A stretch of DNA of 41,582 bases from assembly GCA_023544525.1 (NCBI GenBank), contig JAMJFU010000008.1, positions 1 to 41,582 of the forward strand. The letters run 5' to 3'. Positions within the stretch are counted from its first letter, which is position 1. The number at the start of each line of letters is the position of its first letter. The position numbers were made by a program, and so were the translations under genes. This DNA is from Anaerolineae bacterium (GTDB lineage Bacteria > Chloroflexota > Anaerolineae > JAAYZQ01). The notes beneath the pieces were generated by a model. It was not told where the DNA came from and did not search any database. It saw only the letters and a list, made by a program, of their open reading frames with translations. Shown one piece after another: positions 1 to 41,582 of the stretch.

Positions 1-1
1 C

Positions 2-1246
2 CAGAACCGCCGTGACTTCCACCGCTTCGCCGAGACGGGTTGGACCGAGTTCCGCACTGCCTCCCTTGTCGCGCGCACCCTGGAAGGCTTGGGCTACGAG
101 GTCAGCGCCGGCCGCGATGTCCTGCGCGACAAAGAGCGCCTGGGCCTGCCTGAGCCTGGTGTCCTGGAGGAGCACTGGCAGCGGGCCAGGGCCCAGGGCG
201 GCGATCCGCAGTACCTGGAGGCGCTCAAGGGGGGTTTCACCGGCGTGGTCGGCAAGCTGCGCCAGGGTAATGGCCCTACGGTGGGCCTGCGCTTTGACAT
301 GGACGCCCTGGACCTGGTGGAGAGCCAGGACCCGGCACACCGGCCCGTGCGAGAGGGCTTTGTTTCAGAAAACCAAGGGGCGATGCACGCCTGCGGTCAC
401 GACGCCCACACCGCCATTGGCCTGGGGGTCGCCGAGGTATTGGCCCGTTTGAGCGATAGTCTGCGGGGCACCGTCAAGCTGGTCTTCCAGCCGGCTGAGG
501 AGGGTGTACGCGGCGCCCGAGCCATGGTCGCTGCCGGCGTGGTCGATGACGTCGACTATATGCTTGGACTGCACGTCTACAGCGGCTGGGATGTGGGCCA
601 GGTCGATCCGGGCCGCGGCGGATTCCTGGCCACGACCAAGTTCGATGCCCTGTTCCGTGGGGCGCCAGCCCACGCCGGAGGCGTGCCCAACCAGGGCAAG
701 AATGCCTTGCTGGCCGCAGCCACCGCGGTGTTGAATCTGCAGGCCATCCCTCGCCACCGGCAGGGCAAGACCCGCATCAACGTTGGCCGGTTGGTGGCGG
801 GAACGGGGCGCAACGTGATCCCGGACCTTGCCCACCTGTCCATCGAGTCCCGCGGCGAGACCACGGAGCTGAACGAATACGTGTTCGGCTATGCGCAGCG
901 CATCCTGGAGGCAGCTGCCGCCATGCACGATTGCAGCCTCGAGGTACGGACCATGGGCGGCGCTCAGAGCGCGGACAGCGACCCAGCGCTGAGGGATCAG
1001 GTTCAGGCTACCATCCAGGCCTTGGGCGGCCTGTCACTTCGTGAACCAGAGCCCAGTGGCGGCAGTGAGGACTTTACCTACATGATGAGCCGCGTGCAGG
1101 AGAACGGCGGGCTTGCCGCGAACATCGGCATCGGCGCCAAGCTGGGCGGCTGGGGGCATCACACCGCCGAATTTGACATCGACGAACGGGCGCTGGCCAT
1201 CGCTACCCGGCTTCTGTCTGTCCTGGTACTGGATCTGGCTGGTTGA
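2..1246 (+). CDS. M20-family amidohydrolase/peptidase, AbgA-like; 5' end truncated by window edge
   Basis: The frame stays open to the window start (QNRRDFHRFAETGWTEFRTASLVARTLEGLGYEV...). Motifs: FDMDALDL, HACGHDAH, FQPAEEG, GSEDFTYM. Confidence 0.88.
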   Translation, partial: QNRRDFHRFAETGWTEFRTASLVARTLEGLGYEVSAGRDVLRDKERLGLPEPGVLEEHWQRARAQGGDPQYLEALKGGFTGVVGKLRQGNGPTVGLRFDMDALDLVESQDPAHRPVREGFVSENQGAMHACGHDAHTAIGLGVAEVLARLSDSLRGTVKLVFQPAEEGVRGARAMVAAGVVDDVDYMLGLHVYSGWDVGQVDPGRGGFLATTKFDALFRGAPAHAGGVPNQGKNALLAAATAVLNLQAIPRHRQGKTRINVGRLVAGTGRNVIPDLAHLSIESRGETTELNEYVFGYAQRILEAAAAMHDCSLEVRTMGGAQSADSDPALRDQVQATIQALGGLSLREPEPSGGSEDFTYMMSRVQENGGLAANIGIGAKLGGWGHHTAEFDIDERALAIATRLLSVLVLDLAG

Positions 1247-1265
1247 GCCAGCGTGGGGAGCAACC

Positions 1266-1757
1266 GTGATCGGAGAACTCGAGCAGATCCTCAACTTCGT
1301 TCCCGTCAGCGACGACCTCGGTACAGCTGGTCAGCCCGGGCCCGAGCAGTTCCAGGCCATACGGGCGGCAGGCTACGATGTGGTGATCAACCTGGCCATG
1401 CCCGACTCGACAAACGCCCTGCCAGACGAAGCGGCACTCGTCCGGGAGCAGGACATGGCCTACGTCCACATTCCCGTGGTCTGGGAGTCGCCCACTCTCC
1501 AGGACCTGGATCGCTTTTTCCAGGCCATGCAGGCTTGCCAGGGCCAGAAGGTGTTTGTCCATTGCGCCCTGAACATGCGCGTCTCCTGCTTTGTTCTGCT
1601 CTACCGGGTGCTACGGCGCGGTGTCCCCCTGGCAGAGGCGACCGAGACGATGCGGCGCATCTGCCAGCCCAATCCGGTCTGGAGCCGGTTTTTGGAGGAC
1701 GCACTGTTGCACCACGGTGCCGGGCCGCAGGTGATATGTGGCTCGGCATCGACATAA
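1266..1757 (+). CDS. Protein tyrosine phosphatase-like protein with non-canonical HCALNMR loop
   Basis: GTG start in the 1113..1757 frame. IGELEQILNFVPVSDDLGTAGQP...KVFVHCALNMRVSCFVLLYRVL resembles DSP/BLH-type phosphatases. Confidence 0.65.
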   Translation: MIGELEQILNFVPVSDDLGTAGQPGPEQFQAIRAAGYDVVINLAMPDSTNALPDEAALVREQDMAYVHIPVVWESPTLQDLDRFFQAMQACQGQKVFVHCALNMRVSCFVLLYRVLRRGVPLAEATETMRRICQPNPVWSRFLEDALLHHGAGPQVICGSAST

Positions 1758-3045
1758 GCGCGCAGGAAAGGGAACATCTGCTTTGAGCGTAGACGGAGCA
1801 CACAGGGAAGCGGAGAGCAGTGCCACTAGCGAGCCCAGGGTCTCTCGCCGCGCTTTTGTCAGCCTCCTCCTGGGAGCTGTGACCAGTATGGTGGCGGCTT
1901 GCCGTCCCGGAGGGCAGCTGTCCCCCACTCCGGATGAGGTCTCTGGCGCAGCCAGTACCAGCACCAGCGCACCTATCCCTTCCGTATCGCCCGCCAAATC
2001 GCCCACAGAATCGCCCACGATGGCCCCGATTTCGCCCACACCGGTGCCCAGCGACACTGCCGAGATCGCAGTCGTGCCCAGTCCCAGCTATACCCCTGTT
2101 CCGGCCACCGCTACGAGCCCGCCGGCGCCCACGACGACGCCTACCCCGGCCCTGACCAGGGATACCCTGCTGCGCCACTGGCCCGAGACCGAGACGAGCC
2201 GCGTCGTGATCGTGCGCCACAGCGGCGTCTGGGCCGGCGATGAGCCAGATGCCGCTATCGTGCTCCAAATGTTGGACGAGGGGCTGCGTACCCTGACCAG
2301 CGTAGGCGACGTAACCGCCGTCTGGCAGGCGCTTTTTGCACCTCAGGAGCAGGTCCTGCTCAAGGTCAACTGCATTGCCTACGGGGGGCCGACCCAGCCG
2401 GCGGTGACCTATGCCGTGGCCCAGCGCCTGCAGGATGCCGGGCTCCCGCCAGAGAATATCCTCATCTTTGATCGCACGGACCGTGAGCTCGAATCTGCCG
2501 GTTACCAGCTGAATGAGGGGGGCCCTGGCCTGCAGTGCCACGGTGCCCGGGGCAAGGGCAGCCAGGCAGCACTCAGCCAGGCGTCGATCAAGTTCTTCCA
2601 GGAGCTGGATGCCTGCGACGCGCTGATCAACCTGCCCACGCCCAAGCAGCATGACACCGCTGGCATCAGTGCCGCTCTCAAGAACCACTACGGCTCGGTG
2701 GACCGCCCTGGGGCGCTGCATGGTGATTTCTGTGACCCGGCCATTGCCGAGCTGAACGCACAGCCCAATATCCGGGCCAAGACCCGCCTCGTCGTCGGGG
2801 CGGCGCTGCAGGTTAGCCCGAGGGACTGGAACCGTCCCGAGCGCGAGAACGCCCTGCTCCTGTCATTTGACCCTGTGGCCCTCGATACGGTGAGCCGGGA
2901 CATCATCGTCCGCCGCCGCGAGGCCCAGGGTGCCGACAGTGGCTTTGTCATCAAGCGGTCGCGCCACCTGCGCACGGCGCAGGAGCTCGGCCTGGGCGCC
3001 ACCGATTCGAGTTTGATCGAGCTTCAGGAAGTAGCCCTGGCCTAG
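1738..3045 (+). CDS. DUF362 domain-containing protein with Tat/lipoprotein-type N-terminus and Ser/Thr/Pro linker
   Basis: SRRAFVSLLLGAVTSMVAAC (twin Arg plus lipobox-like Cys), P/S/T-rich linker, then DALINLPTPKQHDTAGISAALKNHYGSVDRP. Overlaps the end of the preceding CDS. Confidence 0.75.
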   Translation: MARHRHKRAGKGTSALSVDGAHREAESSATSEPRVSRRAFVSLLLGAVTSMVAACRPGGQLSPTPDEVSGAASTSTSAPIPSVSPAKSPTESPTMAPISPTPVPSDTAEIAVVPSPSYTPVPATATSPPAPTTTPTPALTRDTLLRHWPETETSRVVIVRHSGVWAGDEPDAAIVLQMLDEGLRTLTSVGDVTAVWQALFAPQEQVLLKVNCIAYGGPTQPAVTYAVAQRLQDAGLPPENILIFDRTDRELESAGYQLNEGGPGLQCHGARGKGSQAALSQASIKFFQELDACDALINLPTPKQHDTAGISAALKNHYGSVDRPGALHGDFCDPAIAELNAQPNIRAKTRLVVGAALQVSPRDWNRPERENALLLSFDPVALDTVSRDIIVRRREAQGADSGFVIKRSRHLRTAQELGLGATDSSLIELQEVALA

Positions 3046-3138
3046 ACCTGGCTCCCGAAAACCGCCGCTGGTCAGGACGCACGGCGTGCGCCCTCAGGCC
3101 TGGCACAACTATGACCATCAAGGAGGTATAGCCCTACC

Positions 3139-4557
3139 ATGAGCACCGTCCAACCGTCGATCCAGGTTATGAGCGAGGACCAGCTCCAGCAGGTCCACGA
3201 ATATTCACTGGACATTCTCGGCACCGTGGGGATCCGCGTCGATTCCCCCAGGGCACTGGCGCTGTTTGCCCGGGCCCTGGGCCCTTCAGGCGTGCACGGC
3301 GACCGCGTCTTTCTGTCGCCCGAATCCGTGGGCTGGGCTCTCCACGTGGCTCCCAAGAGCGTCGACGTGTTCAACCGTCGCGGGGGCCTGGCCTTCCGCT
3401 TGCCGGGCGAGCCCCGCTTTGGCATCGGCGTCACCGCCCTCTACTACCAGGATCCTCAGACCGACGAGGTAGAGCTCTTCCGCCGCGAGCACATGGCCAG
3501 TATGGTCCGCTTGGGCGGTGGACTGGATAGCTACGACGTCATCTCCACCGTCGGCATCGTCCAGGATGTGCCGGCGCAGGTGTCGGACCTGTACGCGACC
3601 CTCGACATGGTGGCCAACACGACCAAACCCCTGGCCATCCTGGTCTCCGATGACGACGCCTTTGCCCCCGTGCTGGATCTTCTGGAGCACCTGCACGGCG
3701 ATCTGGGCGAAAAGCCCTTCGTGCTACCTTACCTCAACCCCATCAGCCCCCTGGTCATCAACCGGGGCACCGTGGACAAGCTCTTTGCCGCAGCCGAGCG
3801 GGGCATGCCCTGCATCTATTCCAACTATGGCATGGCTGGCGCTTCCACGCCCATCACCCCGGCCGGCACCTTCACCCTCCTGAACGCCGAGCTCCTGGCC
3901 GGCCTGGTGCTCAGCCAGCTGATCAAAGAGGGCACGCCGATCCTCCTGGGCAGCCTGCCCGCCTATTTCGACATGAAGGGCATGGGTAGCTTCTATGATC
4001 CGCGCAGCTATGTCATCGACCTGGCCTGCGCCGAGATGATGGCCTACTATGGTATACCCCACTGCGGCACGTCGGGCAGCGGCATGGGCTGGGGGGCGGA
4101 CCTCATCGCAGCGGGCCACCAGTGGCTGAATCACCTGGTGAGCTGTGCGGGCAAGGTGGGGCTGGTGCCCTTTGTCGGCGACAACCTGGGTTCAAAGGCC
4201 TTCTCACCGACGGTGATTGTCTATGCTGATGAGATCATCGAGCAGGCACGGATCTTTGCCCGCGGCTTTGAGCTTGGCGAGGAGTGGCTGGGGCTGGACG
4301 ACATCGCCGAGCTGGGCCCCGGCGCCAGCTTCCTGACCTCCCGCCTGACGCTCAAGGGCTTCCGTGACGCGTACCATCAAAGCCGATTTTTCCCCAAGCT
4401 CACCCTGGAGGAATGGCAGGCCCGCGGCCGGCCCAAGGCGGACGCGCTGCTGCGACAGCATACGGCCCGCCTGATCCGGGAGTTGGGGGCGCCGGAGGAT
4501 CACGGGGATCTGCTTGCCGAAGGTACGGCTTTCATCAGGTCCCGGACCGGCGGCTAA
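3139..4557 (+). CDS. MttB-superfamily (trimethylamine methyltransferase family) corrinoid-dependent methyltransferase, non-pyrrolysine type
   Basis: 472 aa without in-frame amber; LDILGTVGIRVDSPRAL, MVANTTKPLAILVSD, YYGIPHCGTSGSGMGWGADL. AGGAGG RBS upstream of ATG. Confidence 0.85.
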   Translation: MSTVQPSIQVMSEDQLQQVHEYSLDILGTVGIRVDSPRALALFARALGPSGVHGDRVFLSPESVGWALHVAPKSVDVFNRRGGLAFRLPGEPRFGIGVTALYYQDPQTDEVELFRREHMASMVRLGGGLDSYDVISTVGIVQDVPAQVSDLYATLDMVANTTKPLAILVSDDDAFAPVLDLLEHLHGDLGEKPFVLPYLNPISPLVINRGTVDKLFAAAERGMPCIYSNYGMAGASTPITPAGTFTLLNAELLAGLVLSQLIKEGTPILLGSLPAYFDMKGMGSFYDPRSYVIDLACAEMMAYYGIPHCGTSGSGMGWGADLIAAGHQWLNHLVSCAGKVGLVPFVGDNLGSKAFSPTVIVYADEIIEQARIFARGFELGEEWLGLDDIAELGPGASFLTSRLTLKGFRDAYHQSRFFPKLTLEEWQARGRPKADALLRQHTARLIRELGAPEDHGDLLAEGTAFIRSRTGG

Positions 4558-4602
4558 GGGTTCAATTCAATCTACGGTACTGGTCGTTGGCCGGGACGAT
4601 TC

Positions 4603-4634
4603 AGGGGCCCGCGCATCAGCTAGCGCGGGCCCCT
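4603..4634. terminator. 12-bp perfect GC-rich hairpin between convergent genes
   Basis: aggggcccgcgc-atcagcta-gcgcgggcccct; no clear U-tract on either strand. Confidence 0.55.
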
Positions 4635-4688
4635 GGGTCACCGGTACTTGCGATATCGCCCCGCCGACCCTCCTGCTGCAGCGCGGCT

Positions 4689-7600
4689 TTACGGCATTCT
4701 GACCACGAGCGGCAGGTACAGCTTGCCCGCGTCCTGGATATCATCATACACCACGGTCGAGAGGTTCCCGGCGCCATCCCGGAATTGAGCATAGACCCGG
4801 TAGACTCCGAACCTGGGTTCGCCCAGCGTCCACGGCTTGTGGAATGTGTAGGGCTCCCAGGTGACGCCCGCGAACGATTCGTCGTTTGAGAGTCGCATCT
4901 CGACGTCACCGCTCACCTCGTTCAAGGTTTCCGTCCAGCGGTTCGCCACGGCTCCGCTCGCCGAAGACGAGGGCCCATCCAGCGGCACATCCGTTGCGGC
5001 GATCTCGAGGATCACAGCCTTGGATGCCGTCGACCGCGCCCCGCCATTGATCAGGATCGAGCCGTTGGGCGCGTCAGGGTCGGCTTTGGGCATGACCGGC
5101 ATAGGCGGCGTGATGGCCCCCAGGGCCAGACCGTCCAGGCCCACCGGCACCAGCCGCAGGTGGTAGGTCTGGTCGTTGGCCAGGCCGGTCAAGGTATAGA
5201 CGCCGGTCGTGCCGATGTCCATCGCGCTGCCCTTGTCGTCCGGATCGGTGGATACCCACAACTGCATGTTGCCAAAGGCGTCGGCATAGGGCCAGAAGAC
5301 GACGACTGTGCCGTTGTAGACGACGGTCGTGACCACGCCGAGCTTTTCCACCGTGTCATCCGATGGGTCGCCCGGATCGCGGCCGTGCCCCGCCTCTGAA
5401 TGGTCGTTCTCGCCGCCATGATCAGAGTCGGCCTGGTTTGGGTGGGCACCGACCTGCAGCTCGTGGATGTTCAACAGCCCGTCCATATCCAGGTCCAGAT
5501 GGGCGTCATCGACCGTGACGTCGAGCCCGTGGGCCGCCTCCCACCAGTCGGGCATGTTGTCGCCATCGGCATCGTCGGCCGCGTCCTCGATGCTCCGCAG
5601 CCAGAAGGCGCCGGACCACTCACGCGTCAGCCAGTCCCCGGTGCCGCCCTCCTGCCAGGCGCCCACGATGCGCACGTTGTAGGTGCCGCCCTGGTCGGTC
5701 TGGCGGAGGACGTTGCCATAGATGCCATCGGCCGCCGAGGCGTCGCCATGCTCGCCATCGTCGTGGAGGTTCAGGTAGAAGGTCCCCGAGGGCCTGTCGA
5801 CAACGGCGACGACGTTTGCGCCAGCCACGCCGCCCGCATCGGCCAGCAACGTGGCCACGATGGGCACATGGTCGCCCATCAGGCCCTGGTTGTCGACGAC
5901 TGGCGCCAGGAAGCGACCCTCCAGGCGGATGTCGGACTGCACCGAGCCGCTGAGCATAAAGTCAAACGTGGCGGTCTGCTGGGGGGCTTGGGCCATATTC
6001 AAGTTATAGCCCTTGGTGCGTATGCCCCAAGTGCCGGGGTCTGGATTGTCAATGACGATGACGTGGTCATAGGTCGATATACGGACGTTCCAGCCAAGCG
6101 GCAAAGGATCAGGACCTCCCAGACCACTTATGACGATCCAGTCGCTAGAGCCGGGTGGCTTGACCTCGACGAACCGGTAGTTGCCCGGTGTGCCATGGGG
6201 CTGCTTGCTGCCCACGACCAGGCGCAGTTGCCCGGCGCTCGGATCCACGTATAGGCTGCGCGTTACCCACTGGTCGAGCGCCACCCCGGTGTAGTGCTGC
6301 ACAAAGAGCCGCGAGGCGCCCTGGTTCTTGGTCTCAAGGTAATCATAGACCTCGTCCAGACCCAAAGGCCCGGGCAGCACCGTCGTGGCCAGGGCCGAGA
6401 CCGTCTCCTCCGGCACGCCACTGGCCAGCAGTTGGGCACGCTGCGACTCGTCCAGGCCACGGACCGTGCCTGATGATGTCGGCACATGGCGGTACGTCCC
6501 CGAGTTTTCGGCTGCGATGCGGGCCATCAGGTCCTCGTCGGCTTCGTCCGAAAGGCCAATGGTGTCGATCACCACGCCCGAGGCGTCCAACTCGGCCGCG
6601 ACGGTGTCGTACAAAGGTGGTACGTTCTCTTCACCATCGCTCAACAGGATAATCGTCTGGGGGTTCATGCTGCCGGTCGCGGTCGCGAGTTCGTCCTTGG
6701 CCTCGACCAGGGCCTGCCCAATGGGGGTCAGATTCCGGGGCGAGATGTTATCGATGGCCGCCTTCGCGTCGTCGATAGTATCTGGCACTGTCACCGGAGT
6801 GAGGGACAATAGGGTGCGGATGTCGTAGGTCGGATCGCTGATGCCGATGGCCGAAAAATCCATGACCGCTACCCTGTCACCGTCCCTGAGCAAGTCCGCC
6901 ACGATGGTGCCCGCCTTCTGGGCGTTCTCGTAGCGCTTGCCCTCTCCGAGCACTCCCTCGATATCCATGGAGCTGGAGGCATCGAACAGGAGGACCATGT
7001 CGTTGTGGCCCGGCTCAACGTAGAGAACTGCCTGTGATTCGCTGTCGCCGATGGTTCCGTTGAGGATCACCTGCACCTCAGCCCAAGTCGTTCCCGCACC
7101 GACGGCCGGTGGCTGGACGATGGCCCAGTACTCCTCACCGACCTCCTGGAAGGTGCCGGCCACGAGCGACGCCGCCTGTCCGCCGACCCAGACCTCGATG
7201 TCGGACTCGGTCAGCCCGCGTACCGGCGAACCGCCGCTTGACACCTCAAATCGCAACAGGAAGGTGCTGGGGCTGGCTGGAAGCCCCACCAGGGCAAAGT
7301 CCACTTGGCGAGGCTCGCGGATGTTCACCGTGGGCACCACGCAGTCAAAGCTGACATCGTACTCGTGCATCGAGTCAAAGCTGTTGACGATGGCGGCGAC
7401 GGGAAAGTTGTTGCTCTGCCGGTGGAAAGTGCGGCTGAACGACTCGCCGATCCAGGAGTAGCGCTTGAAATAGTCGGCCATATTGGGATTGGCGTTGTAG
7501 GCGATGAGGCTCATGCCCAGCCGGGCACCGGGCTCGCCCTTGACGCTGGCGGTGACATAGTCGCAACCTGCCTGGGGATAGACCCGGTAGTAGTAGGCCG

Positions 7601-8813
7601 CCCATGGCTGAGGCATGGGCGACAGCGTAACCGTCATTGTGTCGCCCGCATTGCTGTTGTAGACGGCATCCTCTTGTGCTGTGAGGACAAAATCGCCGTG
7701 CCAGCTCTCGCTGCCCGTCAGGTTGACACTCTCGATGTAGCGGACGAAGCCATAGTCGGGCGGGTCGTGATCGACATAGTACAGCTCCGGGTAGGCCAGC
7801 TGGAGGTCGGGATCCGGACTGACCCACCGGTTGGTATAGTTGGCCGCAAAAAAGTTCATGACCAACTCCTCCATGGTCAGCGTCCCGCCGGTCAGGCTCG
7901 GCACCAGCTCCTCCAGCACATACATCGTATCCTGCGCGTCGCACTCCTCATAGTGCTCCCGCACGGCATCCATATGATACTCTGGATCGGCCGTCGTCCA
8001 CTGAGAGCCGACCTGCTCGGCATAGTACTTGGTGAACAGGTTCCAGTAGCTCTCGTGGTAGATGCTGCGCCAGTTACGGTGGTGGTGGATCATGTCGTCG
8101 AACCATGTGTCGTCCTTGCTCTGGTCGATGATGTCCGTGCCCAGGTCGGCATAGCCCTCCGAGAACTCGTCGCTCCCGTCCCATATCCCACGCACAGCAG
8201 TGGCGTACTGAAAATCGTAGCAGCCGTCATCGTAAGCGAACTGCAGGTAGTGAAAGAATTCGTGGTAGAAGGCATAGCGCGGGTCCCCACGCAGCTCACT
8301 GGTGCTGACGACAATAATGCAGTCGTCGCTGCGATCCGGCCACTTCGCATGGCTGGGACCCGGGCGTGTATCGTATACCCACACGTCGATGTTGCCGCCG
8401 CAGTTGGGGCCGGTGTCACGGGGGCTCTTGTTGAAAACGCGGAAATACGTTTCCCACGCCTCACGACCCTTCGCTGCACCATGCTGGGCCTGGTTGTCGC
8501 TGTCGAGCCCGTGCGTCCGTGTGAGATAGTTGGTGCCGGGCCCATCGTCCAGGTCGACCTTCTTGGGCGTCTGGTCCAGCGTGTACCAGACGGTGATGGA
8601 CTTTGCCTCACCGCCGACCTCGAACGTCTCCACGTGGCATTGGTCCAAGGGAACGCCGTCGAATTCGGGCCCGCCGGCGCATCCCTCGGCCGGCTGGGCC
8701 TCGTCGGCCCGGGCCACGGTGCCAGCCTGGCTGGCCACCAGGGCCACTGCTAGCATGACAAACGCCAAACAGATCGAAAAAGCGGTGAATCGATGATGTG
8801 CCTGCTTGAGCAC
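4689..8813 (-). CDS. Large secreted protein: N-terminal HExxH metallopeptidase-like region, VWA domain, Ca-binding D-rich region, C-terminal YLPLVVR tail
   Basis: GTG start at 8813 preceded by AAAGGAGG; signal peptide HHRFTAFSICLAFVMLAVALVASQAGTVARA. YHEFFHYLQF...EGYADL; LLFDASSSMD; DADGDNMPDWWE/DLDMDGLLNIHEL; ends KLYLPLVVRMP. Confidence 0.75.
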   Translation of the reverse strand: MLKQAHHRFTAFSICLAFVMLAVALVASQAGTVARADEAQPAEGCAGGPEFDGVPLDQCHVETFEVGGEAKSITVWYTLDQTPKKVDLDDGPGTNYLTRTHGLDSDNQAQHGAAKGREAWETYFRVFNKSPRDTGPNCGGNIDVWVYDTRPGPSHAKWPDRSDDCIIVVSTSELRGDPRYAFYHEFFHYLQFAYDDGCYDFQYATAVRGIWDGSDEFSEGYADLGTDIIDQSKDDTWFDDMIHHHRNWRSIYHESYWNLFTKYYAEQVGSQWTTADPEYHMDAVREHYEECDAQDTMYVLEELVPSLTGGTLTMEELVMNFFAANYTNRWVSPDPDLQLAYPELYYVDHDPPDYGFVRYIESVNLTGSESWHGDFVLTAQEDAVYNSNAGDTMTVTLSPMPQPWAAYYYRVYPQAGCDYVTASVKGEPGARLGMSLIAYNANPNMADYFKRYSWIGESFSRTFHRQSNNFPVAAIVNSFDSMHEYDVSFDCVVPTVNIREPRQVDFALVGLPASPSTFLLRFEVSSGGSPVRGLTESDIEVWVGGQAASLVAGTFQEVGEEYWAIVQPPAVGAGTTWAEVQVILNGTIGDSESQAVLYVEPGHNDMVLLFDASSSMDIEGVLGEGKRYENAQKAGTIVADLLRDGDRVAVMDFSAIGISDPTYDIRTLLSLTPVTVPDTIDDAKAAIDNISPRNLTPIGQALVEAKDELATATGSMNPQTIILLSDGEENVPPLYDTVAAELDASGVVIDTIGLSDEADEDLMARIAAENSGTYRHVPTSSGTVRGLDESQRAQLLASGVPEETVSALATTVLPGPLGLDEVYDYLETKNQGASRLFVQHYTGVALDQWVTRSLYVDPSAGQLRLVVGSKQPHGTPGNYRFVEVKPPGSSDWIVISGLGGPDPLPLGWNVRISTYDHVIVIDNPDPGTWGIRTKGYNLNMAQAPQQTATFDFMLSGSVQSDIRLEGRFLAPVVDNQGLMGDHVPIVATLLADAGGVAGANVVAVVDRPSGTFYLNLHDDGEHGDASAADGIYGNVLRQTDQGGTYNVRIVGAWQEGGTGDWLTREWSGAFWLRSIEDAADDADGDNMPDWWEAAHGLDVTVDDAHLDLDMDGLLNIHELQVGAHPNQADSDHGGENDHSEAGHGRDPGDPSDDTVEKLGVVTTVVYNGTVVVFWPYADAFGNMQLWVSTDPDDKGSAMDIGTTGVYTLTGLANDQTYHLRLVPVGLDGLALGAITPPMPVMPKADPDAPNGSILINGGARSTASKAVILEIAATDVPLDGPSSSASGAVANRWTETLNEVSGDVEMRLSNDESFAGVTWEPYTFHKPWTLGEPRFGVYRVYAQFRDGAGNLSTVVYDDIQDAGKLYLPLVVRMP

Positions 8814-9145
8814 GGTCAACCTCCTTTGGTGAGTGCTTGAGTGTATGTGGCCGCCCCTGGACCACCCGCTCGCATCGGGCGAGCTTTGTCTCTCGTCGTC
8901 AGTCGGTACCCACATAGTGCTGTGCTGCGATGCACGGCCAAGCAGCGTGTCGTTCCTCCGTGTTCGCGTCCCTTCCGAACCTGTCATCCGCCGATTGCGG
9001 CAAACCCAATTCGGCGACCTTGCATTGCCATAAGCGACGGCCCCGTCCTTGCTCTTCCTGGGGGGAACTGAGGTAGCTCCCTGCAGGCCCCTCAGCCAGT
9101 GCGATAAGCTCGATCTGGCTCAGGAGCCGTGTAATGGGATGGGAA

Positions 9146-9174
9146 AGTATACCACAAGGGGAACAGATGAGCAA
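9146..9174 (-). promoter_or_regulatory. Predicted sigma70-type promoter (TTGCTC-N17-TATACT, extended -10 TGG)
   Basis: Minus-strand TTGCTC at 9174-9169 and TATACT at 9151-9146, about 330 nt upstream of the 8813 start. Confidence 0.4.
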
Positions 9175-9278
9175 ATCTGCCCGTGTCTACCCGTATATCT
9201 GCTACAAGGGTCGATCTCCATGGAGGCGAATAGGAAATCCCCGGTCCTACGCTCCGGCAGCCGCTGGCGGCCAGCGTA

Positions 9279-9944
9279 TCACTGCTGATCCTGGCCCACT
9301 GGATACACTGCCCCCTGGCTGCCATCCACGCGCACCCGCTCGCCCTCCTTCAGCGTTTGGGTGCCGGTCACCGTACCCATGACCGCCGGGATGCCATACT
9401 CGCGGGCCACGATGGCTGCGTGCGAGGCAGGCCCGCCGCTGTCCACGACGACCGCCGCTGCACGCTGAAAGAGGGGCGTCCACGCTGGGTTTGTGTAGGG
9501 GGCAACCAGCACCTCACCCGGGCAGAGCTTGCCGAATGCCGATGCATCCAGAACGACGCGCACTGGGCCTTCCACCACGCCAGGGCCGCCGGGTGTCCCA
9601 CGGACCAGTGCGTCGCCTTGAGCCCACCTTGATCTGACGAGGCGTGGGTCTACCAGCGGAGTGGCCTCCAGGTTGGCACGGATTGCCTGTCGCTGCACCA
9701 CAAGCGAGCGCTTCAGGTGCCGGCGCTCCACCTCCTTTGGCGGCTGATTCTCGCGGTACGCCAGGAACCACGAGAACACCAACAGGACGATCGGCCGCGC
9801 GCCGCGGGCCAGGGGGTAGAGCAGGCCAGTCCCAGAAAACTCGACATAACTAAGAAGGAGGACCGATGACAACAGCTGCGACCAACGCGACCAGGGGATA
9901 TCGAACGCCGGTACAGCACTGGATACGTTCGGTCTTCTGCTCAA
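9279..9944 (-). pseudogene. Probable remnant of a PEP-utilizing enzyme (PEP synthase/rifampin phosphotransferase-like), swivelling His-domain only
   Basis: AAAVVVDSGGPASHAAIVAREYGIPAVMGT is the PEP-utilizer mobile-domain signature. No PEP/ATP-binding portion upstream; the N-terminal ~60 aa look non-homologous. Confidence 0.55.
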
Positions 9945-10193
9945 AGTTCAGCCCTGCATCGCGGTCGATGATTGAGCGAAGGGTCAGCTGTCACCAGGTC
10001 GCCAGCATGGTTGCGTTTTTCCCTGCTCGCTGCCGCATAAGGGCGGGCGCATTCTACCACTGTCGAGAGCACATCGCAAAAAACGCAGGGCAGCCTCAGG
10101 TGGCGGGTTCCAGTGCAATCTTCCGGGGGCTGGGATCTTCCGGGACGGAGCAGGGCAGCTTCTTGCACAGGCGCGAAAAACGCGAGAATACTC

Positions 10194-10222
10194 TTGACAC
10201 CGCCTCGCCAGGCTGATATACT
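10194..10222 (+). promoter_or_regulatory. Consensus-like sigma70 promoter TTGACA-N17-TATACT
   Basis: ttgaca (10194-10199), 17-bp spacer, tatact (10217-10222); 47 nt upstream of the 10269 ATG. Confidence 0.75.
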
Positions 10223-10268
10223 GGATCTAGGCTTGTGCTGTTGCTGGAGAAACGAAAGGAGGCCGGCG

Positions 10269-11012
10269 ATGGCAGTCATCACCATCTCCCGTCAGCGGGG
10301 AAGCATGGGCTCGTATATTGCTCTGGAGGTCGCCCGTGAGTTAAACCTGCGCTACCTGGACCGCGAAATCCTCCAGTCCGTGGCGCGGGAGGCCGGGGTC
10401 GACGCCGAGGCGGTCGAAGCCCTTGAAGCGCGGGCCGGGCGGCTGGCCCGCACCCTCCACATATTGGGCGCACGGCCCAAGTTGCCGGCAGTGGCCAGTG
10501 CCTCGATACGGTCCGAAGAATCGCAAGAGGAGCGGGTCCAGGAGCTGATGATGCTCGAGGGCGTGAGCCAGGAGGTCGCCCTGGCCCGGCTGCGGTCCGC
10601 TCCGACCTCGGACTATGTACCGCAGCGAGACTACCTTGACCTGACCACCTCTGTCATCCTGGAGCAGGCGGCCCAGGGCAAGGCCATGATCGTGGGCCGC
10701 GGCGGCCAGATGATCCTCCGCGACAAGCCCGACGTCCTGCACGTCCAGGTGATCGCCCGCTTCGAGACGCGTGTGTACAACGTGATCGAGCGGGAGGAGG
10801 TCAAGTGGCGGGAGGCTGCCCACCGGGTCCGTCAGTCCGACGAGCAGCGGGCAGGCTACATGCGGCGCTTCTACAACGTCGACTGGCTCGACAGCAGCCT
10901 CTACGACCTCGTCATCAGCACCGACAAGATACCCATTGAGGTGGCTGTTGATACGGTCATCCGCGCTGCTTCGGCTTTGGGTTCTAAGGAGCTTCAAGGC
11001 CCTCAGGACTAG
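10269..11012 (+). CDS. Cytidylate kinase-like family protein
   Basis: MAVITISRQRGSMGSYIALEVARELNLRYLDREIL...GRGGQMILRDKPDVLHVQVIA; GAAAGGAGG RBS. Confidence 0.8.
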   Translation: MAVITISRQRGSMGSYIALEVARELNLRYLDREILQSVAREAGVDAEAVEALEARAGRLARTLHILGARPKLPAVASASIRSEESQEERVQELMMLEGVSQEVALARLRSAPTSDYVPQRDYLDLTTSVILEQAAQGKAMIVGRGGQMILRDKPDVLHVQVIARFETRVYNVIEREEVKWREAAHRVRQSDEQRAGYMRRFYNVDWLDSSLYDLVISTDKIPIEVAVDTVIRAASALGSKELQGPQD

Positions 11013-12990
11013 TGGGTGCCGTTTCGTAGCTGTAGGTCGCGGGCTCCGTCGTAAAAGGCGCCATGGCCGAGATGGCCAACACGGCGCGGTCGACGCCTGC
11101 ACCCAGCCCGCGCAGGGTCACCTCTCCCTGGTTCCCCTCGTCGAGGACCATCCTCCCGACCTGCGGGCTGGACCCTAGCGAGATCACCTGGACCAGAAAT
11201 CGCTGCGGTACCTTTTCGGTCACCCGCAGCCAGCCCTCTGCCAGCCAGCCCCCGTCTCCGCCCTCGACGTCGTCGGCATAACCCATCTCAGGGATGCTCA
11301 GGTCGTCGAGGCATAGCCCCGGGCGGGTCACAGTCTCGTCGGTGACCACCTCGAAGCGAACGAGGATCTCGCGGCCCGCATAGGGACTCAAGTCGAATAC
11401 CTCCTCGACCCAGGCCGCGCTGCTTCCGCCGCCGCTCCGTCCGGTGAACGCTGGGCCATAACTGTCCCTGCCCGGATTGGCGACCGTGGTGTGTTCATTG
11501 GCCAGCAGCGCCCACGTCTCGCCCGCGTCCGCCGAGACCGCTACATAGGCATAGTCATAGTCCTCTTCCAGGTCGTACCACATCCAGGCCTGGAGGGTCG
11601 CCTGTGACAGTCCGCCGAGGTCAAAGGCCCGGGTCAGAGTCGCATCACCCTCGTCGCCCCGCACCGTCCACCACTGGTACCTGCCACTGTGGACCTCGTT
11701 GCCGACGAGTGGCACCAGCGTGCTGCCGCTAAACCTGAACTGCAGGTCACCCTCGCCCTCCAACAAGACATAATCAGTCGCATACTGCTGCACCGATGCC
11801 CGCTGCTGGGTGGGGTGGGTCCGGTGGTCGGCGCTATGGCTCGGATTTTCCAGGCTCAGGCTGGCATACCCCGGTATCCCAGCGGCGTCCTCCCTGCCAT
11901 CCAGGTAATTGGCCACCACCCAGTCTGCGAACAGCTCGTCGAAGGTCTGCCCCGGATCGAACCTGGCCAGCGCGGCCTCAAAGCCGGCGGCGCCGTTGGC
12001 TGGCTCCGTCGCCAGCGCGCGCAGGGCCTCCTCGCCGTACCGCTCAAGGAAGTAGGCCAGAAACAGGTAGCTGGCACCATAGTGTGGGCCCGAGTCCTCC
12101 AGTTCGGGCCAGGTGGTCAGCTGCGTATCTGGCCGGGCCAGGAAGTGGAGGTCGGATCCCCCCACGTCGTAGCCGTTCAGGAGTGAAGCCAGCTCTGCAA
12201 GGCCCTCGTTGACCCACGTATCCTCGTCCCGGTCCATCTGCCATTGGATCATGTGCGCAAACTCGTGGGCCAGCACTCCGTCAAAATACTCATTGCCTGG
12301 CGGGGCGTTGTCCAGGTTGATGTAGAACATCTCGTGCTCGTTGGAATGGGGCCGGATCCGCGCGGGGTAGACGTCGGGCCCAGAGAAATAACCGGCAACG
12401 CCGGGTACCTGTCCCAGGTAGAGGTAGACGTGGGGATCGCCGTCTATGCCTGGGTTGGGCTCCGAGCCGAACAACCGCCGCGTAGTGGGGTAGGTACGCT
12501 CCTCAAAGTTGCGGGCTGAGCGCTCCAGAGCCCCTCGTGATACCTCCACCCCTTCCGCCACCCACCAGTAGGCGTGGGGGGTTTCATACTCGAGCCTGGC
12601 GGCTGCGGTGTAGTAGCTATTGGCCTGTATCTCGTGCACCCAGAACACCTTGCGGTCGCCGGGCTCATACGCGGGTGGTTCGCTGGGTTGGGGCACGTCC
12701 TCTGTCTGCGACAGACCCCCCAGGCGGTAGGCGAGATCGACCGGATCCCGCGCTGGCAGCCGGGCACCGGCCAGTGCCTGGAGCGTCTCCATCTCGGGTG
12801 CCACTGGTTGGCGTTGCGCGGGGGGCGTTGCCGGCGTAGGCTCCAGCGGCGCCTGCACCTGCGGTGGCTCATCCGGCTCCTCGCTTGCCCCGTCCCACAG
12901 AAAGCCCGCGATCCCCCAGACAGCCAGGGCACAGACGGCCACCAGCCCCAGGCCCAGTGCCAGGAAGAGGTACCAGCGTCGCCGGTTCAC
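10984..12990 (-). CDS. Secreted/membrane-anchored metallopeptidase-like protein with C-terminal immune-inhibitor-A/MAM-like beta region
   Basis: N-terminal TM (RRRWYLFLALGLGLVAVCALAVWGIAGFLW), VLAHEFAHMIQWQMDRDEDTWVNEGLAELAS. The ORF track start is 13005 (TTG); GTG at 12990 is preferred. Confidence 0.72.
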   Translation of the reverse strand: MNRRRWYLFLALGLGLVAVCALAVWGIAGFLWDGASEEPDEPPQVQAPLEPTPATPPAQRQPVAPEMETLQALAGARLPARDPVDLAYRLGGLSQTEDVPQPSEPPAYEPGDRKVFWVHEIQANSYYTAAARLEYETPHAYWWVAEGVEVSRGALERSARNFEERTYPTTRRLFGSEPNPGIDGDPHVYLYLGQVPGVAGYFSGPDVYPARIRPHSNEHEMFYINLDNAPPGNEYFDGVLAHEFAHMIQWQMDRDEDTWVNEGLAELASLLNGYDVGGSDLHFLARPDTQLTTWPELEDSGPHYGASYLFLAYFLERYGEEALRALATEPANGAAGFEAALARFDPGQTFDELFADWVVANYLDGREDAAGIPGYASLSLENPSHSADHRTHPTQQRASVQQYATDYVLLEGEGDLQFRFSGSTLVPLVGNEVHSGRYQWWTVRGDEGDATLTRAFDLGGLSQATLQAWMWYDLEEDYDYAYVAVSADAGETWALLANEHTTVANPGRDSYGPAFTGRSGGGSSAAWVEEVFDLSPYAGREILVRFEVVTDETVTRPGLCLDDLSIPEMGYADDVEGGDGGWLAEGWLRVTEKVPQRFLVQVISLGSSPQVGRMVLDEGNQGEVTLRGLGAGVDRAVLAISAMAPFTTEPATYSYETAPTSPEGLEAP

Positions 12991-13025
12991 CGTCCTCCCT
13001 CCCAAACCCAGCCCTCCATCACCGA

Positions 13026-13068
13026 TCTCAGATATCTAATCTCTGATCCCCAGTCCCTAGTCCCCCGC
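13026..13068. repeat. Degenerate heptanucleotide tandem repeat (minus-strand GRGAYYR, about 6 units)
   Basis: Minus strand reads GGGACTA GGGACTG GGGATCA GAGATTA GATATCT GAGATCG. Confidence 0.55.
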
Positions 13069-13069
13069 T

Positions 13070-13121
13070 CAAAAAGACAAACGGGATGCCGGCGACCCCT
13101 GGGCCAGGGTCATGCATCCCG
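13070..13121 (-). terminator. Rho-independent terminator downstream of the V4R gene
   Basis: Minus strand CGGGATGCATGACCCTGGCCCAGGGGTCGCCGGCATCCCG followed by TTTGTCTTTTT. Confidence 0.7.
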
Positions 13122-13180
13122 ATCCCCAAACAGGGCACGGCAGAGCCTTCCGCCGGCAACTGCCGCATGCCAGTGACTCG

Positions 13181-13828
13181 CTAGTCGATCGGTTCCTTAT
13201 AGATGACAAAATCGCAGGAGGGGTCGCCTGCCGCGGCACAGGTGACCTGAGCCATCTTGAATCGCCGGCCGCCGCTGCCCCAATCCAGCCCCTCGGTGAT
13301 GATGCCCAATGCCGCGTGGCAGATCGGTCCATCCGATTTTCGGCCCCAGCAGACGGGGCAGCGCTCGATCACATAGATGAAGCGATCGTCTGCCTCGCGC
13401 ACGTAGCTGATCTGGTCGCTGGCGGTGCTAAAGGCCTTGGCCATGGCTGCCAGCCCGACCTTCATCTTTAGCTTCAGGGGCAGCAGTCGAAAGGCCCGGT
13501 CCGCTACGCCCACCATGGGCCCAAAGTTCTTGAGGCCCTGGTCGAAGGCCTTCCGCCCGGCGCGCAGAGCCAGCGCCCGGCCGCCGCGCGGGCCGTACAT
13601 CATCTCCATCGCCTCGTTCAGGTGGGCAAAATCGGCGAAATCGAACTCCTTGGCCAGGTTGCCCGGCGGGAAGTGGTCGATCAGGTGCCGCATTCCGGCC
13701 AGGTTGAGGAGAGCTTTGGTGCCGTTTGGGCCCATGATCTCCTGGATGGCTTCCAGGTAGATCCGGGCGATGAGATTGGGATAGTAATAGCCACTCTTTT
13801 CGTATTTAGCTTCAATGCTGTTGTTCAT
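13181..13828 (-). CDS. V4R (4-vinyl reductase) domain-containing protein
   Basis: CPVCWGRKSDGPICHAALGIITEGLDWGSGGRRFKMAQVTCAAAGDPSCDFVIYKEPID, a typical V4R C-terminal Cys pattern. Confidence 0.78.
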   Translation of the reverse strand: MNNSIEAKYEKSGYYYPNLIARIYLEAIQEIMGPNGTKALLNLAGMRHLIDHFPPGNLAKEFDFADFAHLNEAMEMMYGPRGGRALALRAGRKAFDQGLKNFGPMVGVADRAFRLLPLKLKMKVGLAAMAKAFSTASDQISYVREADDRFIYVIERCPVCWGRKSDGPICHAALGIITEGLDWGSGGRRFKMAQVTCAAAGDPSCDFVIYKEPID

Positions 13829-13846
13829 TGTCTACCCCTGCTGGCC

Positions 13847-13873
13847 TTCCTGGAAGTTGCCCGCTTCCAGGAA
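13847..13873 (-). terminator. 10-bp perfect hairpin between ftsH and the V4R gene (attenuator/terminator candidate)
   Basis: ttcctggaag-ttgcccg-cttccaggaa; starts 19 nt upstream of the V4R ATG. Confidence 0.5.
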
Positions 13874-13909
13874 AGCCCAAACCGGTTCTTGGCTTCTTTG
13901 TTCCCGGCC

Positions 13910-15733
13910 TCAGGCCGCTACGCCGGCGAGCAAGGCTTCGACGTCTTTCTCGCCCAGGGTCTCCTTCTGGATCAGCTGCTCTGCCAGCGTGTCCAGCACT
14001 TCGCGGTGCGTGCTCATGATGGCCAGCGCGCGCTGGTAGCCCACCTGGATGATGGCCCGTATCTCGCTGTCGATCTTGCGCGCCACCGACTCGCTATAGT
14101 TGCGGTGTTCCGACATGCTGCGCCCCAGGAAGACCAGCTCTTCCCGCTCGCCGTAGGTCAGGGGTCCCAACTCACTGCTCATGCCATATTCCACGACCAT
14201 CTTGCGCGCCAGTTCAGTCGCGCGCTCCAGGTCGTTGCTGGCGCCGGTGGTGGCGCGATTGAACACCACCTCTTCCGCGGCGCGTCCCCCCAACATCGTT
14301 ACGAGCTCGGCCTCGAACTTGGCCTTGTTGGCCAGGTAACGGTCCTCATCGGGCAAGATCATGGTGTAACCCCCGGCCATGCCCCGGGCAATAATCGTCA
14401 CCTTCCGGACCTTGTCGGCCTCAGGCGTCTTGGCCGCGGCCAGCGCGTGGCCGGCCTCGTGATAGGCCACCACCTCTTTCTCCTCGTCGGTGATGACCCG
14501 GCTGCGGCGTTCCGGCCCGGCGATGACCCGTTCCACCGCTTCCTGGAACTCGGCCTGGCCGATGGTCTTTCTGTTGCGCCGCGCAGCAAGGATGGCTGCC
14601 TCGTTGACCAGGCTCTCAATATCGGCTCCGACAAAGCCCGGCGTCTGGCGTGCCAGCGCTTCCAGGTCCACGTCACGGGCCAACGGCTTGCCACGGACGT
14701 GCACCTTCAGGATCTTGTGCCGTCCAGTCATGTCTGGCCGGTCCAGGACCACGCGCCGGTCAAAGCGGCCGGGCCGTAACAGGGCCGGATCGAGGATGTC
14801 GGGCCGGTTCGTTGCGGCGACGACGATGACGTTGGTGTCCGTGTCAAAGCCATCCATCTCGACCAGGATCTGGTTCAGCGTCTGCTCCCGCTCGTCGTGG
14901 GAACCACCCAGGCCGGCCCCCCGGTGCCGTCCCACGGCGTCGATCTCGTCCACAAAGACGATGCAGGGTGAGTTGCGCTTGGCCTGGTCAAACAGGTCGC
15001 GCACGCGGCTGGCGCCCACGCCCACAAACATCTCCACAAACTCCGAGCCCGAAATGGAAAAGAAGGGCACGCCCGCCTCACCCGAGACCGCCTTGGCCAT
15101 CAGCGTCTTGCCCGTCCCCGGGGCACCCATCAGGATCACGCCTTTTGGGATGCGGGCGCCGAGGGCGATGAATTTCTGTGGCTCCTTGAGGAACTCGACC
15201 ACCTCGGCCAGCTCCTGCTTGGCCTCTTCCACCCCAGCCACGTCCTCAAAGGTAACCGTTGGTTTCTCGCCGGAGAACATGCGTGCCCGGCTTTTGCCAA
15301 AAGACATGGCCTGGCTACCACTGCTCTGGGCCTGGCGAAAGATCACGAGGAAGAAAGCACTGACCAGGATCAGGGGCAGCACCCAGCTGAGGATGCCCAG
15401 CCAGCCAAAGAGGCCGCTGGCAGGGGCCACCTCGACCTCGACCTGGCTCAGCATCTCGGTGCTGACCCCCAAGTTGGCCATGATTTCGGCCAGATTCGAG
15501 CCTTCCTCCTTGTGGGAGAGCAGCTCCGTGCCGTCCGCCAACTCGATTTGGAGGATCTCGCCCTCAATCTGGATCCGCTCGACGTTCCCCTGTTTGACCT
15601 CGGTGGCCAGCTCCTGCAGCGAGATCACCTCGGGCTGCGGCTGGTTCATCGAGAACTGGTTGTAAAGAAAAACCACGACAAGCGCGGCCAGCACAAAATA
15701 GACTGCCCAGCGCATCAAATTCCTAGTGTCCAA
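13910..15733 (-). CDS. ftsH: ATP-dependent zinc metalloprotease FtsH (paralogue 1)
   Basis: [21 protein letters not shown] region, HEAGH. TTG start at 15733 preceded by GGAGG is likely; ORF track extends to 15781. Confidence 0.95.
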
Positions 15734-15938
15734 CTCTGACCTCCGTTTACTAGTCCGTCTCCACTCTACCACAGAGGTCAAGGGGTGTCAAGTAATCCTG
15801 TTCACTTAATGGTAGAATTGGGGGGTGCAACCAGGTCCTGGGGGATGCCCTTCTCCTACAAAACGCGCATAGGCCCCGTCTTGGCCGCGCTGCCTTTGCC
15901 CTCTTTGGCCATCTGACGTCCGCCCTGTCCCAACGAGC

Positions 15939-16925
15939 CTATGCCTGCCGGGTACCGCTGCCCATGTCCTGGCCTGACACCTTCCTCTGCCCGCGGGCCA
16001 CGCCCACCCGCCTGCGGCGGCGCCACGACAACAGCAGCACACCGCCGATCACCAGGCCCGCCCCCAGCACCTGGCTGGGGGTCAGTCGCTCGCCCAGCAG
16101 GAAATAGGCGTACACGGCCACGAATGCGATCTCGCTCATGGCCAGGATGCTGGCCACGCTGGCTGGAAGCCTGCCCAGGGCAAAGGTATAGGCGGCAAAG
16201 GGCAGGATGGTGGACAGCATGATGAGGGCGGCAAACCAGGTCAGGGTCTGGCCGGGTACCGGCCAGGGCTGGGGCGTGAAGGCCTGGAACGGCAGCAGTA
16301 TCAGGGCAGCAACACCAAAGCCGTAGGTCAGGGCGGTCAGCGGGTTGTACGTCTCCCTGACTTTTTTGCCAAAGAGCGTCCAGCTAGCGTAGCTGATCGG
16401 GACGCCGAGCCCTACGAGCAGCCCACCGGCGGAGAGTTGGACCTGGCCCAAGACGTCGAGACCCGAGACCAGCACCGTGCCGGTGAAGGTCAGGAGGATG
16501 GCCACGATCTTGCGCCAGGTCAGCGACTCGCGCCACAGGAACCAGGCTACGATGGTCACGATGGCCGGCATGGCCGCTTGCTGGACCGTCGCGACAGCGG
16601 CCCCGTTTACAAAGACGGCCAGGTTCCAAAAGACGTGAAAGATGCCCAGGCTGGCGCCCAGGCCCACCAGCCAACGCAGATCGGCCCGCCGTATCCGCAG
16701 CCAGCGCCGGCGGAAGATGGCCAGGCCGGTCAGCAGGACGGTGAACGTGGTGATGTCCCGCCAGAAGGCCAGCGCCAGGGCCGAGATCTCGACCTCGGCC
16801 CCGATGAGCTTGACGAGGACGCCTGACGTGCCAAAGGCAGCCGAGGCCAGCACCATGGCCAGCACACCGACCAGCTCCGAGCTGACCGGTAGCCGGCCCT
16901 CTTCGACCGTGGCGGATTCACTCAC
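15939..16925 (-). CDS. EamA/DMT-family transporter
   Basis: About 10 hydrophobic segments, two EamA-like halves (AFGTSGVLVKL...; SYASWTLFGKKVRETYNPLTALTYGFG...; LLGERLTPSQVLGAGLVIGGVLLL). Confidence 0.88.
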   Translation of the reverse strand: MSESATVEEGRLPVSSELVGVLAMVLASAAFGTSGVLVKLIGAEVEISALALAFWRDITTFTVLLTGLAIFRRRWLRIRRADLRWLVGLGASLGIFHVFWNLAVFVNGAAVATVQQAAMPAIVTIVAWFLWRESLTWRKIVAILLTFTGTVLVSGLDVLGQVQLSAGGLLVGLGVPISYASWTLFGKKVRETYNPLTALTYGFGVAALILLPFQAFTPQPWPVPGQTLTWFAALIMLSTILPFAAYTFALGRLPASVASILAMSEIAFVAVYAYFLLGERLTPSQVLGAGLVIGGVLLLSWRRRRRVGVARGQRKVSGQDMGSGTRQA

Positions 16926-18553
16926 TCCGGCTGCCTGCCGGGAAACTCCATCGCCTCGATGTAGCGCCGGTTAAAGTCAGCGTCCAGGTCCAGGTCAACC
17001 TGTTCTGCCGCCGCGGCGATCTGCTCGCCACGGGCAAACTCCTCGTCGTTCAAAAAGAGGGCTGCCCCAAAACCGGCACCATTGGCCGACGGCTCGACGA
17101 CCTCCAGATCGACGGGCGGGATCATGCCCAAGCCTACCACCGCCTCGACGCTGAGCTGGCTGCCAAACGAGCCGGTCAAGATCATGCGTGTCAGGTCGTT
17201 GGGTTGCAGTCCCAGGCGGGCCATGAGCACCTCCGTCGCCGCCCGGACAGCGCCCTTGGCCTTCTGCAGCTCGCGGACGTCGTGTTGGGTCAGGTACAGC
17301 GGCACCTGGGTGGCGTCTTCCAGGCCCTCGGCCCCGCGCAGGTCCACGCCCTTCTCGGTGATGAGCAGCCGTCGCACGCCGCGCTCGTCCTGGCTCATGC
17401 GTGCTCCGAATGCCGGATGATCCCGCACGAACCGGCCGGTGCGGTCCACGACGTCGTTCCGCCGCAGCTCGCAGACCAGGTCCAGCAGGCCCGATCCGGT
17501 CAGGCCCACCGGGGGGTGATCGGCGATCGTCTCCAGCGCAAACCGCCCGTTCTGCGCGTCGGCCGTCACGCTCACGATGGCGCCATCCACCGCCCGCGTG
17601 CCACAAGAGATGTTTACCCCTTCGAAGGCTGGGCCGGCAGCGGTTGAAGCGACCAGGACTCGCTCGCCGTCGGTAACCATCACCTCGCCGTTGGTGCCCA
17701 GGTCGATGGCCGCCATCGGGCCGTCGGCCCGGTCAAAGCCGTAGTAGGCCAGGCAGGCCAGCGCGTCAGATCCGACAAAGCCGCCGATTAGGGGAGGCAG
17801 GGCCACCTGCGCCCCGCTGGGGAAGGTGTCGCCAAAGAGCTCGTGCCCGTCACGCACCGCGCCCCTGGCATACGGCTGGAAGGGTAGCTCCGCCAGCGTA
17901 TCGACGGGATAGCGCAGCAGCAGGTGGTGCATGGCACAGTTGCCGACGATGGTCACCTTCTGGATCCGTTCCTTGATCCGCGGTGAGAGCCTCAGCGCGT
18001 CGATGGCCTGCACGATCGACGACAGGGCCAGCATCGACAGCCGCTGCGCCGACCCCGGGCCGGCCTGGGCCGCGGCCATGCGCGAGATGACGTCTGCCCC
18101 AAAGGCAGTCTGCTGGTTGAGTGCCGCCGCGCCCAGGCAGACCCGTCCCTCGTCCAGGGTCGTGACGAAAGCCGCCACCGTCGTGCTGCCCAGGTCCACG
18201 GCCAGCCCCAGCGGCACGCCGGCCCGCTTGTGGTCGTTGCAGGCCCGAAAGATCTTGTTAGAGTAGACGATGATGGGCGCCAACGTCACAGTCACGCTGC
18301 CCATCACCCGCGCCCGGCAGGCGAGCCGGTAATCGGCTGCCTTCTCTGCCTCGGTAAGCCCCTCCAACTCTTTCTCGTCGAGAGGGCTGAGAGCTCCCTG
18401 GGCGATGACCTTGCATTTCAGGCAGCTCCCGCGACCCGCGCAGGGCTGCTCCAGCGGCAGCCCTGTGGCAATGATCGCCTCTCCGAGCGAGCTGTTCTCT
18501 TCTACATTGATCGAGCGTTCGTCTGTTCCGTAGCTTACCGAGACTCGGTTCAT
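16922..18553 (-). CDS. Corrinoid-protein reductive activator (2Fe-2S ferredoxin plus ASKHA/DUF4445; RamA/RACo-like)
   Basis: N-terminal CAGRGSCLKCKV 2Fe-2S motif; AVDLGSTTVAAFV; AAIDLGTNGEVMV; GSFGSQLSVEAV. ATGA overlap with the EamA gene. Confidence 0.87.
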   Translation of the reverse strand: MNRVSVSYGTDERSINVEENSSLGEAIIATGLPLEQPCAGRGSCLKCKVIAQGALSPLDEKELEGLTEAEKAADYRLACRARVMGSVTVTLAPIIVYSNKIFRACNDHKRAGVPLGLAVDLGSTTVAAFVTTLDEGRVCLGAAALNQQTAFGADVISRMAAAQAGPGSAQRLSMLALSSIVQAIDALRLSPRIKERIQKVTIVGNCAMHHLLLRYPVDTLAELPFQPYARGAVRDGHELFGDTFPSGAQVALPPLIGGFVGSDALACLAYYGFDRADGPMAAIDLGTNGEVMVTDGERVLVASTAAGPAFEGVNISCGTRAVDGAIVSVTADAQNGRFALETIADHPPVGLTGSGLLDLVCELRRNDVVDRTGRFVRDHPAFGARMSQDERGVRRLLITEKGVDLRGAEGLEDATQVPLYLTQHDVRELQKAKGAVRAATEVLMARLGLQPNDLTRMILTGSFGSQLSVEAVVGLGMIPPVDLEVVEPSANGAGFGAALFLNDEEFARGEQIAAAAEQVDLDLDADFNRRYIEAMEFPGRQPE

Positions 18554-18580
18554 CTTTTCCCCCAACAAGCGTCCTATCCT

Positions 18581-18624
18581 GCCAGGCTGCGGGCCACGTC
18601 CACCGCGCTGGCGGCATCGGGCGC
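18581..18624. repeat. 44-bp direct repeat copy A (partial duplicate of the 3' end of the corrinoid-protein gene)
   Basis: gccaggctgcgggccacgtccaccgcgctggcggcatcgggcgc; 43/44 identical to 18665-18708. Confidence 0.95.
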
Positions 18625-18657
18625 CGCCCGGTTAGGTCGGCACAGCTGTTCCGTTTG

Positions 18658-19293
18658 TTAACCCGCCAGGCTGCGGGCCACGTCCACTGCGCTGGCGGCA
18701 TCGGGCGCGTAGGCATCCGCCCCGATCTCCTGGGCAAAGGCCTCGGTCACCGGCGCGCCTCCGACCATGATCTTGACCGACTCCCGCACCCCGGCTTCCT
18801 CCAGGGCATCCACCGTGGCCCGCATCTGGACCATCGTCGTCGTCAGCAGCGCGCTCATGCCTATCAACGTGGGCTTGTGCTCCCGCACCGCCTCCACAAA
18901 GGCCTGCGGCTCCACGTCCGTGCCCAGGTCAACCGTCTCAAAGCCGGCTCCCTCCAGCATCATCTTGACCAGGTTCTTGCCGATGTCGTGCAGGTCGCCC
19001 TTCACCGTGCCGATCAGGTACTTGCCCGCGCTCGGCACGTCGGCCTCGGCCAGCAACGGCCGCAGCACGCCCATGCCGGCGTGCATGGCCCGTGCGGCGA
19101 TGAGCACCTCGGGCACAAAGAGGTCCCCGGCCTTGAAATCACGGCCCACCTCGTCCATGCCGGCGATCAGGCCGCCCTGCAGGACCTCGTTGGCACCCAT
19201 GCCCTGGTCCAGCGCCTTCTGGACCAACTCGGCGACGACCTCGTCCTCACCGTCGTACAGGTTCGATGCGATCTGCTGCAGAATATCTGCCAT
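18658..19293 (-). CDS. Methyltransferase cognate corrinoid protein (B12-binding, MtbC/MttC-like)
   Basis: GTVKGDLHDIGKNLVKMMLEGAGFETVDLGTDV (DxHxxG), GMSALLTTTM, VGGAPVTEAFAQEIGADAYAPDAASAV. Confidence 0.92.
   Translation of the reverse strand: MADILQQIASNLYDGEDEVVAELVQKALDQGMGANEVLQGGLIAGMDEVGRDFKAGDLFVPEVLIAARAMHAGMGVLRPLLAEADVPSAGKYLIGTVKGDLHDIGKNLVKMMLEGAGFETVDLGTDVEPQAFVEAVREHKPTLIGMSALLTTTMVQMRATVDALEEAGVRESVKIMVGGAPVTEAFAQEIGADAYAPDAASAVDVARSLAG
18665..18708. repeat. 44-bp direct repeat copy B (inside the 3' end of the corrinoid-protein gene)
   Basis: gccaggctgcgggccacgtccactgcgctggcggcatcgggcgc; the offset of 84 bp is exactly 28 codons. Confidence 0.95.
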
Positions 19294-19324
19294 TTTGCCC
19301 TCCCGTTTCTTGTATTTTTCGGAC

Positions 19325-20134
19325 CTATGCTGTGAATCCCATATCGTGGGAGATCCTGGCCGCTACTTTGCCGAGATGAGCCGCGAGCTGCGGAAGCTCT
19401 TGCGGGGTAAGGCGGTAGGCGGGCCCGGCGATGCTGGCGGCTGCGATCACCGATCCCGTGTGGTCATGGATCGGAGCCGCCACCGCGTTCAGCCCTTCCT
19501 CCAGCTCCTCCTGGACGATTGCGCTGCCCTGCTGTCGCACTCGGGCCAGCTCCACTTGCAGGTGGTCCCGGCGGGTGACGGTGTGAGGTGTGAATGCCTC
19601 CAGAACGTCTGGAAGAACCTGCTCCCGTTCCTCTGGAGGGAGGTACGCCAGTAGAACCTTTCCGGCCGCGGTGCAATGGGGAGGCATGCGCCGGCCCACC
19701 CGGCCGATGTTCTTGACCTGGCGCGTAGGTGGGACGAACTGTTCCAGGTTCACTACCTGGGCACGGCGTTGCCCGCCGCGCTCGGACACATCGAGGACGA
19801 CCAGGTTGACCGACTCCTGGCACTCGTCTGCCACACGGCGTAGATAAGGACGCGCCACCTCCCGGAGATCCATATAGCCTGCCACGTGCGCGGCCAGGCC
19901 TAAAAGATCGATGCCCAGCCGGTAGCGCTGGCTCTCGGGGCTGCGGCTAAGGAGGCCACCCCTCTCCAGTGTGGTCATCAGCCGGGATACGGTGCTTTTG
20001 TGCAGGCCCAATTCGCGGCTCAGTTCGCCGACGCCACGCTCCGGCTTGTCGATGCTGAACGACTTGAGGATGGCAATGGCCCGCTCCACCGATTGTACGC
20101 CCGAACTGCTACGCTCCGCCAACGCTGAGGCCAC
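19325..20134 (-). CDS. IclR-family transcriptional regulator
   Basis: ERAIAILKSFSIDKPERGVGELSRELGLHKSTVSRLMTTLERGGLL and C-terminal effector domain. Start chosen at GTG 20134 (GGAGGAG 9 nt upstream), downstream of the predicted TSS. Confidence 0.87.
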   Translation of the reverse strand: MASALAERSSSGVQSVERAIAILKSFSIDKPERGVGELSRELGLHKSTVSRLMTTLERGGLLSRSPESQRYRLGIDLLGLAAHVAGYMDLREVARPYLRRVADECQESVNLVVLDVSERGGQRRAQVVNLEQFVPPTRQVKNIGRVGRRMPPHCTAAGKVLLAYLPPEEREQVLPDVLEAFTPHTVTRRDHLQVELARVRQQGSAIVQEELEEGLNAVAAPIHDHTGSVIAAASIAGPAYRLTPQELPQLAAHLGKVAARISHDMGFTA

Positions 20135-20172
20135 CCCTTTCAGCTCCTCCGAGACTTGGGTGTCTCGAATTA

Positions 20173-20191
20173 CGCAACCATGTTGCGCATA
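20173..20191. promoter_or_regulatory. Inverted repeat, candidate autoregulatory operator
   Basis: acgcaac-cat-gttgcgc lies just downstream of the predicted IclR promoter. Confidence 0.45.
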
Positions 20192-20200
20192 ACGGGACAT

Positions 20201-20230
20201 ATTATACCAGAGCCCTTGGCAGCTTGTCAA
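20201..20230 (-). promoter_or_regulatory. Consensus sigma70 promoter TTGACA-N18-TATAAT (TGG extended -10)
   Basis: Minus strand TTGACAAGCTGCCAAGGGCTCTGGTATAAT. Confidence 0.75.
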
Positions 20231-20235
20231 ATGAG

Positions 20236-20277
20236 AGAAAGAAAAAAGCCCTTCCCAAAACACGGAAAGGGCTCTTT
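20236..20277 (-). terminator. Rho-independent terminator of ftsH paralogue 2
   Basis: Minus strand AGAGCCCTTTCCGTGTTTTGGGAAGGGCTTTTTTCTTTCTC. Confidence 0.8.
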
Positions 20278-20301
20278 GTAGCAGGACCAGAGCAGCCAAA
20301 C

Positions 20302-22107
20302 TCAGGCGACCAAGGCTTCGAACTCCTGCCGCTCAAGCGTCTCGATCTCGATCAGGCGCTGAGCGACCACTTCCAGCCTGTCGCGGTAGCCGATCAGGAT
20401 GCCCTTGGCACGATCGTACGCCTGGTCGATGATGCGGCGCACCTCGAGGTCAATCTCCTCAGCCACTTCGTCGCTATAGTTCCTCTGCTCGGCGATCTCG
20501 CGCCCAAGAAAGACCAACTCATCCCGGTCGCCGAAGGTCAACGGGCCCAGCTTGGGGCTCATGCCGTAGGCAGTCACCATCTTCCGCGCCAGCTTGGTCG
20601 CCTTCTCCAGGTCATCGTGTGCCCCGGTCCACTTTTCGCCGAAAACCAGTTCTTCTGCCACCCGTCCAGCCAACATACCGGCGATATCATCCTCGAACTT
20701 GTCCTGGGTATGCAGGTAGCGGTCCTGTTCCGGCAGGGCCAGTGTGTAGCCCAGGCTCATGCCCCGGGCGACAATAGAGACCTTGTGGACCGGGTCGCAG
20801 TTGGGCAGCTTGTTCTGCACCAGGGCATGGCCCGCTTCGTGATAGGCCAGGATCTGCTTCTCTTCGTCGGTGATCAGACGGCTCTTGCGCTCCGGCCCAG
20901 CGATGACCCGCTCAATGGATTCTTCGAACTCTTCCATAGCGATGGCTTTTTTATCGCGCCGGGCAGCGAGAATCGCGGCCTCGTTAACCAGGTTCTCAAT
21001 ATCTGCGCCGACAAAGCCAGGGGTCCCTCGAGCCAGCACCTCGAGGTCGACGTCCTTGGCCAGCGGTTTGCCGCGGACATGGACTTCGAGGATGCCCTTT
21101 CGGCCCCGGATGTCTGGCCGATCAAGCACGACCCGCCGGTCGAAACGACCCGGCCGAAGCAAGGCAGGGTCCAGAATGTCCGGCCGGTTCGTGGCTGCGA
21201 CGACAATGATGTTCGTATCGGTCCCGAAACCATCCATCTCGACCAGGATCTGGTTCAGGGTCTGCTCTCGCTCATCGTGCGAGCCGCCCAGGCCGGCGCC
21301 ACGGTGGCGGCCGACGGCATCGACCTCGTCGACAAAGATGATGCACGGCGAGTTCCGCTTGGCCTGGTCGAATAGGTCCCTGACCCGGGCTGCGCCCACG
21401 CCGACAAACATCTCGACGAACTCGGAGCCAGAGATGGAAAAGAAGGGCACGCCCGCCTCGCCAGAGACGGCCTTGGCCAGCAGCGTTTTGCCTGTGCCAG
21501 GCGGCCCCATGAGCACCACACCCTTGGGGATACGCGCGCCCAACGAGATGAATTTCTGAGGCTCTCGCAAGAACTCGACAACCTCGGCCAACTCCTGCTT
21601 GGCCTCTTCCACCCCAGCCACGTCGTCAAAGGTGACCGTCGGCTTTTCGCCCGTGAACATCCGGGCCCGGCTCTTGCCAAATGACAGGGCCTGGTTATTG
21701 GTGCCCTGAGCCTGGCGCATCAGGAACAGGAATAGCACCGCCAAGAAGACAAAGGGCAGGAAACTACCCAGGATCGCCAGCCAATCACTCCATGGGCTTG
21801 CTGGCTCTACCTGGAGATCCACATTCTCCACCGCTGCCCTCTCGGCTCCCAGGGCAAGTAACGTCTCTGTCAGGTCGACACCCGTCTCTTTGCGCGAGAC
21901 GACCTCATTGCCGCTGTTGTAGGTTATCTGTAGTTCGTTGTCTTCGACCACCACGGATTCGACCCGTCCCGCGTTGATGTCGTTCACCAACTGGGAAAGG
22001 GGGATCTCGTCCGCTGTATTCCCGGCGGGGAAAAGGCCGACGATAAGAGCGCCTGCTGCCACGAGTATGAGCAGATATATGAGCGCTCCACGCCAATTCA
22101 CGTTCAC
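20302..22107 (-). CDS. ftsH: ATP-dependent zinc metalloprotease FtsH (paralogue 2)
   Basis: [53 protein letters not shown], extensive similarity to the 13910..15733 product. Confidence 0.95.
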
Positions 22108-22234
22108 CCTATGCCTCCGAAACTGATTCGATCCTCAGTTTACCACACGTTCCCAGATCGGCCCGTAAGCTCGACTCCCAAAACAGGTCAATCTCCAGAG
22201 CTGAGACGCCCAAACCGCTATCTCGCGTTGGGCA

Positions 22235-22252
22235 GTGCCTGTCCCCAGGCAC
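22235..22252 (-). terminator. Short perfect hairpin immediately after the kinase-like gene
   Basis: gtgcctg-tccc-caggcac; no U-tract. Confidence 0.35.
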
Positions 22253-22254
22253 CG

Positions 22255-23706
22255 TCAGGATCTGGAAAGGCTCTGGCTTGACTCCTTATTATACCAGAGA
22301 ATCGCACGAGCATCCAACTCCGCTGGGGGCCCTGACAAGTACGGTATCGCCCCCGATCCAGAAGCCCCCTGGGACCCGACCACGCCCTGCCACATCCCGA
22401 AGGCACCCAGAGGAGTCCCCTGGCGCACAAGCCCTCGAGCACCGGCCAACCTCTGTATCAGCCCAGATGAGAACTCTGGCCCATACCAGATCTCGTCCCC
22501 GACGATGGCCAGGTCGTGCATGGCGTCGCCGGGATCCGGGGCGGGCCACCGCTCTGAACCCGGCGTGGGCAGCGCTGGCGGCGCCGAATAGCGTTCATAG
22601 ACCGCACGCCACAACGGCACCAGGCCGAGCACGGCCAGCATGGCGGCGACAAACAAGATGATCAAGAGCTTGTCCACGCCCTCGCGTGGCTCGACCCAGG
22701 CCTCGTCCTCGATAAATTCGTAATTGCGGACCACCGGCTGTACAGCCGGCCGGCGGGTCCGGGATGGCGCTGGGACTACCAGCCGGTCGCTTGCCGCCGG
22801 CTGGGTGAGTATTGGAGGTGGAGGAGCCGGCTTGGGCGATGGCGGTACCCGGAGTTGTGTGCGCAGGATATGCGCCAACTGGCCGGCGTTTCTGTAGCGA
22901 GCTGCTGGCTCCTTGGCCAACGCCTTCTGCACGATCTCGGCCAAGGGGGGCGAGACATCCGGCACCAGGACATGCAGGGAGGGCGGGTCCTGGTGCAGGT
23001 GCTGGAGGGCCAGGACAGCACCCTCGCTGCTGCGAAATGGAGGGCGGCCGGCGAGCATCGCATAACAGAGTGAACCGATGACATAGACGTCCGAGGTTGG
23101 ATGGACAGACTCGCCTGCCACTTGTTCGGGGGTGAGATATGGAATGCGACCCCAGGGTTGGCCCGGAGCGCTTTGCAGCGGCCGTAGCGCAGGGAGCAGC
23201 CCCGCATCGGTCACCATAACCGCCGGTCCCGGCCCGCCAAGGTCTTGCGCCTCGTGTGCCAACCACACGCTGAAGGGCGCGAGGCTGCCATGGACCAGGC
23301 CAGAGCGGTGCACAGGTGCCAGGGCCTCGCACAGACCGATCACGATATGGACAGTATCTTGAACGTCCAGGGGCCCGTCACGCCACAGCCGTTCGGCCAG
23401 GCTCTCCGCCTCCAGGTGGCGCCGGACCACGTAGGGTTGCCCTTCTACCGTGCCAACATCCTCGTAGAGAACGAGCGTAGGCACCGCCAACTCGCCCAGC
23501 GAGCTCTGGGTCTTCTCCAGCGTCGCCAGCGCCTCGTGCTGATCTTCAGCCCGGAGAGCCACGACGACCACATCCGCCTGGCGCTCGCCCTGCAGGTCGT
23601 AAGCCTCATACAGCATGCCCACATCCAGGGCGACCCCTTCCGAACGAAAGTGGTAGCGGCCATCCAGCACGGTCCCTGCGCCCAACATGCTGCCCTGCAC
23701 GCTCAT
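22255..23706 (-). CDS. Membrane-anchored Ser/Thr kinase-like protein, predicted pseudokinase
   Basis: Kinase C-lobe features (GRIPYLTPEQVAGESVHPTSDVYVIGSLCYAMLAGRPPF, ALAKEPAARYRNAGQL), but HRD loop is VHGSLAPFS and DFG is DAG. C-terminal TM KLLIILFVAAMLAVLGLVPLW. Confidence 0.78.
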   Translation of the reverse strand: MSVQGSMLGAGTVLDGRYHFRSEGVALDVGMLYEAYDLQGERQADVVVVALRAEDQHEALATLEKTQSSLGELAVPTLVLYEDVGTVEGQPYVVRRHLEAESLAERLWRDGPLDVQDTVHIVIGLCEALAPVHRSGLVHGSLAPFSVWLAHEAQDLGGPGPAVMVTDAGLLPALRPLQSAPGQPWGRIPYLTPEQVAGESVHPTSDVYVIGSLCYAMLAGRPPFRSSEGAVLALQHLHQDPPSLHVLVPDVSPPLAEIVQKALAKEPAARYRNAGQLAHILRTQLRVPPSPKPAPPPPILTQPAASDRLVVPAPSRTRRPAVQPVVRNYEFIEDEAWVEPREGVDKLLIILFVAAMLAVLGLVPLWRAVYERYSAPPALPTPGSERWPAPDPGDAMHDLAIVGDEIWYGPEFSSGLIQRLAGARGLVRQGTPLGAFGMWQGVVGSQGASGSGAIPYLSGPPAELDARAILWYNKESSQSLSRS

Positions 23707-23870
23707 CAAAGATCACCTTCTACGCGTTCTACATGGGAGGTCCGGTAGACGGGAGCGCAGAATGTGGTCTCGTTCTCGACCATGCTGCTGCCCTGTAGGG
23801 CTCCAACCGCTGCTCTCCCGGCCCAACTCCCGGCTATTGTACACCAACTCCCTACTCGTGACAAACGCGA

Positions 23871-23900
23871 TTGGCGGAAGGTGGGCAGGTCTGGTATAAT
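23871..23900 (+). promoter_or_regulatory. Predicted promoter (TTGGCG-N18-TATAAT, extended -10 TGG)
   Basis: ttggcggaaggtgggcaggtctggtataat, upstream of the diacylglycerol kinase-like gene. Confidence 0.5.
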
Positions 23901-24048
23901 GACCATGCGCTCAGTGCCCGCCAAACCGAATGATTCCAGGTCTGGTGGTGCTAGCCCGCCGTCCGTCGCTCTCAGTGGCAGGCGTGCGAGCTCGTCAAGA
24001 CCGTGGAGGGCGAGCAACCGCACCACAGTGGGGCCAATAGGGCAGATC

Positions 24049-25011
24049 ATGCAATGCAAGCTGATCTTCAATCCAACATCTGGTCCATGGGACGTGCGGC
24101 ACGAGGTGCCGACCGTCCTCAACCACCTCGAGAGGCACGGCTGGGAAACCACCGCGCACGAAACCGAGCGGTCAGGTGAAGCGACCTCCCTGGCTCGACA
24201 GGCACGGGAGGAAGGGCTCGACGCTGTCCTTGTCATCGGTGGCGACGGCACCATCAACGAAGTGGTCAACGGCCTCGCGGAGAGCAACGTGGCCCTGGGC
24301 GTCCTGCCCGGTGGCACTGGCAACGTCTGGGCCAAGGAACTGGGGCTGCCGACCCGCTCACCGCTTCACCTGCTACCCCTGGTCGATTCGGTCAAGGCCC
24401 TGGTGCCTGGCAGCCGGCGGCGCATTGACCTGGGACGGGCCAACGGCCGGTATTTCCTGCAGTGGGCAGGGCTGGGCCTCGACGCAGAAGTGACCTATGC
24501 CATGGAACCTCGCTCGCGCCGGCAGCGTCGCCTGGGTGCCCTGGGCTACATCGTCGCCGGGCTTACGGTCGCTTCGAATATGGTCGGTACCCGGACGCGC
24601 ATCTGGATCGACGACGAGCGGATCTACCGCCGCTCTATCCTCGTCGTCATCAGCAATTCCCAGCTCTACGGCGGCAAGGTCCGCATCGCCACTGACGCCC
24701 GCATGGACGACGGTCTGCTGGATGTAAGCATCTTTGCCGGCACGGGTTTTGGCTCCGCCCTGAGGACCGCGCTGGGCGTCATCACAGGACTGCACGTCCG
24801 CGACCCTCGGCACAGTTTCTACAGGGGGCGGACGATCCACGTCGAAGCGGACAGCCCAATGGCCATCCACGTGGATGGGGAACCTCTGGGCACCACCCCG
24901 TTGGAGTGCGAGGTAGTGCCCAGGGCGCTGACCGTCCTCATCCCGCGCCACGTTCGCGCCGACCTCTTTCAGGCAGAGGATACTGGCAACGGCAGAGACG
25001 GCCGCTCCTGA
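24049..25011 (+). CDS. Diacylglycerol kinase-family lipid kinase (YegS/LCB5-like)
   Basis: MQCKLIFNPTSGPWDV...LVIGGDGTINEVVNGLAESNVALGVLPGGTGNVWAKELGLP...HVDGEPLGTTPLECEVVPRALTVLIP. Confidence 0.9.
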   Translation: MQCKLIFNPTSGPWDVRHEVPTVLNHLERHGWETTAHETERSGEATSLARQAREEGLDAVLVIGGDGTINEVVNGLAESNVALGVLPGGTGNVWAKELGLPTRSPLHLLPLVDSVKALVPGSRRRIDLGRANGRYFLQWAGLGLDAEVTYAMEPRSRRQRRLGALGYIVAGLTVASNMVGTRTRIWIDDERIYRRSILVVISNSQLYGGKVRIATDARMDDGLLDVSIFAGTGFGSALRTALGVITGLHVRDPRHSFYRGRTIHVEADSPMAIHVDGEPLGTTPLECEVVPRALTVLIPRHVRADLFQAEDTGNGRDGRS

Positions 25012-25059
25012 CCCTCGCTAAAGCCGGTTCGGCGCGGATCCCCCGTCGCCAGGAATGAC

Positions 25060-25085
25060 AAAGGCCGCCCAAGCGGGGCGACCTT
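25060..25085. terminator. Bidirectional terminator-like hairpin between convergent genes
   Basis: aaaggccgccc-aagc-ggggcgaccttt (nearly perfect stem). Confidence 0.6.
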
Positions 25086-25114
25086 TCTTCACGCCAGGCC
25101 GAACGCTGTGCCGA

Positions 25115-26267
25115 TCAGGGATAGACCTGTACCCAGTCGCCCTGCTGCACCTGGAAGACATAGATCCGCTGTTCCTCCAGATCCCCCTGGGCATCATAGC
25201 TCAGGTTGCCCATTGGCGTCTCGACGCCGGCCAGGCTGCGGATAGCCTCCGCCACTTCGCCCGCCTCCAGGCTGCTCGCTTCACGCGCACCCTCGGCCAT
25301 GACTTCCATCGCTGCGTAGCCGTTGATGCTGTAGGTGTCCGGATTCCTGTATTCGACAGCCTGGTATTCCCGGATCCAGGTGTCATCGACAACCGCCTCG
25401 GGACGGGGTCCAAAGGCCGATACGTACATCCCTTCCGCTGCAACCCCCGCTTCGTCGATCGTGGCTGCAAGAAAGGCTCCGTCACTGGCCAGGAAGGGTA
25501 CGTCGAGACCAGCCTCGACCAGATCCAGCCGCAGGTATGGCGCTTCGACCTCGTACCCGGCATAGAACACGGCATCCGGATCCGAAGCCAGGATCTGGGG
25601 GATCTCTTCAGCAAACGTCGATTGCTCAACGGCTACCTGCAGGCTCAGGACGACCTCGCTGCCCAGGCGCTGCAGCTCGTCGGCGATGAGCTGGCCCAAG
25701 CCCTGGCCATAGGGATCGTCGTTGTAGATCACCGCCACCCGCTGGGCCTGCAGGTCATTGACCAAGAACGCTGCGTCCACGCGGGCCTGGGTGGTGTCGT
25801 TGGCGTTGACCCGGAAAAAGTTGCCATAACCCTTTTGGGTCAGGCTCACCTCGCTGGCTGTCGGCGTGATGATGACCACTTGCAGGCCCTGATATACTTC
25901 CATAGCGGCGAGGGTCTGCCCGCTGTTCAGGTGGCCGATCACGCCCAGGACGTTCTTGCCCTCGTTGACCGCGGCCTCGACCTCTCCGGCGATATCTACT
26001 GCTATATCCGAATCCGATTCGTCGTCCAAGCCGATTACGGTTACCTTGTAACCCAGCAGCCCACCCGCCCGGTTGATCTTTTCGGCTGCCAGGCGCGCGC
26101 CACCCAACACCGTCTGCCCGCCGTTGGCCTGGAAGCCTGACAGGGGGACGGCAACATAGACAATGACCTCGCCCTTATCCGGCTCTGCAGGACCCCCGCA
26201 GGCCACCACCAACAGGCTGAGGACCAACAACCACAAGATGGCTGGTCTCACCGCACTCTTCATCATC
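25115..26267 (-). CDS. Branched-chain amino acid ABC-type substrate-binding lipoprotein (LIV-type), no permease nearby
   Basis: Lipobox LLVLSLLVVACGG; PLSGFQANGGQTVLGGARLAAEKINRAGGLLGYKVTVIGLDDES. ATG 26267 preceded by GAGGTG. Confidence 0.87.
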
Positions 26268-26350
26268 TGCACCTCGTCTCCCATTCCACCACAGTCTGGC
26301 CACCGGAGGCCGTTTCTCACTGGCCGTGCTGCTCCGAGCCAGGTCCGGGC

Positions 26351-27280
26351 CTAGTTGCCCTTTTGCCGGGACTGCTTGCCGGCACCCTGCTGGCCCGCCG
26401 CTGGCAGGCTCGATAGCTCTGACGCGCTCAGGCCAAGCCCCAGCGGGTCCGCGCCCGCCTGATAGACCTCGTCCAGCGTGTGGACGACGTCCTGCAAGGC
26501 CTGCACCTGGTTGGCAATATCCTCCTGGAGCCTTCGTGCCCGCCCAGAGGCCACGTCTCGCGAACCCAGGATCATGACCTGGGAATAGACCGTGCCCATC
26601 GCTGTGATGGTGCTATCGAGCTGGAACTCGGCCCGCTCCATGACGTTCTCCAGCTTGCGCAGATTGTCTCTCTGGATCTGTCTCTGGGCAATCGCCTGGC
26701 TGATCTGGCGTTTCACGGTGTCGTCGTCCTCCACCGCTAGCCGTTTCTTGAGGCTCTCGATGGCCGGCTCGACCGCTTGCAGATCCTGGTGGATCATGGC
26801 ATCGCGCTCGTACGCGTCCAGGCGGCGAGCCAGCCGGAAGACGTTCTCCAGCCAGTCAGTCACCCCGCGGCTGACATCGATCAGGTGCTCCCGGAGCACA
26901 CCCTCCCGTCCCTGGTCGATGACTTCGTCGATCCGGTCCCTGTATTCCAACGCCTTCTCTGCCTGCGCCCGCAACGTGGTATCCTTGATCTCGCGCGCGT
27001 CAAACTTTTCGCGAAACATCTCGGCCACTGCCCGGGCGCGGAACTCGGGATCTCTGACGCTGCTCCAGACCAGCGCCGTCTCACCCAGGGCACCCAAGAT
27101 CAGCCAGAACCACCACTCCCATATGCCAAAGAAAGCGGGCACGGCGCCTGCCAGGCTCAGAACCGACAGGGTCATCGTCAGGGCAATGATAACGGCACTC
27201 TCCCAGCGATAGATGGAGCGTTGCAGAATCGCGCGTGCCGCCTTGCGTTCCAGTTCGTCTCGAAAGCTGCTTTTGGCCAT
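26351..27280 (-). CDS. Two-TM protein with long cytosolic coiled coil, unknown function (PspA/SBP/vWA-associated)
   Basis: Start MAKSSFRDELERKAARAILQRSIYRWESAVIIALTMTLSVLSLAGAVPAFFGIWEWWFWLILGAL, then heptad-rich helices. Starts 5 nt beyond the upstream CDS. Confidence 0.65.
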   Translation of the reverse strand: MAKSSFRDELERKAARAILQRSIYRWESAVIIALTMTLSVLSLAGAVPAFFGIWEWWFWLILGALGETALVWSSVRDPEFRARAVAEMFREKFDAREIKDTTLRAQAEKALEYRDRIDEVIDQGREGVLREHLIDVSRGVTDWLENVFRLARRLDAYERDAMIHQDLQAVEPAIESLKKRLAVEDDDTVKRQISQAIAQRQIQRDNLRKLENVMERAEFQLDSTITAMGTVYSQVMILGSRDVASGRARRLQEDIANQVQALQDVVHTLDEVYQAGADPLGLGLSASELSSLPAAGQQGAGKQSRQKGN

Positions 27281-27284
27281 GAGC

Positions 27285-28985
27285 TCAGAAGTAGGTTGAC
27301 AGGATCTTGTACAAGTCGCGGATCGTCTCCAGGCTTCCTTCGCGTACCTGCCCACCAGTCGGCTCAGCGATGGCCTCCAGGGTGGCGACGTCGGCGTCAT
27401 CCCCGTAGCCGATGCAAAAGACGACGACAGGGACCGGCGATTGTTCACCCAGCTCCCCCACCAAACGGCGCAGGCTGATGGCCGAGTTGTTCTCCTGCCC
27501 GTCGGTCATGACCACGACGGCATTGATCCTCTCCGTGTCGCCCAGATCTTGCAGGCGCTGGTAGGCTTCGTACACACCATCCAACAGAGCAGTGTCCCCT
27601 TCGGCACGCAGGCCGGCCACCGTGCTCTCTAACGCCGCGCGATTGTTGCCCAGTTCATCCAGGTACACCAGGGTATTCACCTGGCTGGCGAACTGGATCA
27701 GCCCCACCCTCTCCACGTCGCCCTCGATCTGCTCCAAGAAAGCCTCCAGGGCAAGCTGGGCTTGCCCCAGCTTTTCGCCCCTCATGCTGCCCGAGGTGTC
27801 CACCACGAGGTAGACGTTGGTGTGCCGCTTCGTATACCACCACACATCGCGCACAACCTTGATGACTGCCGCGTTCGGAACCTGCAGCGTCGTCTCGGGC
27901 TGGGTCCAGTCCACCCCATTGTCTATGGTCAGCGGCGAGCCCGAGCTGTTCAGCGGCGTGGCCAGATTTGCTGGCCGGTAGCCGTGGCGGAGGACGAGTT
28001 GTTGCGCCTCCGGCGAGAGCAAGTAGTCGCGGAATTGCGCAAATGCCTGGCGCTGGAGCGGCGTCAGGTCGCGCGTCTCCAGCAGGGCCAGTGGATGGTC
28101 TTCCCACAGAGCGCCCTCCACCGGATAGATGGCAACCAACCGGGGCTGCTCCTGCCTGTGGGTGTTAAAGTAGACCACCATCTGCTCCTGAACAACAAAG
28201 GCATCCAAAAAAGCCTGCCCCTCGTTCAACGCTTGCTGGATGATGGCAGGCTCGTTGCCCTCGCCATAGTAGCGGACCGTTTTCTCCAGGGCGGCCACAT
28301 AGTCCAGCGTCTCCTGGGCCTGCACGTCCTCGATGGTCAGGCCGCGGGTCTTGCCTGCCCCCGCATAGAACTCGGCCAGGGTGGCCAGGAGACCGCTGGC
28401 CGAGTTTGTGGCAGGGTGGCTCCAGCGGAAATCCGGGTCAAGCTGGGCCCGGCCCAACAGATCCTGCCAGCCAATCCGGGCTTCGGGCCAGCCCATCTCG
28501 CGCGCCACATCCTCCCACATGGCAATGACCACCGGGCTCACGGCAAAGCGTACCGTCTCACCTACGGCCAGGGCCTCTGTTTGCGTCTGAGCGCGCCACT
28601 CCTCGTCCAGTTGGCCGAGCCAGATCGAAGAATCGGGCGCCATCGCGTGGAAAACCGCTTCGCCCTCCAGCACGCTAGTCATCATCGCCTCAGGACTGAG
28701 CACAACGGTCTCGATCTGCAGGGCCTCCCCATCAGGCGTCTCAAGAGCCTGCTGGTTGAAGCCGTCCACCAGCGCCTGAAAGACCACTTCCTTCTCAGGC
28801 GAGTAGGCCACCACCAGGGCTGATTCCGGAATCGTGCCGGTTGGCTCACCGTCCTCCAGGAGGTTGCCGATGAGCGCATAGGCACCGCAACAGACAGCGA
28901 TCACCATGAACAGGCCGGCGATCAGGATGATTAGTATCACCCGCACGCTGCTGGAGGAAGTACGACCTCTCTGACCTCTAGCCAT
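27285..28985 (-). CDS. Membrane-anchored solute-binding-protein-like domain fused to C-terminal VWA domain
   Basis: N-terminal TM; PBP2-like region (LVVAYSPEKEVVFQALVDGFNQQ...LLSPEAQQLVLRHGYRPAN); VYLVVDTSGSMRGEKL MIDAS and VVVMTDGQENN. Confidence 0.8.
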   Translation of the reverse strand: MARGQRGRTSSSSVRVILIILIAGLFMVIAVCCGAYALIGNLLEDGEPTGTIPESALVVAYSPEKEVVFQALVDGFNQQALETPDGEALQIETVVLSPEAMMTSVLEGEAVFHAMAPDSSIWLGQLDEEWRAQTQTEALAVGETVRFAVSPVVIAMWEDVAREMGWPEARIGWQDLLGRAQLDPDFRWSHPATNSASGLLATLAEFYAGAGKTRGLTIEDVQAQETLDYVAALEKTVRYYGEGNEPAIIQQALNEGQAFLDAFVVQEQMVVYFNTHRQEQPRLVAIYPVEGALWEDHPLALLETRDLTPLQRQAFAQFRDYLLSPEAQQLVLRHGYRPANLATPLNSSGSPLTIDNGVDWTQPETTLQVPNAAVIKVVRDVWWYTKRHTNVYLVVDTSGSMRGEKLGQAQLALEAFLEQIEGDVERVGLIQFASQVNTLVYLDELGNNRAALESTVAGLRAEGDTALLDGVYEAYQRLQDLGDTERINAVVVMTDGQENNSAISLRRLVGELGEQSPVPVVVFCIGYGDDADVATLEAIAEPTGGQVREGSLETIRDLYKILSTYF

Positions 28986-29059
28986 TCTCTGTTTCCCTCA
29001 TGCCAAGCCCAGGCTCCCGTTGAGCAGGACCTGTGGCCGGCGAATAACCGTCCCGTCCC

Positions 29060-30250
29060 TCAGCGCCCGGCGACGTTGAGATCGAACCAGCGCAACAGTG
29101 CCTGCAGGACATCCCGGTCCGGCGACCGCATGGCCGTCGTCCGGGGCACCACCCCCACAACACCCTGTTCTTCCCACTGCTCAAACAGGCTGCCCTCGCC
29201 GGTCACCGGCACTTCGGGGTTGGCCGGCCGCAGGCCGTAGGCCAGCGCCTTGCCCTGGACCTCCGCCGATAAGAGGTACTCCTCGAACTCTAGCGCCGCG
29301 TTCTTTTCCTGTGCCGTCGTCTCTGGCCCCATCCACACCGTGAAGGGGAAATCAAACCAGGTCACGTACTCGGGGTAGACGATGCGCAGAGGATCGGCCC
29401 AACGGGTCTGGATGCCCTGCATGTTCACCAACAGGTCGCTTTCCAGCAGTTGGCCAGCGTCCCCCGTCGTATACCCAAAGAGGGCCAGGTCCGCCACCGT
29501 GTAGGTCCCACCCGAGAGATCGCTCATGGAGCTCATGATCTCGCCCAGCCAGCCCTGAAATTCGGGACTGGTCACGTCCTCAACACTGATGTTGGTCTTG
29601 TCATAGTACTCGCCCGCTGCGGCTACCATCGCTGCCAGACCACTGATGTTCTTTCGTGGGTTCGAAATGGCCAGCTTAAAGTAGCCCCAGTCGTTTTGAC
29701 CTCCCAGCTCAGCCCATCCACCCGGAGCGATCGCCGCTTCGTGGATGGCCTGCCACGAGATCTCGCCGAATCGCTGCTCCAGGACAGAGGCCCGGCTATC
29801 GTAGATACCCCAAGCCAACAGGGAGATGACCAGTGGGCGGGTGCGGTACTCGCCATCGGTGAGAAACACATCACGCCCCAGGCGCTCCTTGTAGGCGGCG
29901 TTGACCAGCTCAACCAGGTACCGGCTGTCGGGGATCCAGGCCGTCGGGAAGGGTTCCATCTCATCCCGGTCGTAGCGCCCTTTGGCTGTAAGGCCATCCA
30001 TGGGCGTGACGGTGACCTGGATGAGCCGGCCGTCCAGCGTGTGATTCTCTCCGTTGAACTGCCGGGCCGCTTCTTGCACCCAGTCCGCCACCGGCAGCGC
30101 ACTGACGATCTGTACCTCCAGTGGGCCGCTGCCGGTCTCGGGTACAATCGGATCGGGCTCGCTGCCGAGCTGGCTCCAGATCAGGCCACCAGCCACAACC
30201 AGGACCGCCAGGCCAATGATTACAAAGAAGATGATACGTGTTCTCTTCAT
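29060..30250 (-). CDS. Membrane-anchored solute-binding-protein-like (PBP2) protein
   Basis: MKRTRIIFFVIIGLAVLVVAGGLIW TM; EVQIVSALPVADWVQEAARQFNGE...FEEYLLSAEVQGKALAYGLRPANPEVPV, similar to the SBP part of the 27285..28985 product. Confidence 0.75.
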   Translation of the reverse strand: MKRTRIIFFVIIGLAVLVVAGGLIWSQLGSEPDPIVPETGSGPLEVQIVSALPVADWVQEAARQFNGENHTLDGRLIQVTVTPMDGLTAKGRYDRDEMEPFPTAWIPDSRYLVELVNAAYKERLGRDVFLTDGEYRTRPLVISLLAWGIYDSRASVLEQRFGEISWQAIHEAAIAPGGWAELGGQNDWGYFKLAISNPRKNISGLAAMVAAAGEYYDKTNISVEDVTSPEFQGWLGEIMSSMSDLSGGTYTVADLALFGYTTGDAGQLLESDLLVNMQGIQTRWADPLRIVYPEYVTWFDFPFTVWMGPETTAQEKNAALEFEEYLLSAEVQGKALAYGLRPANPEVPVTGEGSLFEQWEEQGVVGVVPRTTAMRSPDRDVLQALLRWFDLNVAGR

Positions 30251-30364
30251 ACCTTCATCCTTTTACGCCAGCGCTTGCGTAGGGCGCATCGTCGGTGCTT
30301 ATGGAAATCCCCCAACTGGCGTTGGGGGCTTTCACCGTCGCACGGCAAAGAGCTGCTTCTGCCG

Positions 30365-31042
30365 CTAGTCCAAACCAAGCCGTGCCTTTCGTTCCGCCAA
30401 CTGGGCCTCCAGGGTGCTCCGCTCCAACACCTGGTCCATCTGCGCCTCCAAGCTGGTGGAGAGCATCTCGCTGCGGGCTGAAGCCTTATCCAGACGAGCC
30501 CGGATCCCTTCGGCCACTCGGGCCACATCCTCATCGCCCGCGCCCATCAGATCGTCGAGGGACTTGATCGCCTTGGCCGTGATCTCCTTGGACCGCGCCA
30601 GGTCTAGCAGGGCCTGAAGTTCTTCTCGTTCCTGCTTGACCGTGGTCAGCTTGGCTTCGAGTTTAAGGCGGGCATCCTTGAGGTTCTGGAACTCGGTCTC
30701 CTGGCGCTCGAGCATTTCGTCATAGTTCTGCAAAAGCCGGTCGATCGAGTTCAGCTTGCTTTGGGCGGCAAGGGCCAGGTCTTCTTTGCCCTCCCGCAAA
30801 AAGATGTCGATGTTCCGATCTAACTCAGCCGATCTCTGCTCCAGATCCGACTTTTTGCGGCGGAGCGTCTTGAGTTCACCGCCAACCGTGGCGACGGCGT
30901 CCTCGAGGTTCTCCAGGTTGTCCTCCACCTCGCGCACGTACTGGTCGAAAACGGCCAGCGAGTTGGCCTTGAGTGCCGAATCGACCATGGCGTGCAGATT
31001 CGCGGAGATCAGAGTTTGGACCTTCTTCAGCAGACTCGCCAT
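30365..31042 (-). CDS. pspA: PspA/IM30 (ESCRT-III-like) family protein
   Basis: MASLLKKVQTLISANLHAMVDSALKAN...VREVEDNLENLEDAVATVGGELKTLRRKKSDLEQ, all-helical. Confidence 0.8.
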   Translation of the reverse strand: MASLLKKVQTLISANLHAMVDSALKANSLAVFDQYVREVEDNLENLEDAVATVGGELKTLRRKKSDLEQRSAELDRNIDIFLREGKEDLALAAQSKLNSIDRLLQNYDEMLERQETEFQNLKDARLKLEAKLTTVKQEREELQALLDLARSKEITAKAIKSLDDLMGAGDEDVARVAEGIRARLDKASARSEMLSTSLEAQMDQVLERSTLEAQLAERKARLGLD

Positions 31043-31181
31043 TTTTCGTCATCCCTTCCTGTTCGGTTCAGATTTCGTTCTCTCGGGGCCGATCAGATCG
31101 GCCTCCAGTGCTCCCATCTTATCATGGTACCGCCAGGCCTGCATGACCCCTTGCTGACAGCCGCCTGACGAGCGCGTGCAT

Positions 31182-32534
31182 CTAGGGCTTCACCAGCTTG
31201 TAGCCCCGGCCCCGCACGGTAACGATGTAGCGGGGATTCCGGGGATCCGGTTCGACCTTGGCCCGCAGCCGGCTGAGCAGCTTGTCGATGCGCGCGTCAT
31301 CCACCTGGTCGATGTATTCCTCGCCCCAAACCGCTTCGACAATCTGGTATTTGTCACAGATCTTTTCCAGTTGGCCGTACAGCAGCAGCAACAACCGGTA
31401 CTCCAACTCGGTCAGGGTGGGGATCTCTTCTCCGTCCACCCAGACCTTCCCACCCTCGACATCTACCTGCACCCCCTCGTAGCGGCGGCGCCGGGTGAGC
31501 CGTTGGCGCCGGACGAATCCTTCAAACACCGGTGAGAAGAGCAATTCCTCCCCCTGGCGGATCACACCCTTATTGCGCATGGATTCGATGGCGCGGCTGT
31601 CAATATCCTTCTCGGAACCAACCACACCCATCAAGGCATCCCGCTGCGATTCGGTCAGGTCATCCCACAGCTTGCGGCACTCTCCCTGTACGTTGAGATC
31701 TCGATCCAGTTGCTCGCGGACCTGGCGGTGGATCAGCCAGTCCTGGCCCGGATCCCGCACCGGCTCGCCGGTCACTTCTCCTAACGCCCGGCAGACTGCC
31801 AGGAGCAACCCCAGGTGGCCATCAGCGTGATGGTAGAGAAAGGCCTTGTCCTCGTCGTCGAAAGTGTAACCCTCCTGGGTCGCCACCCAATCGATGACCT
31901 CGTCGACGTCCGGCTTTGGCAGGGGGCCGAGGAAACGAGTGAACGGCTCGAAAAGTTCTACAAATTCGTCGACATCCCGTCCCCGCCGGATGCTGGACAG
32001 CCGCCGGTTGGTGGCGGTTACAAAGCCGACCCGCCGCCGGTACTTGTCTTTGAGCGCCCGCAGGTTTAGAAACACCCGCCCTTCGAGTTGCTCGAAGGGC
32101 TCATCGAATTCGTCAAAGAGCAAGACCAGGCTCCTGGTCGTGCCCTGGCACACCGCCATTAGCCCCTCGCTGAAGCTGAGGGATATTTGAAATGCGCTGG
32201 GCGGGGCAACCAGGGTCTGGTAGGAGCTGCGCAGCCGGTCCATAAAGCTGGCTTCGGGATCTTGCGTCCCCAGCTCCTCCACCAGACTGCGGAGGATCAG
32301 CTCGTAGAATCCCTGCTCTGTCGCCTCCAACATCAGGTTAAAGTCGACATAGACAAACACGTGACCGGCAAAATGCTCAGCATGATGCCTGCGCTGCACA
32401 TCTCTGTCCGCCAGCGATCGCAATAGATGGGATTTTCCGGTATTGCTGACGCCGACCACTGCACTGCAGTCACCGTCGACAACCCTCTGCAATACATATG
32501 CGCCATCTTCATGGCGCAGCGTCAATGGTAGCAT
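31182..32534 (-). CDS. STAND/AAA ATPase fused to C-terminal OmpR/PhoB-type winged helix, putative transcriptional regulator
   Basis: Walker A GVSNTGKSHLL, Walker B SLVLLFDEFDE, C-terminal PTLTELEYRLLLLLYGQLEKICDKYQIVEAVWGEEYIDQVDDARIDKLLSRLRAKVEPDPRNPRYIVTVRGRGYKLV. Confidence 0.83.
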   Translation of the reverse strand: MLPLTLRHEDGAYVLQRVVDGDCSAVVGVSNTGKSHLLRSLADRDVQRRHHAEHFAGHVFVYVDFNLMLEATEQGFYELILRSLVEELGTQDPEASFMDRLRSSYQTLVAPPSAFQISLSFSEGLMAVCQGTTRSLVLLFDEFDEPFEQLEGRVFLNLRALKDKYRRRVGFVTATNRRLSSIRRGRDVDEFVELFEPFTRFLGPLPKPDVDEVIDWVATQEGYTFDDEDKAFLYHHADGHLGLLLAVCRALGEVTGEPVRDPGQDWLIHRQVREQLDRDLNVQGECRKLWDDLTESQRDALMGVVGSEKDIDSRAIESMRNKGVIRQGEELLFSPVFEGFVRRQRLTRRRRYEGVQVDVEGGKVWVDGEEIPTLTELEYRLLLLLYGQLEKICDKYQIVEAVWGEEYIDQVDDARIDKLLSRLRAKVEPDPRNPRYIVTVRGRGYKLVKP

Positions 32535-32767
32535 ATTCGCCTTCTAGCCAAGAATAGAGACCTCGGTTGAGGAAGAAGCAGTCCTTGGCCCAGCCTTTCT
32601 ACACCCTTATAACGCCCAGGCGGGCCAGGCGTTCATCCCAGGAGAGGGTAGAAGGCAAGCCCGTGGTCCGTCACGCTGCTCGAGCCGGCCTTGGATCGAA
32701 ACGCCAATCGCCGGAGAGCATGGCGCAACGCGGGCCAGGGCAAGAGCCCACCACCGCCCCTGGAAGC

Positions 32768-32790
32768 CTTGCCGGATACTATCCGGCAAG
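32768..32790 (-). terminator. 10-bp perfect hairpin overlapping the stop codon of the LADTG protein gene
   Basis: cttgccggat-act-atccggcaag; no U-tract. Confidence 0.4.
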
Positions 32791-33282
32791 CCTGAGCCGT
32801 CTCGCCCCGGCCAGCAGGGCCGCCAGTCCCACCCCCGAGAATATGATCAGCCCCCAGCCCAGGCCCGTATCGGCCAGTTCACCATCTTGGGCGACAGGCG
32901 TGGCGGTCTCTTGCGCTGCGGCGCTCCCTCCCGAAACGGTGGTAGCGGTAGCAGCCGGCGACGCTTTAGCGCTGGCCGTTGGAGCCGTTGTTGCGCTGGA
33001 CGCTCCCGTCCCAGAAGTGCCCACCGTGCCCATGGGCACCAGGGTGGGGCTGGGCCTGGGTGTACGTGTCGCCGTCGGTGATGGCGTTGAGGTCGCCGGC
33101 TGGGACGTGGTCGCCACTGCCGTGGTGACCTGTGCCACCGGCCCGGCCTGAGCCGGCTCACCTGGCCTGAGGACGAGCACAATCCCTACCAGAATAAGGC
33201 CTAGAAAACAAAATGCCAGAAGAACTATGAGCGGGACAGCAAACCTCCGATTAGCCAGCATCTCACGGAAACCTTGGGACAT
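32779..33282 (-). CDS. Small Ser/Thr/Pro/Ala-rich surface protein with LAxTG-type C-terminal sorting signal
   Basis: N-terminal TM, low-complexity T/P/S/A stalk, C-terminal LADTG + GLGWGLIIFSGVGLAALLAGARRLRLAG. Confidence 0.68.
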   Translation of the reverse strand: MSQGFREMLANRRFAVPLIVLLAFCFLGLILVGIVLVLRPGEPAQAGPVAQVTTAVATTSQPATSTPSPTATRTPRPSPTLVPMGTVGTSGTGASSATTAPTASAKASPAATATTVSGGSAAAQETATPVAQDGELADTGLGWGLIIFSGVGLAALLAGARRLRLAG

Positions 33283-33381
33283 ACTCCTCCCTCCTTGTCA
33301 CTTCTACCATGCCTGTCCAGTCACCGGCTTCCCATGATCCCTCAATACCACAGCCAGGCCATCCAGTGCCAGCCTGAACAT

Positions 33382-34452
33382 CTAGCGGATCAGTTCCACG
33401 TTCGCCAGCGGGACCATGGCCGTGTCCCCGTCCTGGAATTCGACCTCGGCGACACTCAGCCTGGCGCCCGATTCTACCGTATAGGGTAGCCTGGGCAACG
33501 CCGTCACGCTGCCAAGTGCTCCCAGATGGGGCTCGCGCAAGATCCGCACCCGATCGCCAATCTTTAATGGGCGGGGCCCCGTATCCTGCGAGGGCACCTC
33601 ATCCTCCACCCGCAGTGGAATGATCACCTCGGGACGCCTGCCGCCCCAGCGTCCGGGCTCGTATGTGCTAATCATCGCCTCGCGGCCCATGCTGGCGTGC
33701 AACAGCGAAAACACCGGCTCCGACATGGCCATGCTGCCGAATCCATTGGTGATCAACACCGGAAACGGCAGCGACTGGAGGAACGGGCAGAGCCCTGCAC
33801 TCACGCTGCCGGCGATGGCGCCGCGAACCTTGGCCTCTATAGCCTGCTCAAGGGCCTTCTCATCCAGAATGTGGCCAGCCACAATGACCGTCCCATGACA
33901 GCTCACGTCGATCGAACTGGCTCGAAGCGGGCTCTGCGGGTTGTCAACCAGCAGCTTGAGCACCCCTTCTGCTTCGCCACCGGTCCCCCACAGCCCCTGG
34001 ATCAAGGTCCCTACCGCAGAGATGACCACACCGCGCTTGGGCATGACGTTGCTGATCTGGCCCTTTAGATGGGCCGAGAGCTCAAGCGTGGCAGGCGCCG
34101 CCTCAATGACCACAAGGCCATCGCGGATCTCGACGATCTGCCCCTCTACGGGCGATCGGACATTGCTTCGCAGCGAACCCAGGAGCCCTCCATGTCCGGC
34201 CAGCACCTCGTCGGCCTGGATCGTCTCGCCGGGTGACTTGTGGACATACTTGGTCGCACGCTTTCGATCGACCCTCAGTGCCCGGCTCACATCGACGACA
34301 CGCATATGGCCCCGCACCTGGCAGCGGGCAACCACGTCGGCCGGCCCCACCTTCTCGCCATAACCGACCAGCACCTCTCCTGCTACTGGCAACAGCCGTT
34401 CGCGCCGGATGGTGGTCAGCGGTGTGATCCACGATTCTAGAGGATAATACAT
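33382..34452 (-). CDS. Uncharacterised protein with barrel-sandwich-like segment and C-terminal KOW/SH3-like segment, GlmL-associated
   Basis: RSPVEGQIVEIRDGLVVIEA... and LKIGDRVRILREPHLGALGSVTALP...AEVEFQDGDTAMVPLANVELI. ATG 34452, GGAG RBS, 17 nt after the GlmL-like stop. Confidence 0.6.
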   Translation of the reverse strand: MYYPLESWITPLTTIRRERLLPVAGEVLVGYGEKVGPADVVARCQVRGHMRVVDVSRALRVDRKRATKYVHKSPGETIQADEVLAGHGGLLGSLRSNVRSPVEGQIVEIRDGLVVIEAAPATLELSAHLKGQISNVMPKRGVVISAVGTLIQGLWGTGGEAEGVLKLLVDNPQSPLRASSIDVSCHGTVIVAGHILDEKALEQAIEAKVRGAIAGSVSAGLCPFLQSLPFPVLITNGFGSMAMSEPVFSLLHASMGREAMISTYEPGRWGGRRPEVIIPLRVEDEVPSQDTGPRPLKIGDRVRILREPHLGALGSVTALPRLPYTVESGARLSVAEVEFQDGDTAMVPLANVELIR

Positions 34453-34469
34453 CGGCGTTTCTCCATCGG

Positions 34470-36239
34470 TCAGGAACCTACATCCCATAACCAGCGCTGC
34501 ATCTTTTCCCGGCGCTCATCGAGGTCGTCCGGGATGGCCACAGGACGCCCTCTGGCATCGATAATGATGCCCATCAGGCCACCTTCGACCTTGGTGGTGC
34601 CGGCCTGGCCTCTCATGCCCAAGCCAACGTCAAAGCGCCGGGTGGGCCGGAGCTCCATGTCAGCTGTCTGTCCCGGTGCCAGAGGGATCACTTCCAGTGA
34701 GCCGTAGGGGACTTCGACCCGCAGCGAGCGACCGTCATCATAGTCGATCTTGAAGGTTAAGGCAAGGTCGCCCTCGCGGGCCGTGCCAACAGGTGCGACC
34801 ACCGTCCCCAGGTTCAGCAGGGCGTCGCGCTCCATCACCTGGGCAGCCAGCGCGGGCTGTACCATCGCCGCACTCCCCAGTGGCCCCAAGAGCCGGGCCT
34901 TGTCCAGGGCCAGCCCGCTGACGCCAACCGGCTGCAGCGCGTCCAGGAGTACGAGGGCTGCCTGTCCATAGTGCGGCGCATTGGCCAACGCCCCACCGCC
35001 ACCGACCATGAGGTGGAATTTGGGCAACAGGCCTGGATACAGGTAGGATGAGCCCTTTGGCCATCGGGGTTTGAGCTCATCCAGGGTCAAGCGCAGCATC
35101 TCGCGAGCCACCGCCTGCTCCAGCAGCAGCTCCCGCCGTGTCTGAGGTACCGTCCGGCAATGCAAGGACTTGTTGCTCAGCAGGTTGAGCACCTCTTCTG
35201 GCTCCATCTCGAAAGGCAACCACCGCGTCACCATCTCCATGGCTATGTGGTCCAAGATGCGCCCTGCGCTGCAGCCCAGCCCCAGGTCACTGCGCACCGC
35301 CAGATGGAACTGGCCCTCCACCGCCGATGCCAGCGTGGTCGAACCTCCACCCACATCGACGCCCAGGACGTTGATGCCGTCCAAACGCGCCAGGTACTGC
35401 ACCGAATAGGCAAAGGCCTTGGCTGCGGGCAAGACCTGCACCGAGCTCCAGGCGGCCAATGTGCCAAAGCCAGGCAGCCGTTCGAGCTTGCGGTTGCGGT
35501 AGAGCTCCTCGACCTCGGCCTGCAGCGGCCCCAGATTCTCCAGATCCAGGCTGGGCCGCACATTCTCCACCGCCCGCAGGCTGGCCTCCGAGCCGACAAC
35601 CTGGGCCACCTGCGGCCGCAGGTCAGCATTGCCAGCATAAATGATGGGCGGGCAGTTGTTCTGCGGCAACGTGGAGCAGGCGAGCGCCATGGCCTCTGCT
35701 GACCGTAGGATGGGTCGCTCCGTCCCGCCGTCTATGCCGCCAACCAAGACGATGGCGTCGGGCACAAGCTCGTGGATGAGCCGCACCTGCCCCTGCAGAT
35801 CATAGTTGAGCTCGTGTCCATCCCCATCCGCTCTATCCAGCGACACAAGCCCCTCTATGGTGGTATACGTGGTTGCCAGGGCACGCCGCGCGCTGGCCAG
35901 GCTCACGTCTCGCATGACGCCGCCCAGCACCACACGAAGCGGCTCGCTGCCACTGGTGATAGCCACCACGGCGTCGACGCCCCCCAGCTGATGCTCGGGT
36001 GTGATGATCTGCCCCCGCTCGTCGATGAGGGGCCAGCCCATCACCTGCGACAGGTCACTGACCGCCTGTCGCACAGAGATCATTACGTTGTTCCAGGGGA
36101 TTCCCAATGTGCTGGGGGCTTCGGCCCGCGCCACCAGGCGGTATTCCTTCCCGACCCGATCCAACAGCAAAGCTTGGGTCGTGGTGCTGCCGCAGTCGAG
36201 GGCGAGGATCGATTCCACGGTCCGAAAGTCTTGGCTCAT
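34470..36239 (-). CDS. glmL: GlmL/MutL-family ASKHA protein (glutamate mutase-associated family)
   Basis: SILALDCGSTTTQALLL, VVLVGGIDGGTERPILRSAEAMA, NVLGVDVGGGSTTLASAVEG, LMVGGGGALANAPHYGQAALVLLDALQP. Confidence 0.83.
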   Translation of the reverse strand: MSQDFRTVESILALDCGSTTTQALLLDRVGKEYRLVARAEAPSTLGIPWNNVMISVRQAVSDLSQVMGWPLIDERGQIITPEHQLGGVDAVVAITSGSEPLRVVLGGVMRDVSLASARRALATTYTTIEGLVSLDRADGDGHELNYDLQGQVRLIHELVPDAIVLVGGIDGGTERPILRSAEAMALACSTLPQNNCPPIIYAGNADLRPQVAQVVGSEASLRAVENVRPSLDLENLGPLQAEVEELYRNRKLERLPGFGTLAAWSSVQVLPAAKAFAYSVQYLARLDGINVLGVDVGGGSTTLASAVEGQFHLAVRSDLGLGCSAGRILDHIAMEMVTRWLPFEMEPEEVLNLLSNKSLHCRTVPQTRRELLLEQAVAREMLRLTLDELKPRWPKGSSYLYPGLLPKFHLMVGGGGALANAPHYGQAALVLLDALQPVGVSGLALDKARLLGPLGSAAMVQPALAAQVMERDALLNLGTVVAPVGTAREGDLALTFKIDYDDGRSLRVEVPYGSLEVIPLAPGQTADMELRPTRRFDVGLGMRGQAGTTKVEGGLMGIIIDARGRPVAIPDDLDERREKMQRWLWDVGS

Positions 36240-36242
36240 GCC

Positions 36243-36935
36243 TCAGCCTCCCAAAAGACCACGCACAGCGTCTAGCAGGAATTGAACCCGACCTACCAAC
36301 ACGGAGAGGCGCGACATAAATGTGGCGGCAAAGATGGCCGCAAACGTGACCAGGATGAACCAACGGCCCACCCCGCCCCACACCCGGACGAGGCTGTTGC
36401 GCAACCCCACCAGCCGTCCCTCCCGCCCTGCACCAAAGTAGAAGTGCAGCAAGACACCTGTGGCTCCGGTCAGGACGACCAGGCCACTGAACAAGCCTAA
36501 TCCAGGACCATACCGGTCCGTGTAGCCCATCACGTCTGAGGCTGCCTCCACCTGGGGTATGAGGGTCCCCAGGAGCGCTCCACCAATGGCCAGTGCCGCG
36601 CCGACGCCCAACAACAAGGCTACACTCAAGCTGCCCAACCAGGATAGCCGTTTCATCGGCTTGGTCAGGAGCAACAGCCCAAGGACCAACGTGATCCCGA
36701 GGAGCAACACGCTGTCCCAATCCCCGCCGGCCAGGGCAGTAACCAAAGGAGTGACCAGTTTGGGGGCTATTACGTTGTGAAAGGCGACCACTGCGGCATA
36801 GCCGACGGCTGCTCCGATAAAGAGGTGCTCAGCCAGACGATAGAGCACGTTATCGCCCAGTAGGTAGCTGAACACAAAGAGGGTCAGCACGATGGCAACC
36901 ACGGTGCCTGCCGTGTCGAGCAGAGCTGCTTCCAT
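36243..36935 (-). CDS. Polytopic (about 6 TM) membrane protein of unknown function
   Basis: MEAALLDTAGTVVAIVLTLFVFSYLLGDNVLYRLAEHLFIGAAVGYAAVVAFHNV...; TAATG overlap with upstream CDS stop. Confidence 0.7.
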   Translation of the reverse strand: MEAALLDTAGTVVAIVLTLFVFSYLLGDNVLYRLAEHLFIGAAVGYAAVVAFHNVIAPKLVTPLVTALAGGDWDSVLLLGITLVLGLLLLTKPMKRLSWLGSLSVALLLGVGAALAIGGALLGTLIPQVEAASDVMGYTDRYGPGLGLFSGLVVLTGATGVLLHFYFGAGREGRLVGLRNSLVRVWGGVGRWFILVTFAAIFAATFMSRLSVLVGRVQFLLDAVRGLLGG

Positions 36936-39376
36936 TACTGCCCCCTTCCGGCGTTGCGTCGCGTCGATCGGGCTACAGCGCCTACCACCAGCACCAGGAC
37001 GAACACCAGGTGCCCTGCCAGCTGGGCATCCAGCCGCACGGCTGTCGGCCCGATGAGGACATCCTCGCCACTGACCAGGGCTTCGTACTCGGCCGCACCC
37101 GGCACCCCGGCGATGAGCCCTTCGAGCTGCCGCGACTCTGTTTCATAATAGGCCCGCGCGATGGGCTCCACCGAGGCACTGACCCCCGCACTCAGGGGCA
37201 CATCGTAGGGCGTGCCAGCCTGCTCGATCCACCAACGTAGGGTATCCTGGGTTGCGGCCAGCTCGACAATGAGCGCAAAACTCTGAACGTCGGTCACCCC
37301 TGCCGCAACCTCGAGTTCGGCCAGGGGTGTGGCCTGAAAATCACGAGGAAGCGCCTGCTCTATCGACTCGCCCAGGAGCCGTACCGCCGCCACCTGGCCC
37401 GGCAGATAGCCCAGATTGGCATATAGCAGGTCTGGGCCATCGGCGTCACCGGCACGGCCCTGTGCTAGCTCATCGAGCACCATCTCGGCTGTGGCCGGGC
37501 CCGCTGGAAGCAAACTGACGGCTACCACGCGCGCCTGCCGGTCCATCAGGTGGCCGACGATGCTGCGGGCCAGGACGTCCATCTCGCCGCTGGTCGTGGG
37601 GTCGTAATCAAAGGCTACGAGCACCGGAGAGCCTGCCTCCAGCGACTCGATGCCTTGGTAGAGGCTCTGCTCCGCAGGGAGCGGAGTCGCACGGCGAACC
37701 AGCACCGGCTCGCCGATCAACAGCGGCACCGTGACAACCGCGATCAGGACCAGGTAAATTATCCACAGGGGCAAACGAGCGATCAGTGGGACTTCGGCCT
37801 GGACCATCGGCTTGGGAGGGCTCTCGGGCGGCCTGCGCACGATTTCGGCAAAGAGCCGCGCTTGAGGGGTATCAGCGGAGGGCAGCTCCGGCCCTCCAGT
37901 AGCTGTCACTGCCCTGGGCTGCGCGATCAGCATCTCGACGGGCAGCGTCCCGATCAGTCCCGCCAACAGGCCCCCTTCTTCCGGGACCTCTTCGACCTCT
38001 GGCGTTTCCTCCTCCAGATCCTCCTCTTCGCGCAACTCCAGGGGTTTGAGGGCCAGGAGCCAGCCTGGGATATCCGCTCTGGCCAGACCCTCATCTTCCT
38101 CCATGTCATCTGCAGACAGCACCAGCCAGTCGGGCACCTCCCCCGCTTCGGCCAGTTCCTCCCCCGACAGCACCTCCGCCTCTGCCTCAGGAGGCCGGAG
38201 GGCTTCCAGCCAATCTGGAAGCTCCGCCTCGGGCATCCCCAACGTATCAGGTGGCGGTGCCATGGCGGTTGCCTCAGGGGACATCTCGATCTCTTCCTCA
38301 TCCACCCAGTCGAGCGTCTCCTCTTCGGCCGGCTCCTCCTCGACCGGCTCCTCATGGCCGGAGGCTGCCGCCTCATCCTCCACTGCTCCCACAAGCCCGA
38401 GGGCTACCAGCCACTCAGGGGTTGCCATTGCCTCCTCTTCATAGGCGGGGACCTCCGGCTCTTCGTCGTCCAGCCCAGCCGGGGTCTCATCCTCGTCCGC
38501 CTCTTCTTCGGCGCTGAAGGGCATCCCCTCTTCCTCATCCTCCTCGGGCAGCCCCAGCGCGGCCAGCCACTCCGGAGCTCCGGCCCCCTCCCCTTCGGCG
38601 ACAGGGGGCTCCCTTTGCTCTTCAGGCTCGTCTATCCAATCGGGAGCCGCGTCCTCCGCTTCTCCTTCCGCGTAAAAGGCCGGGCCTTCGTCTTCCCCTT
38701 CTTCCCCCTGTTCCCCAGAGGCATTTGCTGCTTCCAGCCAGTCGGGCAACTCCCCTCCTCCGCTCTCGGGGCCCTGTGCTCCGGCTTCTTCCTCAACCTG
38801 CTCAGCATCCTCCAGCCATGCATCTTCCCCTTCGTTGTGCCCCTCGATAGGTGCGAGCAGCTCTGCTTCTTGTTTCTCTGCCGGGCTGCGCAGTTCGCGC
38901 AGCCAATCTGGAACATCGTCGTCTGCGCCCTGTCCCTCGCCTGGCTCTTCAGCCGGAATAGAAGCACGCAGATCCTGGAGCCAGTCGGGGATCTCGTCTC
39001 CCTCGTCGCCCTCTTCCCTCGCTGCCCCCGCGCCCGGCTCGTCTGACCAGCTGTCCCCCAGCGCCCGCAGCCACGCCGGCATATCCCCTGCAGCTTCGGG
39101 CGCCTCGCTTTCATCCGGCGCATCTTCCTCAGGGGCTGAGGCCTTGGTCGGGAGCGAGAGCCCCTTGATGGGCGGACCCACCTCTGCCCCTGAAGCGTCT
39201 AACGGTGCGGGGAGCAGGCGCCCGCCACATTCGTCGCAGAACACATTCTGCACCGAATTCATGATCCCGCAGTGAGGGCACTTGATGCGCGTATGGGTAC
39301 CCAGCTTTTGCCCACAGTCGTTGCAAAATTTGCTCCCCTCCCTGTTTGCAGTTCCGCATCTTGGGCAGTAGATCAT
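36935..39376 (-). CDS. Double zinc-ribbon protein with acidic disordered region bearing PDWLxxL motif array, TM and external domain
   Basis: CPRCGTANREGSKFCNDCGQ, CPHCGIMNSVQNVFCDECGG; about 10 PDWL-like motifs; TM RLPLWIIYLVLIAVVTVPLLIG and C-terminal TM AGHLVFVLVLVVGAV. Confidence 0.75.
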   Translation of the reverse strand: MIYCPRCGTANREGSKFCNDCGQKLGTHTRIKCPHCGIMNSVQNVFCDECGGRLLPAPLDASGAEVGPPIKGLSLPTKASAPEEDAPDESEAPEAAGDMPAWLRALGDSWSDEPGAGAAREEGDEGDEIPDWLQDLRASIPAEEPGEGQGADDDVPDWLRELRSPAEKQEAELLAPIEGHNEGEDAWLEDAEQVEEEAGAQGPESGGGELPDWLEAANASGEQGEEGEDEGPAFYAEGEAEDAAPDWIDEPEEQREPPVAEGEGAGAPEWLAALGLPEEDEEEGMPFSAEEEADEDETPAGLDDEEPEVPAYEEEAMATPEWLVALGLVGAVEDEAAASGHEEPVEEEPAEEETLDWVDEEEIEMSPEATAMAPPPDTLGMPEAELPDWLEALRPPEAEAEVLSGEELAEAGEVPDWLVLSADDMEEDEGLARADIPGWLLALKPLELREEEDLEEETPEVEEVPEEGGLLAGLIGTLPVEMLIAQPRAVTATGGPELPSADTPQARLFAEIVRRPPESPPKPMVQAEVPLIARLPLWIIYLVLIAVVTVPLLIGEPVLVRRATPLPAEQSLYQGIESLEAGSPVLVAFDYDPTTSGEMDVLARSIVGHLMDRQARVVAVSLLPAGPATAEMVLDELAQGRAGDADGPDLLYANLGYLPGQVAAVRLLGESIEQALPRDFQATPLAELEVAAGVTDVQSFALIVELAATQDTLRWWIEQAGTPYDVPLSAGVSASVEPIARAYYETESRQLEGLIAGVPGAAEYEALVSGEDVLIGPTAVRLDAQLAGHLVFVLVLVVGAVARSTRRNAGRGQ

Positions 39377-39415
39377 CTCAGCATCACTCCCTTGGAGGAA
39401 AAGAGAAACGCGTGC

Positions 39416-40048
39416 TCAATCGCTGTAGGGCCGCTCGACGCCCAGTAAGAGACGAATGCCGGTCAGGACTGCGCCCAGTGCCACGCCCAACAGGATGCCT
39501 CGCACCCCGGCCATTGTCGGAACGTCGAGGATCCAATCCTTGACGTCGACCAGCACCGGCACCAGGCCAGCAGCCACCTGCCCCACCAATACCAGCAGGG
39601 CCACGAGGAGCATCACTGCCGACTCCAGGTTGCGATGCGACACGAGGCGGTATCCTGCAGTGATCATCAGAAAGACCAGCAGCGCCGAAAGAGCAGCCTG
39701 GACCGGCAACTGGATATTCTGAAAGATCCACTGCACCGCCGGCTGCGAGGGCCCCGACGGCTGGTTGCCGAGAGGCGGCAGGCCCAGGGCCAGCACCACC
39801 AGCAAGGCGACCAACAAGACAAAGCTGTAGAGGCTGTTGGCGCCACCCTCGCGGATCTTGCGGCCATGGACCCGAAGCACGTTCAGCAATCCCAAAAAGA
39901 ATGCAAAGGCGGCGACAATCACCGCCGCATCGATCAGATAGACAGCGACAGCATCTACCAGGGGGATCGAGCCAAACACCGCAACCAGAACCAGAAGGCC
40001 CACGGCTATGGCAATCGCGGTCGGCACAACTCGTTTCAAAGCAGCCAT
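39416..40048 (-). CDS. Polytopic membrane protein of unknown function
   Basis: Hydrophobic segments AIAIAVGLLVLVAVFGSI, AVIVAAFAFFLGLLNVL, SLYSFVLLVALLVVLALGL, SAVMLLVALLVLVGQVAAG; AAGGAG RBS before ATG 40048. Confidence 0.7.
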   Translation of the reverse strand: MAALKRVVPTAIAIAVGLLVLVAVFGSIPLVDAVAVYLIDAAVIVAAFAFFLGLLNVLRVHGRKIREGGANSLYSFVLLVALLVVLALGLPPLGNQPSGPSQPAVQWIFQNIQLPVQAALSALLVFLMITAGYRLVSHRNLESAVMLLVALLVLVGQVAAGLVPVLVDVKDWILDVPTMAGVRGILLGVALGAVLTGIRLLLGVERPYSD

Positions 40049-40064
40049 GGCCAGCTCCTTGATC

Positions 40065-40799
40065 TCACGCGAGGATCTTGAGAATAGCCAGTCCGATGAT
40101 AGCGGCGATAATAGCCCACCGGGCCCAGTCCTCCGCCAGGAGGCTGGCAACCTGGAGCGGTCCGCGCCCAACATAGGGACTGCTGGCAAACATCTCTTCG
40201 CCGATTAGGGGCTCGTCGGCCGTGGCATAGACAAAGGGCAGAGTCCTCGGATCTGCGGAACCGACGATCTGTGGCACTCCCTTGCGTGCGCCTGCCTCCC
40301 CCATCAGCAAATATTCGTCCCCAAATGTGCCGACCATCACGTTGCCCCGCAATGGCTCTCTCTGCAAGAGGCCCATCACGCCTGCGGCATATGCCAGGGG
40401 GACAGGGGCAATGAAGCGGACCTGGGTCGGATCATAGCCGTTGGGACGCCCGTGCCGCGCGTAGGCCCGGCGTAGGATGTCCTGGGCAATGGGCAGGACG
40501 GTTGGGTCGCCAACCGTCACGATCAGGGGTGCATCACTGGCTACGGCTTGCTCGGCCAGCTCAGAAAGGAGGGCCAGGCCGGCCCACGTCTCAGCGGTGG
40601 CAGCGCCACCAACGCCGGCTACACCGACCGACACGTGTAGAGGCTGATTCGTCTCGGCCGATCGTCCCACCGCCTTTGGTAGCTCCTCCATCCCGGGTAG
40701 AGGGCGCAGCTCTCCAGCCTTGCCCGCCCTGACCCTTATCACCAGGAACAGCAATAATGGCAAGAGCAACAACAGCAGGACCAACCCGATCGCTTCCAT
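40065..40799 (-). CDS. Membrane protein of unknown function with N- and C-terminal TMs (possibly DUF6754-like)
   Basis: MEAIGLVLLLLLLPLLLFLVIRV...LHVSVGVAGVGGAATAETWAGLALLSELAEQAVASDAPLIVTVGDPTVLPIAQDILRRAY...WAIIAAIIGLAILKILA. TGATG overlap with upstream CDS. Confidence 0.65.
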   Translation of the reverse strand: MEAIGLVLLLLLLPLLLFLVIRVRAGKAGELRPLPGMEELPKAVGRSAETNQPLHVSVGVAGVGGAATAETWAGLALLSELAEQAVASDAPLIVTVGDPTVLPIAQDILRRAYARHGRPNGYDPTQVRFIAPVPLAYAAGVMGLLQREPLRGNVMVGTFGDEYLLMGEAGARKGVPQIVGSADPRTLPFVYATADEPLIGEEMFASSPYVGRGPLQVASLLAEDWARWAIIAAIIGLAILKILA

Positions 40800-41095
40800 C
40801 AGCCCTTCTCCTCGCCCTCCGGGTCACGCACTGGTTCGCGCTCCTCTAGCCGCGCTACCAGGCGGTCAAGGTTCTCCCTATCGGCCAGCAACTCGGCATA
40901 GCCCGCGATGCTCGATTCGTCGACCAGGTAACTCAGCAGTGGCTGGCACAACAACAAGCCTTGGCTTGCCAGAAAGCTGAAAGGCCTGGCGATCTCGAGG
41001 AACAGCAGGGCGGGAAGCGTCAGTCTCCAGCGTCGAATCCGGCAATACAGATCATCCATTTGCTTCGCGCCCATACCCAGGCCTGGTTCTCTCAT
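40799..41095 (-). CDS. Small protein with hydrophobic segments, first gene of the GlmL-type operon
   Basis: LTLPALLFLEIARPFSFLASQGLLLCQPLLSYLVDE; overlaps the next gene. Exact start uncertain. Confidence 0.5.
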   Translation of the reverse strand: MREPGLGMGAKQMDDLYCRIRRWRLTLPALLFLEIARPFSFLASQGLLLCQPLLSYLVDESSIAGYAELLADRENLDRLVARLEEREPVRDPEGEEKG

Positions 41096-41109
41096 AACCA
41101 ACCTACCAG

Positions 41110-41115
41110 ATTATA
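41110..41115 (-). promoter_or_regulatory. Extended -10 promoter element (TGGTATAAT, minus strand) for the GlmL-type operon
   Basis: attatacca on the plus strand; -35 weak. Confidence 0.45.
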
Positions 41116-41142
41116 CCACAAAATAAACAATTTTGCTAGTAT

Positions 41143-41164
41143 CAGGGTGTATAATTTCACCCTG
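41143..41164. promoter_or_regulatory. Perfect 7-bp inverted repeat enclosing TATAAT
   Basis: cagggtg-tataattt-caccctg in the intergenic region between divergent genes. Confidence 0.55.
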
Positions 41165-41267
41165 GTTGACGTAAGAGTGGCTAGAGTATACCATCATTTT
41201 GCTTCCTCGGCAAGTTGACATTTTCGTCTCTTCTCACACGCTTTGCAAGGTATGGAAGGGAGAGTGG

Positions 41268-41459
41268 GTGATCTCGATCGCCGTCGGCCTGGCCATGGTG
41301 CTCAACTTCCTTGTCGCAGCCCTGGCCGGCGTCCTCGTGCCCCTGGGCTTGATGCGCATCAAGGTCGATCCGGCCCTGGCTTCCGCTGCCTTTGTGACCG
41401 CCCTGACCGATACCTTCAGCTTTCTCTTTTTCCTGGGGATCGCCACCCTGTTAATCTAG
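41268..41459 (+). pseudogene. mgtE: Truncated C-terminus of an MgtE-type Mg2+ transporter
   Basis: ISIAVGLAMVLNFLVAALAGVLVPLGLMRIKVDPALASAAFVTALTDTFSFLFFLGIATLLI matches the last two MgtE TMs; no upstream MgtE sequence. Confidence 0.65.
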
Positions 41460-41561
41460 GGCAGCCGAGGACCATAGAACACTGCCCGCCGAAAACTCGA
41501 TGGCGCGGGCTGGATTATCAACAGGTCTTGGGGGACCGGGCCTGCTCCTGCATTTCGCTCA

Positions 41562-41582
41562 GGCCAGGTCAAACTCCTGGCC
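41562..41582. other. Perfect 7-bp hairpin at the window edge
   Basis: ggccagg-tcaaact-cctggcc. Confidence 0.35.

Follow-up and report, generated by a model that had tools for sequence, protein, structure and literature searches.

The closest described systems are two in which TPR proteins and Trp-centered linear motifs occur together. The TPR domains of kinesin light chain (KLC) bind W-acidic and LFP-acidic motifs, and a motif in the protein's own linker competes for binding in cis (PMC6214655). PEX5 is a TPR protein with several copies of a WxxxF/Y motif, which are read by PEX14 and PEX13 at the membrane (PMC9795577). Large, conserved arrays of linear motifs are rarely described in bacteria, and a literature search returned nothing relevant on DUF6754, the PDWL motif, a membrane role for GlmL/MutL, gliding in Chloroflexus, or bacterial Trp motif arrays.

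This work presents an array of Trp-centered motifs in a bacterial membrane protein. The window, i.e., the whole stretch of DNA analyzed, comprises 41,582 nucleotides of an Anaerolineae bacterium (GenBank assembly GCA_023544525.1, contig JAMJFU010000008.1). We take the phylum to be Chloroflexota, and the labels Chloroflexia-like, Anaerolineae-like, and Ktedonobacteria-like used below are likewise our own assumption. An earlier note, made from this DNA sequence alone, had described about ten such motifs in an acidic disordered region and had proposed that they form a multivalent docking array.

The array protein and its motifs

The array is encoded by a single open reading frame, 36935..39376 (-), whose 813-residue product has the layout zinc ribbons, disordered PxWL array, transmembrane (TM) helix, Rossmann-like core, and TM helix. 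The two zinc ribbons (residues 3 to 51; 39224..39370, (-)) match PF12773 (1.6e-9) and PF13248 (3e-10); as a double zinc ribbon with two CxxC...CxxC knuckles, the region scores 38.2 bits for PF12773, above the gathering score of 27.3. The zinc-ribbon matches L002 and L003 in the same genome belong to other proteins and were set aside. TM helix 1 was assigned to residues 531 to 554 (37715..37786, (-)) from the AlphaFold2 (AF2) helix and the sequence; the array lies between it and the two N-terminal zinc ribbons, whose presence is confirmed. The core, predicted to be extracytoplasmic, spans residues 567 to 769 (37070..37678, (-)) with a pLDDT of 93.5 and is followed by the TM helix 2 region (36977..37048, (-); AF2 and sequence) and a basic C terminus. 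Given this basic C terminus, the two TM helices, and the zinc ribbons, an N-in/C-in topology is likely, in which the array would face the cytosol and the core would be extracytoplasmic. A sequence search of solved structures with the whole protein and the core profile yielded a zinc-ribbon match and otherwise nothing; Foldseek with the core gave generic Rossmann-like matches only (TM-score by query length of <0.35); and profile-profile comparison detected no relation of the core to DUF6754 or to the operon membrane proteins.

Ten motifs, all within this reading frame, occupy residues 99 to 444 (38045..39082, (-)). From the N terminus, and with all coordinates on the (-) strand, these are MPAWLRALG (39056..39082; residues 99 to 107; AF2 helix 101 to 110), IPDWLQDLR (38966..38992; residues 129 to 137; helix 131 to 139), VPDWLRELR (38888..38914; residues 155 to 163; helix 157 to 162), LPDWLEAAN (38723..38749; residues 210 to 218; helix 212 to 219), the weak copy APDWIDEPE (38621..38647; residues 244 to 252), APEWLAALG (38552..38578; residues 267 to 275), TPEWLVALG (38396..38422; residues 319 to 327; helix 321 to 325), LPDWLEALR (38195..38221; residues 386 to 394; helix 388 to 393), VPDWLVLSA (38111..38137; residues 414 to 422; helix 416 to 423), and the membrane-proximal IPGWLLALK (38045..38071; residues 436 to 444), which aligns with ELPSWVQAMR of orthologs from family f2. 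Three more Trp residues in the tail (110, 187, and 357) are degenerate or unrelated. The array region has a pLDDT of mostly 35 to 60 with short helices at most motif sites—by AF2 prediction, a disordered context with local order at the motifs—and consists of 28% D+E and 4% K+R.

The window protein contains 10 matches to PxW[LIVM], compared to 0.22 ± 0.49 when this N-terminal region is shuffled, and the N termini of 61 orthologs contain 792 motifs versus 23.3 expected from shuffling. The consensus from 53 orthologs reads D/E (-4), L/V (-3), P (-2), D/A/S/E (-1), W, L (+1), R/Q/S/K (+2), and L/A/I/M (+4), with P at -2 of 77% and L at +1 of 75% of all Trp residues. The +4 position (L, 0.24; A, 0.16; I, 0.09; M, 0.08) is weakly hydrophobic in some lineages. 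Across its own genome, a strict DNA pattern of the motif forms clusters only in this gene; the pair pattern TGGCT..CCNRNNTGGCT was too noisy for locating other arrays, a task at which a motif profile succeeded. Tandem duplication at the DNA level does not account for the copies, which use all four Pro codons and are irregularly spaced (22 to 67 residues); TRF reported no tandem repeat over the motifs, only an unrelated 44-bp one.

Conservation and copy number of the array

The core was found in 81 of 400 genomes sampled from the phylum, in the single other genome of the order examined, and at no fewer than 80 loci outside the phylum (Planctomycetes, Marinimicrobia, Latescibacterota, Brocadia, and others), where homologs are ∼270 to 330 residues, rarely longer, and lack the array. 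Within the phylum, 59 homologs carry 4 to 63 motifs, 10 carry 1 to 3, and 12 carry none, at least 2 of these 12 (L139 and L145) being cut by contig ends. The suggested check of whether motif count varies while the core is conserved thus gave a positive answer, with 0 to 63 copies across the 81 homologs. The largest membrane array is found in the Chloroflexia-like clade, and arrays occur in clusters on the core tree, with at least 5 changes.

Across 12 pairs of relatives, identity is 90 to 100% at the P, W, and L positions of the motif, compared to 52 to 85% in the core and 38 to 70% in the linkers; the aligner may favor Trp-Trp matches and so inflate the W identity, P or L being less affected. 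The earlier note's claim that motifs are conserved amid drifting linkers therefore holds, and the result named there as counting against it, motifs that diverge like their linkers, was looked for in the orthologs and not found. Synonymous change in identical P/L codons is 0.31 to 0.81, versus 0.40 to 0.62 in the core; silent changes accumulate in these codons as quickly as in other regions, so it is the protein that is under selection. The acidic character ascribed to the linkers applies to the window (28% D+E) but not to much of the Chloroflexia-like clade, where they are P/A-rich with 14 to 22% D+E. Since linker composition shifts between lineages in this way, it is the motif, rather than the linker or its acidity, that is held by selection. 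The zinc ribbons are similarly restricted: present in the window protein, they are missing in several array-bearing lineages.

These data bear on whether the array could be a neutral low-complexity expansion, generated by replication slippage and with no binding role. Near-identical tandem units do occur in the arrays of L195, L189, and L136, as does one 15-bp repeat in the window. A slippage origin is nonetheless extremely improbable in light of the 90 to 100% conservation of P, W, and L alongside free synonymous change, the varied Pro codons of the window copies, the independent linkers that surround an identical motif in different lineages, and the presence of the motif in another protein (see below).

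Several orthologs depart from the common layout. At L159 (8330-10866), an apparent frameshift, either an assembly error or real, puts the core in a different frame from the array; an array-less reading of this locus was rejected, as the array sits upstream in the shifted frame. The G240 ortholog (L184, 5362-9708 (+); 1,449 residues) has a long insertion after the core, ahead of the last TM helix, and contains other acidic repeats (DDLLAELD and DPLAFDTGITD) and only three PxWL copies. In the G055 ortholog (core reading frame at L241), a Pro-less variant, EEDLSWLDKLGGVT, is repeated several times.

A conserved membrane operon

The array gene belongs to an operon that spans 33382-41101 of the window, with all genes on the (-) strand. 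In an order that the window shares with most genomes in the phylum, these encode a conserved 100-residue protein (40799..41101), whose homologs adjoin the operon in most genomes; a DUF6754 membrane protein (40065..40799), a clear member of PF20539 (1.2e-49) that marks the operon; polytopic membrane protein B (39416..40189; the true start probably lies within this reading frame); the array protein; polytopic membrane protein A (36243..36935); a MutL/GlmL-like ATPase (34470..36239), a member of PF13941 (1.3e-64); and a KOW/lipoyl-like protein (33382..34488). The assignments of DUF6754, B, A, and the MutL-like ATPase are supported by synteny. Other phyla keep the block DUF6754-B-core-A, with MutL and KOW often upstream, and the KOW protein is missing from most Chloroflexia-like operons. 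The array protein and the operon, which has 5 to 7 genes and occurs in many phyla, are found together in nearly all genomes. The operon is conserved across many phyla and apparently unstudied. Its MutL-like ATPase scores 84.9 bits against an equivalog cutoff of 475 for GlmL (NF040745) and is therefore not the GlmL of methylaspartate mutase; it is encoded beside membrane proteins rather than a mutase.

In family f36, the C-terminal extension of the MutL-like ATPase itself contains two PxWL motifs, which were seen in both genera with differing sequences (L191, 9856-12060 (+); L226; and L227 to L230). MutL tails of families f26, f36, and f62 usually terminate in a stretch that is both basic and aromatic, e.g., KKRGFFRRK or RRNWFGRRKS. 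By analogy with actin-like ATPases, which contact their membrane partners at short cytosolic tails, a subunit of the membrane complex (the MutL-like ATPase, DUF6754, or a cytosolic loop) could be the receptor, with the array acting as a regulator in cis or within the operon. The conserved linkage of operon and array protein in almost every genome and the two copies in f36 MutL would fit such an arrangement. We regard it as quite improbable, however: the complex exists without the array in other phyla and in several homologs of the phylum with an intact operon, no operon protein gained a domain together with the array (MutL tails excepted), and family f31 has PxW[LM] copies in a TPR protein with no core protein detected.

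The region downstream of the operon (29060-33282) encodes a PspA/IM30 protein, a solute-binding-like protein, and a regulator that combines AAA and Trans_reg_C domains; PspA and the solute-binding-like gene also adjoin the operon in L136 and L145. FtsH and PspA had been put forward as candidate partners, a suggestion that finds no support here: nothing ties either to the motif, and PspA is an operon neighbor in just one family besides this one.

A TPR protein with the same motif

A 16-column motif profile, run on 12 genomes, retrieved among the matches listed an unrelated soluble protein of TPR-linker-TPR architecture that carries clusters of PxWL. Seven to 12 copies are present in L276, L277, L278, L279, and L280, and the TPR assignment is supported by scores above the gathering score for PF14559, PF07719, and PF13432 in L276, L278, L313, and L326. 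Relatives of its N-terminal domain occur in 164 of 400 genomes. In Anaerolineae-like families, the linker contains arrays of 4 to 15 PxWL copies, while in f31, a large-genome Ktedonobacteria-like family, it contains up to 13 PxW[LM] copies and often fewer. The consensus is that of the membrane protein, and here too the motif is conserved while the linkers diverge, with one pair at 78%. In families f26, f36, f62, and f65, the linker lacks PxWL and instead carries 7 to 32 copies of PFS[LFW], of the type TPFSLEELGLSPEEIAQLE; the TPR protein of G288 (L319) has both. The Chloroflexia-like TPR proteins at L313 (930-6344 (+)) and L316 (1010-6334 (+)) contain 27 (G118) to 32 (G034) PFS[LFW] copies of this type.

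With the f36 MutL, the TPR protein brings to at least two the other kinds of protein in which the motif recurs. Taken with the motif conservation and the variable copy number, this is the pattern expected of a portable motif and supports the proposal of a multivalent docking array, although docking itself remains our interpretation. Two alternatives can be weighed here. Trp-Leu helices can partition to membrane interfaces, and in a membrane-anchored protein the motifs might serve as surface anchors, holding the tail against the lipid. We give this a very small chance, as acidic flanks are unfavorable at an anionic surface and the same arrays occur in a TPR protein that is soluble. Alternatively, the motifs might bind each other, forming a Trp/Leu sticker network that condenses the tail beneath the membrane and requires no dedicated receptor. 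The multivalent sticker-spacer layout, the variable copy number, and the unconstrained linkers would suit a network of this kind, which would also co-recruit the second protein and MutL through their copies of the motif; generic stickers, however, need neither a fixed P-x-W-L order nor an acidic -4 and a basic/polar +2 position, and the consensus is tight across lineages and two protein families. We therefore judge self-association unlikely.

Outside the Chloroflexia-like clade, the genomes that possess both genes divide into 31 with arrays in the two proteins and 5 with arrays in neither; none has an array in one only (Fisher P = 2.7e-6). Because this concordance (36/36) rests on just 2 to 4 phylogenetically independent changes (sign test P = 0.5), the covariation is suggestive only. 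Genomes with no close TPR relative (f22 and genera g14 and g23 of f5) have complete membrane homologs with 0 to 2 motifs, G055 being an exception with 5 motifs and no close TPR homolog. No close TPR homolog was found in the window's own assembly (91.6% complete); G400, a sister within the family, has the TPR protein with nine motifs. In the Chloroflexia-like clade, the TPR linker bears a TPFSLxxLGL array, with PxWL only in G288, yet the membrane array is largest there.

Proposed model and implications

We propose that the tail is probably a cytosolic multivalent docking array with a common cytosolic receptor. Because an unrelated TPR protein and f36 MutL share the motif, one cytosolic receptor probably reads all copies. 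Each partly helical motif, [DE]-hydrophobic-P-[DE/A/S]-W-L-[RKSQ]-x-[L/A], would be one weak binding site, the disordered linkers would space the copies, and copy number would set avidity. The tail appears to have been added, within one phylum, to a bitopic Rossmann-like subunit of an older inner membrane complex, presumably comprising DUF6754, the two polytopic proteins, and the MutL-like ATPase.

As to the receptor, the TPR domains of the soluble TPR protein are our tentative guess, made by analogy. They are plausible readers because eukaryotic TPRs bind acidic-flanked Trp motifs, with in cis occupancy possible (PMC6214655), and because PEX5 joins a TPR protein with several membrane-read Trp motifs (PMC9795577). 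The TPR domains might recognize the motifs of their own linker in cis as well as those of the membrane tail in trans, thereby tethering and cross-linking membrane complexes. The broadest version of the model is a phylum-wide docking code in which a Trp motif in 4 to 63 copies would connect an ancient membrane machine of DUF6754 and MutL with a TPR-array-TPR scaffold serving as display and reader of the motif alike, with the scaffold code switched from PxWL to PFSLxxLGL in the Chloroflexia-like clade; taken whole, this version is rather doubtful. If true, it would amount to a membrane-tethered multivalent network of a kind so far described mainly in eukaryotes.

Copy number ranges from 0 to 63 among orthologs of one gene, with array-less homologs as natural controls within the phylum and beyond it, and strains that carry the array are probably available in culture. 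Together with the two unrelated carriers, these features open avidity, motif evolution, and the assembly of bacterial scaffolds to direct tests. The finding also provides a handle on the widely conserved membrane operon of DUF6754 and the MutL-like ATPase.

Comparison with known systems

The present system resembles KLC in several respects. In each, disordered segments contain a Trp motif with acidic flanks, and the TPR protein's own disordered linker holds a binding motif, putatively so here. Membrane proteins that are KLC cargo can carry the motif in a cytosolic tail, as does the membrane protein described here. The motif itself, in contrast, does not follow the KLC consensus L-[ED]-W-[DE]; it is hydrophobic-P-x-W-L, with Pro at -2 and Leu at +1. 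Moreover, KLC is a eukaryotic system with one or two copies, whereas the arrays here are bacterial and contain many. With PEX5, the shared features are several Trp-centered copies within a flexible part of a TPR protein, a hydrophobic +4 position, and, putatively here, avidity and membrane partners. The aromatic +4 residue of PEX5 is not matched, as this position is Leu, Ala, Met, or Ile, with aromatic residues rare; in the present motif, Pro regularly occupies -2, and a soluble TPR protein and a membrane protein both carry the motif. Since neither consensus is followed, we treat KLC and PEX5 as analogies rather than as families to which this system belongs.
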